Below are positions 1 to 64,000 of a stretch of 64,000 nucleotides of DNA, piece by piece (position 1 is the stretch's first letter; each line of letters starts with the position of its first letter). Origin of the DNA: Plesiomonas shigelloides (GTDB lineage Bacteria; Pseudomonadota; Gammaproteobacteria; Enterobacterales; CAMTGL01); assembly GCF_900087055.1 (NCBI RefSeq), contig NZ_LT575468.1:1922001-1986000 (forward strand), given 5' to 3'. The notes beneath the pieces were generated by a model. It was not told the DNA's origin, ran no database searches, and was given only the letters and a program-made list of their open reading frames with translations. Made by a program: the position numbers and the translations under genes.

Positions 1-3
1 GCA

Positions 4-585
4 ATGTCTTTTGAATTACCTGCACTGCCATATGCAAAAAATGCACTGGAACCACACCTGTCAGCTGAAACGCTGGAGTATCACTACGGTAAGCACCACA
101 ACACCTACGTGGTTAACCTGAACAATCTGGTTCCTGGCACTGAGTTCGAAGGCAAGTCTCTGGAAGATATCGTTAAAACCTCTTCCGGCCCGATCTTTAA
201 CAACGCCGCTCAAGTCTGGAACCACACTTTCTACTGGAACTGCCTGGCACCACAAGCGGGTGGCGAGCCTACCGGCGCACTGGCTGATGCAATCAATCAA
301 GCATTCGGCTCTTTTGACGCGTTCAAAACTCAGTTCAACGACGCAGCAGTGAAGAACTTCGGCTCTGGCTGGACTTGGCTGGTGAAGAAAGCTGACGGCT
401 CTCTGGCAATCGTGAACACCTCTAACGCTGGCTGCCCACTGACTGAAGGTCACACTCCACTGCTGACTGTGGACGTGTGGGAGCACGCTTACTACATCGA
501 TTACCGCAACGTACGTCCTAACTACCTGAATGGTTTCTGGGCGCTGGTAAACTGGAACTTCGTCGCTAAAAATCTGGCCGCGTAA
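4..585 (+). CDS. sodB: Fe superoxide dismutase
   Basis: A full-length 193-residue cytoplasmic iron superoxide dismutase, which dismutates superoxide to oxygen and hydrogen peroxide. The protein begins [10 protein letters not shown] and carries His27 in LEYHYGKHH, the [11 protein letters not shown] block with the second His and the iron-type Gln, and the [10 protein letters not shown] block with the last Asp and His metal ligands. Length and motifs match E. coli SodB closely. The ATG is three bases from the window edge, so promoter and ribosome binding site are outside. A strong hairpin terminator follows, so the gene is probably monocistronic. In enterobacteria sodB is controlled by Fur and RyhB, which cannot be judged here. 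Confidence 0.97.
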
Positions 586-642
586 GATCTTCGGCTCATC
601 ATCGGTGCCCGTCATATGCACCGAGAGCACGTAGACCTCGTT

Positions 643-669
643 ATCCCCTGCTCAGGCGGGGGATTTTTA
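643..669 (+). terminator. sodB intrinsic terminator
   Basis: A six-base-pair stem (ATCCCC/GGGGAT) with a short loop is followed directly by TTTTTA, about 60 bases after the sodB stop. This is a typical rho-independent terminator. Confidence 0.85.
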
Positions 670-873
670 TATCCCACATCCAGCCTCACCTAGCCCAAAT
701 ACAGGTTGTTTTTCTTCGTTTACACCATCCAACTCCGCAATCAGCAACGCTTTCCCTGAAAATATTTCACTCTGTAACAACCTGCGCAACATCACACTTT
801 ATCGTCATACATATCCCTATCATGCCCCTGCTTTTTAAAAACATCTTACCGATAAAGGGATATAACAATAAAA

Positions 874-1590
874 ATGCGTAAATTGACATTACTTGCCAGC
901 GCATTGGCGCTGAGCTTCTCGCTAAATACTGCCGTACACGCCGCTGAAACCGCCACCACCGCGCCGCTCTACAGCGGTGTCACCGTGGCCGAGCTGGCGC
1001 AAGAAAAACCCATTCATTGGGTCTCCGTAGAACAAATCGAACACAGCCTCAAAGGCAAAGCGCCGATGGCGGTAGGTTTTGATATTGATGATACCGTGCT
1101 GTTTTCCAGCCCTGGATTTTATCGCGGTAAGCAAATGTTCTCCCCTGATAGCTATGCTTACCTGAAAAACCCACAATTCTGGGAAAAAATGAATAACGGT
1201 TGGGATGAATTCAGCATTCCGAAGAAAGTGGGACATGACTTAATTGCGATGCACTTAAAACGTGGTGATCATATCTATTTCATCACCGGTCGCGATCAAA
1301 CTAAAACCGAAACCGTGACCAAAACGCTGCAAAAAGATTTTGCGATCCCCGATAACGCATTAAATCCAGTTATTTTTGCCGGTGACAAACCAGGCCAAAA
1401 TACCAAAATCAGCTGGATGAAAGCCAAAGACATCAAAATCTATTACGGTGACTCTGATGGCGATATCAAAGCTGCCATTGCGACTAATGCGCGCGGGATC
1501 CGTTTACTGAGAGCGTCTAACTCCACTTACCAGCCGCTGCCGCAAGCCGGCGCCATGGGCGAAGAGGTGATCATTAACTCGCAATATTAA
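874..1590 (+). CDS. aphA: Class B acid phosphatase, periplasmic
   Basis: A 238-residue class B nonspecific acid phosphatase of the DDDD (HAD) superfamily. It releases phosphate from nucleotides and other organic phosphates in the periplasm. Residues 1-23 form a signal peptide ending in AVHA. The catalytic FDIDDT motif holds the nucleophile Asp70 and Asp72. A block with [10 protein letters not shown] and [12 protein letters not shown] is typical of AphA, and the late YGDSDGDI motif supplies the magnesium-binding acids. Length matches E. coli AphA. It stands alone, with an untranslated leader and an AAAGGGA element about 14 bases before the ATG, longer than ideal spacing. Confidence 0.95.
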
Positions 1591-1623
1591 TTCAGATAAT
1601 TTACCGCATCCTCATTCAAGCAC

Positions 1624-1657
1624 GTAGGTGATCCGCTGCCCATCGCGGATCATCTAC
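1624..1657. other. 13-bp hairpin in the 1591-2130 intergenic region
   Basis: Two 13-base arms, 1624-1636 and 1645-1657, pair with one G-U and leave an 8-base loop. There is no T-tract, so it may be a 3' mRNA-stabilising structure or REP-like palindrome behind aphA instead of a standard terminator. I see no gene in the rest of this 540-base gap; it is AT-rich and probably holds the promoter for the next gene. Confidence 0.4.
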
Positions 1658-2130
1658 ACCCATCAGTGTAAAGCGTTTTATTGCTCTTACTGTGTTGTAC
1701 TTCTCTCTCGTGCTCTCTTTTTTATCGTTACTATTCTGTGCTTCTCTTTTCTGCGCTTATCTTTTGATGGCTCATCCCCGCATTTTCAAATAACGCCAGA
1801 TATCTGACTTTCCTTACCTAAAAATGCCAGATTACTGACTAAGCGTAACTTAACCTACCGCACAGTTATGAAAAAAAGTGCATTAGAGGTTTGACCCACA
1901 TCGCTGCACTTACGATTATGTCGCACAAAATTTTAAAACTTCAGGTTATTCACGCTCAGGATCGGGAAATGCGTGTTAAGCACACGACAGTGCACACGAT
2001 TTCTTTTGCTGTGACGAAATAATGCCTAAGGCATCGCGGGAAAATGTCACTGGAATGACAATCTCTCGCTACACATCGTGGCATTATGGCTCTTCGGCAG
2101 CATCCGGCATCCAAAACGGAACAGATTATT

Positions 2131-4308
2131 ATGGACAGCTCTACCACCAGCATGACACCGGATACGCCTACCGATAAAAATTTGATTGAGTGGTCATGCA
2201 AATACACGCCCCGCACGGGAATTAGCCCGGATACGACAGAATTCTATTACCAGCTCTTTGACGATCGATTGGAATATTCCACAATCCAATACAACGCATT
2301 AGCCAAATTCCTGTTCGGTGCTGGTGCGGTGATCATGATTGTATTTTTAACTTTCGGATTAGGGCTAGGTCCGGTAGCTGGATTTTTAGGCTTGTGTGCC
2401 GGTAAGTTAATCTACAGTGCGTTAATCCTCAATACGGGGCCTATTGCCATTGCGCGTGCGGACATCCGCTCACTGCAATTATCAGAAGACCACCGTAAAC
2501 TGAATTTGACCTTGCATGATGACAGCCAAGTACTTATCCACACTGATCCGGATATTTACCCCACGCTCACTGAGCTGCTTATTGCCCAAGGCTGCACCGT
2601 TCACGGTGAAATGATTGCCGCAAGTGCAAATCACAACGATAAAATTGCCGATGCCGCGCCCCAGCCACATAAACGCACCATCATTATTGGATTAGTCGTG
2701 GTGTGGATTGGCGCGGCGGTCGTATTTAGCCAAATCGATGGTAATAGCGTTGCGAGCAGTCACATCGCATTAGAATCACCGACGTCAGACGCTGCATCAT
2801 CGGTTAGCAATGAGCTATTCCAGATAGAAAAAGCCATTAATGCGGATGATAGAAATTATCTGGCCGAAAAAGTTCCTAACGTGAAAGCGCTCTACGCCAA
2901 TGATGGCGCTTTTGCCGCCATCAAAAATGACGGTAGCCTGATCACTTGGGGCTTTAGCTTTCAAGGCGCTAATAGCAGCCCACAAGTTCAGGCACTACAC
3001 AATATTAAAAGCGTGCTGCCCTTTAATGGTGGCTTGCATGGCATGCTCGAACAGCTCGGTTTTTTTGCTCTGACCGAAGATGATCGCTTAGTCACTTGGG
3101 GTGAAACACAAGCACCTGCGGAATTAGAGCCACGCTTAACCGAGGTAAAAGAAGTCCTTACCACCCGCCGGATGTACGGCTTTGCCAGTGCTTTTAGCAT
3201 GATCGCCGTACTCAAAAATGACGGGAGCGTTGTCAGCTGGGCCCCACCACAAGAAAAGGACAGCGACGTCGGACAGGCCAACAGCCTGACCGATATTCAA
3301 AGCATCACCGACTCATATGGCTGCTTTATCGCGCTAGATAAGCAAGGTGCCACGCACGTATGGGGCTACAGCACATGCGAATCTGACTTAGCGCCCAAGC
3401 TGAGCAATCGGACATATAAGCGCATTCGCGCCTATGGCGACCAAATCCTGGCCGAAACCTTTGATGATACCGTTTTGGTGATTTCGAACCGCGCAGAAAC
3501 ACAATCGCGATACGTATTACCGCAATGGGCTGCCAATATCAGCGAGTTTTATGCCGGCCACCGCACCAATGCCGCGTTATTAACTGACGGCACGTTGATG
3601 TACTGGCAGCAGCCGACCGCTAGCGATCCTAAGCCACGCGCATACAAGCAACTGGATCAGGTGCAGCAAGTACAATCGGTGGGCGTGTACACCGAACCCG
3701 ATATCGGCTGGACCGATTTGCTGGCACTGACGGCCGATGGCGAGGTGGTGAATATTGATGAGTCAGAGAGTGCTTCAGAGCGCTTCTTTGAAAATTGTAA
3801 TAACTTCAGCCAGATCCAAAAAATTATACCGATGCCTAATCAACAACACGTGATGTTGTATGACCGTAATGAAAGCATTTATTTTTGTGGCGATGCGCCG
3901 TTAGCGCTGCGCAGTTATAACGGCACTGTGATCCCGCAGCTCCAAAGTACCGAGTTGTTCTTACAATCTTACCTGTACCTGACTCAAGGTAGCGGACAAG
4001 TGTCCGTCCTGATGACAATGACAGATGCAGATTACGACAATTACGCGAAATTCTTCGCCGAAAACATGCAAAACAGTCAGACCCAAATCATCTCCAACGG
4101 TTCACTGCTGTCGCTCAACCAAGATCAAACCCTCAGTGCGCTCACGCCACAAGATAAACCGGCGCTTAAAAATATTGGCAAAGTGCGTCAAGCCCTCGCC
4201 AATACCACCGGCTTTGCTGTACTGGATGATAACGGTACCCTCCATACATGGCGCACCACAGGCTACATGGATGATGAGTTTATCTCCGTACCGAAAGAAG
4301 AGCTGTAA
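2131..4308 (+). CDS. Membrane-anchored RCC1-like beta-propeller repeat protein
   Basis: A large protein of 725 residues from the ATG at 2131, or 740 from an in-frame ATG at 2086. I prefer 2131 because CGGAAC lies upstream of it and nothing suitable precedes 2086. The N-terminal third has a hydrophobic hairpin (FLFGAGAVIMIVFLTFGLGL and following) and a second membrane segment (TIIIGLVVVWIGAAVVF). The rest is a series of degenerate repeats of the form 'AAIKNDGSLITWG', 'AVLKNDGSVVSW', 'IALDKQGATHVWG', 'ALLTDGTLMYW' and 'AVLDDNGTLHTW'. This is the signature of RCC1/BLIP-II type beta-propellers. The repeat domain probably lies outside the cytoplasm. Function is unknown, and no neighbour suggests a partner. 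Confidence 0.8.
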   Translation: MDSSTTSMTPDTPTDKNLIEWSCKYTPRTGISPDTTEFYYQLFDDRLEYSTIQYNALAKFLFGAGAVIMIVFLTFGLGLGPVAGFLGLCAGKLIYSALILNTGPIAIARADIRSLQLSEDHRKLNLTLHDDSQVLIHTDPDIYPTLTELLIAQGCTVHGEMIAASANHNDKIADAAPQPHKRTIIIGLVVVWIGAAVVFSQIDGNSVASSHIALESPTSDAASSVSNELFQIEKAINADDRNYLAEKVPNVKALYANDGAFAAIKNDGSLITWGFSFQGANSSPQVQALHNIKSVLPFNGGLHGMLEQLGFFALTEDDRLVTWGETQAPAELEPRLTEVKEVLTTRRMYGFASAFSMIAVLKNDGSVVSWAPPQEKDSDVGQANSLTDIQSITDSYGCFIALDKQGATHVWGYSTCESDLAPKLSNRTYKRIRAYGDQILAETFDDTVLVISNRAETQSRYVLPQWAANISEFYAGHRTNAALLTDGTLMYWQQPTASDPKPRAYKQLDQVQQVQSVGVYTEPDIGWTDLLALTADGEVVNIDESESASERFFENCNNFSQIQKIIPMPNQQHVMLYDRNESIYFCGDAPLALRSYNGTVIPQLQSTELFLQSYLYLTQGSGQVSVLMTMTDADYDNYAKFFAENMQNSQTQIISNGSLLSLNQDQTLSALTPQDKPALKNIGKVRQALANTTGFAVLDDNGTLHTWRTTGYMDDEFISVPKEEL

Positions 4309-4341
4309 CGAGAACTCGCGCTGCGAGCCGCTTGCACCAAC

Positions 4342-4371
4342 AAAAACACCGGCATTCGCCGGTGTTTTTTT
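4342..4371. terminator. Bidirectional terminator between RCC1-like gene and pnuC
   Basis: The stem AAAAACACCGGC/GCCGGTGTTTTT has a short ATTC loop, with A and T tracts on both sides, so it can end transcription from both converging genes. Confidence 0.88.
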
Positions 4372-4419
4372 CACTCAATCACGCATGCAATGGGCATGAG
4401 TGGGTATCTAAATGCACGG

Positions 4420-5151
4420 TTACAGCGATTCCGATGCCAACGGGCGCGAACCATGACGCTCCGCACTGCGGATCCACGTCACCGAGCCCATCACCGCAAT
4501 CGCGGTCAGCAAAATATACTCCAGCGACATCGCATACACGCCCTGCACGGCATAAATCACCACGCTGATCAGATCAATGACAATCCACAGCAGCCAGTTT
4601 TCTACATACTTACGGGTCATCAAAATCATCGCCGCAATCGACAGCACTAACATTGCCGAATCCCACACTGGGAAGGCATCCGGTTGCAGCTCAGGCATTG
4701 TCACGGCCAGCCCCATTCCCTGCATCAAGTCAATGGCGACAGTGGTCAAAAAGGCAAACACCGGATCGATAAACTGGCTCATCAAAATAATGGCTACCAC
4801 GCACACACCGGTCAGCGTCAGGGCTTTACTGCGCGACAACCAGCGAATTTTCAGCGCCGCTTCGTTGTCGGCAGTTTGTCGGCTCCACGCATACCAGCCA
4901 TACACGTTGGCGACAAAGAAAAACACCTGTAACAGCAAACTTGCATACAGCTGGATTTGAAAGAAAATGGCGGCAAACAACGTCACATTGATTAGACCAA
5001 ACAGATAGTTAATGATCTTCTCTTTGCTGGCAAACCAGATACACAGCAAACCAAAAATGGTGCCGATAGCTTCAATCCACGACAGTGCATAACCGCCTTC
5101 ACCCAACGGAATATTCACCATCACATTGTTAATACTGAAAAAATCCATCAC
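4420..5151 (-). CDS. pnuC: PnuC-type nicotinamide riboside transporter
   Basis: A 243-residue integral membrane protein of the PnuC family, which facilitates uptake of nicotinamide riboside for NAD salvage. About seven hydrophobic segments are visible. The family block (YALSWIEAIGTIFGLLCIW, then NYLFGLINVTLFAAIF and VANVYGWYAW) includes the WxxWxxxW-like region typical of PnuC. The start is one of two adjacent ATG codons and overlaps the stop of the upstream nucleoside phosphorylase gene, so the two are translationally coupled. That pairing suggests joint use of ribosides. No riboswitch-like leader is evident. Confidence 0.92.
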   Translation of the reverse strand: MMDFFSINNVMVNIPLGEGGYALSWIEAIGTIFGLLCIWFASKEKIINYLFGLINVTLFAAIFFQIQLYASLLLQVFFFVANVYGWYAWSRQTADNEAALKIRWLSRSKALTLTGVCVVAIILMSQFIDPVFAFLTTVAIDLMQGMGLAVTMPELQPDAFPVWDSAMLVLSIAAMILMTRKYVENWLLWIVIDLISVVIYAVQGVYAMSLEYILLTAIAVMGSVTWIRSAERHGSRPLASESL

Positions 5152-5900
5152 ACATTCTCCTTATTATAATCTTGATAGATAGCGGCCAAGGCCAATTCAA
5201 TCTCGCGCGCCTCCCCCAGATGTCCGCAAGAGTCTGCCTCTTGATAGGCATTAATCCCTTGTTCTAACTCTCCGCTGCTCGTCACCACCACATTCAATAC
5301 CGAAGCGGTGCGCATGCCACGCAGTGCGCCAATGACCATCAACGGCGCCGTTTCCATGTCCGCAGCCAAAATACCAAAGGCAGCCCACTTAGCGGTTAAT
5401 TCAGCTTCGTGGTCGGTATAAAAGCTATCATGACTACGCACATAGCCGCTGTGGGTCGGGAACTGCAAACGCTGCGCTTGCGTTTGTAAGCAATGCACTA
5501 AGCCGGTGTCAGCGCATGCCGGATAGCCTGATGGTACATAAATCTGTGACGTGCCCTCATCCCGTACCGCGCCTGTCGCAATCACCAGATCGCCAAGCTG
5601 CATCGGCACTTGTAATGCCCCGCAACTGCCAATACGAATCAAGGTAGTAACGCCAATGCGCTGCAACTCTTCGATAGCTATTGCCGCTGACGGGCCACCA
5701 ATGCCGGTCGACAATACCAACACCTCAATGCCCTGATACCAGCCACGCAAAGAGCGAAACTCGCGGTTATAGGCCAGTGGCTGTACGTCATCCAAAAAGC
5801 GAGCGACATGCTCAACACGCTGCGGATCGCCCGGCAGCAACGCGTAACGCGCGCCAGTCATCGCTCGGCTTAAACGAATGTGTGGTTGCAACTCCATCAT
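5148..5900 (-). CDS. Nucleoside phosphorylase, uridine phosphorylase-like (PNP/UDP family)
   Basis: A 250-residue member of the PNP/UDP phosphorylase family, which cleaves nucleosides with phosphate to base and ribose-1-phosphate. Visible family motifs are ALLPGDPQRVEHVA (phosphate loop), the STGIGGPSAAIAIEEL stretch, IRIGSCGAL, and AADMETAPLMVIGAL, which holds the Met-Glu pair contacting the ribose. It resembles uridine phosphorylases more than DeoD but is not the canonical Udp. It is the first gene of a coupled pair with pnuC. The context suggests a substrate imported by PnuC or a pyridine nucleoside, which is inference. The substrate cannot be read from the sequence. Confidence 0.88.
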   Translation of the reverse strand: MMELQPHIRLSRAMTGARYALLPGDPQRVEHVARFLDDVQPLAYNREFRSLRGWYQGIEVLVLSTGIGGPSAAIAIEELQRIGVTTLIRIGSCGALQVPMQLGDLVIATGAVRDEGTSQIYVPSGYPACADTGLVHCLQTQAQRLQFPTHSGYVRSHDSFYTDHEAELTAKWAAFGILAADMETAPLMVIGALRGMRTASVLNVVVTSSGELEQGINAYQEADSCGHLGEAREIELALAAIYQDYNKENV

Positions 5901-6023
5901 GGGTACCTCACTTTGTTGCCTAGGCTCACTACCGCGCCATTACTATGGTCATGACTATGCCATTCGCGCAGATGCTCAAGGCAACATGGGTCAACGCCGA
6001 TGCTTCACAGAAGACAATTCGGC

Positions 6024-6716
6024 TTACATACCGGCTTGCGCACGTAAACGTGGCGCATCCAGCAATCGAATTTGTTCACCATCCACCGCAATAATTTGCT
6101 GCTCTTTCAGCTCATGCAGGATCCGGTTAATACTGCGCGGCGCCGCAGCAAACTCATGACTCAACTGCTGCTTATCCAGCATCGCGCAAGGGCTACCGTG
6201 AGTTTCAAATTGCTCCCACAACGCCAGCGCCACCCGCTGATGCAGCGTATACAAGTTATCGGCCCCCGCTTTTTGCGATAAGCGATAATATTGCTGGCTA
6301 AACGTACGTAACATGCTCTGATTAAAGTGATTATCGAGTGCTAGCCACTGGCTAAAATCATCACGTGATAAGCGCAATAAGCGCGTATCTTCTGTCGCTT
6401 CAACCGAGCAAATGTAAGGGCGCTGCTCAAAAATCTCCAACTCGCCCAGCATGTCGCCTTTGCCGTAATTGGCCTGCTGATAACGTCGCCCATCGTCCGT
6501 TTCCAAGAACACATCCACCCGGCCTTGTAAAATCAGGTGAAAATGGCGACAAGGTTCATGCTGACGACAAATCAGTGTTCCACGAGTTACCTGCAGTAAC
6601 CGCCAACGCCGCATCACATCCAACGGACAGTGTTTTACCAGTTCATACAGCGCCGGCTCATTGCTGATCAGCTCGACAATCGCCAGCCAATCGTCCGGAT
6701 ATAAGCTCTTTTTCAT
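6024..6716 (-). CDS. Crp/Fnr family transcription regulator
   Basis: A 230-residue regulator from the ATG at 6716 (MKKSLYPDDW). An in-frame ATG 51 bases upstream would add an unlikely N-terminus. Residues about 30-145 form a cyclic-nucleotide-binding-like beta-roll (GTLICRQHEPCRHFHLILQGRV... GDMLGELEIFEQRP). Residues about 150-220 form a winged helix (LDKQQLSHEFAAAPRSINRILHELKEQQII). It lacks the N-terminal FNR cysteine cluster. It sits upstream of, and parallel to, the nucleoside phosphorylase-pnuC pair, with a 120-base gap, and may regulate them. E. coli YeiL, a Crp/Fnr protein near nucleoside genes, is a loose parallel only. Confidence 0.85.
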   Translation of the reverse strand: MKKSLYPDDWLAIVELISNEPALYELVKHCPLDVMRRWRLLQVTRGTLICRQHEPCRHFHLILQGRVDVFLETDDGRRYQQANYGKGDMLGELEIFEQRPYICSVEATEDTRLLRLSRDDFSQWLALDNHFNQSMLRTFSQQYYRLSQKAGADNLYTLHQRVALALWEQFETHGSPCAMLDKQQLSHEFAAAPRSINRILHELKEQQIIAVDGEQIRLLDAPRLRAQAGM

Positions 6717-6975
6717 GCTGAACACTATAAAGTTTCCTCTGCAGGTAAAGACAGGACCGTAGTCCACCCAGCTAACAGCCTGCGCAGCGCAAAATGTCGC
6801 GAAGGTCTGATATTACACACCCAAGGCGGACAAATGTCCCACACCGCAACAACTGGCAAAATTTCGTGATGGCCATCACGCGTGACATCTCTTGCAGCAA
6901 CGCTATACGCTCAGCGTGAAAAGCAAAAACCCTAAATAAACTAGGGATAAAAGCAAAAGCCCATAACAGAGCTAC

Positions 6976-7032
6976 AAGAGGGAAAAGAGGGAAAAGAGGG
7001 AAAAGAGGGAAAAGAGGGAAAAGAGGGAAAAG
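6976..7032. repeat. 9-bp tandem repeat, about 6 copies
   Basis: The unit AAGAGGGAA is repeated perfectly six times, with a partial seventh, in the gap between the Crp-family gene and miaE (6717-7201). On the minus strand it reads as Leu-Phe-Pro repeats in a short open frame, but nothing else there looks coding. It is a likely variable-number repeat. No other gene is visible in this gap. Confidence 0.95.
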
Positions 7033-7201
7033 CACAATACGCTGTTACAGCGCAAACCAAAGCACACTGCCCATCTTTAGCGGCCAAGCAGCCTACCTCG
7101 TGCTCATCACATACCTATGGCAAAAAAGAACAATTCGTGGTGTTGATACCGTATAACTCACTCAGCATCAACCTCACACTACCGCCGCGCTGATTCGCTA
7201 T

Positions 7202-7966
7202 TTAGTGCCAAACAGGCACACCACTGTGGAATTTAAACTCCGGATCCGGTGAGGTAATCAGCTCCGCTTCCACTGCTGCAAAGTAAGCGATACGCGCACT
7301 GATATCCTGCCCCGCCACGGCCTGAGCTAATGACAGATAATCTTGATAGTGACGCGCCTCCGAGCGCAGCAGCGACAGATAAAATCGCCCTAACTCCTCA
7401 TCCAAGTAAGGAGCCAGCTTGGCAAAGCGCTCACACGAACGCGCCTCGATAAACGCGCCGATAATCAGCTTATCGACCAACGCATTCGGCTCAAAGTGCT
7501 GCACATGACGCATCATACTCTTCGCATACCGACTCGCGGGCAGCGGCTCATAGGGGATCTGCTTTTGCGCCATGATCTCCAGCACCTGATAAAAGTGATG
7601 CAGCTCTTCTTTGATCAGCAGCACCATCTTATCCACCAGCTCCGCACCATAACGGCAATCTGCACGCACAATCACCTGTTTCGATGCCGCACTTTTCCCA
7701 CGCAGCGTCTCCACAGAGCCTAATCGGCGATACGCCAGATCCTCATAAGGCTGCAGCCACGCATTGAGCATCGCGGCACTTTCGGGCTCCACGGCATAGC
7801 GACGAATCAAAAACAGCGCACTTTGCGCCGCTTTTAGCTCGCACAACAGATGATCGCGTAAAATCACCGGCAAATTTTCGGGCTTTCTCGCCTCAGTGAT
7901 CCAGCTATCGGGCGTCACCGCCTGTAAAAACTGGTACACAGGCTCAAGCAATTGTTCAACAGACAT
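7202..7966 (-). CDS. miaE: tRNA-(ms2io6A37) hydroxylase
   Basis: A 254-residue ferritin-like diiron monooxygenase that hydroxylates the isopentenyl group of ms2i6A at position 37 of tRNAs reading UNN codons. The carboxylate and histidine iron-binding pattern is visible: CELKAAQSALF, KEELHHFYQVLEIM, IEARSCERFAKLAP and RSEARHYQDYLSLA. Length and motif order match the Salmonella MiaE family. E. coli lacks the gene, so its presence is informative for taxonomy. It is a single gene with a weak ribosome binding site. Confidence 0.93.
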   Translation of the reverse strand: MSVEQLLEPVYQFLQAVTPDSWITEARKPENLPVILRDHLLCELKAAQSALFLIRRYAVEPESAAMLNAWLQPYEDLAYRRLGSVETLRGKSAASKQVIVRADCRYGAELVDKMVLLIKEELHHFYQVLEIMAQKQIPYEPLPASRYAKSMMRHVQHFEPNALVDKLIIGAFIEARSCERFAKLAPYLDEELGRFYLSLLRSEARHYQDYLSLAQAVAGQDISARIAYFAAVEAELITSPDPEFKFHSGVPVWH

Positions 7967-8108
7967 ACCGTTCTAAAATAGCGTTATACAAGAGTGGTGG
8001 TTTACCATAACCTGATAATAACATTATGTTTGCGCCCTGCCATCAGGCCTACGCTCCCAAAACTCGGCATAGCAGCAATAACGCCTTGCCGTGCACAATG
8101 AGTAAGTC

Positions 8109-8147
8109 GCAATGGGCAATGGGCAATGGGCAATGGGCAATGGGCAA
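8109..8147. repeat. 7-bp tandem repeat, 5 copies
   Basis: GCAATGG occurs five times in tandem, about 40 bases upstream of the next start codon. It may be a phase-variable or slippage-prone tract affecting expression of the gene at 8184. The evidence is only the repeat and its position. Confidence 0.92.
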
Positions 8148-8183
8148 ACACTCTCGACTGACCTCAATTGAAACCGAACTCAA

Positions 8184-8960
8184 ATGCACAAGACACTTGT
8201 CGATTACCAAACTCGCATCGCCGCACTGCCAGATAAACCGAGCTATACGCGCAACGATCTACTGATTCCCGATTTTCTGCTAGAAAAATCCGGCACGTTG
8301 GAGATTTACTACGCGCCACACAACGAATACGCCAACTCACAAGCTCGCGTCTTTATCGTGGGGATCACGCCCGGCTTTCAGCAGATGTCACAAGCCTTTG
8401 TCACCGCGCATCGTGGGCTGGTAGCCGCAAAGTCACTGGCCACCATTCAATACGAATGCAAAGTGGCCGCTCGTTTTAGTGGCAGCATGCGCACCAATAT
8501 CATCAACATGCTCGACAGCCTGCACCTAAACCAAGCGTTAGGTCTGGCCAGCTGCGCCGCCTTATTTGATGAACAAGATCATTGGTTACACACAGTGTCA
8601 CTGATCCCCTATCCCGTTTTTGTCAAAGGCACCAACTACACCGGCCATACGCCCAAACTGGGTAAGACAGCGCTACTGATGAACTACGCACGTCACACCT
8701 TTGCGCACGAGTTCGGCCAGTTGCAGCACAAAGATCACGTCTTACTCATTCCGCTAGGCAAAGCTGTCGAAGAGGTTTTACAGCAACTGGCCAGCGAAGG
8801 CTGCGTGGATGCCTCACAAATTTTATCCGGTTTCCCGCATCCCTCCGGAGCCAACGTCAACCGTCTGAAGGAGTTGGAAAAACATCGCTCCGCATTAGAA
8901 ACACAGATCCGTCAGTTTGCTACGGCAATTGCGCCACTTCGCACCTGCTCACACCAGTAA
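8184..8960 (+). CDS. Uracil-DNA-glycosylase-superfamily-like protein
   Basis: A 258-residue protein I do not recognise as a named gene. Two short motifs resemble the uracil-DNA glycosylase superfamily: [13 protein letters not shown] near residues 56-68 (motif A, usually G-x-x-P-G) and [13 protein letters not shown] near residues 219-231 (motif B, HPS-x-x-N). Between them are a region with conserved-looking [16 protein letters not shown] and a predicted strand LLIPLGKA. Secondary-structure order is consistent with the UDG fold. Activity on uracil or another base cannot be claimed. The last 49 bases overlap the convergent catB-like gene. A 7-bp repeat tract lies just upstream. Confidence 0.72.
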
Positions 8961-9565
8961 GCATATAAACCGGCTACGTCACCGGCACACAGTCGCGATA
9001 CCGCAGGCGCAATCACTTCATCCGGCCACAGCCACCACTGCATCTCCTGCAACTGCGCAATGGCCGCCTCGTCAAAACGAAAACGGATATGCTTGGCCGG
9101 ATGCCCACCGACAATCTCATACGGCGCGACATCCTTGGTCACCAAAGCTCGGCTAGCAATCACCGCGCCATTACCGACTTTAACCCCCGGCATGATCATC
9201 GCCTCAGTGCCAATCCACACGTCATGCCCAATTTCGGTGTCTCCTGCACGCACAAAGCCATCTTGCGCCGCAGAAAACAGCGGATTGTCCATATAGAAAA
9301 AAGGAAACGTTGATACCCAATCGGTCCGGTGCCCTTGGTTGCCCGCCATCATAAATACCGCCCCAGAGCCGATAGAGCAGAAATTGCCGATGCGCAGCTT
9401 ATCGACATCATCCCTATCAGGACTTAGGTAGCGCGCACAGTCATCAAAACTATGACCATGGTAATAACCAGAATAATAGCTATGTCGACCTGCAATAATG
9501 TTCTTATTGGTAATTTGTTCTTGGAGCGATTTACCCGCAAACGGGCTGGAAAAATAATTTTGCAT
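8912..9565 (-). CDS. catB: CatB-family xenobiotic O-acetyltransferase
   Basis: A 217-residue left-handed beta-helix acetyltransferase of the CatB/VAT type, which uses acetyl-CoA to acetylate chloramphenicol or streptogramins. The signature [18 protein letters not shown], the [31 protein letters not shown] block (with the catalytic His in NQGHR), hexapeptide repeats ([28 protein letters not shown]) and the [12 protein letters not shown] end are all present. Length matches type B chloramphenicol acetyltransferases. Chromosomal CatB proteins often give little resistance. The 3' end overlaps the convergent UDG-like gene by 49 bases. It is not in an integron: no attC site or integrase is visible. 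Confidence 0.88.
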
Positions 9566-9668
9566 AATACTGTCGATACCTTACGTCGATGATGCCCACA
9601 GATATGTAACGTAAACCTTGTCAGCCAGCAAAACAAAACAGTGTCTAAAACGTCATAACTGCCACATC

Positions 9669-9797
9669 TATACCCAAACAACGTGAAGCTGCAGGTAGGC
9701 GGCAAGTGAGTGAATCCCCATGAGCATAGACAAACTATGTGATTGGGGTGAACGAACGTAGCCAACACCGCTGCAGCTTCAAGTAGGAAGGGGATAT
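9669..9797. repeat. ERIC-like intergenic palindromic repeat
   Basis: A 129-base imperfect palindrome. Its centre holds GTGAATCCCCATGAGC and, on the far side, GTGATTGGGGTGAACG. These are close to the two conserved halves of the enterobacterial repetitive intergenic consensus. The flanks GAAGCTGCAG and CTGCAGCTTC are perfect inverted repeats. Size, position in the 9566-9983 gap and lack of coding potential fit an ERIC element. I see nothing else in this gap except a promoter-sized leader for the dehydrogenase. Confidence 0.85.
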
Positions 9798-9983
9798 TGC
9801 AAAATACCGCCAAAGACAAAAAACCAGCAAAATAATGTCGCCACTTTACTTAGATAGACAGATAATCTTTCATTACAACCGGCAATCAATAAAAACATCA
9901 CCGGTAGCCATTTTGGATTAGGCTGGAGCACATCTGATAGCAGGTCTCCCCGGCAGCATGTAGACATTTAAGGAGCTGATCTC

Positions 9984-11141
9984 ATGGAGTCTTTTGTTTT
10001 TTATAACCCGACCGAAGTATTGTTCGGTCAGCAGCAAATTGCCCGGCTGGCCGAGCGTATTCCGGCCGATGCGCGGATCCTGATCACTTATGGTGGTGGC
10101 AGCGTGATCCGCTTTGGCACATTGGATGAAGTACGCCAAGTCCTGCACAAACACACATTCTTTGAATTCGGTGGCATCGAGCCGAATCCGTCTTACGAAA
10201 CCTTGATGCAAGCTGTCGCGGCCGTTAAAGAGCATCAAATTGACTACCTGCTGGCTGTTGGTGGTGGATCTGTGGTGGATGGCACTAAATTCATTGCCGC
10301 TGCGGCCTGTTTTACCGGCGATGATCCGTGGGACATCCTGAGCAAGCAAGCACCGGTTGAGTGCGCACTGCCGCTGAGCTGCATTCTGACCCTGCCAGCC
10401 ACCGGCTCAGAAACCAACTCCTTTGCCGTGATCAGCCGTAAATCCGATCACAGTAAACTGGCTTTCGCCAGCCCACGCGTCTATCCACAACACGCGGTAC
10501 TTGACCCAACCAAAACCTATACCTTGCCAGAGCGGCAAATCAGTAACGGCGTTGTCGATGCGTTTATCCATATTCTGGAGCAATACCTGACCTATCCGGT
10601 CAATGCCAAAGTGCAAGATCGTTTTGCCGAAGGTCTGTTGCTGACCTTGCTGGAAGAAGGCCCACGCGCGCTGGCCACCCCAACAGATTACGACATCCGC
10701 GCCAACATCATGTGGAGTGCTACTATGGCACTGAACGGTTTGATTGGTGTGGGCGTGCCACAAGACTGGTCAACTCACGCCATTGGCCACGAGCTCACCG
10801 CGGCGTACGGTTTGGATCATGCGCAAACCTTGGCTATCGTTTTGCCTGTATTGCTGGATGTACAGCGCGAGCAGAAAAAGCAAAAACTGCTGCAATATGC
10901 CGAACGCATCTGGGGCTTGCGTGATGGTAAAGACGAGCATCGCATCAACAAAGCCATCGAGAAAACCCGCGATTTTTTTGAAATGATGCGTGTAAAAACG
11001 CATCTGGCCGATTACGGTATCAATGCCAAAGATGCTGCGGAAAAAGTGGTTTCCTCACTCAAACGTCACCACATGACGGCACTGGGCGAGCACAAAGACA
11101 TCACCCCTGAAGTGGTCGCGCGTATTTTGTTAATGGCTTAA
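9984..11141 (+). CDS. YqhD-type iron-containing alcohol dehydrogenase / aldehyde reductase
   Basis: A 385-residue group III metal-dependent alcohol dehydrogenase, most similar to YqhD/BdhA, which reduces aldehydes with NADPH. The nucleotide-binding motif YLLAVGGGSVVDGTKF, the earlier ITYGGGSV, LPATGSETNSFAVIS, and the metal ligands within DAFIHILEQYL and HAIGHELTAAYGLDHAQTLAI are visible. A TAAGGAG Shine-Dalgarno lies nine bases before the ATG. It is a single gene. A likely role is detoxification of reactive aldehydes, by family analogy. Confidence 0.92.
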   Translation: MESFVFYNPTEVLFGQQQIARLAERIPADARILITYGGGSVIRFGTLDEVRQVLHKHTFFEFGGIEPNPSYETLMQAVAAVKEHQIDYLLAVGGGSVVDGTKFIAAAACFTGDDPWDILSKQAPVECALPLSCILTLPATGSETNSFAVISRKSDHSKLAFASPRVYPQHAVLDPTKTYTLPERQISNGVVDAFIHILEQYLTYPVNAKVQDRFAEGLLLTLLEEGPRALATPTDYDIRANIMWSATMALNGLIGVGVPQDWSTHAIGHELTAAYGLDHAQTLAIVLPVLLDVQREQKKQKLLQYAERIWGLRDGKDEHRINKAIEKTRDFFEMMRVKTHLADYGINAKDAAEKVVSSLKRHHMTALGEHKDITPEVVARILLMA

Positions 11142-11454
11142 TTTTTCAGATGTTATGCGGGCTAGCGTAGCCACAAGGGCATGCTAGCTGTCGATAAAAT
11201 CGATAAATATACCGCCCAAAAACCATACAATAAGAGGACACAGATAATGCATCTGATGTCCTCTTTCTCTCCTCATTTTTCATTCGTTTCTCCTCACACA
11301 TCTCTGCCGCTCAAGTACTCGCAATTCGCTCATCACCGCACAACTGCGTTAGCCAGTAACAGGCCACACCTCCGATCACTTAACTGGCTAGACCATTTGA
11401 CCACGAAAATTTAGCTACACTGCTGTCATGTTATTAATCAGAAGATCTGATGCC

Positions 11455-12177
11455 ATGTTCCTTCAGCCGTATTACCAATCAGCCGCAGACAGCTTTCACT
11501 TCAGCCGCGAGCAGGCCAGTCACTTTGCCAAGCGCATCGCCGGCGACTTCAACCCCATCCACGATCCCGATGCCAAGCGCTTTTGTGTACCGGGTGACCT
11601 GCTGTTTGCCCTGATCATGAGCAAAATCGGCCTGAGCCAACACATGCATTTTGATTTTGCCGGTATGGTTTCTGATGGTGTGACTCTTAGCCTCAATAGC
11701 GAAGATCAGCAGCTGTGGTGTGTAACCGATGACAGCGGTAAAAACTACCTCAATGTTGCCACATCAGGGGAGACGACCTTTGATAGCCACATCACCGAGC
11801 AAGTGATCCGCAGCTATGTGGCATTTTCCGGTATGAATTTCCCACATATCATGGTTCCGCTGATGGAACAAACCCAGCACATGATCCATCCAACGCGCCC
11901 GTTGGTGATTTATGAAAGCATGTCACTGGAGATGTCATCACTGGAGCTGGCGCGCCCAAGCGTACGCCTGAGCAATGCCAGTATGGATATCGAAGGGAAA
12001 CGCGGCAATGTAACGCTAGAATTTGTCTTTACCGAAAATGGTAAAGAAGTGGGCATGGGACGCAAACGCATGGTCGCTAGCGGTCTGATCCCATATCAGC
12101 AAGATGCCGTCAACGACTTAGTCAGCCGCTTTGAGCAACGCAAACATGCCTTTTTAAATCAGGCTCTGGTCGCGTAA
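11455..12177 (+). CDS. DUF3581 family protein with MaoC/hotdog-like N-terminus
   Basis: A 240-residue protein of the DUF3581 family found in gammaproteobacteria. The start at 11455 (MFLQPYYQ) is preferred over an in-frame ATG at 11428 because AGAAGA precedes it. The segment SHFAKRIAGDFNPIHDPDAKRF resembles the hydratase motif of MaoC-like hotdog folds (GDxNPIH), so a thioester substrate is possible. The second half (SSLELARPSVRLSNASMDIEGKRGNVTLEF) could be a second hotdog repeat. No enzymatic function is established. It is converging with fadM, another hotdog protein, across a strong terminator. Confidence 0.85.
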   Translation: MFLQPYYQSAADSFHFSREQASHFAKRIAGDFNPIHDPDAKRFCVPGDLLFALIMSKIGLSQHMHFDFAGMVSDGVTLSLNSEDQQLWCVTDDSGKNYLNVATSGETTFDSHITEQVIRSYVAFSGMNFPHIMVPLMEQTQHMIHPTRPLVIYESMSLEMSSLELARPSVRLSNASMDIEGKRGNVTLEFVFTENGKEVGMGRKRMVASGLIPYQQDAVNDLVSRFEQRKHAFLNQALVA

Positions 12178-12219
12178 ACCTACGAGTTACGGGACTATTG
12201 CTTAACAGAACCGTCTTAA

Positions 12220-12263
12220 AAGCCGCAGTTTGAATCATAACGACATCAAACTGCGGCTTAAAA
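12220..12263. terminator. Strong hairpin terminator after the DUF3581 gene
   Basis: Perfect 14-bp arms (12220-12233 and 12246-12259) with a 12-base loop lie between two converging genes. T- and A-rich flanks are short, so it may act both ways. Confidence 0.8.
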
Positions 12264-12384
12264 TAACATTCGAATTCAGACACAACCGCTAAACTACCGT
12301 TTCTTGCTATTACTGTTGATTGGCTGTTGCTAAGCCGCTGCGACTAAATCCAGCGCGACTAAACTGCTTAGCTTAAGTTATAGA

Positions 12385-12828
12385 TCAGGTCGTTGCGCCA
12401 CAACCACGGGCGAAGCCTTGCTCCAAACGCTCACGTAAATCACCCTCCAAGGCCAACACCTTTTGCGTTTTCATATCCACGCAGACAAAGGTGATCGCTG
12501 CATCAGCAATCAGATCACCACTTTCGACACATACAATGCGTTGTTGTAACACCCCACTGCGCTCCCCCAGACGCTCCAGATGACAATCGACGCTCAAATG
12601 CTGATTGAGCAGCGCCGGCTTGCGATAATTAATATTGATATTCGCAATCACAAAGCCAACACCACGCTGCATATACCAAGCTAAATCACCGCTGGTTTCC
12701 AGCCAATGCCAACGCGCCTCCTCCAAAAACTCCAGATACCGCGCATTATTCACATGCTGATAGGCATCCAGATGATAACCCCTAACCCGAATGCTAACCG
12801 GCAATATCGCCTTATTTCCATCGCTCAT
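12385..12828 (-). CDS. fadM: Long-chain acyl-CoA thioesterase FadM
   Basis: A 147-residue 4HBT hotdog thioesterase. The sequence RVRGYHLDAYQHVNNARYLEFLEEARW carries the catalytic Asp and the HVNNARY core. NININYRKPA and ITFVCVDMKTQKVLALEGDLRE match E. coli FadM (YbaW) nearly throughout. The enzyme hydrolyses long-chain acyl-CoAs, including dead-end 3,5-tetradecadienoyl-CoA from oleate oxidation. An AAGGAG Shine-Dalgarno sits at ideal spacing. In E. coli it is FadR-regulated; no operator was identified here. Confidence 0.93.
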   Translation of the reverse strand: MSDGNKAILPVSIRVRGYHLDAYQHVNNARYLEFLEEARWHWLETSGDLAWYMQRGVGFVIANININYRKPALLNQHLSVDCHLERLGERSGVLQQRIVCVESGDLIADAAITFVCVDMKTQKVLALEGDLRERLEQGFARGCGATT

Positions 12829-12994
12829 CGCTAACTCCTTGCTGGATCTTTCCTCGATCCTAACGGGATATCACGGAGGAACTGCTGATGCCTCGTGTTG
12901 TGTTATTGCACTGTTGAATTCCCTTTTACGCACTGATTTTCAAGATGTGCACTGCATGTTTGCATTACCGTAAGGCAATCACGCGCAGACTCAT

Positions 12995-13477
12995 CTATTT
13001 AGCAACATCAAATAACAGCGGATAGCTCTCGCCTGCGGCTACCACATTCACCAGCCACACCATCTTGTCACTGGTGCAAGAACCCACTTGGAAAGAGGCA
13101 ATCCAATCATCGCCTTGGCGAGTAAATACCAGCGGGATCACGCCCATATACATATCGCGCCCTTCAACCGTGCCTTGCGGTACTACCGTAGCCGGTAAGC
13201 CAGATAAACGTAACTGCAACTCACTTTCGGCCTGTGGCGGCAGTGGCGATAATTCCAAGGTTATCGCAGCACCAGCTTTACTTTCCAATGCGCAGCTCTG
13301 CAGATTTAAATTGCACAGCGTACTGGCTGATGGAGCACTGCCGTTCGTCATATCGGTTTGTTGTTGTGCGCGGGTTTCATAAAATGACCACGTCCGCCAC
13401 GCCACTAACGCCAGAAAGATAATTAACACCACAATCAGCTGGATTAACCGTGCACGGGTGAGTTTCTCGGCAGCCAC
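12995..13477 (-). CDS. Membrane-anchored protein of unknown function, divergent from the cbb3 operon
   Basis: A 160-residue protein with a single N-terminal membrane anchor (residues about 11-28, LIQLIVVLIIFLALVAW) and a periplasmic domain. The domain has two nearby cysteines (STLCNLNLQSCAL) and one later (VGSCTSDKMV). The cysteine pair and the position beside the cbb3 oxidase genes make a copper or disulfide-related role conceivable, but I do not recognise the family. It ends near the convergent region downstream of fadM. Confidence 0.8.
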   Translation of the reverse strand: MAAEKLTRARLIQLIVVLIIFLALVAWRTWSFYETRAQQQTDMTNGSAPSASTLCNLNLQSCALESKAGAAITLELSPLPPQAESELQLRLSGLPATVVPQGTVEGRDMYMGVIPLVFTRQGDDWIASFQVGSCTSDKMVWLVNVVAAGESYPLLFDVAK

Positions 13478-13844
13478 ATTTACTCCTTTATTGCTATTAC
13501 TGAATATTCACGTCATTACGCATAACGCGGGTAACTAAATTGGCGCTGATGCGCTCGCAACTCTCGCTCTATTGTACTGATTTATGGTGCTTTAGTTATC
13601 GGTGTTAATGCTAATTATTTCGCTGACATCGCTATGGTCAGTGATAAAAGCCAGCGAGTTAGCGCGTGTCATAACACCCGTATTGATCGCACCGCTGTGT
13701 GCTAAGTGGATTAACCCACACACTTAGCTAGCAGCGCCGGCGGTGGCAGCGCTAATTAGCCACTCAATCACACGAGTTGAATCACACATATATAAGCGCT
13801 TAGCACTATAAGTGCCTTACAACCTCATACACCGTTACGATACC

Positions 13845-13886
13845 CACAAATTTGTTATCTCACCGTAACAAATGTGTGCTTTTTTT
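13845..13886 (+). terminator. Orphan intrinsic terminator in the cbb3 upstream region
   Basis: A 13-bp stem with one mismatch (13845-13857 and 13866-13878) and an 8-base loop is followed by C and seven Ts, a textbook rho-independent terminator on the + strand. No + gene precedes it in the 580-base gap 13478-14057. The preceding 150 bases contain further inverted repeats (GCTAAGTG/CACTTAGC near 13700-13730). It could end a small RNA or attenuate the ccoN leader. No clear FNR box was found in this gap. Confidence 0.7.
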
Positions 13887-14057
13887 GCTGCACTTCATGC
13901 ATGACTCAAGTAGAATCGGAAACGGAAAATGCCGCGTTTACAGTAAGTAGCAAAAAAACCGGACAGAGCCTCTCTTCCGGACGCGGCAAAACAGAGATGT
14001 TCCTGCACAGGGATACATTAGTGTAGTTGATAGTGACAACAGCGGAAGCACGTCATC

Positions 14058-15500
14058 ATGACCCAACAGATGAATACGCTTGAGCAAACTTACAACTATA
14101 CAGTCGTGCGCCAATTCGCCATCATGACCTTGGTCTGGGGCATTGTGGGCATGTCTGTAGGTGTTCTGATTGCTGCGCAACTTATTTGGCCTCAGCTTAA
14201 CTTCGAAACACCGTGGCTGACTTATAGCCACTTACGTCCGTTACATACCAATGCGGTCATCTTCGCCTTTGGTACCTCGGCGTTGATGGCAACATCGTTT
14301 TATGTTGTCCAACGAACATCGCAAACCGCACTGTTTGCGCCCAAATTAGCGCAATTTGTGTTCTGGGGCTGGCAGTTAGTGATCCTGTGCGCAGCGATCT
14401 CGCTGCCGATGGGATTTACCACGTCCAAAGAGTATGCCGAGCTGGAATGGCCGATTGATATCCTGATCGCCATTGTGTGGGTGGCCTATGCTATCTGCTT
14501 TTTTGGCACCATCGCCAAGCGTAAAGTCTCCCATATCTATGTCGCCAACTGGTTCTTCGGTGCCTTTATCATCACCGTGGCCGTGTTGCACATTGTTAAC
14601 AGTATGGCGATCCCACTGACCCTGACCAAATCCTATTCCCTGTACTCCGGTGCAGTCGATGCGATGGTACAGTGGTGGTACGGGCACAACGCTGTAGGCT
14701 TCCTGCTGACCGCCGGTTTCCTCGGCATGATGTACTATTTCGTACCGAAACAAGCGGGCCGTCCGGTGTATTCATACCGTCTGTCCATCGTGCACTTCTG
14801 GGCGCTGATCTCCTTGTATATCTGGGCCGGTCCGCACCATTTACACTACACCGCGCTGCCTGACTGGACACAAACCCTCGGCATGGTGATGTCCGTGATC
14901 CTGTTCGTGCCTTCTTGGGGCGGCATGATCAACGGGATCATGACCCTGTCTGGTGCTTGGCATAAGCTGCGTGATGATCCGATACTGCGCTTTTTGGTGG
15001 TCTCCCTCTCCTTCTACGGGATGTCGACCTTCGAAGGCCCAATGATGGCGATCAAAACCGTCAACGCCCTGTCCCACTACACCGATTGGACAGTCGGCCA
15101 CGTGCACTCTGGTGCGCTGGGCTGGGTAGCGTTGGTCACTATCGGCTCGTTGTATCACCTGATTCCAGCCTTATTCCACCGTGAGAAGATGTACAGCACC
15201 CGTCTTATCAACGTGCACTTCTGGCTGGCGACCATTGGTACGGTGTTGTACATCGTGTCCATGTGGATCTCCGGTGTCATGCAAGGCCTGATGTGGCGTG
15301 CTGTCAATGCCGATGGCACCCTGACCTACTCATTTGTGGAAGCGTTACAGGCATCTTATCCGTTCTATTTCATCCGGTTTGTCGGCGGCTTATTCATCAT
15401 CACCGGCATGTTTGTGATGGCCTATAACACCTATAAAACCATTACGGATAGCAGCACGGAACTCGATCCAGTGAACAAAGCTGCCGGTGAACCAGCCTGA
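14058..15500 (+). CDS. ccoN: cbb3-type cytochrome c oxidase subunit I
   Basis: A 480-residue heme-copper oxidase subunit with about twelve membrane segments. It holds the low-spin heme b and the high-spin heme b3/CuB centre that reduces oxygen. Histidine ligand regions are visible in [48 protein letters not shown] and [18 protein letters not shown] lies nine bases before the ATG. It is the first gene of ccoNOQP, a high-affinity oxidase for low oxygen. Regulation by the FNR encoded downstream is expected from other species. Confidence 0.97.
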
Positions 15501-15515
15501 CAGGGAAGAATAACA

Positions 15516-16133
15516 ATGAGCAGTCAGAACAACCGCCACGAGATTGTGGAAAAAAATATCGGCTTGTTAGCGATCCTGATCGTGGTTGCGATCAGCCTCG
15601 GCGGGCTTGTAGAGATTGTGCCGCTGATGTTCCAGAAAGAGACCACTCAACCGGTCTCCAACCTCAAACCTTACACCGCCTTACAGATGGAAGGGCGCGA
15701 TATTTATATTCGCGAAGGTTGCCACACCTGCCATAGCCAGATGGTGCGTCCGCTGCGCGCCGAAACCGAGCGTTACGGCCACTACTCTGTGGCCGGTGAA
15801 TCGGTCTGGGAGCACCCCTTCTTATGGGGCTCTAAGCGTACGGGCCCGGATCTGGCGCGCGTTGGTGGCCGTTACTCCGATACTTGGCACCGTGAGCACC
15901 TGTTAGACCCGCGTTCCGTTGTACCGGAGTCCAACATGCCCGCCTTCCCATGGTTGGAAGAAAATGTGCTGACCGGTGAGCTCACCGGTAAGAAGCTGGC
16001 ACTGTTTCGCGATAATTTCGGGGTTCCTTACACCGAAGCGCAAATTGCCTCTGCCGGTGCGGATGTAAAAGGTAAAACCGAAATGGATGCGCTGATTGCC
16101 TATCTGCAGTCCCTCGGTCTGGCGATGAAATAA
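15516..16133 (+). CDS. ccoO: cbb3 oxidase subunit II, mono-heme cytochrome c
   Basis: A 205-residue membrane-anchored cytochrome c. One N-terminal transmembrane helix ([21 protein letters not shown]) is followed by a periplasmic domain with the heme attachment site [14 protein letters not shown] and the axial Met in [10 protein letters not shown]. It passes electrons from CcoP to CcoN. It starts 15 bases after ccoN with an AGGGAAG ribosome binding site. Confidence 0.97.
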
Positions 16134-16144
16134 GGAGTATGCAG

Positions 16145-16330
16145 ATGGATTTCGGAGTCATTCACAGCATCTACACTGTGGTGGTCTTTGTCAGCTTCCT
16201 TGGCATCATCGTCTGGGCTTACAGCAAAAAACAAAAGGCCCGTTTTGACGAAGCCGCCAATCTGGTTTTTGCCGACGAGCAGACACCACCACAGGAATCA
16301 CAGACGCCTGCAGGGAGTAAGCAAGCATGA
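16145..16330 (+). CDS. ccoQ: cbb3 oxidase subunit CcoQ
   Basis: A 61-residue single-span membrane subunit that stabilises the cbb3 complex. I place the start at the ATG at 16145 (MDFGVIHS): AAGGAG at 16132-16137 has seven-base spacing to it, while the in-frame ATG at 16139 is only one base away. The hydrophobic helix (VVVFVSFLGIIVWAY) is followed by a charged cytoplasmic tail. Its stop overlaps the ccoP start (ATGA). Confidence 0.92.
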   Translation: MDFGVIHSIYTVVVFVSFLGIIVWAYSKKQKARFDEAANLVFADEQTPPQESQTPAGSKQA

Positions 16331-17349
16331 GTCTTTTCTGGACACTTTGGATCACCATCATCACGCTGGCCACGATCTTTGGCTGCGGCGTACTGTTGTG
16401 GTGGTGTACAAAAGATAAAATGGGCGTCGATGAAGGCTCTGACATGGGCCACAGTTACGACGGCATTAAAGAAATCAACAACCCGCTACCAAAATGGTGG
16501 CGCTACATGTTCTGGATGACCATCGTGTTTGCGTTGGGCTATCTGGTGCTGTATCCAGGCTTAGGTGCATGGGGTAACTTGCTCGGCTGGCACAGTGCTA
16601 ACCAGAGCGTGTTGTCGTTGCAAGAGTCGAATGCCGCGGTTGAAAAAGCCAAAGCCGCTGGCCAATACGTGCAATACGACCAAGAAAAGGCGCAAGCCGA
16701 CAAAACCTTCGGCGAAACCTTTAAAAAGCTGGCTTATCAGGCTGATGGCACAACCTTCCGTCCGTTGACCGAAGTGGCAAATGATCCGAATGCCATGAAA
16801 GTTGGGAAAGCGTTATTCTTGCAAAACTGCGCCCTGTGCCACGGGTCAGATGCGCGCGGACAAAAAGGCTTCCCGAACCTGACCGACAATGATTGGCTGT
16901 ACGGCGGTGAGCCGGAAGTGATCAAAACCACCATTTTGCATGGTCGTATCGGTGCAATGCCAGCGTGGAAAGACACCTTAGGCCCAGACGGCGTTCGTGA
17001 AGTCGTCAGCTACGCCTTAAGTTTGTCCGGCCGTAAGGTCGACCCACGGGAAGCGGAAGCCGGCAAAAAACGTTTTGTGCTGTGTGCAGCCTGCCACGGT
17101 CCGGATGGTAAAGGTAACCCTGCTGTCGGTGCGCCAAACCTGACTGACCAGATTTGGCTGTACGGCGGAACCCGTGCCAATGTCGAAGAAACGGTGAAAT
17201 ATGGCCGTAATGGACAGATGCCAGCATGGCAATCCATTCTAGGTGACGATAAAGTCCATCTGTTGGCCGCTTATGTGTTTAGCTTGAGCCAAAATAACGG
17301 CGGACAAGCCGGTATGGCAACCAATGAACCGGCAAAAGCCGCGCATTGA
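16327..17349 (+). CDS. ccoP: cbb3 oxidase subunit III, di-heme cytochrome c
   Basis: A 340-residue protein with two N-terminal membrane helices, a conserved NNPLPKWWRYMFW stretch, and two cytochrome c domains with CALCH and CAACH heme sites (about residues 176 and 258). The second half of each domain has the axial Met in a GQMPAW or GAMPAW context. It is the electron entry subunit from soluble cytochromes. It overlaps ccoQ by four bases. Confidence 0.97.
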   Translation: MSLFWTLWITIITLATIFGCGVLLWWCTKDKMGVDEGSDMGHSYDGIKEINNPLPKWWRYMFWMTIVFALGYLVLYPGLGAWGNLLGWHSANQSVLSLQESNAAVEKAKAAGQYVQYDQEKAQADKTFGETFKKLAYQADGTTFRPLTEVANDPNAMKVGKALFLQNCALCHGSDARGQKGFPNLTDNDWLYGGEPEVIKTTILHGRIGAMPAWKDTLGPDGVREVVSYALSLSGRKVDPREAEAGKKRFVLCAACHGPDGKGNPAVGAPNLTDQIWLYGGTRANVEETVKYGRNGQMPAWQSILGDDKVHLLAAYVFSLSQNNGGQAGMATNEPAKAAH

Positions 17350-17534
17350 TTAACCGTTACCCGCTAAAACATCGCTAAACGCAAACATAGCTAGACGTAA
17401 CACAATGAAAACACGATTGCCGGACGACGCAGCGTTACTGTCCGTCCGGCAACCGTCTCAACAGGAACCAACTTGCGTGCGTTAATGTGCATGAAGCAAT
17501 TTGGACGAAAAACTCACAGGGACGGATAAACACA

Positions 17535-18023
17535 ATGACACAACAGGTCTGGTATAAGCAGTTCTGGCCTTGGTTTCTGATCCTGCTCCCCCTTGCCGCG
17601 GTTGCAGCCAGTTTTTACACCCTAAAATTGGCCATTACCCACCGTGACAGTCTAGTGGTAGATGATTATTACAACAAAGGCAAAGCCATCAACGAAGATA
17701 TCAGCCGTTTGCAATTGGCTGAACAACTGCATATCCAAGGCGATTTGCTGATTGTCGGCGAGCAAGCGCGCTTAACCCTGAAAAAAGGTGAACTCCCCGC
17801 CTTCCCTGCTCTCAAGATCTATTTCTATCACCCGACCTTGCAAGATCATGATTTCAATCTGATGATCAACGCCGATTACAATGGGGTGTACCGCTTTGAT
17901 CTGCCATCGGCGATCACCGGCAAGTGGCAAGTGAGTATCGAGCCGTTCGACTCGCGCTGGCGGCTACAAGAGTCCATCACATTGCCATCCAGCGCGCTAT
18001 TTTCCTTCTCCGGGCACCGTTAA
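17535..18023 (+). CDS. ccoH: FixH/CcoH cbb3 oxidase assembly protein
   Basis: A 162-residue single-pass membrane protein of the FixH family, needed for maturation of cbb3 oxidase. The ATG at 17535 (MTQQVWYKQFWPWFL) is chosen over one at 17487, since the family begins just before the membrane helix and CGGA lies upstream. The FixH hallmark VVDDYYNKGKAINEDISR follows the helix. The gene for CcoG, which usually precedes FixH, is not in this cluster. Confidence 0.92.
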   Translation: MTQQVWYKQFWPWFLILLPLAAVAASFYTLKLAITHRDSLVVDDYYNKGKAINEDISRLQLAEQLHIQGDLLIVGEQARLTLKKGELPAFPALKIYFYHPTLQDHDFNLMINADYNGVYRFDLPSAITGKWQVSIEPFDSRWRLQESITLPSSALFSFSGHR

Positions 18024-18041
18024 TAATGGAAGTTGTATATT

Positions 18042-20501
18042 ATGGATGCTGTTCATGCCTGCTATCACTGCGGGGAGCCGGTTCCACCCGGTAGCCGCTA
18101 TGAGGTTATTCTGTTCAATGAGCCGCGCGCTATGTGCTGTCCCGGCTGCCAAGCCGTCGCTCAGACCATTGTCGACAGCGGACTGACATCCTATTACCAG
18201 TACCGTACAACGCCTGCATCACGAAGCGAGTTGGTTCCGGACGAGCTGAAAAATCTGCAACACTACGACTTGCCTGAAGTACAAGCCGAATTCGTGCACC
18301 AAAATAACCAAGGCAGTGAAACCCGAAATGAAATCAGCCTATCGCTTGATGGCGTCACGTGCGCAGCCTGCGCATGGCTGATTGAAAAACACCTTGGCCA
18401 AAGCGATGGCGTACTCAGTATTCAGGTCAATGCCACCGCACAGCGCGCATTGCTGCGTTGGGATCCGGCGCGGGTCCGCCTTAGCGAATTGCTGGCGCGC
18501 CTGCGCCGCTTAGGTTACCAAGCCGCTCCGTTTGAAGTTGCCAGCCAAGAGCAGCAATACCGGCGCGAAATGAACAGTTACCTGCGTAAACTGGGGATCG
18601 CCGGTTTAGCCAGCATGCAGGTGATGATGGTCGCCGTTGCCCTGTATCTTGAAATGTTCAGTGATTTGGATACGACCCAGCGTTGGTATTTTCGCTGGGT
18701 TAGCCTCATCATGTCGACGCCGGTGATCCTCTACGCTTCCCTGCCCTTCTATTACAGTGCTTGGCGCAGCCTCAAGGCTCGCACACTGAATATGGATGTT
18801 CCTGTCTCTTTTGCCTTAATTGGTGCCTACATTGCCAGTGCTTACGCCACTATCACCAATCAAGGCGAGGTGTATTTTGAATCCATCACCATGTTTGCCT
18901 TTTTCTTGTTACTGGGGCGTTTTCTGGAGATGCGCGTGCGGCGCTTAGCCACTGAGGCAACCAGCAATTTGCTTAAATTGGTGCCCAGCATCGCCACACG
19001 GGAAAACGGCGAACAGGTGGCAGCCAAAAGCCTCCGCCCGGGCGATCGCATTATTATCCGCCCCGGCGAGCGAGTCCCGGCCGATTCTTGTATTACCGAT
19101 GGAATCAGTGACGTCAACGAATCCATGCTGACCGGTGAATACTTACCGGTGACCAAACAAAAACACGATCCGGTGTACGCCGGTACCGTTAACGGCGAAG
19201 GCAGCTTAACGGCGCAAGTCACCCACACCGGTGCCGACAGCCTGCTGGCATCGATTTTGCGCCTGCAAGATCAAGCGCTGCAGACCAAACCGGCCATTGT
19301 GCTGATTGCCGATCGGATTGCCCGTTACTTTGTGTGGGCCTTGCTGCTGATTGCCGCCATGACATGGTTCGGCTGGCACCTGTATGAGCCCGAAAAAGCG
19401 TTCTGGGTGACGCTTTCCGTATTGGTGGCTACCTGCCCGTGCGCATTAGCCCTAGCTACGCCGACCGCCGTTACATGCGTCATCTCGCGCCTAAGCCAAA
19501 TGGGGCTGTTGGTCCGTAAAGGGCATGCGCTAGAGACCTTATGTCAGGTCAATCGGATCGTACTGGATAAAACCGGCACCATCACCGAAGGGCGCATGTC
19601 ACTGGTGCGCACTGATGTGCTAACAGCACAACGCTCAAGTGCCGATGTACTGGCTCTGGCCGCCGCACTGGAAGCGCACAGCGCCCACCCGATAGCGCGG
19701 GTGTTTCAGCACCTCAGTGATGTCTCGGTGAACTCAGGCTCCCCGAGCGCGTATAGTGCCGAACAAGCAGAAATTGTCACCGGTAATGGTATCCGCGCCC
19801 GCATTAATGGCACGGTTTATCGTATCGGACACTATGATTTTGCTTGCGCAGCGTTGGCCAACACAAACGTTGCTACCACAGAACAGGCTCACCGCCAGCC
19901 TAGCGACGTGCCGGCGGGAGTTTTGCCGGTCTATCTGGCAAATGAAACACAGCTGCTGGCGTGCTTCTGGCTGCAAGACCCATTACGTGACGATGCTTTG
20001 GCTAGCCTCACCCACTTAAATCAGCGCGGCATTCAACTTTCGCTTCTCACAGGCGATCGCTCTGGCGCCGCCGATTACATTGCTGCACAATTGCCGCTGG
20101 CCGATTGGCATAAAGGATTATCGCCACAAGACAAGCTCGATTACCTACAACAACGTCAGCAACAAGGTGAGATAGTGATGATGGTCGGCGATGGCGTGAA
20201 CGATGCGCCAGTCTTAGCCAGTGCGCACTTATCGGTGGCAATGGGAAGTGGAACCGACTTGGCAAAAAACGCTGCTGACATGGTATTGCTGTCCGATAAA
20301 CTGGATCGTTTACCGCAGGCGCTGCATTTGGCACGCCGAACTCGCCGAATTATCCGTGAAAACTTGGCGTGGTCACTCGGCTACAACTTGGTGATTTTAC
20401 CCCTGGCGATCAGCGGCATGCTTCCTCCGTATTTGGCCGCTATCGGCATGTCAGCCAGCTCGCTGATTGTGGTGCTTAACTCGTTGCGTTTAATGAGGTA
20501 G
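18042..20501 (+). CDS. ccoI: CcoI/FixI copper-translocating P-type ATPase
   Basis: An 819-residue P1B ATPase that exports copper for insertion into cbb3 oxidase. The N-terminus has a cysteine-rich domain (CYHCGEP, MCCPGC), then a heavy-metal-associated domain with GVTCAACAW. Further motifs are the actuator MLTGEYLPV, the membrane CPC motif in ATCPCALALATP, phosphorylation DKTGTITEG, HSAHP, and hinge MVGDGVNDAPVLASA. The ATG at 18042 has GGAAG nine bases upstream; a TTG nine bases earlier is less likely. It sits between fixH and fixS as usual. Confidence 0.96.
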   Translation: MDAVHACYHCGEPVPPGSRYEVILFNEPRAMCCPGCQAVAQTIVDSGLTSYYQYRTTPASRSELVPDELKNLQHYDLPEVQAEFVHQNNQGSETRNEISLSLDGVTCAACAWLIEKHLGQSDGVLSIQVNATAQRALLRWDPARVRLSELLARLRRLGYQAAPFEVASQEQQYRREMNSYLRKLGIAGLASMQVMMVAVALYLEMFSDLDTTQRWYFRWVSLIMSTPVILYASLPFYYSAWRSLKARTLNMDVPVSFALIGAYIASAYATITNQGEVYFESITMFAFFLLLGRFLEMRVRRLATEATSNLLKLVPSIATRENGEQVAAKSLRPGDRIIIRPGERVPADSCITDGISDVNESMLTGEYLPVTKQKHDPVYAGTVNGEGSLTAQVTHTGADSLLASILRLQDQALQTKPAIVLIADRIARYFVWALLLIAAMTWFGWHLYEPEKAFWVTLSVLVATCPCALALATPTAVTCVISRLSQMGLLVRKGHALETLCQVNRIVLDKTGTITEGRMSLVRTDVLTAQRSSADVLALAAALEAHSAHPIARVFQHLSDVSVNSGSPSAYSAEQAEIVTGNGIRARINGTVYRIGHYDFACAALANTNVATTEQAHRQPSDVPAGVLPVYLANETQLLACFWLQDPLRDDALASLTHLNQRGIQLSLLTGDRSGAADYIAAQLPLADWHKGLSPQDKLDYLQQRQQQGEIVMMVGDGVNDAPVLASAHLSVAMGSGTDLAKNAADMVLLSDKLDRLPQALHLARRTRRIIRENLAWSLGYNLVILPLAISGMLPPYLAAIGMSASSLIVVLNSLRLMR

Positions 20502-20507
20502 CGCAAG

Positions 20508-20732
20508 ATGGACATTATTTATGTACTGGTTCCGATTGCCATGTTGTTCGTGCTGGTGGCAGTACTGGTGTTTCTGTGGGCGGTGAAATCTGAGCAATTT
20601 GAAGATTTAAATCGCCAAGGAATGCAAATTTTGTTTGAGGAAGATGAGCAGCCTAGCGCTGCACGTCCGGCAGCTAACAAGTCAGATAGCAAAACACAAA
20701 GCAAAAACCCAGATCAGGGGCCATTAGCATGA
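20508..20732 (+). CDS. ccoS: FixS/CcoS cbb3 oxidase assembly protein
   Basis: A 74-residue protein with one membrane helix (IIYVLVPIAMLFVLVAVLVFLWAV) followed by the family motif KSEQFEDLNRQGMQILFEED. CcoS is needed for cofactor insertion into cbb3 oxidase. The stop overlaps the next start (ATGA), giving tight coupling. Confidence 0.93.
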   Translation: MDIIYVLVPIAMLFVLVAVLVFLWAVKSEQFEDLNRQGMQILFEEDEQPSAARPAANKSDSKTQSKNPDQGPLA

Positions 20733-21412
20733 TCACCTTGAGTGCCACCGGAGCAGTATTGGTCGGCTTAGCTGGCGCAGGCCACTGCTTGGGCATGTGC
20801 GGAGGCGTAGCCGCCGCCTTGACCTTTGCTCTACCGGATCAAAACTCGCTCTGGCGTAAAACGGGCTATCTGCTGCTGTACAATATCGGCCGTATTTTGG
20901 CTTATTCTTTAGCAGGCTTACTGCTCGGCGGGCTCTTTGCCTCACTGGCCGATCTCGCCGCCGGCAAAACCTTATTGCTGGTTTTGCGCTTGCTGGCCGC
21001 CGTGATGATGATTGCACTTGGCCTGTACATGGGGCAATGGTGGTTTGGGCTACAACGTTTTGAAGTCCTCGGCCAACATGTGTGGAAACGCGTTAAACCA
21101 CTGGCTCAAGCGATGATCCCACTGAAAAATCCGTTTATGGCGTTGCCTCTTGGCTTTGTCTGGGGTTGGTTGCCGTGCGGATTGGTGTACTCCACTCTCA
21201 CGTGGGCATCGGCATCCGGCAGTGCGCTGTCGGGCGCGGCCATCATGTTGGGCTTTGGCCTGGGCACCTTACCGGCCATGTTAGTGGTCGGACAAGCTGC
21301 GTCTCAGCTGCGAAATTTTCTCTCGGGGATGCTATTTAAACGCACATCTGCCGTGCTACTTTTGTTATATGGCGCACAAACTGCGTATATCGCTATTCAG
21401 CAGTTGACATAG
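20729..21412 (+). CDS. TauE/SafE (DsbD-like) family membrane protein linked to cbb3 maturation
   Basis: A 227-residue protein with about six hydrophobic segments. Near the start the motif [19 protein letters not shown] carries Cys and Met residues suited to copper handling. Mid-protein the segment [22 protein letters not shown] is typical of this COG2836-type group. Genes of this group regularly follow ccoS. Copper export or delivery during cbb3 assembly is a family-based inference. Confidence 0.88.
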
Positions 21413-21442
21413 TTAACAATTCTGCGCTTAAACATGGTAAAA

Positions 21443-21456
21443 TTGACCCATATCAA
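21443..21456. promoter_or_regulatory. FNR box in the fnr promoter
   Basis: TTGAC-CCAT-ATCAA matches the FNR consensus TTGAT-N4-ATCAA at nine of ten positions. It sits 22 bases before the fnr start codon, close enough to overlap the transcription start, a position expected for negative autoregulation as in E. coli. Confidence 0.8.
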
Positions 21457-21477
21457 TGTCAGGTAGTGTTATACGTT

Positions 21478-22227
21478 ATGATCCCAGAGAAAAAGACGAT
21501 ACGACGCATTCAATCCGGTGGCTGTGCCATCCACTGTCAGGACTGCAGCATCAGTCAGTTATGTATTCCTTTCACGCTGAATGAAAGCGAACTGGATCAG
21601 CTCGATAACATTATTGAACGCAAGAAACCGATTCAAAAAGGTCAGGCGCTGTTCAAAGCAGGTGATGAGCTTAAATCCCTGTACGCGATCCGCTCCGGCA
21701 CGATCAAAAGCTACACCATCACCGAACAAGGTGATGAGCAGATCACTGCCTTCCATCTGGCCGGCGATCTGGTTGGCTTTGACGCCATCAATAACATGGC
21801 GCATCCAAGCTTTGCTCAGGCGCTGGAAACCTCGATGGTGTGCGAAATTCCGTTCGAGATCCTCGATGACCTGTCAGGCAAGATGCCTAAACTGCGTCAG
21901 CAGATGATGCGTCTGATGAGCAGCGAAATCAAAGGCGATCAGGATATGATCCTGCTGCTGTCTAAGAAAAACGCGGAAGAGCGTTTGGCGGCGTTTATCT
22001 ATAACCTGTCACGTCGTTTTGCGGCGCGCGGCTTCTCACCACGCGAATTTCGCCTGACTATGACCCGTGGTGATATCGGCAATTATCTGGGATTGACTGT
22101 CGAAACCATCAGCCGTCTGCTGGGCCGCTTCCAGAAGAGCAACATTCTGGCAGTGAAAGGTAAGTACATCACCATCAATGACATTGATGCTTTATCGGTG
22201 CTCGCCGGTAATAATAAACAAGCCTAA
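21478..22227 (+). CDS. fnr: FNR, oxygen-sensing transcription regulator
   Basis: A 249-residue Crp/Fnr regulator that is nearly identical to E. coli FNR. The ATG at 21478 ([10 protein letters not shown]) is chosen over a GTG at 21466 because it matches the known start. Cys20, Cys23 and Cys29 in [14 protein letters not shown], and the later Cys in SMVCEIPFE, hold the 4Fe-4S cluster that senses oxygen. The recognition helix [12 protein letters not shown] keeps the Glu, Ser and Arg that read TTGAT half-sites. It ends the cbb3 cluster and precedes uspE, the same order as in vibrios. Confidence 0.97.
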
Positions 22228-22369
22228 GCTCACACTTTGTTCTATCTGGGTCAAGGATGATCAAATTCTTGACCCGTATCTCCCCCTCCAGCTGTCTCTT
22301 CTGGTATCTATACATTACGCTTTAGTTATTGTTTTGTAGCGACGGATAACATCTGTGTGGGAGGTATCT

Positions 22370-23317
22370 ATGATTAAATACCGCAACATTCTGGTCGCCA
22401 TCGATCCTAATCAGGAAGCGCAACCGGCACTGAGCCGAGCTTTATACCTCGCCCAGCAAGAAGAAGGCGCGGAAATTACCGCCTTTTTATCCATTTATGA
22501 CTTTTCCTATGAAATGACTTCGATGCTGTCGGCTGACGAGCGCCAAGCGATGCGTGATGGCGTAGTTGGGCAGCGGATCAATTGGGTACGTGACTTACTC
22601 AAAGATTACACCGATACCAACGTGCCGATTCATATCAAAGTGGTATGGCACAACCGCCCTTTTGAAGCAATTATTCGCGAAGTTATTCAAGGCGGGCACG
22701 ATCTGCTGATCAAAGCCACGCACCAGCATGATGGTCTGGAATCACTGATCTTTACCCCAACCGATTGGCACTTGCTGCGTAAGTGTCCGTGCCCAGTGCT
22801 GATGGTGAAAAACAATGAGTGGCGTGAATACAGCAAGCTGTTAGTAGCGGTGAACCTCTCGAGTGATGAAGAGTATCACCAAAGCCTGAACGAAAAGCTG
22901 ATTTGCGAGGCACAAAGTTTAAGCGTGGCGCTGCAACCCGGCGAAGTGCATTTGGTGAACTCGTACCCGTCTACTCCGGTAAATATCTCGATTGATATTC
23001 CTGAGTTTGATCCAAAAGCCTATAACGATGCAATTCGCGGACACCACTTGTTAGGCATGAAGACACTGCGCCAGCAATACCATATCAGCGCCGAATGTAC
23101 CCATGTGGTGGAAGGGCTACCCGAGGAAGTAATCCCAGATGTTGCCGACAAGATTGATGCTGAGTTAGTTATTTTAGGCACCATTGGCCGTACCGGTATT
23201 TCAGCCGCGTTCATCGGTAATACCGCAGAGCATGTGATTGATCGCTTAACGTGTGATTTGTTGGCGGTGAAACCAGACGGGTTTGTTTGCCCAATTACAG
23301 ACAGTTTAGCCAAATAG
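22370..23317 (+). CDS. uspE: Tandem-domain universal stress protein UspE
   Basis: A 315-residue protein with two Usp domains (about residues 1-150 and 155-310). The start at 22370 ([13 protein letters not shown]) has GGGAGG five bases upstream. The second domain ends with [27 protein letters not shown], the usual glycine-rich stretch. UspE is linked to stress survival and aggregation in E. coli, and fnr-uspE adjacency is conserved. Confidence 0.95.
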
Positions 23318-23421
23318 CCTCAAGCGCCTTTTAGCTCCGAGTTTGTTAACTGGCAAGTTTAGCTATACCTGTAATTGTATATGCCTTAACGACCACTATC
23401 CCTTAGCTATCCCTTAAAGAT

Positions 23422-23450
23422 AACCGCCGACACATCTGTCGGCGGTTTTT
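23422..23450. terminator. Terminator between uspE and the CDF gene
   Basis: An 11-bp stem (AACCGCCGACA/TGTCGGCGGTT) with a four-base loop and a following T-tract ends uspE transcription. It lies 13 bases from the convergent CDF gene's stop. Confidence 0.9.
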
Positions 23451-23462
23451 ATAAGTATGCGG

Positions 23463-24383
23463 TTATAACCAGCGTGATTCACTGGTAAAACAGAGTGACA
23501 GCCAAGGGTCATTGCCCAGCTCCTCACCCAGCTCATCCCACAACTCTTTGCGGATATGATCCTGACGGTGGATCCCCCAGTCGCCATCGCGGGGCACTAA
23601 GATGTTCACTTCCACCTCGTAGCGCCGGCCTATTTTGGCCAGATGGCTGGAATATTCGATAAATCCGTGACGATTGGCGATCCGCGACAGGGTTTCATCC
23701 AAATGCGCCGAAAGCGGGCTACGCGGCGCAACTAATAATACTTCACTGAGATTACGGCGCAGTACGCTAATCGGGATAAACATCGCCACCAGCGCCAATG
23801 CGGCCACCATCACCGAGTCAATATACACGTTGACCCACGCCAAGCTGGTGCCTTCTAACACTTTAGCCAGCGCAAAACCCAGCAAAATCGTGCAGCTTAA
23901 AATGCCATCCACTAGCCACTCTTTCGCATCCACGCGTACCAGTTCGGAGTTTACCGAGCGTGCGACACGCAATTCAACGCTGTAAACACCAAAACAAAAT
24001 ATAGTCGAGACCAGTGCATACAACAGCGCACTGTCCAGATTGATGACATGACCACCTTGGCGGATAGAAGAGATTGCATTTACAAATGCAAAAATACAGG
24101 TTAGTAAGATCACGCCTCCATTGACCACATTGATCAACGGCTCAAGGTGCGCATATCCATACTGAAAACGGTGATCATCGGGACGGGAAACCAGATAAGC
24201 GGTCAATAAGCCCAACCCGGTCATGCCCATGCTGAGCAAGGAGAACAAGCCATCCATAAAAATGGCGTTGGAGCCAACCAGCAAACCATAACCAATGCCA
24301 AAGCCTGACATCACGATGGTGCCAGCTAACGACAATTTTAATGCTCTGCGTTCCCTAATAAGTGCATGGTTAAGATCAACCAT
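23463..24383 (-). CDS. Cation diffusion facilitator family transporter
   Basis: A 306-residue CDF-family membrane protein with about six transmembrane helices and a C-terminal cytoplasmic domain. Likely metal-site residues are in NAIFMDGLFSLLSMG (first site, lacking the usual His) and VDAKEWLVDGILS. The family exports Zn, Fe, Mn or other divalent cations; the substrate cannot be inferred. The start has an ideal GGAGG Shine-Dalgarno. A terminator-like hairpin precedes the gene in its leader, so regulation by attenuation is possible. Confidence 0.88.
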   Translation of the reverse strand: MVDLNHALIRERRALKLSLAGTIVMSGFGIGYGLLVGSNAIFMDGLFSLLSMGMTGLGLLTAYLVSRPDDHRFQYGYAHLEPLINVVNGGVILLTCIFAFVNAISSIRQGGHVINLDSALLYALVSTIFCFGVYSVELRVARSVNSELVRVDAKEWLVDGILSCTILLGFALAKVLEGTSLAWVNVYIDSVMVAALALVAMFIPISVLRRNLSEVLLVAPRSPLSAHLDETLSRIANRHGFIEYSSHLAKIGRRYEVEVNILVPRDGDWGIHRQDHIRKELWDELGEELGNDPWLSLCFTSESRWL

Positions 24384-24424
24384 AGATGTCCTCCACGTTG
24401 TGTGTTTAAAAAATATATGCCTGT

Positions 24425-24449
24425 AAAAAAGGCTGCTAAGCAGCCTTTT
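24425..24449 (-). terminator. Terminator-like hairpin upstream of the CDF gene
   Basis: The stem GGCTGC/GCAGCC has a three-base loop and six Ts on the minus strand, 42 bases before the CDF start. It may stop read-through from the SIMPL gene or act as a leader attenuator. The 24450-24750 stretch upstream holds no other gene I can support. Confidence 0.7.
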
Positions 24450-24750
24450 CTGATCGTCATTAGCCTACTAAAAGCACAAAACATTTCAATACTGCTGCGC
24501 AACAACTTGATAGTGCCAATTGTTATTACACGCGCCGTTTTGAATGCAAAAAGCCATAACAGCATACGAGAGCCACCCGTACAGGCTCTACTGCATGCCC
24601 TGCCACCCCAGCTCTGACGAGGATTTGAGGCTCTTCAGCGGTATACCGAACTGCATTGCAGATGAAGCGCACTGTCTAGTTGCTGCCACGTTCCTGCGGT
24701 ATAGTCGTGGCGTACCTGATTTGGGTACACCGTTATTTCAGGAGTAAGCC

Positions 24751-24843
24751 ATGACTCGTGAAGAGTTACTTGAATGGGCTGCAATCGAAGCAGCCAAAGC
24801 CAACGGAGTGGCTGCCCTGAACAGTTTTCACGGAAAAGAATGA
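24751..24843 (+). CDS. Unannotated 30-residue small protein
   Basis: An ATG with AGGAG six bases upstream opens a 30-codon frame: MTREELLEWAAIEAAKA followed by NGVAALNSFHGKE. It ends 7 bases before a perfect intrinsic terminator. Residues 3-18 can form an amphipathic acidic helix. Spacing of ribosome site, frame and terminator is what a genuine short gene shows. I do not recognise the protein. It may be a small stress or regulatory protein, or an RNA with a short frame. Confidence 0.62.
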   Translation: MTREELLEWAAIEAAKANGVAALNSFHGKE

Positions 24844-24850
24844 CACCATC

Positions 24851-24878
24851 GCCCGCAGAAACTGCGGGCTTTTTTTTT
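24851..24878 (+). terminator. Intrinsic terminator of the small gene
   Basis: GCCCGCAG/CTGCGGGC with a three-base loop is followed by nine Ts. Strong and + strand only. Confidence 0.92.
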
Positions 24879-24913
24879 GCGCTCGTAGCTTTCAACTTCT
24901 ACTGAAGTAAGAA

Positions 24914-25630
24914 TTAATCGACTAACTGATATTTAATGGTCGTGACTACGCGAATGGTTTTATCGATTTGCTGATCTTCTTGCAGCATCGGTGCGTTATC
25001 ACGAGGCAAAATCTGGAAGACGCCTTGATCGGCTACCAAAATCCGCCCCAGACGACTTTGTGAATCATGGGCAAACTGCTGCGCTGCTTCACGGGCATTT
25101 TTGGTCGCTTCCGCAATCATGGCCGGCTTCAGCGTAGTCAGCCCGTTATACAGATAAACCGGATTACCCGACCCCACACCTTCGTTACTTAAGATCACCC
25201 CACTGTCCACCAGCTGGCTACTTTGCTTGTACGCCTCATCTATTTTGGCGACATCTTGGGTACGCAGCATGATAGTGCGGGTAATGATGAAGCGAAACGG
25301 CACATTGCCATCGCCATATTGCTGTGCATTACGGTCAGTCACATCCATGCCACGAAAGGATACTGCATCCGCTAAACCATTTTTCTGCAAAAAAGCGGTC
25401 ACGGCCGTGTCATCGCGCTGGATCTCATCACGCACCTGCGCCAAATCATTCCCCGCACGCACAAAGCGAATCGGCCATAACGCCAGATCAGCCTTTACAT
25501 CCTGCTCTGCCAGCCCTTTCACGGTTACCGTGCGTACTGGTGCGCGACTTTTCTCTACCCCATAACCGGCTAGCCAACCACCGGCCGCCAAGCCCAGCGC
25601 TACCAGTAGCGCCATCACAATTCGATTCAT
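24914..25630 (-). CDS. SIMPL-domain (DUF541) exported protein
   Basis: A 238-residue protein with an N-terminal signal or anchor (IVMALLVALGLAAGGWLAGYG) and a SIMPL domain (about residues 35-235). The start of the domain reads VRTVTVKGLAEQDVKADLALWPI. The C-terminal part has NAREAAQQFAHDSQSRLGRI, matching the family's helix-rich end. Related proteins (YggE and others) oligomerise in the periplasm and have been tied to oxidative stress, but the function is unsettled. AAGGA precedes the start at good spacing. Confidence 0.87.
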   Translation of the reverse strand: MNRIVMALLVALGLAAGGWLAGYGVEKSRAPVRTVTVKGLAEQDVKADLALWPIRFVRAGNDLAQVRDEIQRDDTAVTAFLQKNGLADAVSFRGMDVTDRNAQQYGDGNVPFRFIITRTIMLRTQDVAKIDEAYKQSSQLVDSGVILSNEGVGSGNPVYLYNGLTTLKPAMIAEATKNAREAAQQFAHDSQSRLGRILVADQGVFQILPRDNAPMLQEDQQIDKTIRVVTTIKYQLVD

Positions 25631-26105
25631 CGTTTCGTATCCTTATTTGTGATTATTTGTTCTGATTCTTGTCTTGCTTGGTCTTTCTACTGTCTTTGCT
25701 GTTCGCTCATCTCATCAGGTCACTTTATCGCTATGCTTAGCCTATCGGCGACGAATATAATACGCAACTTCGTGCGTTACAGCATGCTCAACAATAGGCG
25801 CAGTTGAAGGCATAACGAATGCCAAGTCACTTGCCCGACATCTCGCCATCATGCTTGGTGTCTGCGGGATATACGCTGAGTGCAGATGCGTATTCAGCGA
25901 TTTTTCCACACGTTTTCTACCAGAGCGCAGGAAAACGCATTGGTATTCGCCGCAGAAAACCGTACCATACGCGGCACGCTTTATTGGTGCGTTTTATTGG
26001 CGTGTTTTGAGCGCAACCAGACAGACCCGATAACCGACGGCACGGTAGCGATTGTCTTTGACATCCCCCACCACACCGCCGATTACATACAGTTCGATAC
26101 GATAG
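25631..26105. other. Intergenic region upstream of ttcA
   Basis: This 475-base stretch separates the divergent SIMPL gene and ttcA. Several short overlapping open frames occur on the + strand, but none has a ribosome binding site and their products look like random translation. It presumably holds both promoters. Confidence 0.5.
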
Positions 26106-27044
26106 ATGACTATGACTCAGCCACTGAACCAGAAACAACAGTACAACTTCAATAAACTGCAAAAGCGCCTGCGCCGTGAAATCGGCAATGCCATTGCTGA
26201 CTTCAACATGATTGAAGAAGGCGATCGCATCATGGTGTGCCTGTCCGGCGGTAAGGATAGCTACACCCTGCTGGATATCCTGCGTAACCTGCAGCAAAGT
26301 GCACCGGTGAATTTTGAGCTGGTGGCTGTGAATTTGGATCAGAAGCAGCCAGGTTTCCCGGAAGATATTCTGCCGGCATATCTGGAGAGCATTGGTGTCG
26401 AGTATAAGATTGTCCAAGAAGACACTTATTCCATCGTAAAAGACAAGATCCCAGAAGGTAAAACCACCTGCTCTCTGTGCTCACGTCTGCGCCGCGGTAT
26501 TTTGTACCGTACCGCCACTGAGTTGGGCGCCACTAAGATTGCGCTGGGCCACCACCGTGATGACATTCTGGAGACCATGTTCCTGAACATGTTCTACGGC
26601 GGTAAACTCAAAGGCATGCCACCGAAACTGGTAAGCGATGATGGTAAGCATGTGGTGATCCGCCCGCTGGCTTACTGCCGCGAGAAAGATATCGAGCGTT
26701 TCGCTGAAATTCGTGAGTTCCCAATCATTCCATGCAACCTGTGTGGTTCGCAGCCAAACCTGCAGCGTCAGGTGATCAAAGAAATGCTGCGCGATTGGGA
26801 CAAGCGTTACCCTGGCCGCATTGAAACCATGTTCAGCGCAACCCAGAACATCGTGCCATCACACATGTGTGACAGTAAGCTGTTTGATTTCAAATCCATC
26901 AAATCCGGCAGTGAAGTGATTGATGGCGGTGATATCGCGTTTGACCGTCAGGATATTCCACTGCAACCGGTGGGATTGGAAGAGGAAGAAGACTATCAGC
27001 CGGTAAATGTGGGCGAGCGTCTGGATATCGTTGAGCTGAAATAA
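26106..27044 (+). CDS. ttcA: tRNA 2-thiocytidine(32) synthetase TtcA
   Basis: A 312-residue PP-loop ATPase that thiolates C32 of tRNA. The motif [15 protein letters not shown] is the ATP-binding PP-loop, and the cysteine pairs [11 protein letters not shown] and [10 protein letters not shown] bind the 4Fe-4S cluster. Length is typical. The start may be the first ATG or the one six bases later; neither has a strong ribosome site. In E. coli ttcA lies in the same chromosomal neighbourhood as fnr and uspE. Confidence 0.95.
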
Positions 27045-27072
27045 GCTTGCCTGATGGCCAAATGCCAGAGAC

Positions 27073-27103
27073 AAAAAAAGAGAGCCGATTGGCTCTCTTT
27101 TTT
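27073..27103. terminator. Bidirectional terminator between ttcA and efp
   Basis: A long A/T-flanked stem (AAAAAGAGAGCC/GGCTCTCTTTTT, GATT loop) serves both converging genes. Confidence 0.92.
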
Positions 27104-27143
27104 ATTCAGTGTCGGCATCCGCAAGCGGTATGCGACAGCACCA

Positions 27144-27713
27144 TTACTTGTTGATACGGCGCTTGAATTCGTTGGTACGAGTGTCGATCTCGATCATGTC
27201 GCCGATCTGAACGAAGTCAGCAACAGACAGAGTGTAGTCAGTACCTTTCAGGGTAGCTGGCTTCATCACTTTACCAGAAGTATCACCACGAGCTGATGGC
27301 TCGGTGTAAGCAACTTCACGAACGATAGTCGTTGGCAGCTCTACGCTGATCGCTTTCTCGTTGAAGAAAGTTACCTGGCATACGTCTTCCATGCCGTCTA
27401 CCATGTAGTTCAGCATGTCGCCCAGGTTTTCTTTCTCGATATCATACTGGTTGTATTCGCTGTCCATGAATACATACATTGGATCAGCAAAGTAAGAGTA
27501 GGTGCACTCTTTACGATCCAGAATGATGTCTTCCATTTTTTCATCTGCTTTGAAAACGGTTTCGGTACCGGCACCGGTCAGCAGACCTTTCAGTTTCATC
27601 TTACATACTGCTGCGTTACGACCGGATTTGTTAAATTCGGTTTTCAGCACGATCATTGGCTCGCCGCCAATCATTACTACGTTACCGGCACGGATTTCCT
27701 GAGCAACTTTCAT
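27144..27713 (-). CDS. efp: Elongation factor P, arginine-type
   Basis: A 189-residue elongation factor P that rescues ribosomes stalled at polyproline. The loop tip reads NKSGRNAAV, with Arg at position 32, where E. coli-type EF-P has Lys34 for lysylation. Arg32 is the substrate of EarP, which attaches rhamnose from dTDP-rhamnose. Three beta-barrel domains are expected over the length. AGGA precedes the start. The earP gene lies directly upstream on the same strand. Confidence 0.96.
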
Positions 27714-27757
27714 TCGTATATCCTGTGTTCAACAAGAGTTTTAAAAAGCGCAGTATT

Positions 27758-28903
27758 CTAACTGCTTTCGGAGAAATTCACTAGCTGACAGGCTAAATCT
27801 TCTGTCTCAGCGAGTAAATCTGCCCATTCAATCGCGTTTTTTTTCAACAACTCACGCTGAATGAACAGTGAATTCCAGTCTGAGGCGCTGATTTTACCCT
27901 GATTATAGCCACGGCTAAAGCGGCGCATCAGGTCAGCACTGGCCTCATCCCAGCGCGCCAGGTAGCGTTCTAAAAACGCATCCAGCTTTTCCATGTGAGC
28001 CTCTTCTTCTTGTGGGTAGATATGCCAAATCACTGGCACCGCAGCCCACTGCGCGCGGACAAACGAGTCTTCCCCACGAATGAAGTTAAAATCGCAGCTC
28101 CACAGCAAGCGATCAAAGCCACGCTGATCGGTAAACGGCAAGACCTGCAATGACAGATTACCGCGCTGCCAACAATCACCGGCTTTAGGCGGCACTTGGC
28201 TATAACGTGCAGCGATGTAATCAAGCGTGCGCCCTTGCGGCACCCACAAGCGAATTGGGTCTGGCGATTGCTCCCACGCCTCAAGTAGCGTAAAGAGCGC
28301 TGGATTTTCATAGGTAAACAGACTGATCCAGATCTCTTGCTGACGCTGACCGGCAGGAATACCAAACTCGGCCCAGTAAGCACTCTCTTCAGCACTGCCA
28401 CGCCACTGATCACGCGCGGCAAATAGCCCCTGCTCACGCAGCAAGCCACCGGTTGCCGGTGTAAAGCCAGGGAAGAAAAAGTATTTAGTCAGCCCGTCTG
28501 GCTGCCATGATGGCAAGCGATGACAGCCTTCCACCCACTCTTCCGCACTCAGGTATTCCAGATTCAGCCACAGCGGTGCCGGTGACAGAGCTTTCATTTG
28601 CTGCCGAAACTCTGGCGGCAATTCACAAGCAAATGCTTCGATCACCCGATGCGCTGGCGTGACTTGCGCGGTAAACGGCGTATCCCAGCGACAAATGTGT
28701 ACACCGTCATACATTTGGGATGTGAGCGTTGCATCCAACCCCGGGCAGATCCGCGCAGTAGACTGTAAATCATCCACCCACAGCCGCACCTGCTGCTGAT
28801 AGTCATGGGCCAGCTGGCGGGCCAGACGCAGGGTTACCCCGATATCACCGAAGTTATCGACCACGGTGCAAAAGATATCCCAGTCATAACGTGTTGCTGT
28901 CAT
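27758..28903 (-). CDS. earP: EF-P arginine rhamnosyltransferase EarP
   Basis: A 381-residue inverting glycosyltransferase (DUF2331, GT-B fold) that transfers rhamnose to Arg32 of EF-P. The start at 28903 (MTATRYDWDIFC) is preferred over 28969 because AAGGA lies ten bases upstream. The N-terminal VVDNFGDIGVTLRLARQLA contains the conserved Asp residues, and FNFIRGEDSFVRAQWAA near residue 275 contains the Glu-Asp pair that binds dTDP-rhamnose. It is parallel to efp with a 44-base gap, suggesting an operon. The rhamnose pathway genes are not in the window. Confidence 0.95.
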   Translation of the reverse strand: MTATRYDWDIFCTVVDNFGDIGVTLRLARQLAHDYQQQVRLWVDDLQSTARICPGLDATLTSQMYDGVHICRWDTPFTAQVTPAHRVIEAFACELPPEFRQQMKALSPAPLWLNLEYLSAEEWVEGCHRLPSWQPDGLTKYFFFPGFTPATGGLLREQGLFAARDQWRGSAEESAYWAEFGIPAGQRQQEIWISLFTYENPALFTLLEAWEQSPDPIRLWVPQGRTLDYIAARYSQVPPKAGDCWQRGNLSLQVLPFTDQRGFDRLLWSCDFNFIRGEDSFVRAQWAAVPVIWHIYPQEEEAHMEKLDAFLERYLARWDEASADLMRRFSRGYNQGKISASDWNSLFIQRELLKKNAIEWADLLAETEDLACQLVNFSESS

Positions 28904-29136
28904 GGTTTGGTCCTTTATCAAGAAGGCGCTAGTGTACGGGATTTTTCTCTGCCGACGTAATATCTGCACAGTTAAAGTAGGCGCTTAAAGCCATTTTTGT
29001 GCTGTTTTGCCCACCGATAACGGTGCAAAGAGACCATTTTGATAGGATTTTTTGCCCTTTCGGTTGCTCAAAAGCCGTTCAGGATGTAGTCTGCGCGCTG
29101 ATTTATTTTCCATTCTTTTCTTTCAGGTACACTGCC

Positions 29137-30732
29137 TTGCTTTCCACCGCCAATATCACAATGCAATTCGGCGATAAGCCGTTGTTTGAAAATATCTCTG
29201 TTAAATTCGGAGAAGGTAACCGTTACGGTCTGATTGGAGCCAACGGTTGCGGTAAATCCACATTCATGAAAATTTTAAGCGGCGAGCTCGAGCAGACCGC
29301 CGGTAACGTGAGTCTGGACGTTAATGAGCGGATGGCAAAGCTGGGTCAGGATCAGTTTGCCTACGAAGAGTACACCGTCATCGATACGGTGATCATGGGC
29401 CACAAAGAGCTGTGGACCATCAAGCAAGAGCGTGACCGCATCTATAGCTTGCCGGAAATGAGCGAAGAAGACGGCATGAAAGTGGCCGATCTGGAAGTGC
29501 AATTTGCCGAGATGGATGGCTACTCCGCAGAAGCGCGCGCCGGTGAACTGCTGCTGGGCGTGGGCATTCCATTGGAGCAGCATTTCGGTCTAATGAGTGC
29601 GGTTGCTCCGGGCTGGAAACTGCGAGTGTTGCTAGCACAGGTACTGTTTGCCGAGCCAGACATCATGCTGCTCGACGAACCAACCAACAACTTGGATATT
29701 AACACCATACGCTGGTTGGAAGACGTGCTGAATCAGCGTAACTGCACCATGATCATCATTTCGCACGACCGTCACTTCCTGAACAGTGTCTGCACCCATA
29801 TGGCCGATTTGGACTACGGTGAGCTGCGTCTGTACCCAGGTAACTACGACGAGTACATGATGGCCGCGACCCAAGCCCGTGAGCGTCTGCTGGCCGATAA
29901 TGCCAAGAAGAAAGCACAACTGGCCGAACTGCAATCGTTCGTCAGCCGCTTCTCGGCTAACGCGTCTAAGGCGAAACAAGCCACCTCGCGTGCTCGTCAG
30001 ATGGACAAGATCAAGCTGGAAGAAGTTAAAGCTTCTAGCCGTCAGAACCCGTTCATCCGTTTCGATCAGGAAAAACCGCTGTTCCGTAACGCGCTGGAAA
30101 TTGAAAATCTGGCCCAAGGTTACGATGAGCTGCTGTTCTCCAAGCTGAACCTGATGGTTGAAGTCGGCGAGCGCGTGGCGATTATCGGTCAGAACGGTAT
30201 CGGTAAATCAACCCTGCTGCACACGTTGGTCGGCAACATGGCGCCAAAACAAGGCATCATCAAGTGGTCCGAAAACGCCAACATCGGTTACTACGCACAA
30301 GATCATGCCGATGAGTTTGACTGCGATCTGAACCTGTATGACTGGCTGGATCAGTGGAAGAAGCCGGGCGATGACGAGCAAGTGGTGCGTGGCATGCTGG
30401 GCCGGATGCTGTTCTCACAAAACGATATCCTGAAATCTGTCCGCGTGATTTCCGGTGGTGAGCAAGGCCGGATGCTGTTTGCCAAGCTGATGCTGCAAAA
30501 GCCGAACATTCTGGTAATGGATGAGCCGACTAACCACATGGATATGGAATCCATCGAGTCACTCAACCTGGCACTGGAAAACTACAAAGGCACCCTGTTC
30601 TTCGTCAGCCACGACCGTCAGTTTGTATCCTCACTGGCCACCCGTATTATCGAGCTGACCGCTGAAAGCATCGTTGACTTCAACGGTACTTACGATGAGT
30701 ACCTGCGCCGTCAGGGCATTGAAAGCGCGTAA
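29137..30732 (+). CDS. ybiT: ABC-F family ATPase YbiT
   Basis: A 531-residue soluble ABC-F protein with two ATPase domains and no membrane segments, presumed to act on ribosomes. Walker A motifs are GANGCGKS and GQNGIGKS; Walker B motifs are [10 protein letters not shown] and [10 protein letters not shown]. The second domain has the ISGGEQGRM signature, while the first has the altered APGWKLRV form typical of YbiT. I place the start at a TTG at 29137 ([11 protein letters not shown]), ten bases after CAGG, since YbiT begins there; an ATG at 28999 would add 46 atypical residues. Confidence 0.93.
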
Positions 30733-30771
30733 TCGCAAACAAGACACAGCTGATTAGTCTGTAGATGAAAG

Positions 30772-30799
30772 AAACCGCTTCCTCTGGAGGCGGTTTTTA
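30772..30799. terminator. Terminator after ybiT
   Basis: The stem AAACCGCTTCC/GGAGGCGGTTT with a three-base loop and a T-tract abuts the convergent lapD-like gene's stop. Confidence 0.9.
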
Positions 30800-32824
30800 T
30801 TTATGCCCATGGTTTTCATCATTCACCATCGGCTGTACACCAAACCCTTGAAAGCCATTTACCCCCAGCGACATCAGATACTGACGCTGCGCATCATTTT
30901 CAATACGCGTCGCGATCACCCACTCCGAACGCTGGCGAACTAAACGGCACAATGCCGAAATCACTTTGCTGACCGGCGCTTCTTCTGCCGTATGGCTATA
31001 GCCATAATCCAATTTCACATATTCAGGCGCAAAACGTGCCAGATATTCTGTGCCAGCATTGCTGCGTCCGACTTGATCCAATCCCCACCGCCAACCAATA
31101 GCCTCTAAGATGCGTATCAAATGTGCTGCCGCAACTGGCATTGCGAGCATTCCTGACTCAGCAATCTCCAACATCACTCCGTGTAACCCGTGCGGCGTCT
31201 GCTGTGCCGCAAGATGTTGGATCCCATTGATAAAATCGGCACTCTGCAAACTGATATTGCTGATATTTACCGCAACCGGCGTCTCATACTGTTGTTGGAT
31301 AATGTGGCGTAATACGGCCAAATCGATGGCTGCGCCTAATCCAAGTGCTTCAGCCATCGGTAGCCAATCTGCGGCGCTAACCCATTGCCCTGCAAGTTTT
31401 AGCCGGACAAACGCCTCTTGATGTAACACCACGCCTGTTTCACTTAGCACCGGCTGTAACACCACATGTAGCGCGGCAGGATCAGCCAATGCGGCTAAAA
31501 TAGCCGGTCGCCATGCCTGCTTACCTTGTAATACGGGCTCATAATCTCCGGTGTATAAGTAAAACGGCGGCATTTCTCTACGAGCGCGGTGCAATGCCAT
31601 ATCAGCCGTCGCTAAGAGACTGTTGGCGGTGATATGCCCGTTGCTGATAGCAGCGCCCAGATAAACAGGGATTTGCGCGTCCAAATCGCTCGATACAATG
31701 TGCTGTTTCAGCACCGCTAAAAGTTTAAGACCGATACTTTTCGATGGCTGCGCTTCCATCTCTAACTCCAACCCCGGACACCAGAGCGCTAACTCCGTTA
31801 AGCGGGTGCGCGCCAATAGCGCGTGTGGATAGGCAGAAAAAACATCGCGCACGGCCCCAGCCAAACGGCGAGCCAACTGATCGGCAACGTGGGGATCCGT
31901 TAACTGATAGCTACGCCCCAATACTGCCAGCTCCAATAAAAACAGCGTTCCGGGCACATTTTCTGCTGCGGCCACATCAATCTGCTGGCGAAACCAGCGT
32001 CGGTTTGCCAATCCCGTGGTTACATCCTGATAGGCTTCACGATGTAGTGCCGCCACGGTATCGCTTTGCGCTTGAAACGCTTGGCCAATCTCCCTTTCCA
32101 TCAAGTTAAAAGCACGGGTCAATGCTCGCAGTTCCGATTCAGCGGGGAGCAGGAGCGGATCGGCGGAAAAATGGCGATGAGCGACCTGCTCCGCTCGCGC
32201 TTCTAATGCCGCCAAAGGGCGCAGGCGACGACGTAAAAGCGCAGCTTGCAGTGCCAGTGCGATAATGAATATCCCCGCAATCACCGGGAATACATGGAGA
32301 CTCAACCGCCAGAACGTGTGATATGACGGGATAGCCGCGCTTTGTAACGTCAAGTACCCATCGGGTAACCCAGCGGTACTCAGCCTCTGCTGTATCAGCT
32401 GTGGTTCAAATAAAGGCAAACGCAATAACCAGCGCGGAATCGGGTGTTCCCGAGTATTTGCCGCTTTTGAGGCCGGAGGCAGCATTACAATTATGGGAGA
32501 GCTGTTATCAAGATGCAGCTGTACTGCCGCATACCGCCCCTCGGCCAAAACGCGGCGCATAATGGTTTCAACGCCCATCAGATCGTAGCGTAATAGATAC
32601 GGGCGCAAGGTGTCTTCCAATCGCAGCGCATCAACAGCCATGATGCTACGCTGCTGTTCTATGACGGTGGTGCGGATCACAGCTAACATTAATCCGCACA
32701 GCACTACGCAAAGGAAAAAAATCAGCAACATCTGCTGATGCAGCAAAATTCGCAATAAGGAGTGTCCAGCCGTAGGCTCTTCACTGAACAGGTGTTGCGG
32801 CGCAGTCACCTTTGCTTCGGCCAT
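30797..32824 (-). CDS. LapD-like c-di-GMP receptor with degenerate GGDEF and EAL domains
   Basis: A 675-residue membrane protein from the ATG at 32824; an ATG at 32851 is also possible and neither has a strong ribosome site. Order: membrane helix (LLIFFLCVVLCGLMLAVI), periplasmic sensor of about 110 residues resembling LapD_MoxY_N, second helix (VFPVIAGIFIIALALQAALL), HAMP, GGDEF-like domain and EAL-like domain. The GGDEF signature is replaced by LARTRLTELALW. The EAL domain has EAFVRL and LDQVGRSN where active enzymes have EAL/EVL and DDFGTG, so both activities are probably lost. LapD proteins sense c-di-GMP and sequester the LapG protease; no lapG is nearby. Confidence 0.85.
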   Translation of the reverse strand: MAEAKVTAPQHLFSEEPTAGHSLLRILLHQQMLLIFFLCVVLCGLMLAVIRTTVIEQQRSIMAVDALRLEDTLRPYLLRYDLMGVETIMRRVLAEGRYAAVQLHLDNSSPIIVMLPPASKAANTREHPIPRWLLRLPLFEPQLIQQRLSTAGLPDGYLTLQSAAIPSYHTFWRLSLHVFPVIAGIFIIALALQAALLRRRLRPLAALEARAEQVAHRHFSADPLLLPAESELRALTRAFNLMEREIGQAFQAQSDTVAALHREAYQDVTTGLANRRWFRQQIDVAAAENVPGTLFLLELAVLGRSYQLTDPHVADQLARRLAGAVRDVFSAYPHALLARTRLTELALWCPGLELEMEAQPSKSIGLKLLAVLKQHIVSSDLDAQIPVYLGAAISNGHITANSLLATADMALHRARREMPPFYLYTGDYEPVLQGKQAWRPAILAALADPAALHVVLQPVLSETGVVLHQEAFVRLKLAGQWVSAADWLPMAEALGLGAAIDLAVLRHIIQQQYETPVAVNISNISLQSADFINGIQHLAAQQTPHGLHGVMLEIAESGMLAMPVAAAHLIRILEAIGWRWGLDQVGRSNAGTEYLARFAPEYVKLDYGYSHTAEEAPVSKVISALCRLVRQRSEWVIATRIENDAQRQYLMSLGVNGFQGFGVQPMVNDENHGHK

Positions 32825-33011
32825 AAATAATCGCCATCCGTTATTATGCATCCATGCTAATCGCGAATATGAAGAGTACTTACCTTCATAATTGCTGTGC
32901 GTTTTTCGCTATTCAGAGAAACGTTGTTTTAGTCTCTTTGAGTATTAATCCTGTTGGTTAAAGCCTCAAGCAAGAAGCGCATAACAGATGTCAGAAAAAT
33001 TACGGATAATA

Positions 33012-33039
33012 AAAAGCCCACAATCTGCTGTGGGCTTTT
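33012..33039 (-). terminator. Terminator after yaeQ
   Basis: AAAAGCCCACA/TGTGGGCTTTT with a six-base loop, followed on the minus strand by a T-run, ends yaeQ. The rest of 32825-33148 holds no gene. Confidence 0.88.
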
Positions 33040-33148
33040 AAGCAAAAATCAATGTGCACTAGGTCTGATGGCGGTGCGCCATCACGGCGTGATGTTATCG
33101 TGCTTACCTCATACCGGATACTGACTTAATATCACGCCAAGATTTCCA

Positions 33149-33685
33149 TTACTGCCAAATTTCAGGCTGAATTTCTGCGTTATGTACTGCATCCGACAAC
33201 CAAACTAGGCCATCTTGCAATGTGGCTTGCAGGTTCATAGTGCGGTTAACCAATTGGGTTAAACGGCTGACTTGCTCATCGGAAATGAAAAAGACGCGTA
33301 CATTAGAATATTGACGGATTTTATTGCTGTTTTGCTCCCACCACACTTTGGCAGCGCGATCACCGTATGCGTATAGCACCACCTGCTCAGATTGATGCGA
33401 GGCTTTTTTCAACCGCTTTTCATCCGGCACGCCGACGTCAATCCACAGGTCGATTCCATCATGATAGTTTTTGAGCCAAATTTCCGGTTCATCATCGGCG
33501 CACAAACCTTTGGTGAACACCAAACGCTCATTGGCATGACGAACCCATGCCAGTAGACGAACCATCATGCGTTGTTCGGTTTCGGAAGGATGTTGTGCCA
33601 GCACCAAATCGGCACTCTGATAATAATGCCGATCCATATCAGCGATATTGATGTTTGCTTTATAGACTGTTGCTTTAAGTGCCAT
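33149..33685 (-). CDS. yaeQ: YaeQ family protein
   Basis: A 178-residue member of the YaeQ family (PD-(D/E)xK-like fold, function unsettled). The start at 33685 (MALKATVYKANINIADMDRHYY) has GGAAG at seven bases; an ATG at 33712 lacks one. Conserved blocks are LVLAQHPSETEQRMMVRLLAW, DEPEIWLKNYHDGIDLWIDVG and VVLYAYGDRAAKVWWEQN. The length fits E. coli YaeQ. It marks the last clearly chromosomal gene before the accessory region. Confidence 0.93.
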   Translation of the reverse strand: MALKATVYKANINIADMDRHYYQSADLVLAQHPSETEQRMMVRLLAWVRHANERLVFTKGLCADDEPEIWLKNYHDGIDLWIDVGVPDEKRLKKASHQSEQVVLYAYGDRAAKVWWEQNSNKIRQYSNVRVFFISDEQVSRLTQLVNRTMNLQATLQDGLVWLSDAVHNAEIQPEIWQ

Positions 33686-34216
33686 AAACGACTTCCGAAA
33701 TCTCACATACATACAGCATAACAGAGAAATGAGACATTTAAAATCAAATAGTTACTAAGATTTGGCTCAAAAAACGAGCCGCAAAAATAGAAAAAACACA
33801 TTTCACAGCTCACTATTTTTCAATGAGTTAAGTTGAATAGTGATGCGCTCCAAACACATTTAGCTCCATAATTCCCCTCATCCACAGGATAGTGAAACAT
33901 GACATATATCTCACTATTCACACCTTTGATTAGCAAATACTAGACAGTCAATCTGCAGCCTTCATATCATTTCATGCCTGAAAGACGAAACATCATCTTA
34001 TATCTTAGTTATCATATTGTTTTTATTTTAAAAATAACTAATGAATTTCCATTAGCGCAAGCAGTTGGGCGACAGGTAGTGGTCATGGCAAACATCGTCT
34101 GGCAACAAGTAGCCACTCAAAGCCTAGTCGAGGGCGAAGATACTTAAAAAGGTTTGGAGGTCCCCTCTTTATTGATGGCACCATTCAATCGATCGTTACT
34201 TAATTTGGATTAAAGA
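33686..34216. other. Intergenic stretch at the edge of the accessory region
   Basis: About 530 AT-rich bases with no convincing gene. A hairpin GGCTC-N7-GAGCC lies near 33763-33780. A stopless frame about 34037-34147 ending in NIVWQQVATQSLVEGEDT could be a gene remnant, but it has no proper start. No tRNA or attachment-like repeat was found. Confidence 0.4.
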
Positions 34217-35530
34217 ATGACTGCGGAAATAGCTATTTACAACAAATCTTCGGTTGCACTGGCGGCGGATTCGGCCGTGACGATACAAGGCGGTAGCACT
34301 TACAAGATCTACAACGGAGCAGAAAAGCTATTTGCACTATCGAAAGCACATCCAGTGGGTGTAATGGTGTACGGTTCAGGTTCGTTATGTGGAGTCCCTT
34401 GGGAATTGATCATTAAACAGTTCAGGAAAAAGCATGGCTCAACCCAAAGAGACACATTGGAACAATACGCGCAAGCATTCTGGGCTTTTCTTGTAGCAGA
34501 ACAGCATCTAATCCCTCCAGAGATGAAGGAGAATAGCTTATGCCATTTCTACGAGCAGGTTTTTCGCAATGAAATTTTTTCCAAAATTGAGGACCTCGCA
34601 TTTGGCTTTATTCAGTCAAACCAAAGACATCCAACCATTGAAGAAACGTATAATCTCCTCAGAGAGCATTGCGTAGATCTGACAAACATGCTTCGCAACG
34701 TTGAGTTTTACGAGAACCTTACAGAGCAAGACTTACAAGATGCACTTCCATTTGCATCAGAGGTTGCCTCACACTTATGTGAGAAAAACCTCCCTTCAGA
34801 GGAGTCTCAAATACCAGAAGCATTGATAAATGCTGTTGCATCAGTGTTCGTCAATGCTTCGTGTAAAAAAATCGAGATTGGTGCAAATACAGGAATAGTT
34901 TTTGCTGGTTTCGGAGATCAAGAGTATTTTCCTGTAGTTTTAGCCTTCAATTTGCTAGGGTTTATTAATGGTAAACTAAGGCTTTCTCCTAACTCTAAGA
35001 AAAGTGCGCCTGCCGGCGCAAGTGGGCTTATAGCCTATGCTCAGGAGGAAGAAGTTGATAGCTTTGTGTCTGGCATCAGCAAAAACATCAAAAACAAGGT
35101 TATCATTGATAGTAAACTGCTGCTGCAGAATGTTCTTGACAGAGCTTCTGAGAACGTAGAAAAGTTGGACATCGATGAGCAATCCAAGCAAGCATTTAAG
35201 GGTGAACTTATTGACACTGCCACACAAATGTACGATCAATTCAATCAAAATCTTCAAAAACACATCCAAACCTGCTATATAGATAAGGTAGTCGATATGG
35301 TTGCATTCTTGCCTAAGCAGGACTTGGCGGAGATGGCAGAGTCTCTGGTTAATCTAACGGCCTTTAAGCGAAAGGTCTCTAATGATAGTGAGACTGTAGG
35401 TGGGCCTGTCGACGTAGCGATTATCTCCAAAGGAGACGGTTTCATCTGGGTTAAACGCAAGCACTACTTTAAAAAAGATTTGAACCAACACTACTTTGAC
35501 AATCAGGCGAATGGAGCGTACCAATCATGA
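34217..35530 (+). CDS. Proteasome/HslV-like Ntn-hydrolase candidate
   Basis: A 437-residue protein I do not recognise as a named family. The N-terminus MTAEIAIYNKSSVALAADSA lines up with HslV and proteasome beta subunits: removal of Met would expose Thr1, Asp falls at mature position 17, and a Lys at mature position 36 (AEKLFAL) lies three residues from the usual Lys33. VGVMVYGSGS then matches the IAGFAG strand. IVFAGFGDQEYFP later resembles the second core strand. The protein is twice the length of HslV, with a long helical insert. The stop overlaps a 55-residue gene (ATGA). Catalysis is predicted, not shown. The AT-rich sequence differs from flanking genes and suggests transfer. Confidence 0.75.
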   Translation: MTAEIAIYNKSSVALAADSAVTIQGGSTYKIYNGAEKLFALSKAHPVGVMVYGSGSLCGVPWELIIKQFRKKHGSTQRDTLEQYAQAFWAFLVAEQHLIPPEMKENSLCHFYEQVFRNEIFSKIEDLAFGFIQSNQRHPTIEETYNLLREHCVDLTNMLRNVEFYENLTEQDLQDALPFASEVASHLCEKNLPSEESQIPEALINAVASVFVNASCKKIEIGANTGIVFAGFGDQEYFPVVLAFNLLGFINGKLRLSPNSKKSAPAGASGLIAYAQEEEVDSFVSGISKNIKNKVIIDSKLLLQNVLDRASENVEKLDIDEQSKQAFKGELIDTATQMYDQFNQNLQKHIQTCYIDKVVDMVAFLPKQDLAEMAESLVNLTAFKRKVSNDSETVGGPVDVAIISKGDGFIWVKRKHYFKKDLNQHYFDNQANGAYQS

Positions 35531-35694
35531 CTCAAAAGCATCTTCACGAAAAAATGGAATTGCGTGAGTGGCGTCGTCTCTTCAATCCGCAGAAGCTAAA
35601 CGAGGAAACCAGCCACAACGGTAGTATCGCTCAGAAAGCAAAGGCGCTGACCGAAAGAAATAATAAAAAAGAGCCTATGTTCTCTCTGGCATAA
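35527..35694 (+). CDS. 55-residue basic protein coupled to the Ntn-hydrolase-like gene
   Basis: An ATGA overlap with the preceding stop opens a 55-codon frame (MTQKHLHEKMELREWRRLF...). The product is lysine and arginine rich, with an N-terminal predicted helix and a low-complexity C-terminus ending EPMFSLA. No domain is recognised. Coupling and a shared terminator suggest a two-gene functional unit, with this as substrate, adaptor, inhibitor or partner. Its last 20 bases are duplicated in tandem just after the stop. Confidence 0.72.
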   Translation: MTQKHLHEKMELREWRRLFNPQKLNEETSHNGSIAQKAKALTERNNKKEPMFSLA

Positions 35695-35714
35695 CTATGT
35701 TCTCTCTGGCATAA
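35675..35714. repeat. Perfect 20-bp tandem duplication at the gene end
   Basis: CTATGTTCTCTCTGGCATAA occurs twice in direct succession. The first copy is the final codons and stop of the 55-residue gene, the second runs into the terminator. Confidence 0.97.
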
Positions 35715-35740
35715 AAAGACCCGCTATGGCGGGTCTTTTA
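35714..35740 (+). terminator. Terminator of the two-gene unit
   Basis: AAAAGACCCGC/GCGGGTCTTTT with a four-base loop ends the Ntn-hydrolase-like operon. Confidence 0.9.
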
Positions 35741-35748
35741 CACTCGTA

Positions 35749-36016
35749 AACTCAAACTGCTCTGGTGTTGCTTGATGGGATTCAAGTCTACGTAGGCCTA
35801 TAGGCTAGTACAGCAGCGCCATCCCCATCCAATAGAGCTTGGGATTTAAACCGCCTTCCCAGAAACAGCCTTTACAGCCATCTTCTTTGTTTGCCAGTCT
35901 GGCAATGGACTCGTTCAAAGCTCGCATAAACTAAAACGCCCACCGCACCCAGCGGATGATATAGCGGTAAAACGGCGTATCATCCAGACTTACCTCGTAT
36001 ACTTTGGCCTTGGCAT
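35749..36016 (-). pseudogene. Decayed REP-associated tyrosine transposase (RAYT) remnant
   Basis: Minus-strand translation in shifting frames gives three short blocks typical of RAYT (Y1, TnpA-REP) transposases: KVYEVSLDDTPFYRYIIRWV near the start, ESIARLANKEDGCKGCFWEG in the middle, and AYVDLNPI at the end. Stops and frame changes separate them, and the central catalytic region is missing, so only the N-terminal and C-proximal parts remain. An apparent single-base loss follows the start codon. It indicates an old insertion in this accessory segment. Confidence 0.72.
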
Positions 36017-36200
36017 TTTATGCCCCTCACAACTTGCCAAACAGCTAAATAACAGCCTAGACAAGCCATGAGGAAGGCGCTAACAATTGTTAGTGTCTCA
36101 GTTAACTCTCCAGAACTTTGTAGGCAAAGAGTTGTGGATGTCTTCACTCTTTCTTCGTGTAAGGCGGTTATGAGGTTGTTAGGCATTGACCTTACTCACC

Positions 36201-39200
36201 TTACCGGTCTTTGTGATTATTAATTACTCGTTCAGCTTCGCGGTCATAGCCGTCCGCCAAACATCTCAAAGTAACTGCAAATCGCTGAAATCCGGCGTTC
36301 TCTATTTCCTCGGCTTTATTCCGGAACTGCTCGGCCAGTTCTCTCTCCGGCTTTCCGGTTGGGTCAACCCAATGAACACCGCGTGAGTTGTATGTCCCCG
36401 TCCTGAAACCGGCGCGCATGTCATCAGCGTCACGATCATTCAATGCGGCAGCGACAGCGCGACGTATCCATAAGCCGTCTGGATCAGGCGGGGTGTGAAT
36501 CAATACTTCGCCAATATTGATGAGTGCAACTTGCAGGTGGCCGGACTCCGTGCAGACTTCTTTAACCCTTTGGAGCCATCCGATGAAGCACTCTTCACTG
36601 AAAGTACCATCTTTTTGTGTTCCCGGTGGTGTCTTCCACTCATGCAGCAGTCGCCAAGCATTTGTTGCGATTACCTTTGATCCCTCAGTGGGTTCGCTCG
36701 ACGGCTGATCTTCTTTCTTGGAACGGTAGATCAGTCGAATTACCTCACAATAGAATTCGGGTTCATTGGCCAGCTTACTTTCAAGGAGTTGGGGCGCGGC
36801 ATCTCTATGACGATCGAGCAAGGGAACATATGCCCACTCGACTCTAAAGAGGTCGTCCTGGTTAACCGAAGGCTCTGCCTGAAGAAACTTGATCAGTTCG
36901 ACTATGTGGTACCCGTCCATAGCGTTGCTGGGCTCTCTGGAGGAAAGCGCTGCGAGCAACGCGCGAACACATTGATTACTATCGATTGGCTGATTGGCAT
37001 GGCGCATCCTGTCCAGGCAATTGATTGCCGCGTACGGTCTTCCATGTTCAATAAGTTTCTCAATAGCAATGGCAAGATCTCCATCGGTCTCATAGGCATT
37101 CGCGCCGCTGCGTGCCCAGTATTCACTCTCGTACGCCTGAAGCCATTTAGAAGCGCGATCCCATGCTCCCTTCGTAAATGGCAAATAAGCTAGGAATTGT
37201 CCTACTTGCTCTGGCGTCCAATCAGATTTATCGATGTCGTCGCACCACTCCCAACTTTTGGCGTGGTAGCGCCGCCAGATAAAACCTCTCACCAATGCCT
37301 TACGCTTGTTGTCCGCTGATTCAAGGAAGTGAGGCAAAAAAGTCCGATCAATAATTGAATCGTCAATAACACCAAGTGCATTCCCCACCTGACCGGGTGA
37401 AGAAGTGGACTCAGCGAATCGGATTACACCCTCGGCACCATATTGCTGAAAGATCTCCGAAATAGCTCTCTCACGTCGCCTGTCAAGTTTCTTTCGCTGC
37501 CCTTCCCAATCGCCGTTCTCTTCGTATAGGTCAAAATCACGATCTGTAAAGAGGTGCTGATATAAATTGAATGGGTTGGTGGGCGCGAGTTGCTCTGCAA
37601 CCTTTTCAATGCGGGTAATCAGTTCGTCGGGTAATGCCCATTTCGCGTCGAAGAACCGCCGGTGTTTGCTTGTAAATCTCGTAAGATGGTCCCAAATCGA
37701 AAGTCGTTGATCTTCAGGAAGTTCTGAAATGGTCTGCGAGGAGAGAATTTGAAGAAGTTGATCAAAAGCGGATGTAGGCAGGTTATCAAAATGGTCAATC
37801 AATGCTGAGAGCCGAGCGGTATCTTGGCCTGCAGCAGCCACCGCAAGTTCCGCGTAAGAAGATGCCTGCTGCCAGTATTCCTGATGCGTAACGCCTTTTT
37901 CCCAATCATCAGGGATTGTCTTGCGCCAACTTGGCTTGTGCGAACCGGAAGATGTCTGGTTCTGGCCGGGAAGAAGCTGAAAGATCAGATTCCAGGCGAT
38001 ATCAGGCCATTCATTAAGGATCGTCCGTACTGCTACCTTACGCTTTTCTACAGATGCCAGTGTTTGCGGTAGCCAAGGCAGCAAAATGGTTGTAAGCGAA
38101 TTGGAGGGGCGATTGGCCCAATGGCCGCCGGGGTCATGGCTAGCGAGTTCACCAAGCGCGACACAGACACGAACCAGATATTGTTCATCCCAAGCCAACC
38201 CTTCCAACGCCCAAAGCAGGCCGGTTAAATAATTGCTGCCGGTGATGCCGTTGCCTTCTTGGGAAAAAAGCTCATCAAAGGGGCAGGGCTTCAGGCGCAT
38301 CGCCTTCTCGACCGCATCAAGAAATTCACTCGGAGCAGCTTCGGCCAAGGTTGGCAGTACACCGCTCAGGCTGCCCCACAAGACCCAGTCAGCATCAGTC
38401 AGCAGTTCACGTATCACCAATGCGCAGTTTGCTTCAGCCTTCCCTAGCGAACAGTTGGCGCACGCCTCCGGCTGGCTGCCCAAGATAGCCAAACCCTCGG
38501 CAATGCCGTTTCGCAGCACGTGTGAACAATTCAGCACCTTGCCATGAATACTTGCCGCATATCGATCTTCGGCTGGCAGTTCAAAAGCAGGGTCAGGTTC
38601 CTTTAGTACGGAAACAGCCAGCGACCTAAACTTATCGAGGTTCTGATCAAGGATGCGCGATCCCAGCACCATCCAAAGCTCGGTTCGGTTAACAATTTTC
38701 CAAGTGCCGTTTTTGAGCGACAGCGGACTATCGGGTCTGTGCAATATTTCCTGGGCCTTCTTTAGCCACTCATCGTAACTGATACCGAACAGTTGAGTTA
38801 TCGCTTCAAGGTCGCCTTGACTCTTGTCTTGCCAAGAGCCAATCAAAACAGCCAAGGCCAGATAGGTGGCTTCTGGGTGCTGAGTCCAATCGGTTTTATG
38901 TTTCTCCTGTACCGCCTTGAACTCCTCAGGCATCTCCGCCAAAACCTTTGGTTTAAAGACCTCTCGAAGGTCATCCGGAAGCTTATCAGGCGTGATGGTG
39001 CCTGCATCCTGATTCCATGTTTGTACGATATCGACAACCCGTGACCAGACCCACTGCGGATACTGCTGCTGGAATTGGGAGATGTGAGAATGCAGCAGAG
39101 ACAGGACAACACCGAACTCGTTACCAAGATCGTAGCCTAGTAAATGGAAGTGATTCAGGAAATCATAGAGTTCAGCCCTTGAAACAAGGTTACCGCCGTT

Positions 39201-39734
39201 TGCTTTATTCAGATGCAACTGAAAGACATCCAGCTTTTCGATACTCTTGGAAGGGCTGAAATTCGACTGCTGAACGTTTCTGAAAAACTCATCCGCGTTT
39301 TTAGTATGCCTCGCCTGATTCAGAAGCCATTGTACATTGTGTGCATCAGTCGCGCTAAGTGGCCCAGTGATCAGCGCAATAATATCCTTACCTCGAGTAA
39401 ACACCTTGGAATTATTGAAATCATTCCAGGCAGCCTGCATCACTTCCCCAAACAGGGCGCTGCCCTGCGTGATGGCAATGGAATGTTTAACCTGCCCGAG
39501 AAGTTTCCGCCGCTCCTTGCTGTTCACGTCTTCCACGACAACAATGAGGTCGTCTGTATCAAAGCCATCAATCTTGCCCTGAAGTTTGATTTCCGCAATA
39601 GGCCAGCAGGGAAGACAGGGAGCGTGACCGCCGGTAAGCATCAGCGCGACAAATGACGCTTGGATATGCGCTTCAAAATGAGAACCGCCACCACCGGTAG
39701 AGAATGAATTGCTTAGTTTTTTCTGTTTCGCCAT
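36201..39734 (-). CDS. Large candidate defence protein: Cap4/Mrr-like nuclease domain with helical C-terminus
   Basis: A 1,177-residue protein. Residues about 10-200 resemble a restriction-type nuclease of the Cap4/DUF4297 kind: TGGGGSHFEAHIQASFVALML, then an acidic cluster DDLIVVVED and GQVKHSIAITQGSALFGE (D...E-x-K-like, with Gln-x-Lys). A winged-helix-like segment follows (LVSRAELYDFLNHFHLLGYD). The remaining 900 residues look like helical repeats, with conserved-looking ends such as FRTGTYNSRGVHWVDPTGKPERELAE seen in large Avs-like defence proteins. I find no Walker A motif, so unlike those proteins it seems to lack a STAND ATPase. GAGAG lies upstream of the ATG. Position right behind the phage late operon suggests cargo. 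Confidence 0.72.
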   Translation of the reverse strand: MAKQKKLSNSFSTGGGGSHFEAHIQASFVALMLTGGHAPCLPCWPIAEIKLQGKIDGFDTDDLIVVVEDVNSKERRKLLGQVKHSIAITQGSALFGEVMQAAWNDFNNSKVFTRGKDIIALITGPLSATDAHNVQWLLNQARHTKNADEFFRNVQQSNFSPSKSIEKLDVFQLHLNKANGGNLVSRAELYDFLNHFHLLGYDLGNEFGVVLSLLHSHISQFQQQYPQWVWSRVVDIVQTWNQDAGTITPDKLPDDLREVFKPKVLAEMPEEFKAVQEKHKTDWTQHPEATYLALAVLIGSWQDKSQGDLEAITQLFGISYDEWLKKAQEILHRPDSPLSLKNGTWKIVNRTELWMVLGSRILDQNLDKFRSLAVSVLKEPDPAFELPAEDRYAASIHGKVLNCSHVLRNGIAEGLAILGSQPEACANCSLGKAEANCALVIRELLTDADWVLWGSLSGVLPTLAEAAPSEFLDAVEKAMRLKPCPFDELFSQEGNGITGSNYLTGLLWALEGLAWDEQYLVRVCVALGELASHDPGGHWANRPSNSLTTILLPWLPQTLASVEKRKVAVRTILNEWPDIAWNLIFQLLPGQNQTSSGSHKPSWRKTIPDDWEKGVTHQEYWQQASSYAELAVAAAGQDTARLSALIDHFDNLPTSAFDQLLQILSSQTISELPEDQRLSIWDHLTRFTSKHRRFFDAKWALPDELITRIEKVAEQLAPTNPFNLYQHLFTDRDFDLYEENGDWEGQRKKLDRRRERAISEIFQQYGAEGVIRFAESTSSPGQVGNALGVIDDSIIDRTFLPHFLESADNKRKALVRGFIWRRYHAKSWEWCDDIDKSDWTPEQVGQFLAYLPFTKGAWDRASKWLQAYESEYWARSGANAYETDGDLAIAIEKLIEHGRPYAAINCLDRMRHANQPIDSNQCVRALLAALSSREPSNAMDGYHIVELIKFLQAEPSVNQDDLFRVEWAYVPLLDRHRDAAPQLLESKLANEPEFYCEVIRLIYRSKKEDQPSSEPTEGSKVIATNAWRLLHEWKTPPGTQKDGTFSEECFIGWLQRVKEVCTESGHLQVALINIGEVLIHTPPDPDGLWIRRAVAAALNDRDADDMRAGFRTGTYNSRGVHWVDPTGKPERELAEQFRNKAEEIENAGFQRFAVTLRCLADGYDREAERVINNHKDR

Positions 39735-39885
39735 CGACGCTACTCTCAGTAGTATTATTTCTAACAGCGTTATTAAACAGAAATTATCATCTCATACTGA
39801 AGGAGCAGGCTAATGTAACGAGTTGTATTGTGAGCTGGATTTTATTTAGTTGCATAATTTTGGGAAAAATAGATCAACTTCATAC

Positions 39886-40896
39886 TCACATAGGATTTGT
39901 AGCTACAACTGTCATCCGATATCCTCCAGAGCGATAACCTCTCACTACCACCCTATCAATACTGCGAGTCCCCGCCATACCATTGGGAAATGTCTTATCC
40001 AGCACAACGGGAAGCTCAGCGCACACGCGAGGGTCACCAGGAATATCTAACGTTAATCGGGATGCTTCACGCTGAGTTTTTCTCACCTTCCCTTTTAGGG
40101 CTTGCTCAGCATGCGCTTTATTCACAAAGGGCTCTGGCATTCGCTTATAGGGTGGATTGCCACTTTTAATCTCGTGAAGATTGCCGTTCTCATCCACCCA
40201 TTGCGCTATCACCCCTCCTGCATTTTTTCGTGATGGCGTATCTAGCTGGCAATTAATAAAAGCTCTACAGCCGGGGCGATTGTCCGGTGGCACCGTGACC
40301 TCTACGGCGGGCATCTCTTTACCCGTGATGGTGTGAGTTCGCCCTCTCAACGCCAATACATACATGCCATCCATCGGCTTGGCTACTGCATCATATTGCT
40401 CTGCAATCCGAGTTAAAAATGCGGCGTCAGTTTCATCGGTCTGATCGGTATGCCCTAACGGGAGCGTATCTAATTCCGGATCGACTCGAGGTGTCAGGTG
40501 ATGCGCTTCAACCACCTCCCTAAAGACCTCCCCCAGAGTTTTGCCATCCCAGCTGCGGGAGCGACGCTCTTTAAAGCCGGTCGAATCGTCTTTATCAAAC
40601 AGTGCAGCAGTGGCCACAATGGTGATACGGCGCGGGAAAAGCCGTGGCGTGATGCGCGTTATTTTGAATGTTCCGATTTCGAGCACTTCAGTTTCTTTGT
40701 ACCCTTCATACCATGTCAGTACGGCCCCTTCCTGTGGGATGCTATCCAATCCCTCGACATTCACCTCAAGTGTCAGCTGATCGGACTGCACACCACTGGC
40801 ATCAATACGCTCAAAAGACTCTAATCGCGAATTAATGATGTCAGCCCCCTTTCCCGCACAGTAATGAACCGGGGTGATCCCAACTTTTAACTCCAT
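39886..40896 (-). CDS. Phage tail hub protein, P2 gpD-like
   Basis: A 336-residue member of the P2 gpD/late control D family, structurally like gp27 of T4, which forms the baseplate hub. The family middle reads SWDGKTLGEVFREVVEAHHL and GHTDQTDETDAAFLTRIAEQYDAVAKPMDG. It is the last gene of the tail operon and overlaps the end of gpX by ten bases. In P2 the regulator ogr follows; here a large defence-like gene does. Confidence 0.93.
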   Translation of the reverse strand: MELKVGITPVHYCAGKGADIINSRLESFERIDASGVQSDQLTLEVNVEGLDSIPQEGAVLTWYEGYKETEVLEIGTFKITRITPRLFPRRITIVATAALFDKDDSTGFKERRSRSWDGKTLGEVFREVVEAHHLTPRVDPELDTLPLGHTDQTDETDAAFLTRIAEQYDAVAKPMDGMYVLALRGRTHTITGKEMPAVEVTVPPDNRPGCRAFINCQLDTPSRKNAGGVIAQWVDENGNLHEIKSGNPPYKRMPEPFVNKAHAEQALKGKVRKTQREASRLTLDIPGDPRVCAELPVVLDKTFPNGMAGTRSIDRVVVRGYRSGGYRMTVVATNPM

Positions 40897-41096
40897 ACTC
40901 CCACCTGTTTGCTGACGCGTTGAATCACAGGTGCTTGCATCTGTAATACGATACCGGCCGGTAAAATCCGCGGCAACCGATATAACGCGGGATTTAACTG
41001 GTAAAGCAAGGCTTCGGTTTCATCGTCATCACGGCCCAGATAACGCCACATCAAATCCGGTAACGTATCACCCGCTTGCGTTCTGATGACTTGCAT
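40887..41096 (-). CDS. Phage tail protein X (LysM-like)
   Basis: A 69-residue protein of the P2 gpX type, a small LysM-fold baseplate protein (MQVIRTQAGDTLPDLMWRYLG... ). The ATG at 41096 has CAGGAG seven bases upstream and lies inside the end of gpU. A longer frame from 41129 lacks this signal. Confidence 0.9.
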   Translation of the reverse strand: MQVIRTQAGDTLPDLMWRYLGRDDDETEALLYQLNPALYRLPRILPAGIVLQMQAPVIQRVSKQVGVWS

Positions 41097-41499
41097 TATT
41101 GCGCTCCTGTTTTTTGATGTTCGGGTCACTGAACTCTTTCAAGGTGAGAGCGATTTCTTGCACCATGCAAATACCGTTATGCACCATCCTATCGCCCTGA
41201 AAATCAATGCTAACCAGCGTAAAGCGTCCCAAGTTGGTGCCATCGCTACGGACTAACGTGCGCGGTTTACCTTCCTCGCGGATGGCCAATAACTTGTCGT
41301 AGCTCTGCTGACCCTTAGAACCAAACCAAAGACCCCGTAAGGTAATTTGGTCCAGCTTCCGCCCCGTTTGTTGCTGCATCGGTAACCGGTTAAGTAATTC
41401 CACTTCTATCCAACCACCGTCAGCACTGCGGCTGAGTGAGTAAAGCGGGCTATCATCCCGCTCACTAAATAAGAAATCGCCAAACACGTATTGCGCCAT
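41068..41499 (-). CDS. Phage tail protein U, P2 gpU-like
   Basis: A 143-residue P2 gpU family protein (MAQYVFGDFLFSERDDSPLYSL..., then GRKLDQITLRGLWFGSKGQ). It is a tail component near the end of the T-U-D block. The ATG at 41499 follows GGGAG and overlaps the stop of the tape measure gene. A TTG codon precedes it but is unlikely. Confidence 0.9.
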   Translation of the reverse strand: MAQYVFGDFLFSERDDSPLYSLSRSADGGWIEVELLNRLPMQQQTGRKLDQITLRGLWFGSKGQQSYDKLLAIREEGKPRTLVRSDGTNLGRFTLVSIDFQGDRMVHNGICMVQEIALTLKEFSDPNIKKQERNNASHQNASG

Positions 41500-44297
41500 C
41501 AATCACTCCCTAAACCGGCTAATGAAGCATCTAACCGTGTATCCAGTGATAATGAGTTGCTGAGTAATGAAGGAATGAGGTTGGAGAGTTGGGCCTGAAT
41601 TTTCTGCGCCAGCGCGTTATCTTGCTCCGGATCCCCTGACGCCTTGATATCAAATTTAATCTCAAACTTGTTATCTACACTGACATCACGTGATGGAGCC
41701 TGCCTGATTTTCTCGGATGGATCGCCCTTAAACATGGCATCCGTTTTATTCTGGCTCTCTCCACCAAACCAACTGCCGATGCGGTTCGCAATCGCCGTCA
41801 AGATATCACTGCTTGCCAGCTGCTCGCCGATTGCACTACCGAGATCACCGCCCAATAATGAGCCGCCCAGACCGCCTAACGCACCACCCACCGCCGTGCC
41901 CACACCAGGCAAAATTAGCGTGCCCAATGCTGCGCCAGCCGATGCACCCGCCCAACCGCCGGCGGCGCTTCCCGCAAGGTCTCCAGCAACACTCCCTATC
42001 TGCTGACGATCACCGGTCATAACCGTGCTAGCCAGCGATGAACCTGCTAGTAGGTAATGCAGAGGTTTAAAGAACTTTCCGATCCGCTGCATAAGTGGCC
42101 CACCGGCATCCAGCACCTCGCGAGCCCCATCAGCCAAGTCTGCTCCGGTTGAGAGCATATCCGTGGCATCCGCAGATGCGGAAAAGCTCGCAATACCCGC
42201 GCCTAATCCCAGTAAGCTAAGCCCTTTACCCAAGCCCCGTTTCTTTCTGCGCCTTTTAGTGCGAGGGTGGATGCCGTCTATTGACTCCAATGGCAAAGCC
42301 CCGTGGGATTTTCCCATCCGGTCTAGCTGACGATTCACGGCCTCCAGCCCGCGCGCCGCACGTTCAGATGAGCGAGCGGTGCGGCTCGTCATATCACCTA
42401 ACTTAGCCTTACCGATACGCCCCACTTGGATGATGTCGGAGACCAGCGAGCCTAGCCCTTTTAGGACCACGATCCCCACTTTCAGCCCAACCAGTGCGGC
42501 GCCGGCTTTCAATAACCAGCTCACGGTCGTTCTTGCTGACTCGGAAGTTTCCATCAGCTCGGAGCCGGCATCCGCTAATTTAGCCACCGGCTCTAGCAAG
42601 TCATCGACCATCGGCAGCAACATATCGCCCAGCGCGATGGAGATGCGCTCAATCTTGGCGCTTACCTGTGCAATACGGTGCGCCCGAGTTTGTGCTCTCG
42701 CGTCATACTCTTTTTGCATCGAGCCGAGATAAGCGCTGCTGTCCGCGGCCATATCGAGGGCTTTTTTCAGTAAGGTGGTATTGGTGGCCAACTTGGCCAC
42801 TGCCCCTTTGACCTCCTCACCGAAAATCTGGCTGATGATGGCTCCTTGATCTTCAGGCTTGGCTTTTTTCAGCTTCTCGAGCACCTTAAACAAGGTACCG
42901 GCCGCATCTTTCTGCATGTCTTTCGCCAACTGCTCGGGATTAAACCCGATCATGGCCAAGGCCTCGCGCTGACTTTTGGTGGCAGAAAAGCCCTTGGTAA
43001 GTGCCCCTGAGATATTTTTCAGCGCTGTCGCGGCGGTTTCTTCAGTGGCCCCACCGGCCAACATGGCGGCAGCAAGACCGGCGGATTGCTTATCAGTAAA
43101 GCCCGCGCCCATGGCCGTCGCACCTTGGCGATTCATCACCGCAGACACATCCTTGGCACGCGCCTTCATCTCATTACTGATCTGATTGGTGTAGTCGGCC
43201 AGCTGCATGGCTTGGTCTTGGGTTAAGCCCATCGCGCTGCGCCACGTGGCTAAAATCTCCCCCGCTTCTCCCGAGGAAACATCATAGGCCCCCCCCATTT
43301 TTGCGGCCGATGCAGCAAACTCCAGCAGTTCATTACTGTCGGTTTTACCATCCGCCTTTTTACCGATCCCGGCTTCACCGGCCGCCGCCACAATGTCCGT
43401 CATCCCCGTTTGGGAGATCCCCAGCTCCGAGGCCAGTTTCATCATGCGGCGACGGGTGGCGTCTTCGTCGGCTTTATCTTTAAAATCGACGACCTTTTTC
43501 ACGCCGGCAAAGCTGGCCTCATAATCAATCGACTTTTTCGCTAACGCGACCAACGGTGCGCCAGCGGCCACGGTAGCCATAATGTCACCACCCAACGCCC
43601 CACGCAGTTCTGCATTCTTCTGCATCTTGTCGTTGGCCGCATTGAGCGTTTTTAGCCGTTGTTCTTGTCGTTGCAGCGCGTGATTCGCCTTGTCTGTCGC
43701 CCGTTGTAGGCGATCTTGATAGGTCGCTAATCGGTTTGCCTCTGCCCCCGAGAGTTTAAGCGCACCGCCCAAGCGGGCTAACCGCTGTCGTTGTCCATCC
43801 ATGGACCGCTCCAGCCGCGCAGCTTCACCGCTCAGTTTATGGGTTTCGCGTTGATGCTTGGCGGCCGCCTCCGCCGCTTTCTGATGAGCCGGTGTCAGAC
43901 TGGCTATCTTCTGCTGTGCCTGCGCCATGGCGCGGCTTTGCGCCGCTGTCAGTGTGCCGTTTTGCCGCAACTCACGGTTCAAGGCATCAATCACCGCCTG
44001 AGCCTGATTCATCTCCTTGGCATAGCGACGCTGCTCTGCCGCGGCGATCCGCAAACTGGCCCCCTGTGCATCAGCGGCGCGTCGCGCCTCAGCTAAGCGG
44101 GTCGTGCTCTCTGCCAGTGAACGCTGCAATCCTTGATATTCACCCAGCAGCTTTTGTGAGCGCTCGAGCGCTTGCACCTGCTCACGGGTCTGGCCAATGG
44201 CCGTTTTGTATCGCTCAGCCGCTTTCCCCGCACTGTCAAATACTCGGGACAGCGCATCTTTCGCTTCCAGCGTGACCGAATATTTTTTACCCGTCAT
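41499..44297 (-). CDS. Phage tail tape measure protein
   Basis: A 932-residue protein that sets tail length and is threaded through the tail tube. Residues about 10-230 form coiled coil (arginine and glutamine rich). The following block is the typical PhageMin_Tail/TP901 segment (ASEL-GISQTGMTDIVAAAGEAGIG... and AAMLAGGATEETAATALKNISGAL). A hydrophobic stretch (TVSWLLKAGAALVGLKVGIVVLKGL) and a glycine-alanine-rich region (VAGDLAGSAAGGWAGASAGAALG) follow. I choose the ATG at 44297 (MTGKKYSVTLEAKDALSRVF), overlapping the stop of the frameshifted chaperone with AAAGG upstream. A start at 44360 is less likely. Confidence 0.93.
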   Translation of the reverse strand: MTGKKYSVTLEAKDALSRVFDSAGKAAERYKTAIGQTREQVQALERSQKLLGEYQGLQRSLAESTTRLAEARRAADAQGASLRIAAAEQRRYAKEMNQAQAVIDALNRELRQNGTLTAAQSRAMAQAQQKIASLTPAHQKAAEAAAKHQRETHKLSGEAARLERSMDGQRQRLARLGGALKLSGAEANRLATYQDRLQRATDKANHALQRQEQRLKTLNAANDKMQKNAELRGALGGDIMATVAAGAPLVALAKKSIDYEASFAGVKKVVDFKDKADEDATRRRMMKLASELGISQTGMTDIVAAAGEAGIGKKADGKTDSNELLEFAASAAKMGGAYDVSSGEAGEILATWRSAMGLTQDQAMQLADYTNQISNEMKARAKDVSAVMNRQGATAMGAGFTDKQSAGLAAAMLAGGATEETAATALKNISGALTKGFSATKSQREALAMIGFNPEQLAKDMQKDAAGTLFKVLEKLKKAKPEDQGAIISQIFGEEVKGAVAKLATNTTLLKKALDMAADSSAYLGSMQKEYDARAQTRAHRIAQVSAKIERISIALGDMLLPMVDDLLEPVAKLADAGSELMETSESARTTVSWLLKAGAALVGLKVGIVVLKGLGSLVSDIIQVGRIGKAKLGDMTSRTARSSERAARGLEAVNRQLDRMGKSHGALPLESIDGIHPRTKRRRKKRGLGKGLSLLGLGAGIASFSASADATDMLSTGADLADGAREVLDAGGPLMQRIGKFFKPLHYLLAGSSLASTVMTGDRQQIGSVAGDLAGSAAGGWAGASAGAALGTLILPGVGTAVGGALGGLGGSLLGGDLGSAIGEQLASSDILTAIANRIGSWFGGESQNKTDAMFKGDPSEKIRQAPSRDVSVDNKFEIKFDIKASGDPEQDNALAQKIQAQLSNLIPSLLSNSLSLDTRLDASLAGLGSD

Positions 44298-45048
44298 TCG
44301 GATACCTTTAATCTCGCCAGCGCCAGTGAGTACCGGCGCAACGCCGTGGGGATCCGCCATCCAAGGATTTCACGCTCAGTGGCGGAGTAAACTAAAGGAA
44401 TGGTGTCTGTCAGTCGTTGGCAGTCGATGTCGGAAAGAAGTCCGCCGTTTCGGACAAAAAATCAGTCACCCTCTCGGTTAGCGTGTTCCAATCCGGCATG
44501 TGCATATCGAGCAGCGCATCAAAATCCAACTCGGTACAAGTGGAGACAATAACGAGGGTTTGCTGGAACGGATCGGTATGCTTACGCGCCTCCTGCTGCA
44601 AATGCACGGTCGGCGGTTGAATGGCAATTTGGCTCACGCGCCCTTTGAACTTGTCCTCGACAGGCACCAATAACACGGGCGCATCGGGATCAACTTCGGT
44701 AACCTTTTTGCCTTGCGCCATGGCTTGCTCAGCCAGAAAAGGCTGGGCCTTGCCGTTCACCATCGCGCGTACGTGGCGCAGAATGCTGTTGTAATCCGGT
44801 ACGCACAATCGCAGGTATTCACTGTCAGACAGACCGGTCGAGCGCAGCAAGAGTGCCTTTTCAAACTTCATCAGTACCGCATCACTGGCCCCGTCTGATG
44901 CCCCATCCACCAAACCATATTCAGCACGCAACTCGCGCACCGTCCGTAATGGCAAGGTATGAATGTTCAAGGCAGTCAGCGGCTGCCCTTTGTCATCAAC
45001 AATCGACCAGCGCAACGTGTGGGTTTTGCTATAGGCAGTGACAGACAT
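44294..45048 (-). CDS. Programmed -1 frameshift product of the tail assembly chaperone (E+E')
   Basis: The zero-frame GAT-TTT-TTG holds the heptamer T-TTT-TTG (44461-44455) in exact X-XXY-YYZ phase. After slipping one base, the -1 frame stays open for 53 codons: VRNGGLLSDIDCQRL, then LVYSATEREILGWRI and ALRRYSLALARLKVSE. It ends at a TGA that overlaps the tape measure ATG. The full product is 251 residues (198 + 53). The architecture matches gpE/E' of P2 and gpG/GT of lambda, where the same heptamer type is used. Frameshift frequency cannot be inferred. Confidence 0.88.
44410..45048 (-). CDS. Phage tail assembly chaperone (gpE/gpG-type, zero-frame product)
   Basis: A 212-residue tail assembly chaperone (MSVTAYSKTHTLRWSIVDDKGQPLTALNIHTLPL...), placed directly before the tape measure gene, as in P2, Mu and lambda. 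GGAGG lies upstream of the ATG. Near its end is a TTTTTTG slippery site in the right phase, giving a longer product described separately. It is probably required for tail length control, and is absent from the virion. Confidence 0.82.
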   Translation of the reverse strand: MSVTAYSKTHTLRWSIVDDKGQPLTALNIHTLPLRTVRELRAEYGLVDGASDGASDAVLMKFEKALLLRSTGLSDSEYLRLCVPDYNSILRHVRAMVNGKAQPFLAEQAMAQGKKVTEVDPDAPVLLVPVEDKFKGRVSQIAIQPPTVHLQQEARKHTDPFQQTLVIVSTCTELDFDALLDMHMPDWNTLTERVTDFLSETADFFPTSTAND

Positions 45049-45061
45049 AAAACCTCCAGAT

Positions 45062-45088
45062 AAAAAAAATCCCTGCTCATGCAGGGAT
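45062..45088 (-). terminator. Terminator-like hairpin before the tail chaperone gene
   Basis: On the minus strand ATCCCTGC/GCAGGGAT with a four-base loop is followed by eight Ts. It lies between the tail tube and chaperone genes in a co-directional operon. Confidence 0.9.
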
Positions 45089-45125
45089 CCGTCATCAGGG
45101 AAAACTAAGGCGAAAGAGAATGCGG

Positions 45126-45617
45126 TTAGACCACCGCGGCGAGGACGTTACCCAGCCCCAAGTCCACAATGTTGGCGTTGCGATCGACATGAAATACGGT
45201 CTTTCCGTTCTCCAAACGACGCGCCGATTTGATGGAGAAATTGATCACATGCTGGCGTAGCTGTCCCATCTGGGTATTGCTCTGCTCAATGGCGGTGATT
45301 TCTGCCATTTGCCAAATCTCCTGCGCTTGGATCACCGCGCCATCTTCATCACGGAAGGTCTCAAAAATGGTCACGGGGATCAGTGCCCCCGCCGTTAAGC
45401 CATATTGGGATAGCATCGCGGGTGTCGCGCCTTTTAAGGTCAGCGCCCCCTTCATCGCCTCAATACCGACCCAGTGCTCACCGGCCACAAAGGAGCCGCC
45501 ACGCGTGCCTTCCATCACTTTTTTGGGGTACGCCGAGGTGTAATCCTCAAACTCCAGCATTGAGGGAATACCGTTGAGCAATACCCGCATACCCAGTTTT
45601 GCTTGTGCGCCGGCCAT
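45126..45617 (-). CDS. Phage major tail tube protein (P2 FII-like)
   Basis: A 163-residue tail tube protein (MAGAQAKLGMRVLLNGIPSMLEFEDYTSAYPKKVMEGTRGG...), matching P2 gpFII in length and position. It forms the inner tube of the contractile tail. The start overlaps the stop of the sheath gene (TAATG), so the two are translationally coupled. Confidence 0.92.
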   Translation of the reverse strand: MAGAQAKLGMRVLLNGIPSMLEFEDYTSAYPKKVMEGTRGGSFVAGEHWVGIEAMKGALTLKGATPAMLSQYGLTAGALIPVTIFETFRDEDGAVIQAQEIWQMAEITAIEQSNTQMGQLRQHVINFSIKSARRLENGKTVFHVDRNANIVDLGLGNVLAAVV

Positions 45618-47065
45618 TACAGCGTCTCCTCCAAAAATGATTTCACGATCCCCACATCCTCACGCAGGTGGAATACCATGTGCTCATTCGGACTGTATCC
45701 ACCGTAGGCAATCACGATGTGCCATTCACCGTTCAGATACGCCTCCGGCGAGTTCAACGTCGGGTGCAAATAGACCTGTGCGGCAATCAGCGCACCGGCC
45801 GCCGCTTCCTGCGCTAACCACGCATTGAGGCTGTCGCATTGCTGCTGCATAAACTCAGCGGTCAGGTTTTCCCCCATCTTGCGATCAGCGGTTTTAATCA
45901 GTTTGCGGATGATGGCTTGCTCTAAGCCGACTTTATTGATGAAACGGCCGGATAACGTGCGGTTACCAATGACTGAGAAGCCCCCCACACTGGTGTGAGC
46001 AAAGTAGGTGATGCCATAGCGGTTCAGCAGATTGCCACCGCTGGCCTTATCCATGACGTTGTAATCAATGGTGCGCTGCGTATCGTCAATATTGACGTTC
46101 ATTCGCCCTTTGCCCGGCACTTCCCACGGGTTAACCCGTGCCGCCGCCCCCAACAAATGCGGGACACCAGACATGTAGACGTAGCCTTTGGCCTTGGCAG
46201 ACCAGACTTTGACAAACGGATCGACCAGTGTGGCCAAGTCATAACCCGTGCCAACCGTGCCCAGCGATTTACTGAAGTTAATCGCATCTTGATCGTTGGT
46301 CGATGGCCCATCCAGCACCGGCTGCGCGGAAATACGCAGTGCCATTTGCGCCAAGGCATCACACACCGCTTTATGGTTAAAGCCCGGTGCCGCGATATGG
46401 GTCAGCGATTCATCCGTGCTAATCAGGGCTTGAATACCAGTACGACGACCGGTGTCCGGATCAACCTTGCCAATGATATTGGCTACGGTTCCGGCAGGCG
46501 TCAGGTCTTTACCTTTCACCGTGATTTGTGTGCCTTGGGTCAGGTCGGCAACGCGCAAGGTGCCGTTTTGACTCAACGTTAAGGTGTTAACCTCACCCAC
46601 CGTGTAAATCTGCACCGCCGCACTTTTTTCTCCCACCACGGCCGTCCAGCTGTTAACGGCGCTCCCGCTGACCGATTCCAATAACGTTGAGCTATCAACA
46701 ATCACCTGAATGGGACCGCCATCTTCCTGAGAGGCTGACACGACCGTCATGGTGTAATCCTTGGCGGCCGGCTCCAAATCGGTCTCTTCACGCTCAATCA
46801 CCACGTAAATGGGGACATTGGCCACCTTTTGGATTTCGGTGACCGCACGCCACAGCGTCCCGCGCTCATTACCGGTTTTATCCAGCATGGCGGCTTGTAC
46901 GGGGGTATTAATGCGCCACGCTTTACTGCGCGGGATTTGTGGATCGGCATCTGGCGCGGTCCCCACAAGCCCCAATACCACACCGCCTAGCGGTCCCATG
47001 GGCTGCGGTGCCGGCTGGCTCAAAATGGAAATACCATTGTGTACGAAGCTGGTAATTTCAGGCAT
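45617..47065 (-). CDS. Phage tail sheath protein (P2 FI-like)
   Basis: A 482-residue contractile sheath protein. The N-terminus (MPEITSFVHNGISILSQPAP...) and the C-terminal block (RYGITYFAHTSVGGFSVIGNRTLSG...RKMGENLTAEF) match P2-type sheaths. An unusual middle insertion (about residues 110-230) may form a surface domain. A strong GAGGAGGT Shine-Dalgarno precedes the ATG. It indicates a myovirus-type tail. Confidence 0.94.
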   Translation of the reverse strand: MPEITSFVHNGISILSQPAPQPMGPLGGVVLGLVGTAPDADPQIPRSKAWRINTPVQAAMLDKTGNERGTLWRAVTEIQKVANVPIYVVIEREETDLEPAAKDYTMTVVSASQEDGGPIQVIVDSSTLLESVSGSAVNSWTAVVGEKSAAVQIYTVGEVNTLTLSQNGTLRVADLTQGTQITVKGKDLTPAGTVANIIGKVDPDTGRRTGIQALISTDESLTHIAAPGFNHKAVCDALAQMALRISAQPVLDGPSTNDQDAINFSKSLGTVGTGYDLATLVDPFVKVWSAKAKGYVYMSGVPHLLGAAARVNPWEVPGKGRMNVNIDDTQRTIDYNVMDKASGGNLLNRYGITYFAHTSVGGFSVIGNRTLSGRFINKVGLEQAIIRKLIKTADRKMGENLTAEFMQQQCDSLNAWLAQEAAAGALIAAQVYLHPTLNSPEAYLNGEWHIVIAYGGYSPNEHMVFHLREDVGIVKSFLEETL

Positions 47066-47243
47066 GACCTACCTCCTCGCGACGACGCGGTTTCTCTTTA
47101 CTGGTGAGCGCCTTGATGTAGCCGATACGGAGCAAGTGTTCGGACTCCAAATCGGTCAGTTCGCAGGATTGCCCCTGCTCCACCCAGCGCGGTTGGTTGG
47201 GAAGTTCAAAGCCAATCCGCGCGATATAGCGTTTTTTCGTCAT
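47058..47243 (-). CDS. Small phage protein upstream of the sheath gene (DUF2635-like)
   Basis: A 61-residue protein (MTKKRYIARIGFELPNQPRWVE... ending KEKPRRREEVGHA). Small proteins of this kind precede the sheath gene in Mu-like and related phages; I call it DUF2635-like from size and position. It overlaps the sheath start by eight bases, so coupling is likely. A terminator-like hairpin ends only 12 bases before its ATG. Confidence 0.72.
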   Translation of the reverse strand: MTKKRYIARIGFELPNQPRWVEQGQSCELTDLESEHLLRIGYIKALTSKEKPRRREEVGHA

Positions 47244-47254
47244 AAAAATCCCAT

Positions 47255-47278
47255 AAAAAAACCCGCACCAAGGCGGGT
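47255..47278 (-). terminator. Terminator-like hairpin after the tail fibre assembly gene
   Basis: ACCCGC/GCGGGT with a six-base loop and seven Ts on the minus strand separates the fibre block from the sheath block, leaving no room for a new promoter downstream of it. Confidence 0.85.
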
Positions 47279-47294
47279 CTGCAACAACACGAGG

Positions 47295-47873
47295 TTATGG
47301 CGCTAATGGCCAATCAATATCTGGGGCTAAGTGGGTATCTACGCGACTGAGCAACACGCGGTACCGCTTTAAATCGGCCAATAACGCCGTTTCTTCCGCA
47401 GAAGCCATGCCTAAATCCACCGCATCCTGCAGCGGTGCGATTCGCTCTCCCGCCTGCCGCAATAGCATATTTTTCTGAGTATTCGCTTGTTCGATTTGTG
47501 CCTGCTTCTCGGCTACCGGATCTTTTACCCATTGAGAGCCATCCCAACGCTCATATTCTCCATTCGGTGCCTGCAATACCGTGTTTTCCGGCAGTGGCCC
47601 CAGTGAATCAATAAATACAGCCTCCGCCGTATCTGTGCGGTAAACAGTAGTTCCTCGATGATCCTCAACCAGTGACCACACCTGTGATTGCTCATCCCAT
47701 ACAGCCACATAGGACGTGGGGATCTCCGGAGGGGCACAAAGCGTACAATTTGCCGGCAAGCCGGTATGAGGTGCGATATATGCATCCCCTGCACCAATAA
47801 ATTCATGGGTATCTGCCCGCAAGTTATAAACCCGTAATATTTGCGGTTTATCCGACATTGCAAAACTCATCAT
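47295..47873 (-). CDS. Tail fibre assembly chaperone (Tfa-like)
   Basis: A 192-residue tail fibre assembly protein. The C-terminal half ([53 protein letters not shown]) is the common Tfa/caudo_TAP region with DW at the end. It follows the fibre gene and shares a TGATG overlap with its stop. It helps fold or trimerise the fibre. Confidence 0.9.
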
Positions 47874-49600
47874 GCTAATTTCACCATGTAATTTAATGCG
47901 ATGTTTCTTACCGTGTTTTCTGCGTTACCCGTGGCACTGATACTCACAGTGTGACCATGCGAACCAATGCTGATGCTGTGTGTATGCGCGCCGATATAAA
48001 CTGTATGCGCATGGTTCCCTGCCGCATTGGTGCTAGGGCCTCTGCCATACCCATCTGTACCTGTTTGTCGCCATGGATTGTTCGCACCTACACCAGAATA
48101 GGGGTCAATCCCGTCATGTTGGTGATTCCCGGTGGTGTTTGTGGTTTTAGTACCGTAATCAAAAGAACTGGTTGTTCTACTGCCTAAGTCAGTATTCGAT
48201 ACACTGGCGGCGTGTCCGTGAGATTTGATGCCATCTTGCTCTAAGCTCAGTACCGCACGCCCATTAGGTTTCCCTTTAATGGTTTGTCCACGCATATCGG
48301 GCAATACACCTGACGGATATGCATTCGCCAGCAATGGATACTGCGCCTTATTAAAACTTTGTCCCTGCATCAGTACATAACCCGGAGGTGGCGTATCCGA
48401 TGGCCACGGCAATGGCACTCCAACAGGCAAGGTATTGCCAACTTCAACCCAATCGCGCCATGGCCCATTTGTGCCGTTCCAACTTCCCGTTAAGCCACGG
48501 CAAAATTTACGGCATGAACCAAAGGTGGTGTATTCCTGCTGACATCCATAGGCCGAAGGTGTCACAACCAATGTGCCGGCCTCCGCTAACGGATAATGGT
48601 GTTCGGTTGTCGCCCCTGCATTCGCCGGCTGGTAATACACGCCTCGATGAGCCAGAGAGCCCAAGGTATTTAAATCGACCGATAGCGGCTGCTCACTAAT
48701 TGGGAAAGCGGCCTGACTCATGCGTTTACGCAGTTCATTAATCGCTTTTGGGGTAGCGGCGAGCTTCTCACTCTCACTGTCGAGAGCGCTGGAGAGTTGA
48801 ACCAAACCACGTTTAGCGGTCGTCGCATCCTCAGCGGTATATTTACCTGCCGCTAAGTCGTGAACGGCCTTCACCGCTTTCGGCGTTGCCGCTAGTGTCT
48901 CGGACGTGCTATCAGTCGTACTACTTAGCTGAACCAGACCACGCTTACTCGTAGTGGCATTCTCTGCCGTGTATTTGCCTGCGGCCAAGTCACGCACCGC
49001 TTTCACCGCCTTGGGTGTTGCGGCGAGTGTCTCTGAGGTACTCTCTGTGGCGCTGCTCAGCTGCACAAAGCCCTTCTCCGTCAATGACGCCTCAGGGTGG
49101 TTGCGGCTTTCTTCATGGCGTTGAATTTCTCGCTTCAAATCCGCCAACGTCGGCCACACCACAGACGGATCGATAGTGACATTCACCACGCCAGCATTCT
49201 GGGGAATGAAGCGCAGCCGGTACAAATAGCTTTTGGCTTCCCCCGAGGTGATCAGCGGTTTGAAGTCCCCTGACACCCGTCGATAGGCGTACAAGATGCC
49301 GTTATCCAAGATGGCTGACATCTCATTGATGTAATACCCCGTGCCATTAATGGCATGTTCGGCCGGTATGGCGCACTCCGCCACAAAGACACCGGGGTTC
49401 TTTTCATCCTGATAAACCTTGGCCGGAAACTCGGCAATTTTATTGACCATGGCCGTCAATCCCATCGGCGATTGGTCATCCGGTAGGACGCCATTACCAA
49501 TCCCGATTTTGGCAATGTTGACGACCTTACCCAAAGCGTGTGCTGTACTTTCGTAGTTCAGACCCGCCTGAGTCAGGTAGCCGCGATAATCTTTACTCAT
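47870..49600 (-). CDS. Phage tail fibre with internal repeats
   Basis: A 576-residue tail fibre. Residues 1-150 are the P2/Mu-type attachment domain ([20 protein letters not shown]...). Three repeats of about 46 residues (core [35 protein letters not shown]) span about 165-305. The C-terminal receptor-binding region holds [21 protein letters not shown] (a phage collar-type segment) and a histidine-rich tip with [33 protein letters not shown]. HxH pairs of this kind bind iron in T4 gp12 and gp37. Repeats suggest modular lengthening by recombination. Confidence 0.93.
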
Positions 49601-50205
49601 CGGATAGCCGCCTCAGAATCTGAAATGATATAAACCTCACCCACCACTGCGTGGTATACCCCATAATCATCCGAACGCAGTGCCGGAGCCCACGGCTCAC
49701 AATCACTCACCACACCGGACTCGGCATAAATCGCCGTATACAATGCAACATCTGCCGCTCTAACCAACTCCAAAGCCACGATATCCCGCTCGGCCTTGTA
49801 GGTATTAATACGTGCAATAATCCGCCGTGACGTGGCCTCATCCAGCTGGGCATCGGGTAAATTGGCCACAAGCTTCAACTCGTAAGGCCGGCCGGTTTTG
49901 GTAATTTCCGCCTCAACACCCAGGGCACTTAAGGCAAACATCAGCCCATAGCGCGAGCAGCTTTTAGACTGAATAACCAAACCATTGGCGGTGACATTAC
50001 GCCGTGCTTGTAGTGAGTCTTCCGGAAACCAGTCCGACACCCCACGCTCAATGGCGAGCGCTGGTAAAAACTGGGCCGGTGTACACATGGCATCAAAGAG
50101 TCCAGCAGTCGGTGAACGCGCCTCTTGTTGGTGTAACTCGGCCTCTATCAGCCGTAACAACGCGGACTGCAAGGGAGTGCGGTTATCCGGGAGCGAGTCA
50201 CTCAT
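49597..50205 (-). CDS. Phage baseplate protein I (P2 gpI-like)
   Basis: A 202-residue baseplate wedge protein of the P2 gpI family ([27 protein letters not shown], then [28 protein letters not shown]). The start at 50205 follows GGAGGTG and overlaps the end of gpJ; the longer frame from 50280 is a chance extension. It connects baseplate and fibres. Confidence 0.9.
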
Positions 50206-51202
50206 ACGCCACCTCCAACTTGATGCCGGTACAATACGGCGCCGTTTTGTAGTCACACACAATGCTGGCCGCCGGCTCACTCAATTCAACACGCACCACC
50301 CTTTGTGCCTGCTGCAAGGTGAAATACAACATCGACAGATCTACCCGTCCGTTCAGGCGGTGCGTGGCTTGCGCGTATTCCTGCAAGGCCGCGGTCACCG
50401 GCTCGATATCAATCAGTCCATCCGGCGTAGGCCGACCATACAGTTTGGCGTGGATTTTATAGTGGGTGATCGTCGGCGCTTTGACCGACAGGACATCGGT
50501 CTCCAGCTCAATGTCATCCCGAGACAAGTAGGCCGCAACCTCCTTGATCAGCGCCTCCGAGGGGATCCCCTCGGCCGTCTCGCGTGACAAAATGTAGAGG
50601 GAGACGTTACCGGTGCCCGGCGCTTCACAACGTGCCTGCGCATCCAGCACTTTGCCCACCGGACTTTCGTCAGCGAAGCGGTAGCGCAAGACCACTTCAT
50701 TGGCTTGTGGCTTCTCGACCGAAATGGTCGGCCGTTCGCCCAATGTCATGGCATGAAACCGGTAAGCGGTTCGGCTGCCCGTGGTGCCAAATCCAAACGG
50801 GGCCAGCAAGGCGCGGATCAGCAAGTCCCGATCGCTTTCCATCTCGTCAGGCTGGGGTGGATAAGCATTCGGGTTGCCCTTTTTTAACGTTTGCCGGAAA
50901 ACCCCAAAATCCGCCGCCCGCGCATCCAGTGAATCCCCTTTGGCAAACAGCATCAGCAAACTTTCAAACTGCTTGTTGCGCTTACGATCTTCAAAGACCA
51001 TCACTTCCGTCAGGTACTGCAGCAAAATCGTCAGGATTTCTGCATCGTTTTCTAATGTCTGTTCGACGGCAGTGACATCCTCGGGGCGGATCGCCGTGAG
51101 GCATTGCAAGAAGGCCTGTTTTAAGCGTGGATACTTCTGAGAAAAGGGTTCATATTGCAACGCCTGCGGGACGGGGATCCGGTCTATCGCCGGATTAAAC
51201 AT
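50198..51202 (-). CDS. Phage baseplate protein J (P2 gpJ-like)
   Basis: A 334-residue baseplate assembly protein of the gpJ/Mu gp47 family. It forms the wedge together with gpI and gpW. The N-terminal LLQYLTEVMVFEDRKRNKQ and the middle ALLAPFGFGTTGSRTAYRFHAMT are conserved-looking. It overlaps gpW by eight bases. Confidence 0.91.
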   Translation of the reverse strand: MFNPAIDRIPVPQALQYEPFSQKYPRLKQAFLQCLTAIRPEDVTAVEQTLENDAEILTILLQYLTEVMVFEDRKRNKQFESLLMLFAKGDSLDARAADFGVFRQTLKKGNPNAYPPQPDEMESDRDLLIRALLAPFGFGTTGSRTAYRFHAMTLGERPTISVEKPQANEVVLRYRFADESPVGKVLDAQARCEAPGTGNVSLYILSRETAEGIPSEALIKEVAAYLSRDDIELETDVLSVKAPTITHYKIHAKLYGRPTPDGLIDIEPVTAALQEYAQATHRLNGRVDLSMLYFTLQQAQRVVRVELSEPAASIVCDYKTAPYCTGIKLEVAYE

Positions 51203-51527
51203 GTACCTTCACCTCCACATATTCCCCCTCGTAATGGCCAAAAATCGACACAAAAAAACCCGCGTCGGCGGGTTTAAGTTCGATTCGCTTGGGGCTGAAA
51301 TCCGTGATGCCATTCGCGGGGTCCGCCATGGCATCAAACATGTCCGCCTTGATGAGTAAGGCGACATCTGGCGATACATTTCGCCCCAGATAATCAGGAA
51401 CATGGCAGCCAAAGGCGCGTCGGCGGTACCGACTCCCCTGACGGGTAGTAAAGAGTTGCTGTAAGCGGCTGGCCAGTTGTTCGAAACCGCGGAGAGTGCG
51501 CCCTGTGCGCGCGTCCATCCCGAACAT
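51195..51527 (-). CDS. Phage baseplate protein W (P2 gpW/T4 gp25-like)
   Basis: A 110-residue lysozyme-like baseplate protein of the gp25 family (MFGMDARTGRTLRGFEQLASRLQQLFTTRQGSRYRRRAFGCHVPDYLG). The start is ATG at 51527, or possibly 51518, both near GAGGGGAA. A longer frame to 51698 overlaps gpV and is spurious. The C-terminal coding sequence contains a terminator-like hairpin. Confidence 0.9.
   Translation of the reverse strand: MFGMDARTGRTLRGFEQLASRLQQLFTTRQGSRYRRRAFGCHVPDYLGRNVSPDVALLIKADMFDAMADPANGITDFSPKRIELKPADAGFFVSIFGHYEGEYVEVKVHV
51252..51275 (-). terminator. Terminator-like hairpin inside the baseplate W gene
   Basis: AAACCCGC/GCGGGTTT with a four-base loop followed by seven Ts on the minus strand lies within the gpW coding region, encoding KPADAGFF. 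Confidence 0.75.
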
Positions 51528-51534
51528 ATTCCCC

Positions 51535-52119
51535 TCATTGCGTGTGACTGACCGCCCCCACCATCGGCTCACCGTGTGGGTGACGGTGTGAATTATAGAT
51601 AGTGCGATCGTCTGACAGGTTGCGAACCTGATCGCCGAGCTCACCATGTACATTGCGCACATAGGGCGTATCGACGAACTCCACCCCGCCTGGGGCATGG
51701 ATAACCAATTTCCCGACCGCTTTATCCCAATACAGGTAACTCTGCGCTATCTGGGTATACACCCAATCGGGGTTATCGGTGGGAAACGGGAAGTCGTCAG
51801 AATCAATACCGACTAAGGCAATGCAGCCTTGCAAGTTATCACCGGCACCGTAATTGAGCAGTAGCGTGGTTTCCCCCACGGAGGGCTGGCGGTAATGCGC
51901 CACATCCCCCGCCGCGGCGGAAAACCATTTGATCGGTGGCGTCGTATTTTTACCGACCACCACGGTACAACGGTGACCCGATACTGACTGAATACGCCCG
52001 AGCAAAATCGCATTATTCGCGCGGCGCCGCCCAGACTCAATCTGCGCCTCGAGCAAGGCAATCCGATCTAATAAGGGGGCAAGGCGCATCGCGATAATCT
52101 GATCTAACGCATCATGCAT
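51535..52119 (-). CDS. Phage baseplate spike protein V (P2 gpV-like)
   Basis: A 194-residue tail spike of the gpV family (MHDALDQIIAMRLAPLLDRIALLEAQI, then NAILLGRIQSVSGHRCTVVVG and an OB-fold). The C-terminus has VHGELGDQVRNLSDDRTIYNSHRHPHGEPMVGAVSHTQ, with the HxH motif that binds iron at the spike tip. GAGGTG precedes the ATG at 52119. The longer frame starting at 52158 is less likely. Confidence 0.9.
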   Translation of the reverse strand: MHDALDQIIAMRLAPLLDRIALLEAQIESGRRRANNAILLGRIQSVSGHRCTVVVGKNTTPPIKWFSAAAGDVAHYRQPSVGETTLLLNYGAGDNLQGCIALVGIDSDDFPFPTDNPDWVYTQIAQSYLYWDKAVGKLVIHAPGGVEFVDTPYVRNVHGELGDQVRNLSDDRTIYNSHRHPHGEPMVGAVSHTQ

Positions 52120-52126
52120 AGTCACC

Positions 52127-52654
52127 TCACAGAAGCGGCTGATATGCGTTGGGGTCATCCGGATTATCTGGATTTACGGCAAACCTCACGCCATCACGGA
52201 TAGGCGACGGGGTGAACGCCCCTGCACCTAAGTACAGCGGTTGGATCCATTGCACACCACGACTTTCTACCCCATCCACTCCCAGCATAAAGCCGGTATC
52301 ACCGTTCACTTGAATATCCGGCTGGCCACAACAAGAAGCCGATAAACCGAACGTGTTTAAGTCAATCACGCGCTCAACCTCTGAGGCCAAATCAATTGCC
52401 ACCAACACCGCGCGCGGTACTGACGCCGGCACGACACAATGTGCGGTAATAAGAAATTGGTGTTGATAGCGACCATCTGGCCGGCGCGTTCCGGGGTGTG
52501 CATCCTCGAATTGGATAAAGACCGCCGGACCGTTTAAGGGCACTGACCCAAAGTCCTCATAGCCCAGCACGGGAATATCCCCGACCAAACGGGTCGTCAA
52601 CCCAGCCACGAGGCGGTCATAGTACTGACTAGGGCTTTCAATCATTTCAGCCAT
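52127..52654 (-). CDS. Phage tail-completion-like protein (gp37/DUF1834-like)
   Basis: A 175-residue protein between the head-to-tail joining and baseplate genes. The N-terminus (MAEMIESPSQYYDRLVAGLTTRL...) and GPAVFIQFEDAHPG resemble gp37-like (DUF1834) tail-end proteins of Mu-like phages. I infer a tail terminator or connector role from position. Its start overlaps the end of the preceding Z-like gene by eight bases. Confidence 0.68.
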   Translation of the reverse strand: MAEMIESPSQYYDRLVAGLTTRLVGDIPVLGYEDFGSVPLNGPAVFIQFEDAHPGTRRPDGRYQHQFLITAHCVVPASVPRAVLVAIDLASEVERVIDLNTFGLSASCCGQPDIQVNGDTGFMLGVDGVESRGVQWIQPLYLGAGAFTPSPIRDGVRFAVNPDNPDDPNAYQPLL

Positions 52655-53207
52655 GTCCTCCTCCTGCCGCTAACTTGCTGCGCCCCCGTAAATCCGTCTC
52701 GAAATGGCGCAAAAAGATATCCGGCAAATTCAAAAACACCTCATCCTCCAACGCCACAATCATCTCATCGTCAATCGGCACACGGATCCGCTCGAGCGGG
52801 GTCCGCTGCTTCCCCTTACGTCGCCAAACCCCTCGCCGTCCGCGAATGACCGCCACAAAAGCCTGTTCGTGATAAGTCCCCCGAATCATCAGGCCGCCTG
52901 CTGCTTTGCGAACGCCGCCTTTAAACAGCAAGGGATCAAGGTCATTCAAGCCAAACCAAAACTTGAGCTCAGCGCTATCCTGACCGGGCTTTAAGTAGGC
53001 TTGCACACGCCGTTTCAAACTTCGCTGTACGGGACGCAGACCAAGGCGTTCACGCATCAGGTTTAACGCCTGCTTACGGATAGTGATTTCGGTTCGCTTC
53101 ATGGCGCGGTGATATGCCATGCGAATGGCTTTATCGCTCAAGGCCGAGAACTGCAACAGCATCCGCTCCAGCACATCGTCATCAATATGCATGTACAGCA
53201 GGCTCAT
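52647..53207 (-). CDS. Minor tail protein Z-like
   Basis: A 186-residue basic protein matching the lambda gpZ family: RKQALNLMRERLGLRPVQRSLKRRVQAYLKPG, then FWFGLNDLDPLLFKGGVRK and VWRRKGKQRTPLERIRVPID. Lambda gpZ acts at the head-tail connection during DNA injection. It overlaps the FII-like gene's end by four bases. Confidence 0.87.
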   Translation of the reverse strand: MSLLYMHIDDDVLERMLLQFSALSDKAIRMAYHRAMKRTEITIRKQALNLMRERLGLRPVQRSLKRRVQAYLKPGQDSAELKFWFGLNDLDPLLFKGGVRKAAGGLMIRGTYHEQAFVAVIRGRRGVWRRKGKQRTPLERIRVPIDDEMIVALEDEVFLNLPDIFLRHFETDLRGRSKLAAGGGHG

Positions 53208-53593
53208 CGCGTAAATCTCACCCCATTTCCGGAAGGTAAACGCTGCTCACTCACTAAGCCCAGCACCAGTATGGTGCTGATTGCATCGGGGTAGATGACA
53301 TCGACAACCATCCGCATGCCTTGTGGCGTTTTAACCTTGGCACCAATCAGTGCGCGCTCTAATCGTTCACCCAACACAGACAATGCCCCATGCTCACAAA
53401 CGGCGGCAAAGGGACGTGGCGAGGTGCTACTGCCACTCCCTTTTCCCAGCGATTGTTGTGAGTCATAAATCGCGCGAATAGACCGCTGTTGACCAGACGA
53501 AAGCTCAAAAATAAAGTCAGCCGCCATATGCTCCATGATGGCTTCATCAGCCCGCTGCAAAGCGCTATCAAACAGCACATCTAAAGACGCCAT
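53204..53593 (-). CDS. Head-tail joining protein (lambda FII-like)
   Basis: A 129-residue protein in the position of lambda gpFII, which joins head and tail. Conserved patterns are weak; the call rests on length, order (FI, FII, Z) and the VDVIYPDAISTILVLGL core. It begins a single base from the FI-like gene. Confidence 0.65.
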   Translation of the reverse strand: MASLDVLFDSALQRADEAIMEHMAADFIFELSSGQQRSIRAIYDSQQSLGKGSGSSTSPRPFAAVCEHGALSVLGERLERALIGAKVKTPQGMRMVVDVIYPDAISTILVLGLVSEQRLPSGNGVRFTR

Positions 53594-53594
53594 A

Positions 53595-53942
53595 TCACAC
53601 CACCTGAATCAGCCCACGCTGACTCAACTCAGGCACCCACACTGGCGCTAGCCAACATGACTCCCCTTTTAACACCAGACTTATCGGCTGGCCTTCGGCG
53701 TTGAACGCATCGGTATGTAAGGTCACTAATGCGGTCACATGAACGCGCTCAGCCTGCGAATCAAATGAGTTCACATCTTCACTCGGTGCTTCTTCCGGCG
53801 CGCTGGCCATTTCCGCCAATTCCTCCTGCGCTTCACGTACACGCTGCTGCAAATCAGCCAACGAGCCCGTCACGGGTAACTTACGCCCTAATTGCTCACT
53901 GAGCGCATTCAATTGCGTAATCAATTCCTCTTTCTGCGACAT
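53595..53942 (-). CDS. DNA packaging FI-like protein
   Basis: A 115-residue protein (MSQKEELITQLNALSEQLGRKLPVTGSLADLQQRVREAQEEL...) in the place of lambda FI, which helps terminase dock on the prohead. Residues about 1-50 form a helix-rich acidic segment, as in FI. GAGGAG lies six bases before the ATG at 53942. An upstream ATG at 53963 sits inside the hairpin described separately. Confidence 0.75.
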   Translation of the reverse strand: MSQKEELITQLNALSEQLGRKLPVTGSLADLQQRVREAQEELAEMASAPEEAPSEDVNSFDSQAERVHVTALVTLHTDAFNAEGQPISLVLKGESCWLAPVWVPELSQRGLIQVV

Positions 53943-53954
53943 GCTTCGCTCCTC

Positions 53955-53981
53955 AAAAATCATGCCCCATTCAGGGGCATG
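53955..53981 (-). terminator. Terminator-like hairpin between capsid and FI-like genes
   Basis: CATGCCCC/GGGGCATG with a five-base loop is followed by ATTTTTG on the minus strand. Confidence 0.8.
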
Positions 53982-53991
53982 CTCATGGGCA

Positions 53992-55017
53992 TTACGCCAA
54001 TTTCACGGATACAAATTCGTCGGCATCCGCCAAAATCATCAGCGGTGCAGATTGGGTCATGGTGTACTCATGCGCAGGGTCACCGGTTTGGATCCAGTTT
54101 TTCGGGAAGCGCGTCCCTTTCACGACCCCTTCTCGGATAATCTCGATATCCTGACAACCCCCATAGGTACGCAGACCGCGCGCATGGGTGTTGCCCAGCA
54201 CCATCGTCAGTTCAGGCAGGTAGTTTTGCTTTTTCCCCTTCACGATATGCTGGCCGCTGTACACCACAATCGCGACATCACCGAACATCCCTTTGTACGA
54301 CACGGCTTGGCCCAGATCTTTTAACGCGGTTTCCAACACCGAATTGGAGCCGCGGCGGATATCCAGCTTCTCATTCACTTTTTTGAAGGAGCGGAACAGC
54401 GCCCATCCTTTCGGGTCAAATACGATGATGTTGATCACGCCACTGGCCTGCAGGGCATACGCTTCAATGTCTTCGGTGGGGTCATAGGTGGCTTTATCTT
54501 TTTTCGACCATTCCGCGCCGCCCGCCTGTGTGATGTTGTTGCCGGCGCTGCGCTGCATATCCACTTCGACTGGCTCAAAATCCTCACCTTCCATAATGTA
54601 GCGGCCATGCAACACGGCATCGACGGCCTGACGCTCTTCAATTTGCTGAATGGCCAACTCTTCATCTTTGAGGTTTTGCAAAATCAGGCGCTTGCGGCGG
54701 TAGGCCGGATCATTCAAGTTCTGCGGGTCTTCATCCGCCAACTGCGTCACCACCATGCCCGGCGTGACTTCATGCTTCGGCTTCACATAGCCGGGTTTGA
54801 ATTGTTGGCGCAGACCACCACGGGTACGCAGTACCTTGCCGGATACCGTTGGCGAGACATACACCGCCATATCCACTTCACCTGGGATTTTGGCCAGATT
54901 CACTTCCTCGGTATCGAAGGTATAGGTCTCACGGAAGAACAGACGCAAAAACAGCTGATCAAACTTAAATTTTTGCTGCGTCGCAGTCAGCAGCTTATGA
55001 GTCGTATACATCGACAT
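53992..55017 (-). CDS. Major capsid protein (lambda gpE family)
   Basis: A 341-residue HK97-fold capsid protein of the lambda gpE family (MSMYTTHKLLTATQQKFKFDQLFLRLFFRETYTFDTEEVNLAKIPG...). GVINIIVFDPKGWALFRSFKKVNEKLDIRRGS is typical of the family. The start at 55017, after TAGGTAA, is chosen over a longer frame from 55074. It assembles the icosahedral head, decorated by the small protein encoded upstream. Confidence 0.93.
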   Translation of the reverse strand: MSMYTTHKLLTATQQKFKFDQLFLRLFFRETYTFDTEEVNLAKIPGEVDMAVYVSPTVSGKVLRTRGGLRQQFKPGYVKPKHEVTPGMVVTQLADEDPQNLNDPAYRRKRLILQNLKDEELAIQQIEERQAVDAVLHGRYIMEGEDFEPVEVDMQRSAGNNITQAGGAEWSKKDKATYDPTEDIEAYALQASGVINIIVFDPKGWALFRSFKKVNEKLDIRRGSNSVLETALKDLGQAVSYKGMFGDVAIVVYSGQHIVKGKKQNYLPELTMVLGNTHARGLRTYGGCQDIEIIREGVVKGTRFPKNWIQTGDPAHEYTMTQSAPLMILADADEFVSVKLA

Positions 55018-55027
55018 AGCGTTACCT

Positions 55028-55049
55028 ATAAAAAAGCCGCATCCGCGGC
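55028..55049 (-). terminator. Terminator-like hairpin between decoration and capsid genes
   Basis: GCCGC/GCGGC with a four-base loop and six Ts on the minus strand. The stem is short, so efficiency may be partial. Confidence 0.6.
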
Positions 55050-55070
55050 CTTCAATCATTGAACAGACAA

Positions 55071-55397
55071 TCACACCACGCTGAGCGCAGTGCCAACAAA
55101 CGCATTACGTTTAAGGTGCTCATCCGAGACACCGTGTGGCCACTGAATATCCTCCAAACGCCACGACCCACTTTTGAAATAGGTCACCTGCGTTGCAGAA
55201 TCAGCGACACTTAAGGCAAGCAGTCCCACTGCGGTACCCGCTTTAGTCCCATCCCATGCCACCAATTTTCCCGTTTCGTTTAACATCAACGGGGTCAATG
55301 CGGGTGTCGCCGCGCTTAAGTCGGCTGCACCGCGGGCGGTGTACACCGGATCGCTATCGCCCAATGGCTGAAAATAGGTCAGTACTTCTTCGCTCAT
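55071..55397 (-). CDS. Head decoration protein (lambda gpD family)
   Basis: A 108-residue protein of the lambda gpD type (HDPD family), which trimerises on the capsid surface. The core reads PALTPLMLNETGKLVAWDGTKAGTAVGLLALSVADSATQVTYFKSG. The order scaffold-D-E is as in lambda. Confidence 0.9.
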   Translation of the reverse strand: MSEEVLTYFQPLGDSDPVYTARGAADLSAATPALTPLMLNETGKLVAWDGTKAGTAVGLLALSVADSATQVTYFKSGSWRLEDIQWPHGVSDEHLKRNAFVGTALSVV

Positions 55398-55406
55398 TGC
55401 CCCTCC

Positions 55407-55769
55407 TTACACCGGGATCGCCAGTAAGTCGTTATCGTCAGCCCCGACAGGCGCTGAGGCCGACGTGACCGGTGCCGGCGCGCCGCGCATCATGTCATCT
55501 AAGGCCGTTTCACTGCGCGTCTGCGCACTGAGTGGTGCGGCCGCCATAATGCGTCGTGCATCCTCGACGGTCATACTCGGCGTTTTAGCCAACACCTGCG
55601 CCATCGCTTCACGCCCGTTCGCCTCTTCACAGCCGAGGATCCCCATAATGCGTGCATTCTCAGCCGCCACGGCGTCAGCCACCGCCGCGGATAACTGCTC
55701 CGCTGAAATCCCCGCCACACTCTGCGCCGCCTCTGTCAGCTGGTTATCAGCAGAATGGTTTTCTTGCAT
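55407..55769 (-). CDS. Nested in-frame scaffold (lambda Nu3-like)
   Basis: An internal ATG at 55769, in frame with the protease, is preceded by GGGAGGAG at four-base spacing. It would give a 120-residue product (MQENHSADNQLTEAAQSVAG...) made of acidic helical sequence, like Nu3, the scaffold of lambda made from inside gene C. It uses the same stop. The signal is clear, but independent expression is inferred. Confidence 0.7.
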   Translation of the reverse strand: MQENHSADNQLTEAAQSVAGISAEQLSAAVADAVAAENARIMGILGCEEANGREAMAQVLAKTPSMTVEDARRIMAAAPLSAQTRSETALDDMMRGAPAPVTSASAPVGADDNDLLAIPV

Positions 55770-56675
55770 GACTCCTCCCGTAATCACGGTTTTTGATGAA
55801 TGGGTTAATGCCTCGCGCATCACGCCGATAGCATCTGAATTAATCACTAGCTGGTCTGCCAGCCCGATATCCAACACCTCAGCGCCGGCATACACGGCAG
55901 CTTCTGTCGCGAGAACATCGTCAACCGACAAGCCGGTATAACAGGCAACCTTCTCGGCAAATCGCTGCCGCGTCATATCCATCTGCGCCTGAAACTGCTC
56001 ACGTACGCTGTCCGGCAACGCGCTATACGGGTTACCCTCCACCTTGTGCTGGCCGCTATACAGCAAGGTGATCTCGACTCCCTCTTTGGCCATCGCGCCG
56101 GCATAGTTACTGTGCGCCATCATCACGCCAATGGAGCCAGTTCGAGCGGTTTGTGTAATAAGGCGGTGGCTGGCAGCGCTTGCTATCAACTGGCCGGCAC
56201 TGCAGTGCATGTCATTGGCCAAGGACCAGATCGGCTTTATCGCGCGCATCCGCGCAATGACATCCGCACAGTCAAACGCCCCGGCTACCATCCCGCCAGG
56301 GGTGTCCATATCTAACAGCACCCCGTCTACATCGGGATCGGCCATGGCTTGATTCAAGCGCGCCACAATCCCGTTGTAGCCCGTCATCCCCGAATAGGGC
56401 TTCACACTGCGCGTCTTACTCACCAAGGTGCCAGATATTGGGATCACAGCAATCCGCTCCGCCACGGAATACGGTCGTGGCTCTCGGCGTCCCGCGTGCT
56501 CCTGAAAGGCCGCTAACTCCTGTGAGGTCGCTAACGATTCACCGGTGGCATCACGGATGGCCGCAATCCCCATCTGCTCGGCTAACGCGCAAAAGAAAAC
56601 CCGCGCATAGGCGGGTTCAAGTAGTAAGGGTTGGTTAAATGCCAACCCCGCGATATGGGGAAGATTACGCAGCAT
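55407..56675 (-). CDS. Prohead protease, S49 family (lambda gpC-like)
   Basis: A 422-residue protease-scaffold fusion. Residues about 60-290 form an S49 (SppA-like) domain: GMVAGAFDCADVIARMRA, NDMHCSAGQLIASAASH and ARTGSIGVMMAHSNYAGAMAKEGVEITLLYSGQHK, with Ser nucleophile in the TGSIGV block. The C-terminal 120 residues are the scaffold region. It overlaps the portal stop by 11 bases. A terminator-like hairpin occurs in its first 30 codons. Confidence 0.92.
   Translation of the reverse strand: MLRNLPHIAGLAFNQPLLLEPAYARVFFCALAEQMGIAAIRDATGESLATSQELAAFQEHAGRREPRPYSVAERIAVIPISGTLVSKTRSVKPYSGMTGYNGIVARLNQAMADPDVDGVLLDMDTPGGMVAGAFDCADVIARMRAIKPIWSLANDMHCSAGQLIASAASHRLITQTARTGSIGVMMAHSNYAGAMAKEGVEITLLYSGQHKVEGNPYSALPDSVREQFQAQMDMTRQRFAEKVACYTGLSVDDVLATEAAVYAGAEVLDIGLADQLVINSDAIGVMREALTHSSKTVITGGVMQENHSADNQLTEAAQSVAGISAEQLSAAVADAVAAENARIMGILGCEEANGREAMAQVLAKTPSMTVEDARRIMAAAPLSAQTRSETALDDMMRGAPAPVTSASAPVGADDNDLLAIPV
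56591..56617 (-). terminator. Terminator-like hairpin inside the protease gene start
   Basis: AACCCGC/GCGGGTT with a six-base loop and TTTCTTTT downstream on the minus strand, within the first codons of the prohead protease (EPAYARVFF). Confidence 0.6.
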
Positions 56676-58257
56676 CAGCCTCCTCCTTTGTGGTGTTCTT
56701 CAATTGTGTTTGGAAGGCGGTGGCCGCCCATGCCGGTGGCGCGAGACCTTTATTTTTGCGCTCGAGGGTCTCGCGCACTTGCTGGGCAAAGACATCTTCA
56801 TAATCCAAGCCTCGCTTGGCACATTCGATTTCATAGGTGCTCAAGCCGCCTTCAATCAGCATGACCGCCTCTTGCACCTCTTTTAATCCATCAATGGCTA
56901 AACGTCCGGCACCAATCCACTCACATTTGGCCCATGAACAGCGCGCTTCTTGGAAAGAAAATCGCGCCTTAGCCGGTAATCTCACCACGCCGCGGACAAT
57001 CGCCTCCTCCAGCCAGCACAAAAACATCTGGCTCGCCTGACGCGAAGCGATGAATTTGCGTCGCCCCATGAAGTAGTGCCACGACTCATTCGCACTGGCG
57101 CGTGCCGTGGAGTAACTCAGTTGCTGGTAATTACGGGATAGCTGCTCATACGATACGCCCGTACCGGCCGCGATGTAGCAGAGCAACGATTGTTCTAGCG
57201 CAGAGAAGCCGTTATCCGCATTCTGGGCGGTTTGTAAGTTGAGGGAGTCGCCAGGGAAAAGATGCGGCACCTTGGCACCACCCAATTTAACTTGGGCATT
57301 GAGGTAGTAAGCGGCCATTTGTGCCAACATCCCTTCTAATGGAGGCGTGACACCACCGGCTTTACTGCTCTCTCCCGCGCCTAAAATGAACTCCATCGCC
57401 GCTTCCGTATCCAATTCACTTTCAATCGTGGCGGCATACATGGCTTTGACGATGGCGCTCTGTAACTGGGTTTGCTGGAGCGTATCGAGCATTTTCATTT
57501 GCTCCATGACGCTATAAAACCGGTTAGCACCGCGGGTTTGCCCATCCTCTTGCGGCTCAAAAACATGGATCATGGCCGGACGCCCATTGGGCATTTCTCG
57601 GGGGATCCGCGTCCATTTTCTCGCTGTCCAGCCCGGATACGCATCATCAGCCACATGGTAAGCCAACGCCGCGCCGGCACTGTTTATCTCGACCCCAGCA
57701 CGCAGCCCGGTCTCATCACAGCGACCAAACGGATTACAAATCCGCTTAGGACTGACCATTTTGAAGCGTGTGCGAAATAGGGTGTGCGTATCACTGTCCC
57801 AGCACGGCTGAACAAAAATCTCGCCATTGAAGGCATGGACCGCTACCCCTTCACGGATCATCATGGTGAAGGTTCGCTTGCGCTCGGCATCAATGTAGCA
57901 GTGGTTATCCTCGGCATACTCTGCCCACGCATCCTCCACGTCTCGCGCGAACGCACGCGCTTCGGCTTCACCAATGCCTAAATAACGCCAGTTAGGCCGA
58001 TAACTGAGTCGAAAGAACGACCCCACAATATGATCCTGATGTAGCTGGATAACATTGGCGGCAAAGCCATTGTTACGCACCAAATCATCTGCACGCGCAT
58101 TCCCGCGCGCCAATACCGGCAATAAGGCCGCATCGGCACTTTCTGGTGCGGGGCTCCACTCTTTAAGCTGACCACCAAAGCCGCTGCCACCCCCTGAAAA
58201 CCCCGCGAATTGGCGTAGTGGCGTCACCCCATCGGGGGCAAGAAGTTGCGAATTCAT
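56665..58257 (-). CDS. Phage portal protein (lambda gpB family)
   Basis: A 530-residue portal protein forming the dodecameric DNA gate. Motifs include [49 protein letters not shown] and [33 protein letters not shown]. Length agrees with lambda gpB. It overlaps the W-like gene's stop by four bases. Confidence 0.94.
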
Positions 58258-58457
58258 ACATAAAACCCTGCCGGACGACGACGACGGCTCATGCCCGACT
58301 GCGCCTCTAACTCTGCGATATAACGTTTCAATTCACTGACATTGGCGGCCGTAAACTCAACCCGTCGCCCCTCTTTTTGTACCGAGGTCACCCGCTTTCC
58401 GGTCATCAAATCATGCAGTGCTTTACGGGCTGCCAGTAAATCAGCCTGCGTAGCCAT
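58254..58457 (-). CDS. Head-tail connector gpW-like
   Basis: A 67-residue protein of the lambda gpW family ([36 protein letters not shown]...), which joins portal and tail. Position between the large terminase and portal matches lambda exactly. It overlaps the portal start. Confidence 0.92.
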
Positions 58458-58461
58458 ACCC

Positions 58462-60390
58462 TTACCCTCCGAGTATTTTTGCCATTTGCGCTAACGTTGC
58501 TTCACTCTGTCGTCGTGACTGCTCACGATTCTCTTGTTGAAAACTGGCCTGTAATGCCTCCAGATTCACTTGCCAGCGGGACACGCTGATCCGTAATGCG
58601 GCCAAGGCATACACAAAACAGTCCAATGCCTCATTACGACGGCCTTTGTTATCCCACAAGTAACGCCGTTTGCCGTTTTCCCACTTCTCGGTCACCTCCT
58701 CTGCCGTCAATTGCTGCGCCTCCGTCAGGTCAAACACGTCTGGATTATTGGGAAAATGCACCGCTCCGGGCATCGGTTCATCGGGCGCTGCCCGCTTGAG
58801 CGTCAGACGGTGATAGATTTGCTCTTTGGCCGTATCAGAGCCCACTTCGGTAAGATAAACCCCGTGCTTATTACGTTTGCGCGGCATGTCGGCCACCGGC
58901 TTGCCATAGACTGATGCCCCTTTCACGGGGATCACACGAAATAAGCCATGCAGGCGCGAACGCGCGTAGACAATTTGCGGATCAATGCCCCCGATGTCCC
59001 AGCAAATACGGGATATCGACATCTCAACCCCGTTGGCTCGGCGATACACGGCATTAATGGCGGTATCCACACGTACCAGCGTCTCTTCCTCATCATGTCG
59101 CCCCATGATGATCACCCGATCAATTAACCAAGACTCCTCGCCAGGTCCCCATCCCCACACGCGCATCTCGTAACGGTCCAGCTGAGAGTCGATACCGGCG
59201 GTGAGATACGCCACCTCATCCGGAACCTGCGCCGAAAAGTGCTCTTTGCCCTCTTCAATCACTTCCGCTTCAGGGCGTTCACCGACGGCCGGCTCCCATG
59301 TTTCGCCCAGCGTCGTATTGACGAAGGTCTTTTGCTGACCGATATCGCCTTTGGTTTTCAGCCAGTCTTTGACTATCTGCACCCACGTCGTAAAGGGGCT
59401 ATAGGCCGTCCAAATATGGAAGGTCACACTCTCCGGCGGCGTAATAGCCTGCCCGCTGGAGGAGAACCACCGCAGACCATCTTGCGTCCATGTCCCCGTG
59501 CGTTCGCACACATAGCGCGCCTGTGAAAAATCCAGCTCGTGTTGCTTAATCACACAGCCTGAATGCTCACAAAGATAGAACACCGTCTCCGGCTGCCCCT
59601 TGTCCCACTTCAATCCAAAGGGTGTGTCCCGATCGCCAAACTTCAGATACTGCGGCTGTCCACAGTGTGGGCAAGCGACATGAAAGCGCATCATCAGCTC
59701 AGCATTTTTAGCCGCGCGCTCTATCTGGCACGTGCCGCGTAATTTTGGCGTGGAGCCACGAATCGACTTGGGCCACACCGAGCCCTCAATCCGCTTATCC
59801 CCCAGAAAGGTCGGTGAACCTTCCTTCTCGATATCCGCATCGAACGCCGCCAACTCATCGTAACCAGCCACATCCACCGATTTTTCACGGTAGTTTTTGG
59901 CCGCCTTGCCACCGAGGCACCAAAAGCCACAGCCATTGGCAAAGCGTTTCATGGTCAGCGTATTGTTACGGTGTTTGCGGCCAAACCACGGTGCCAATGC
60001 CCGTAAGACCGGCACATCACGGATAGTCGGTTCGACGTGGGTTTTCATGAAGTTTTCGGCATCACTGTCGGTCGGCAACCAGATCAGTGTGTTGCGCTGC
60101 TTGTGCTCGATGAAGTAGGCATACACCGCCAGCAGCATCTTGGAATAACCGACCCGCGCGGATTTGACCACATTGACTTCGCGGATCCGGTCGTTGCCCA
60201 TGGCATTCATGATGGCAACTTGAAACGGTAAGGTTTCCCAGTTCCCCGCGCCATACGAGGATTCTTTAGGCAAGTAATAGTGTGTATCCGCCCACTCGAC
60301 AGCCGTCATGGGAATTGGGCGCTGTAACGGCTTCAGGCCAATGGCCACCGCGGCCTGCATATTACTCAGCTGATATCGAGAGATACTCAT
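58462..60390 (-). CDS. Terminase large subunit (lambda gpA family)
   Basis: A 642-residue packaging motor and endonuclease. The ATPase has [18 protein letters not shown] (P-loop variant) and [13 protein letters not shown] (Walker B). The nuclease part begins at [24 protein letters not shown], and [13 protein letters not shown] follows. The ATG at 60390 has GGAG seven bases upstream and overlaps the small subunit by 29 bases. It cuts at the cos site described below. Confidence 0.94.
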
Positions 60391-60871
60391 CCAGCCACTC
60401 CGGTAATTTATCCCCGGCGTTGGCGCAGCAGTTTGCCCCTTTCGCAATCTGCAATTTTAGGAAGTCCACATGGTGTGGTGAGATGTCTGGGCACTGCCGC
60501 TGAACAGCCAAGGGGATCGAATCCAAAATACTCGATAACTCCATCGCGATGCGGTTGAGAGCAAAAATACAAAAGTCGGTATCGACGACGCGCCCTTCTG
60601 ACTCCTGATTTTTCAGCTGCTGTCCTTTGGCTTGTTCTTCAGTTAATGCGATGCGAGCCAGCAGTAATTTCTGGGCAGCATTGTCGTCCGTCGTCGGTTC
60701 AGCCTGTTGTTTTTTCTGTTGCCGAGCCTGCCACGCATCCAGTACCGACCGAACGTCATACAGGACTTCTCGCCCTCGCCGCTCTGTGGGAACCACACCC
60801 CACTTGTCGAACGCCTGTACAGAAATGCCTATTGATTCGGCCATATCACTTTTATTAAGCAAAACAGCCAT
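60362..60871 (-). CDS. Terminase small subunit (Nu1-like)
   Basis: A 169-residue DNA-binding subunit that recognises cos. Residues 1-55 form a winged helix (MAVLLNKSDMAESIGISVQAFDKWGVVPTERRGREVLYDVRSVLDAW), like lambda Nu1, and the remainder is helical for binding the large subunit. It starts about 215 bases from the cosN palindrome, close to the spacing in lambda. Confidence 0.92.
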   Translation of the reverse strand: MAVLLNKSDMAESIGISVQAFDKWGVVPTERRGREVLYDVRSVLDAWQARQQKKQQAEPTTDDNAAQKLLLARIALTEEQAKGQQLKNQESEGRVVDTDFCIFALNRIAMELSSILDSIPLAVQRQCPDISPHHVDFLKLQIAKGANCCANAGDKLPEWLDEYLSISAE

Positions 60872-60899
60872 TTACATCAACCTCACGCTCTGCAAACTG

Positions 60900-61049
60900 C
60901 AATACAACAACCAAGCAAATCTCAATAACCTATTGTTTTTAAATAAATTTCCCTCATTGAAACTTTCAAAAAACGGGCTCAGGTTGTTGTATTGATCTCC
61001 GATTTTCCTTATTTTTCATAATGATAGGAGAAACAATTAAACAACAACC
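60900..61049. repeat. Three cosB-like repeats (candidate terminase R-sites)
   Basis: GGTTGTTGTATTG is found on the minus strand at 60900-60912 and on the + strand at 60982-60994. A variant GGTTGTTGTTTAATTG occurs on the minus strand at 61034-61049. They lie between the cosN palindrome and the terminase start, where lambda has R1, R2 and R3 and an IHF site. The repeat is not the lambda R sequence, which would fit a diverged Nu1. Confidence 0.65.
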
Positions 61050-61065
61050 AACCTCTTAAAAAAGC

Positions 61066-61101
61066 TCATAAATAGCGACTTTTTGCGGGTATACGCACCC
61101 G
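61066..61101. other. Candidate cosN packaging site
   Basis: On the minus strand CGGGT-GCGTAT-ACCCG (61101-61086) is a palindrome with a six-base centre. It is followed after ten bases by TCGCTATTTATGA (61078-61066), the 13 bases I remember next to the lambda cohesive end. A staggered cut across the palindrome would leave complementary ends. The exact nick sites are inferred. Confidence 0.65.
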
Positions 61102-61205
61102 TACTTTTTTAAAGTCTCTGAAAGGACCCGCGGACATGTCCGACCAGCACATATGCAACCGCGTGTTATAAAAATTCCCCATCACTTTACAATGGCGTTA
61201 GTACT

Positions 61206-61607
61206 ATGATTTTGAAGACAATGTTGAAAGTGACCCTTCTTTTTGCGTGTGTCACTACCACGGCCTTTGCTGCGGGGATCCGTACCGATGTTCAGTTTGC
61301 TAAAGGGCACGATAGTGCGCAGTACACTGGGTACATTAAAGGCTATGATTACGACTCTTATTTTTTCCGAGCCAAGAAAGGTCAGTTGGTCCATATTGAA
61401 ATGGCAAATGAAACCCCTGACTTTGTCTTGTTCGGGCCTGGCATTGATGACTCAGTGAATTTGGGGAAATACTCCCCAGATTTGGATGACAACGGTCAAT
61501 ACACATTGCCCGCATCAGGAAGATACGAACTGCGAGTATTACAAAGCCGTGCCGAAGCACGTCGTAACAAAACGCAGAACTACAAATTCCAGATTCAAAT
61601 CAAATAA
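61206..61607 (+). CDS. pliG: Inhibitor of g-type lysozyme (PliG-like), prophage-borne
   Basis: A 133-residue periplasmic protein with a signal peptide (ending near FAAG). The mature part closely follows E. coli PliG: AKGHDSAQYTGYIKGYDYDSYFFRAKKGQLVHIEM, LFGPGIDDSVNLGKYSPDLDDNGQYTLPASGRYELRVLQSRAEARRNKTQNY. PliG blocks goose-type lysozymes of animal hosts. It is on the opposite strand to the late genes, between Rz/Rz1 and cos, the position of bor in lambda, so it is a likely lysogenic conversion gene. Two ATGs in the first six codons; the first is used here. Confidence 0.88.
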   Translation: MILKTMLKVTLLFACVTTTAFAAGIRTDVQFAKGHDSAQYTGYIKGYDYDSYFFRAKKGQLVHIEMANETPDFVLFGPGIDDSVNLGKYSPDLDDNGQYTLPASGRYELRVLQSRAEARRNKTQNYKFQIQIK

Positions 61608-61619
61608 CACAGCTCTCTT

Positions 61620-61646
61620 ACAGCGTCCCCTCGAGGGGCGCTGTTA
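61620..61646 (+). terminator. Hairpin after pliG
   Basis: ACAGCG-CCCC/GGGG-CGCTGT with a single bulge and TCGA loop; the T-tract is weak, so termination may be partial. Confidence 0.55.
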
Positions 61647-61676
61647 TTGAACCCACCATCACCAAACCCTTACCGA

Positions 61677-62216
61677 CTACAAAGTGGTCTTTATGTGCTC
61701 ATACGCTTGCAGACACGCTAGCCCTTGTGCTCTTGCTCGGTCAGCATATGCTGCCAGTTCTTCATTGCGTCGGAGAGATTCGCTGAGCACGTCGGCAAGC
61801 AGAACGGAGGCAGAGGCTCTTGCTGCGCTTGCTTGGGCAGTGGCGGATAAGCGGCCGGTTTCACTGTCTGCCAGTTGGCGCCGGAGTTGGGCGATACGGG
61901 TGCGCAACCCACCAGCAATATCAGCGGCACGGTCAGCATCAGCCCGCGCCAGTTGCAATTGTCTCTCAGCATCTGCAGCCACCTGCTCTATATCTTTCCG
62001 TCGCCTATTCTCAAGCTCACGCATCGCCTTTTCATGAGCAGCGCGTTCATTTGCATCTGCAGCATCTCGCTCACGCCAGCGAGCCTGCCATTGTTGATTA
62101 GCCACCAGCTCACCAGCTTCCTTACCAGCGGAATAACGCCACGCTGATAGCCCCCATAACGACAAAGCCACCAGTGAGGTGATCGCCAGTGGCTTCCATA
62201 TTGCTTTAAACACCAT
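61677..62216 (-). CDS. Rz-like inner-membrane spanin (i-spanin)
   Basis: A 179-residue protein with an N-terminal membrane anchor (LAITSLVALSLWGLSAW) and a long periplasmic coiled coil (RERDAADANERAAHEKAMRELENRRRKDIEQ...). It pairs with the nested Rz1 lipoprotein to fuse inner and outer membranes at lysis. The final part ends YEHIKTTL. No holin or endolysin lies upstream within the window. Confidence 0.88.
   Translation of the reverse strand: MVFKAIWKPLAITSLVALSLWGLSAWRYSAGKEAGELVANQQWQARWRERDAADANERAAHEKAMRELENRRRKDIEQVAADAERQLQLARADADRAADIAGGLRTRIAQLRRQLADSETGRLSATAQASAARASASVLLADVLSESLRRNEELAAYADRARAQGLACLQAYEHIKTTL
61718..61939 (-). CDS. Rz1-like outer-membrane spanin nested in Rz
   Basis: A frame inside Rz, in a different register, gives 73 residues beginning MLTVPLILLVGCAPVSPNSG. 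LVGC is a lipobox giving a mature N-terminal Cys. The short mature protein is proline-rich (AAYPPLPKQAQQEPLPPF), as in Rz1 of lambda and P2 LysC. It lies fully inside Rz, the lambda arrangement. Confidence 0.85.
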   Translation of the reverse strand: MLTVPLILLVGCAPVSPNSGANWQTVKPAAYPPLPKQAQQEPLPPFCLPTCSANLSDAMKNWQHMLTEQEHKG

Positions 62217-62356
62217 GTGAGCACCTCATACAGATAGCCGATGCTTTTTAGTCCAGAAGTTTGATGATTCGTATCAAATCTCCCTCATAAAATGTGCTTT
62301 CCACTCCGACTAAGGGGTTCTGTTCGCATATACTTGTGCCACTTAAACGAGGATGG

Positions 62357-62962
62357 ATGAGTATGAAAAACGACTGGGAAAAGGTGTTAGCTGACGGAGT
62401 GCTGGACTGTCAGAGTGAGCAGATAGCCAATGATAGAGATCGCTGCCAAACACTTCTTGCCGAACTAAATGCGACTCCCGCAGCCAATCAATCCTTACGT
62501 CAAAACCTGTGCACCGAAATCTTTGGCCAATACCAAAGCTCAAGTTGGATAAGCACACCGTTCACCTGTGAATTTGGACGCAATATCTACATAGGTGAAA
62601 AAACCTTCTTCAACTTTAACGTGACTATTCTCGACGTAGGCGAAGTGCGTATTGGCAGTAATGTGCTAGTAGCACCAAACGTACAGATTTACACCGCCAC
62701 CCACAGCTTAGATTTCCAAGATAGACGTAATTGGACCACGTACCACAAACCAGTAACCATCGGTGATGACTGCTGGATTGGCGGTGGAGCGATAATTTGT
62801 CCAGGCGTTACCATTGGAGATCGAGCAGTAATTGGTGCGGGCGCTGTAGTAACCCGAGATATTCCTGTCGACTCTTTGGCTGTAGGCAACCCAGCTCGTG
62901 TAATTCGTAAACTAGCTCCAAGCGATAGAGCCCCACTAGTGAATGAAGCCTGTTTGTCATAG
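62357..62962 (+). CDS. Maltose/galactoside-type O-acetyltransferase
   Basis: A 201-residue left-handed beta-helix sugar O-acetyltransferase (MSMKNDWEKVLADG..., then FTCEFGRNIYIGEKTFFNFNVTILDVGEVRIGSNVLVAPNVQIYTATHSLD). The catalytic His in THSLD, and GDDCWIGGGAIICPGVTIGDRAVIGAGAVVTRDIPVDSLAVGNPARVIRK, match LacA/Maa. GAGG lies four bases before the ATG at 62357; an ATG six bases later is also possible. It is not phage-like and marks the end of the prophage block. Confidence 0.9.
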   Translation: MSMKNDWEKVLADGVLDCQSEQIANDRDRCQTLLAELNATPAANQSLRQNLCTEIFGQYQSSSWISTPFTCEFGRNIYIGEKTFFNFNVTILDVGEVRIGSNVLVAPNVQIYTATHSLDFQDRRNWTTYHKPVTIGDDCWIGGGAIICPGVTIGDRAVIGAGAVVTRDIPVDSLAVGNPARVIRKLAPSDRAPLVNEACLS

Positions 62963-63322
62963 TCCAAAACGGCAAAGCCACCAGCAAGATTATCAAGCTA
63001 GTGGCTTCTAAGTTGTTTTTCTCATCCACTCATTAGTGTCAATCACAAGAGACATGCGATGCGAAGAGAATCGCATCAGGTTAGGGTAGCCACCAACTAA
63101 TGTCCCGATGTCTTAATTTCAACAAAAGCATTATGTTCACTGACTACTACGTATTGCTTTAACTTTAATTAGATGAACAATGCGATTGCATTTAGTCAAG
63201 ATGATAAAAACCCCATAGTCTGCCCCCTATCAAATAAAATTTCAATTTATTACACAAATTAACTTATGTAATAATGTGCTCCCAAAAAATAAAATAACCA
63301 CACTTTACAGGACTAAATCTGA
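62963..63322. other. AT-rich intergenic region
   Basis: This 360-base stretch contains a small hairpin (TGCGAT/ATCGCA near 63056-63076) and AT-rich sequence likely to hold the promoter of the next gene. I see no coding frame in it. Confidence 0.5.
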
Positions 63323-63760
63323 ATGAAGGCAATTCACATACTTGCAGCCACTTTATTAATAATGTGTAACTTTCAAGCTTCCGCGGAGGAGCATGAACCC
63401 GTTTCAATGTGCACATCTATAACGTATCGTGCATTTGGCGAGCCAATGCAAAGTGCGTTTAACTGTTTTAATAAGACCTCTATTGGCTACCTTATTAGAG
63501 TTAATATCGATAACTATCAATTACCACCGATGGCGGTTAGTTTAGACATCCCTGGATGGCGCCAAAGCAGCATTGATAAACAAAAAAAGACATTCATCGG
63601 ATTAGTTACTAAAGAGAATGGTCAATATATTGTAAAAGTGCAGATAACCCTTGATGGCAAACAAACCATAGCATCTGTACCGGTAGAACTTGACCAAACC
63701 AAAGAGGTTCAATCTGGGAATAGTTTGCTCAAGATAACGCTTACTCAACAAACGCTGTAA
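63323..63760 (+). CDS. Secreted protein of unknown function
   Basis: A 145-residue protein with a signal peptide (MKAIHILAATLLIMCNFQASA, cleavage before EE). The mature part has two cysteines (SMCTSITYRAFGEPMQSAFNCFNKTS), probably a disulfide. Predicted beta strands follow (YIVKVQITLDGKQTIASVPVEL). I do not recognise the family. AGGA lies nine bases before the ATG. AT-rich codon use hints at recent acquisition. Confidence 0.75.
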   Translation: MKAIHILAATLLIMCNFQASAEEHEPVSMCTSITYRAFGEPMQSAFNCFNKTSIGYLIRVNIDNYQLPPMAVSLDIPGWRQSSIDKQKKTFIGLVTKENGQYIVKVQITLDGKQTIASVPVELDQTKEVQSGNSLLKITLTQQTL

Positions 63761-63773
63761 GCACACATAGCTA

Positions 63774-63796
63774 GATGGCTCAGCACCTGAGCCATC
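63774..63796. terminator. Convergent hairpin terminator
   Basis: A perfect 10-bp stem GATGGCTCAG/CTGAGCCATC with a three-base loop lies between the secreted-protein gene and the convergent partial gene. Confidence 0.75.
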
Positions 63797-63811
63797 ATAA
63801 ATAACGCGAAA

Positions 63812-64000
63812 TTAGCGACTCCCTGATGGCACATTCCCCAAACGCCGAGCCATCCAGCGCTGAGACAATCGAGTAAGTTCAGCTTTGCGTTGCGGATACT
63901 CCATCCCCATATCCAACAATGTGATGTTGGTGCTCTCCAAATAAGACATATGCTCCAACTGGTCGGCCGTCATTGCATCACGCGGCTCACCCTCAATACC
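63812..64000 (-). CDS. 3' end of an unidentified gene, cut by the window edge
   Basis: The minus strand carries an open frame of 62 codons from the window edge to a TAA at 63812-63814. The C-terminus includes TADQLEHMSYLESTNITLL and RLSQRWMARRLGNVPSGSR. It reads without stops and its composition is protein-like, helical and basic. The family is not recognised. A terminator hairpin follows it. Confidence 0.65.
   Translation of the reverse strand, partial: GIEGEPRDAMTADQLEHMSYLESTNITLLDMGMEYPQRKAELTRLSQRWMARRLGNVPSGSR

Follow-up and report, generated by a model that had tools for sequence, protein, structure and literature searches.

The locus studied here lies in a 64 000-nucleotide stretch of Plesiomonas shigelloides DNA (the window) and raises the question of what a proteasome-like enzyme beside prophage genes does, and whether the tiny gene attached to its end belongs to that function. 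The original prediction had read the locus as a two-gene unit joined by an ATGA overlap, and ORF calling on the window gave exactly this arrangement, an ORF of 437 codons followed by one of 55 codons, both with ATG starts and the second preceded by a GGAG word (Table 1). A terminator had been proposed to close the pair; a strong hairpin was found there (−20.3 kcal/mol for the 56-nt stretch), with only four T in its tail and absent from the output of the T-tract scan. A 19-bp tandem duplication (35676–35694 and 35696–35714) covers the small gene's stop codon and extends into this hairpin. The pair is flanked by yaeQ (33149–33712, Pfam YaeQ) and by a gene of 1177 residues (36201–39734, minus strand), beyond which the minus strand encodes prophage functions: tail, tape-measure, sheath, head, portal and terminase. 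The far end of the prophage lies outside the window, where an integrase-like ORF and then what look like host genes were seen; no attachment repeat longer than 10 bp was found between the two ends. The 1177-residue gene had been called a likely defence gene, a label that the searches did not support: its sole family match was PHROG 18693 (residues 287–1169), a phage family without assigned function, and it gave no real PADLOC match and, by tblastn against phage records, no match. Its N-terminus may resemble nuclease-type defence proteins. A decayed transposase had been placed beside the pair as well, for which there was slight support: parts of Pseudoalteromonas plasmids resemble the DNA at 35775–35935 (E 1e-14), as does, to a lesser degree, an annotated Saccharobesus transposase (E 7e-5), which is consistent with such a remnant.

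Table 1. Features of the hydrolase–microprotein locus, in window coordinates
Feature	Coordinates	Strand	Remarks
Hydrolase gene	34217..35530	+	predicted proteasome-fold Ntn hydrolase, PMI-4-like; PHROG 5990
Thr2, presumed nucleophile after start-Met removal	34220..34222	+	aligned with proteasome residue 1
Asp18 (proteasome Asp17)	34268..34270	+	113/113
Lys37, presumed equivalent of proteasome Lys33	34325..34327	+	113/113
Helical insertion 1, residues 101–216	34517..34864	+	four helices in model, after H1/H2
Helical insertion 2, residues 289–363	35081..35305	+	two long helices in model, between core H3 and H4
C-terminal segment W411–N423, WVKRKHYFKKDLN	35447..35485	+	WxxRKHYFxxxLN; W411, K415, Y417 113/113
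Small partner gene	35527..35694	+	55 aa, net charge +4, ELREWRRLFNP motif, ATGA overlap
Terminator-like hairpin, 11 bp	35714..35739	+	fold z −5.94

Relatives were collected from E. coli genomes by DNA similarity (22 of 5426, the matched part being only 11–14% of the query), from species-representative genomes (485 stretches from 500 pattern matches, best 80 kept) and from viral contigs, where a single-sequence scan gave no match and an alignment scan gave 164 stretches (best 80 kept). The 175 proteins extracted (from the window, 14 annotated records and 160 loci; 151 distinct) were filtered for a length of 380–480 residues, Thr2 and a stop codon, which left 166; L065, L074, L080, L085, L089, L094, L112, L136 and L146 were dropped as cut or interrupted. 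Reduction at 85% identity gave 121 proteins, of which the 113 whose loci were eligible for structure prediction form the alignment used below (A2). The interrupted copies in genome and viral contigs (L085, L089, L094, L136, L146) reflect either assembly error or decay. In L211 (about position 1504) Ile stands in place of the start Met, directly before Thr-Ala-Glu-Ile, and may mark a rare start codon. Relatives were present in 13 phage or satellite records and 10 plasmids. Whole-genome profile searches matched 10 of 398 Pseudomonadota genomes; by class, the matches were 4 of 369 genomes in that of the window and 17 of 385 and 2 of 48 in two others, counts in which the Pseudomonadota were sampled, the samples overlap and partial and distant matches are included. 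Among the 59 nearest relatives the hydrolase was carried by the window's own genome only. In the hydrolase tree, supported groups mix phyla and the two domains, a pattern that horizontal spread would produce; contigs from binning can be misleading in such a tree.

The hydrolase matched PHROG 5990 (function unknown) over residues 1–430 with E 6.7e-145. No convincing Pfam or NCBIfam family was obtained, the Pfam proteasome family was not among the matches up to E 1, and phmmer against PDB sequences gave no match. An AlphaFold2 model of the hydrolase built on A2 reached pLDDT 93.0 and pTM 0.89. Its best Foldseek match in the PDB was yeast 20S beta (1ryp_K, E 4.5e-5; TM 0.51 by target, 0.26 by query). 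Foldseek's top chains were then re-compared with VIA-align, so that families missing from this list carry no weight; 20S beta aligned over 176 residues with Z 16.5 and rmsd 3.0, residue 2 of the model lying on Thr1, and Anbu chain 5nyw gave Z 16.1. Below E 0.001, the only match in a library of viral structures was to a phage 'proteasome beta type-2 subunit'. When the A2 profile was compared with the PDB, T. acidophilum proteasome beta was matched at positions 388–405 (E 0.023), ranked under helical rows. Cullins and other helical proteins at the top of that search matched over the insertions and were taken as coiled-coil noise. As the original prediction had anticipated, a proteasome-beta/Ntn-hydrolase fold is predicted with high confidence for the 437-residue protein, and the helical insert that it had proposed is seen in the model.

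For the proteasome it is established that a free N-terminal Thr, with an Asp and a Lys, forms the standard Ntn centre. All three residues named in the original prediction are in place: Thr follows the start Met, and positions 17 and 36 of the mature protein are Asp and Lys, the latter presumed from the alignment to be the equivalent of proteasome Lys33. Their conservation, proposed as a check, was confirmed. The start codon directly precedes Thr in 173 of the 175 extracted proteins, the two exceptions, L074 and L080, being matches that start within the protein, at residues 7 and 30 respectively; this is the independent figure, Thr2 in 113/113 being dependent on its use in selection. Asp18 and Lys37 are invariant among the 113 aligned relatives, and so are D399, W411, K415, Y417 and R70.

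The small frame is likewise conserved in most relatives, from archaea to phages. An ATG ORF of 34–80 codons starting within 30 nt of the hydrolase stop was found at 105 of the 115 evaluable non-redundant loci and at 76 of 669 control ORF ends, which came from plain ORF calls at the same loci and are not all genes; with a Shine-Dalgarno word added to the rule the counts were 81/115 and 28/669. At L021, L034, L095 and L158, allowing alternative start codons and a larger search distance still gave no small ORF, and candidates under the relaxed rule at L153 look like chance. A profile of 19 small ORFs from archaea and bacteria detected 26 further loci at E<0.005 and none of 733 control ORFs (best control, E 0.35); on iteration it covered 44 loci, the starting 19 among them, and no control. 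The motif [EDKRQ][FWYVLI]xxx[FYL]xP, composed once the sequences were known, occurred at 55 of 113 loci and in 5 of 430 controls. In the branch of the window, ELREW(Q/R)xxFNP is common to close relatives; comparison of this branch with the large branch of small proteins placed EF/EW...FxP in register at an E of 0.14, which is not significant. The small proteins of Bacillota and Bacteroidota look different, so that a common origin of all small proteins is at most presumed. Searched by itself, the window copy gave no match in Pfam, NCBIfam or PHROG, nor in phage records by tblastn, and comparison of the small-protein profile with Pfam and the PDB gave nothing credible.

Estimates of dN/dS for the small gene lay between 0.06 and 0.28 in the 7 of 16 pairs with estimable dS (two further pairs with N in the sequence were excluded), which argues that it is under purifying selection. 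Its dN exceeded that of the enzyme in 15 of the 16 pairs, in one of them marginally. The more similar the enzymes, the more similar the small proteins (Spearman 0.42 over 105 loci; 0/999 permutations), also for pairs below 45% enzyme identity (Spearman 0.28, 0/999 permutations), and these correlations argue that the small gene is co-inherited with the enzyme. No natural fusion of hydrolase and microprotein was found among the 175 proteins. The small gene is easily overlooked: of 13 annotated records in which a small ORF could be detected, 8 list no gene at its position, and five of the 13 are plasmids with an incomplete gene table. Two loci that lack the usual small gene have mutually similar, convergent small ORFs downstream (L034, 9327–9485, minus strand; L153, 6858–7067, minus strand), which could be a replaced partner. 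At two others the small gene overlaps an extended hydrolase C-terminus, by 143 nt in L014 (6295–6504) and by 47 nt in L071 (9307–9513), and the two small proteins resemble each other.

The conserved C-terminal segment of the enzyme is a possible docking element for the small protein. Because the DNA patterns used for the genome and viral scans select for this C-terminal motif, the relatives found by profile search were used to compare the occurrence of segment and small gene. A small ORF was present in 5 of the 6 relatives with WxxRKx(Y/F)(F/Y) (L178, L179, L180, L182, L211) and in 0 of the 10 without the segment (Fisher p 0.0014). L210 was scored as lacking a small ORF, a 64-codon frame beginning just past the limit; 41-codon frames in L181 and L215 were set aside as chance, and the distant or partial L184–L188 as well as L217 and L220–L231 were excluded. 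The excluded L184 has a 90-codon ORF at −4. Over 132 rows, in which the earlier loci were scored as having the small gene save L021, L034, L095, L153 and L158, segment and small gene occurred together in 114, neither in 10, the segment only in 6 and the small gene only in 2 (L060 and L083, which have near variants of the segment). Eight of the 10 joint absences fall in one clade, and the supported branches gave three independent contrasts (one agreeing, none against, two ties); as a sequence association this is a lead, no proof. Since L021, L034, L095, L153, L158 and L210 keep the segment without a small ORF by the rule, the partner is not indispensable. In a read-through fusion model built on in-frame pairs of hydrolase and small protein, the enzyme part was well predicted and the small part had pLDDT 27–47 with one helix over the EW motif; no confident docking of the small part onto the enzyme was obtained.

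The setting of the pair varies. It is flanked by antiterminator Q and holin in a Providencia phage and lies among structural genes in a Porphyromonas phage, at the end of Streptococcus satellites and in prophages of lambdoid and Rac-like appearance in E. coli. Clustered neighbour ORFs of the 121 loci contained no constant third gene (largest cluster, 12 loci); by our reading the recurring clusters look like prophage genes, integrases and regulators, and neither an alpha partner nor an AAA+ unfoldase was seen among them. Near cellular copies, the 128 nearest of 339 neighbour ORFs matched 151 PADLOC families, compared with 33 families for 126 ORFs picked at arbitrary sites in related genomes (128 chosen, the two longest omitted; all from the window's own order), both counts being inflated by redundant models. 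This is a hint that defence models are commoner near cellular copies of the hydrolase than at arbitrary sites. ThiF-type genes lie near the hydrolase at L014, L016, L049 and L071, at the first two annotated with an adjoining multiubiquitin-domain gene; they probably belong to shared islands and have no constant arrangement.

We think these observations are best accounted for by a mobile two-gene module of a PMI-4-like hydrolase and a dedicated microprotein, a reading to which we give somewhat less than an even chance as a whole. Ordinary removal of the start Met would free Thr2, and the microprotein would be made by coupled translation. The helical insertions would prevent closure of a proteasome-type ring, and because they would hinder a closed ring the enzyme is likely a specific rather than a bulk hydrolase. 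The microprotein would bind the enzyme, probably via the WxxRKHYFxxxLN segment, and regulate it, most simply by keeping it in check until a trigger arrives. Phages, prophages and satellites would carry the pair as cargo that aids the carrier against competitors. The presence of a tiny gene next to the enzyme in archaea, bacteria and viruses suggests a joint function of the two proteins. The module is supported by the predicted fold and triad, by the near-constant small gene with its coding constraint and co-inheritance, and by the lack of a small gene in all 10 segment-less relatives. Further support comes from the wide occurrence in archaea and bacteria as well as in plasmids, satellites and phages, with varied positions in phages and no constant third gene, and from the larger number of defence models near cellular copies. 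Counted against it were the lack of docking in the fused model, the six segment-bearing relatives without a small ORF, the joint absences mostly within one clade, the differing branches of small proteins and the absence of a PADLOC model. A fuller version, an ancient and horizontally mobile two-component system of archaea, bacteria, phages and satellites, in which a microprotein docked on the C-terminal segment controls a non-ring hydrolase and the two act in phage–phage or host–phage conflict, is put forward tentatively.

The small protein might instead be the dedicated substrate of the enzyme, either simply cut or joined to a target after cleavage in the manner of connectase, which we consider unlikely though still worth weighing. 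It would then presumably parallel the recognition sequence of connectase. The short F-P motif of the small proteins would suit this role, and the very high conservation of enzyme residues beyond the triad (W411, K415, Y417, R70) would suit a specific partner; a cleavage site conserved across all branches of the small proteins was, however, not found. There is a precedent in connectase itself, a non-ring homolog with a helical insertion that is described as a specific ligase (PMC8665760). Slightly less probable is an activator, adaptor or assembly factor, acting like a propeptide in trans, for an enzyme of protein turnover or damaged-protein clearance. The family begins at Thr without a propeptide, and propeptides are described as aiding proteasome assembly (PMC8665760); the overlapping frames would moreover deliver both proteins together. 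Such housekeeping fits poorly with the patchy, mobile occurrence (as in the Pseudomonadota above) and with carriage by phages and satellites, and the faster change of the small protein, seen in its higher dN, would be unusual for an assembly factor. That the hydrolase alone matters, the small ORF being a passenger or no real gene, could be argued from its shortness and from the failed family searches with the window copy, and is made highly improbable by the profile matches, the dN/dS values, its presence at most loci, the F-P motif and the ELREW(Q/R)xxFNP shared by close relatives.

The small gene is the first candidate partner for this family of proteasome homologs, and a second gene that is near-constant, co-inherited and selected opens a direct test of the family's function. 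The pair would also extend the cargo of prophages and satellites by an enzyme of proteasome fold. The observation from which the work started is right, and more general than the window alone could show.

Comparison with known systems places the enzyme as follows. It shares the fold, the N-terminal Thr and Asp17 with 20S proteasome beta and differs in being about twice as long and in its two helical insertions. HslV and Anbu belong to the same superfamily; unlike them, the present hydrolase has 437 residues with insertions and no Pfam proteasome match. Neither protein of the pair matched a PADLOC family (0 families), and a known anti-phage defence system was rejected for lack of such a model. 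Connectase, a monomeric, non-ring proteasome homolog with a helical insertion and a highly specific ligase, would be alike in these structural respects and in having a specific partner sequence; it is described as lacking H1/H2 and as having a two-helix insertion between S3 and S4, whereas the hydrolase model has H1/H2 and its insertions elsewhere (PMC8665760). Identity with connectase was rejected on the model, in which H62–73 and H81–94 are present and a loop of three residues joins E21–25 to E28–32 in place of the S3/S4 insertion. Fuchs, Alva and Lupas (2021) described 22 families of proteasome homologs, including PMI-4 ('Proteasome homolog with Multiple Insertions'), argued for their own models that insertions would hinder a closed ring, and reported the genomic context of the families as uninformative (PMC8665760). 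The original prediction had suggested that the pair could be an unrecognised protease or amidase system, with the small protein perhaps as its substrate, activator or inhibitor. 'Unrecognised' does not wholly hold for the enzyme, whose anatomy and distribution correspond to PMI-4; it may well apply to the small gene, since the partner and its near-constant coupling seem undescribed in the open-access literature and the passages of the paper on PMI-4 name no partner gene (PMC8665760). PMI-3 has the same two insertion sites as PMI-4 (PMC8665760). Common to PMI-4 as described and to the hydrolase here are a proteasome-like core, a Thr/Asp/Lys centre, the absence of a propeptide, a long insertion after H1/H2, a second one between H3 and H4, and a spread over bacterial phyla, Euryarchaeota and phages (PMC8665760). 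By size and breadth of distribution, and compared with this description rather than with the representative HDY66466.1, the hydrolase fits PMI-4, here with a small gene at its end.
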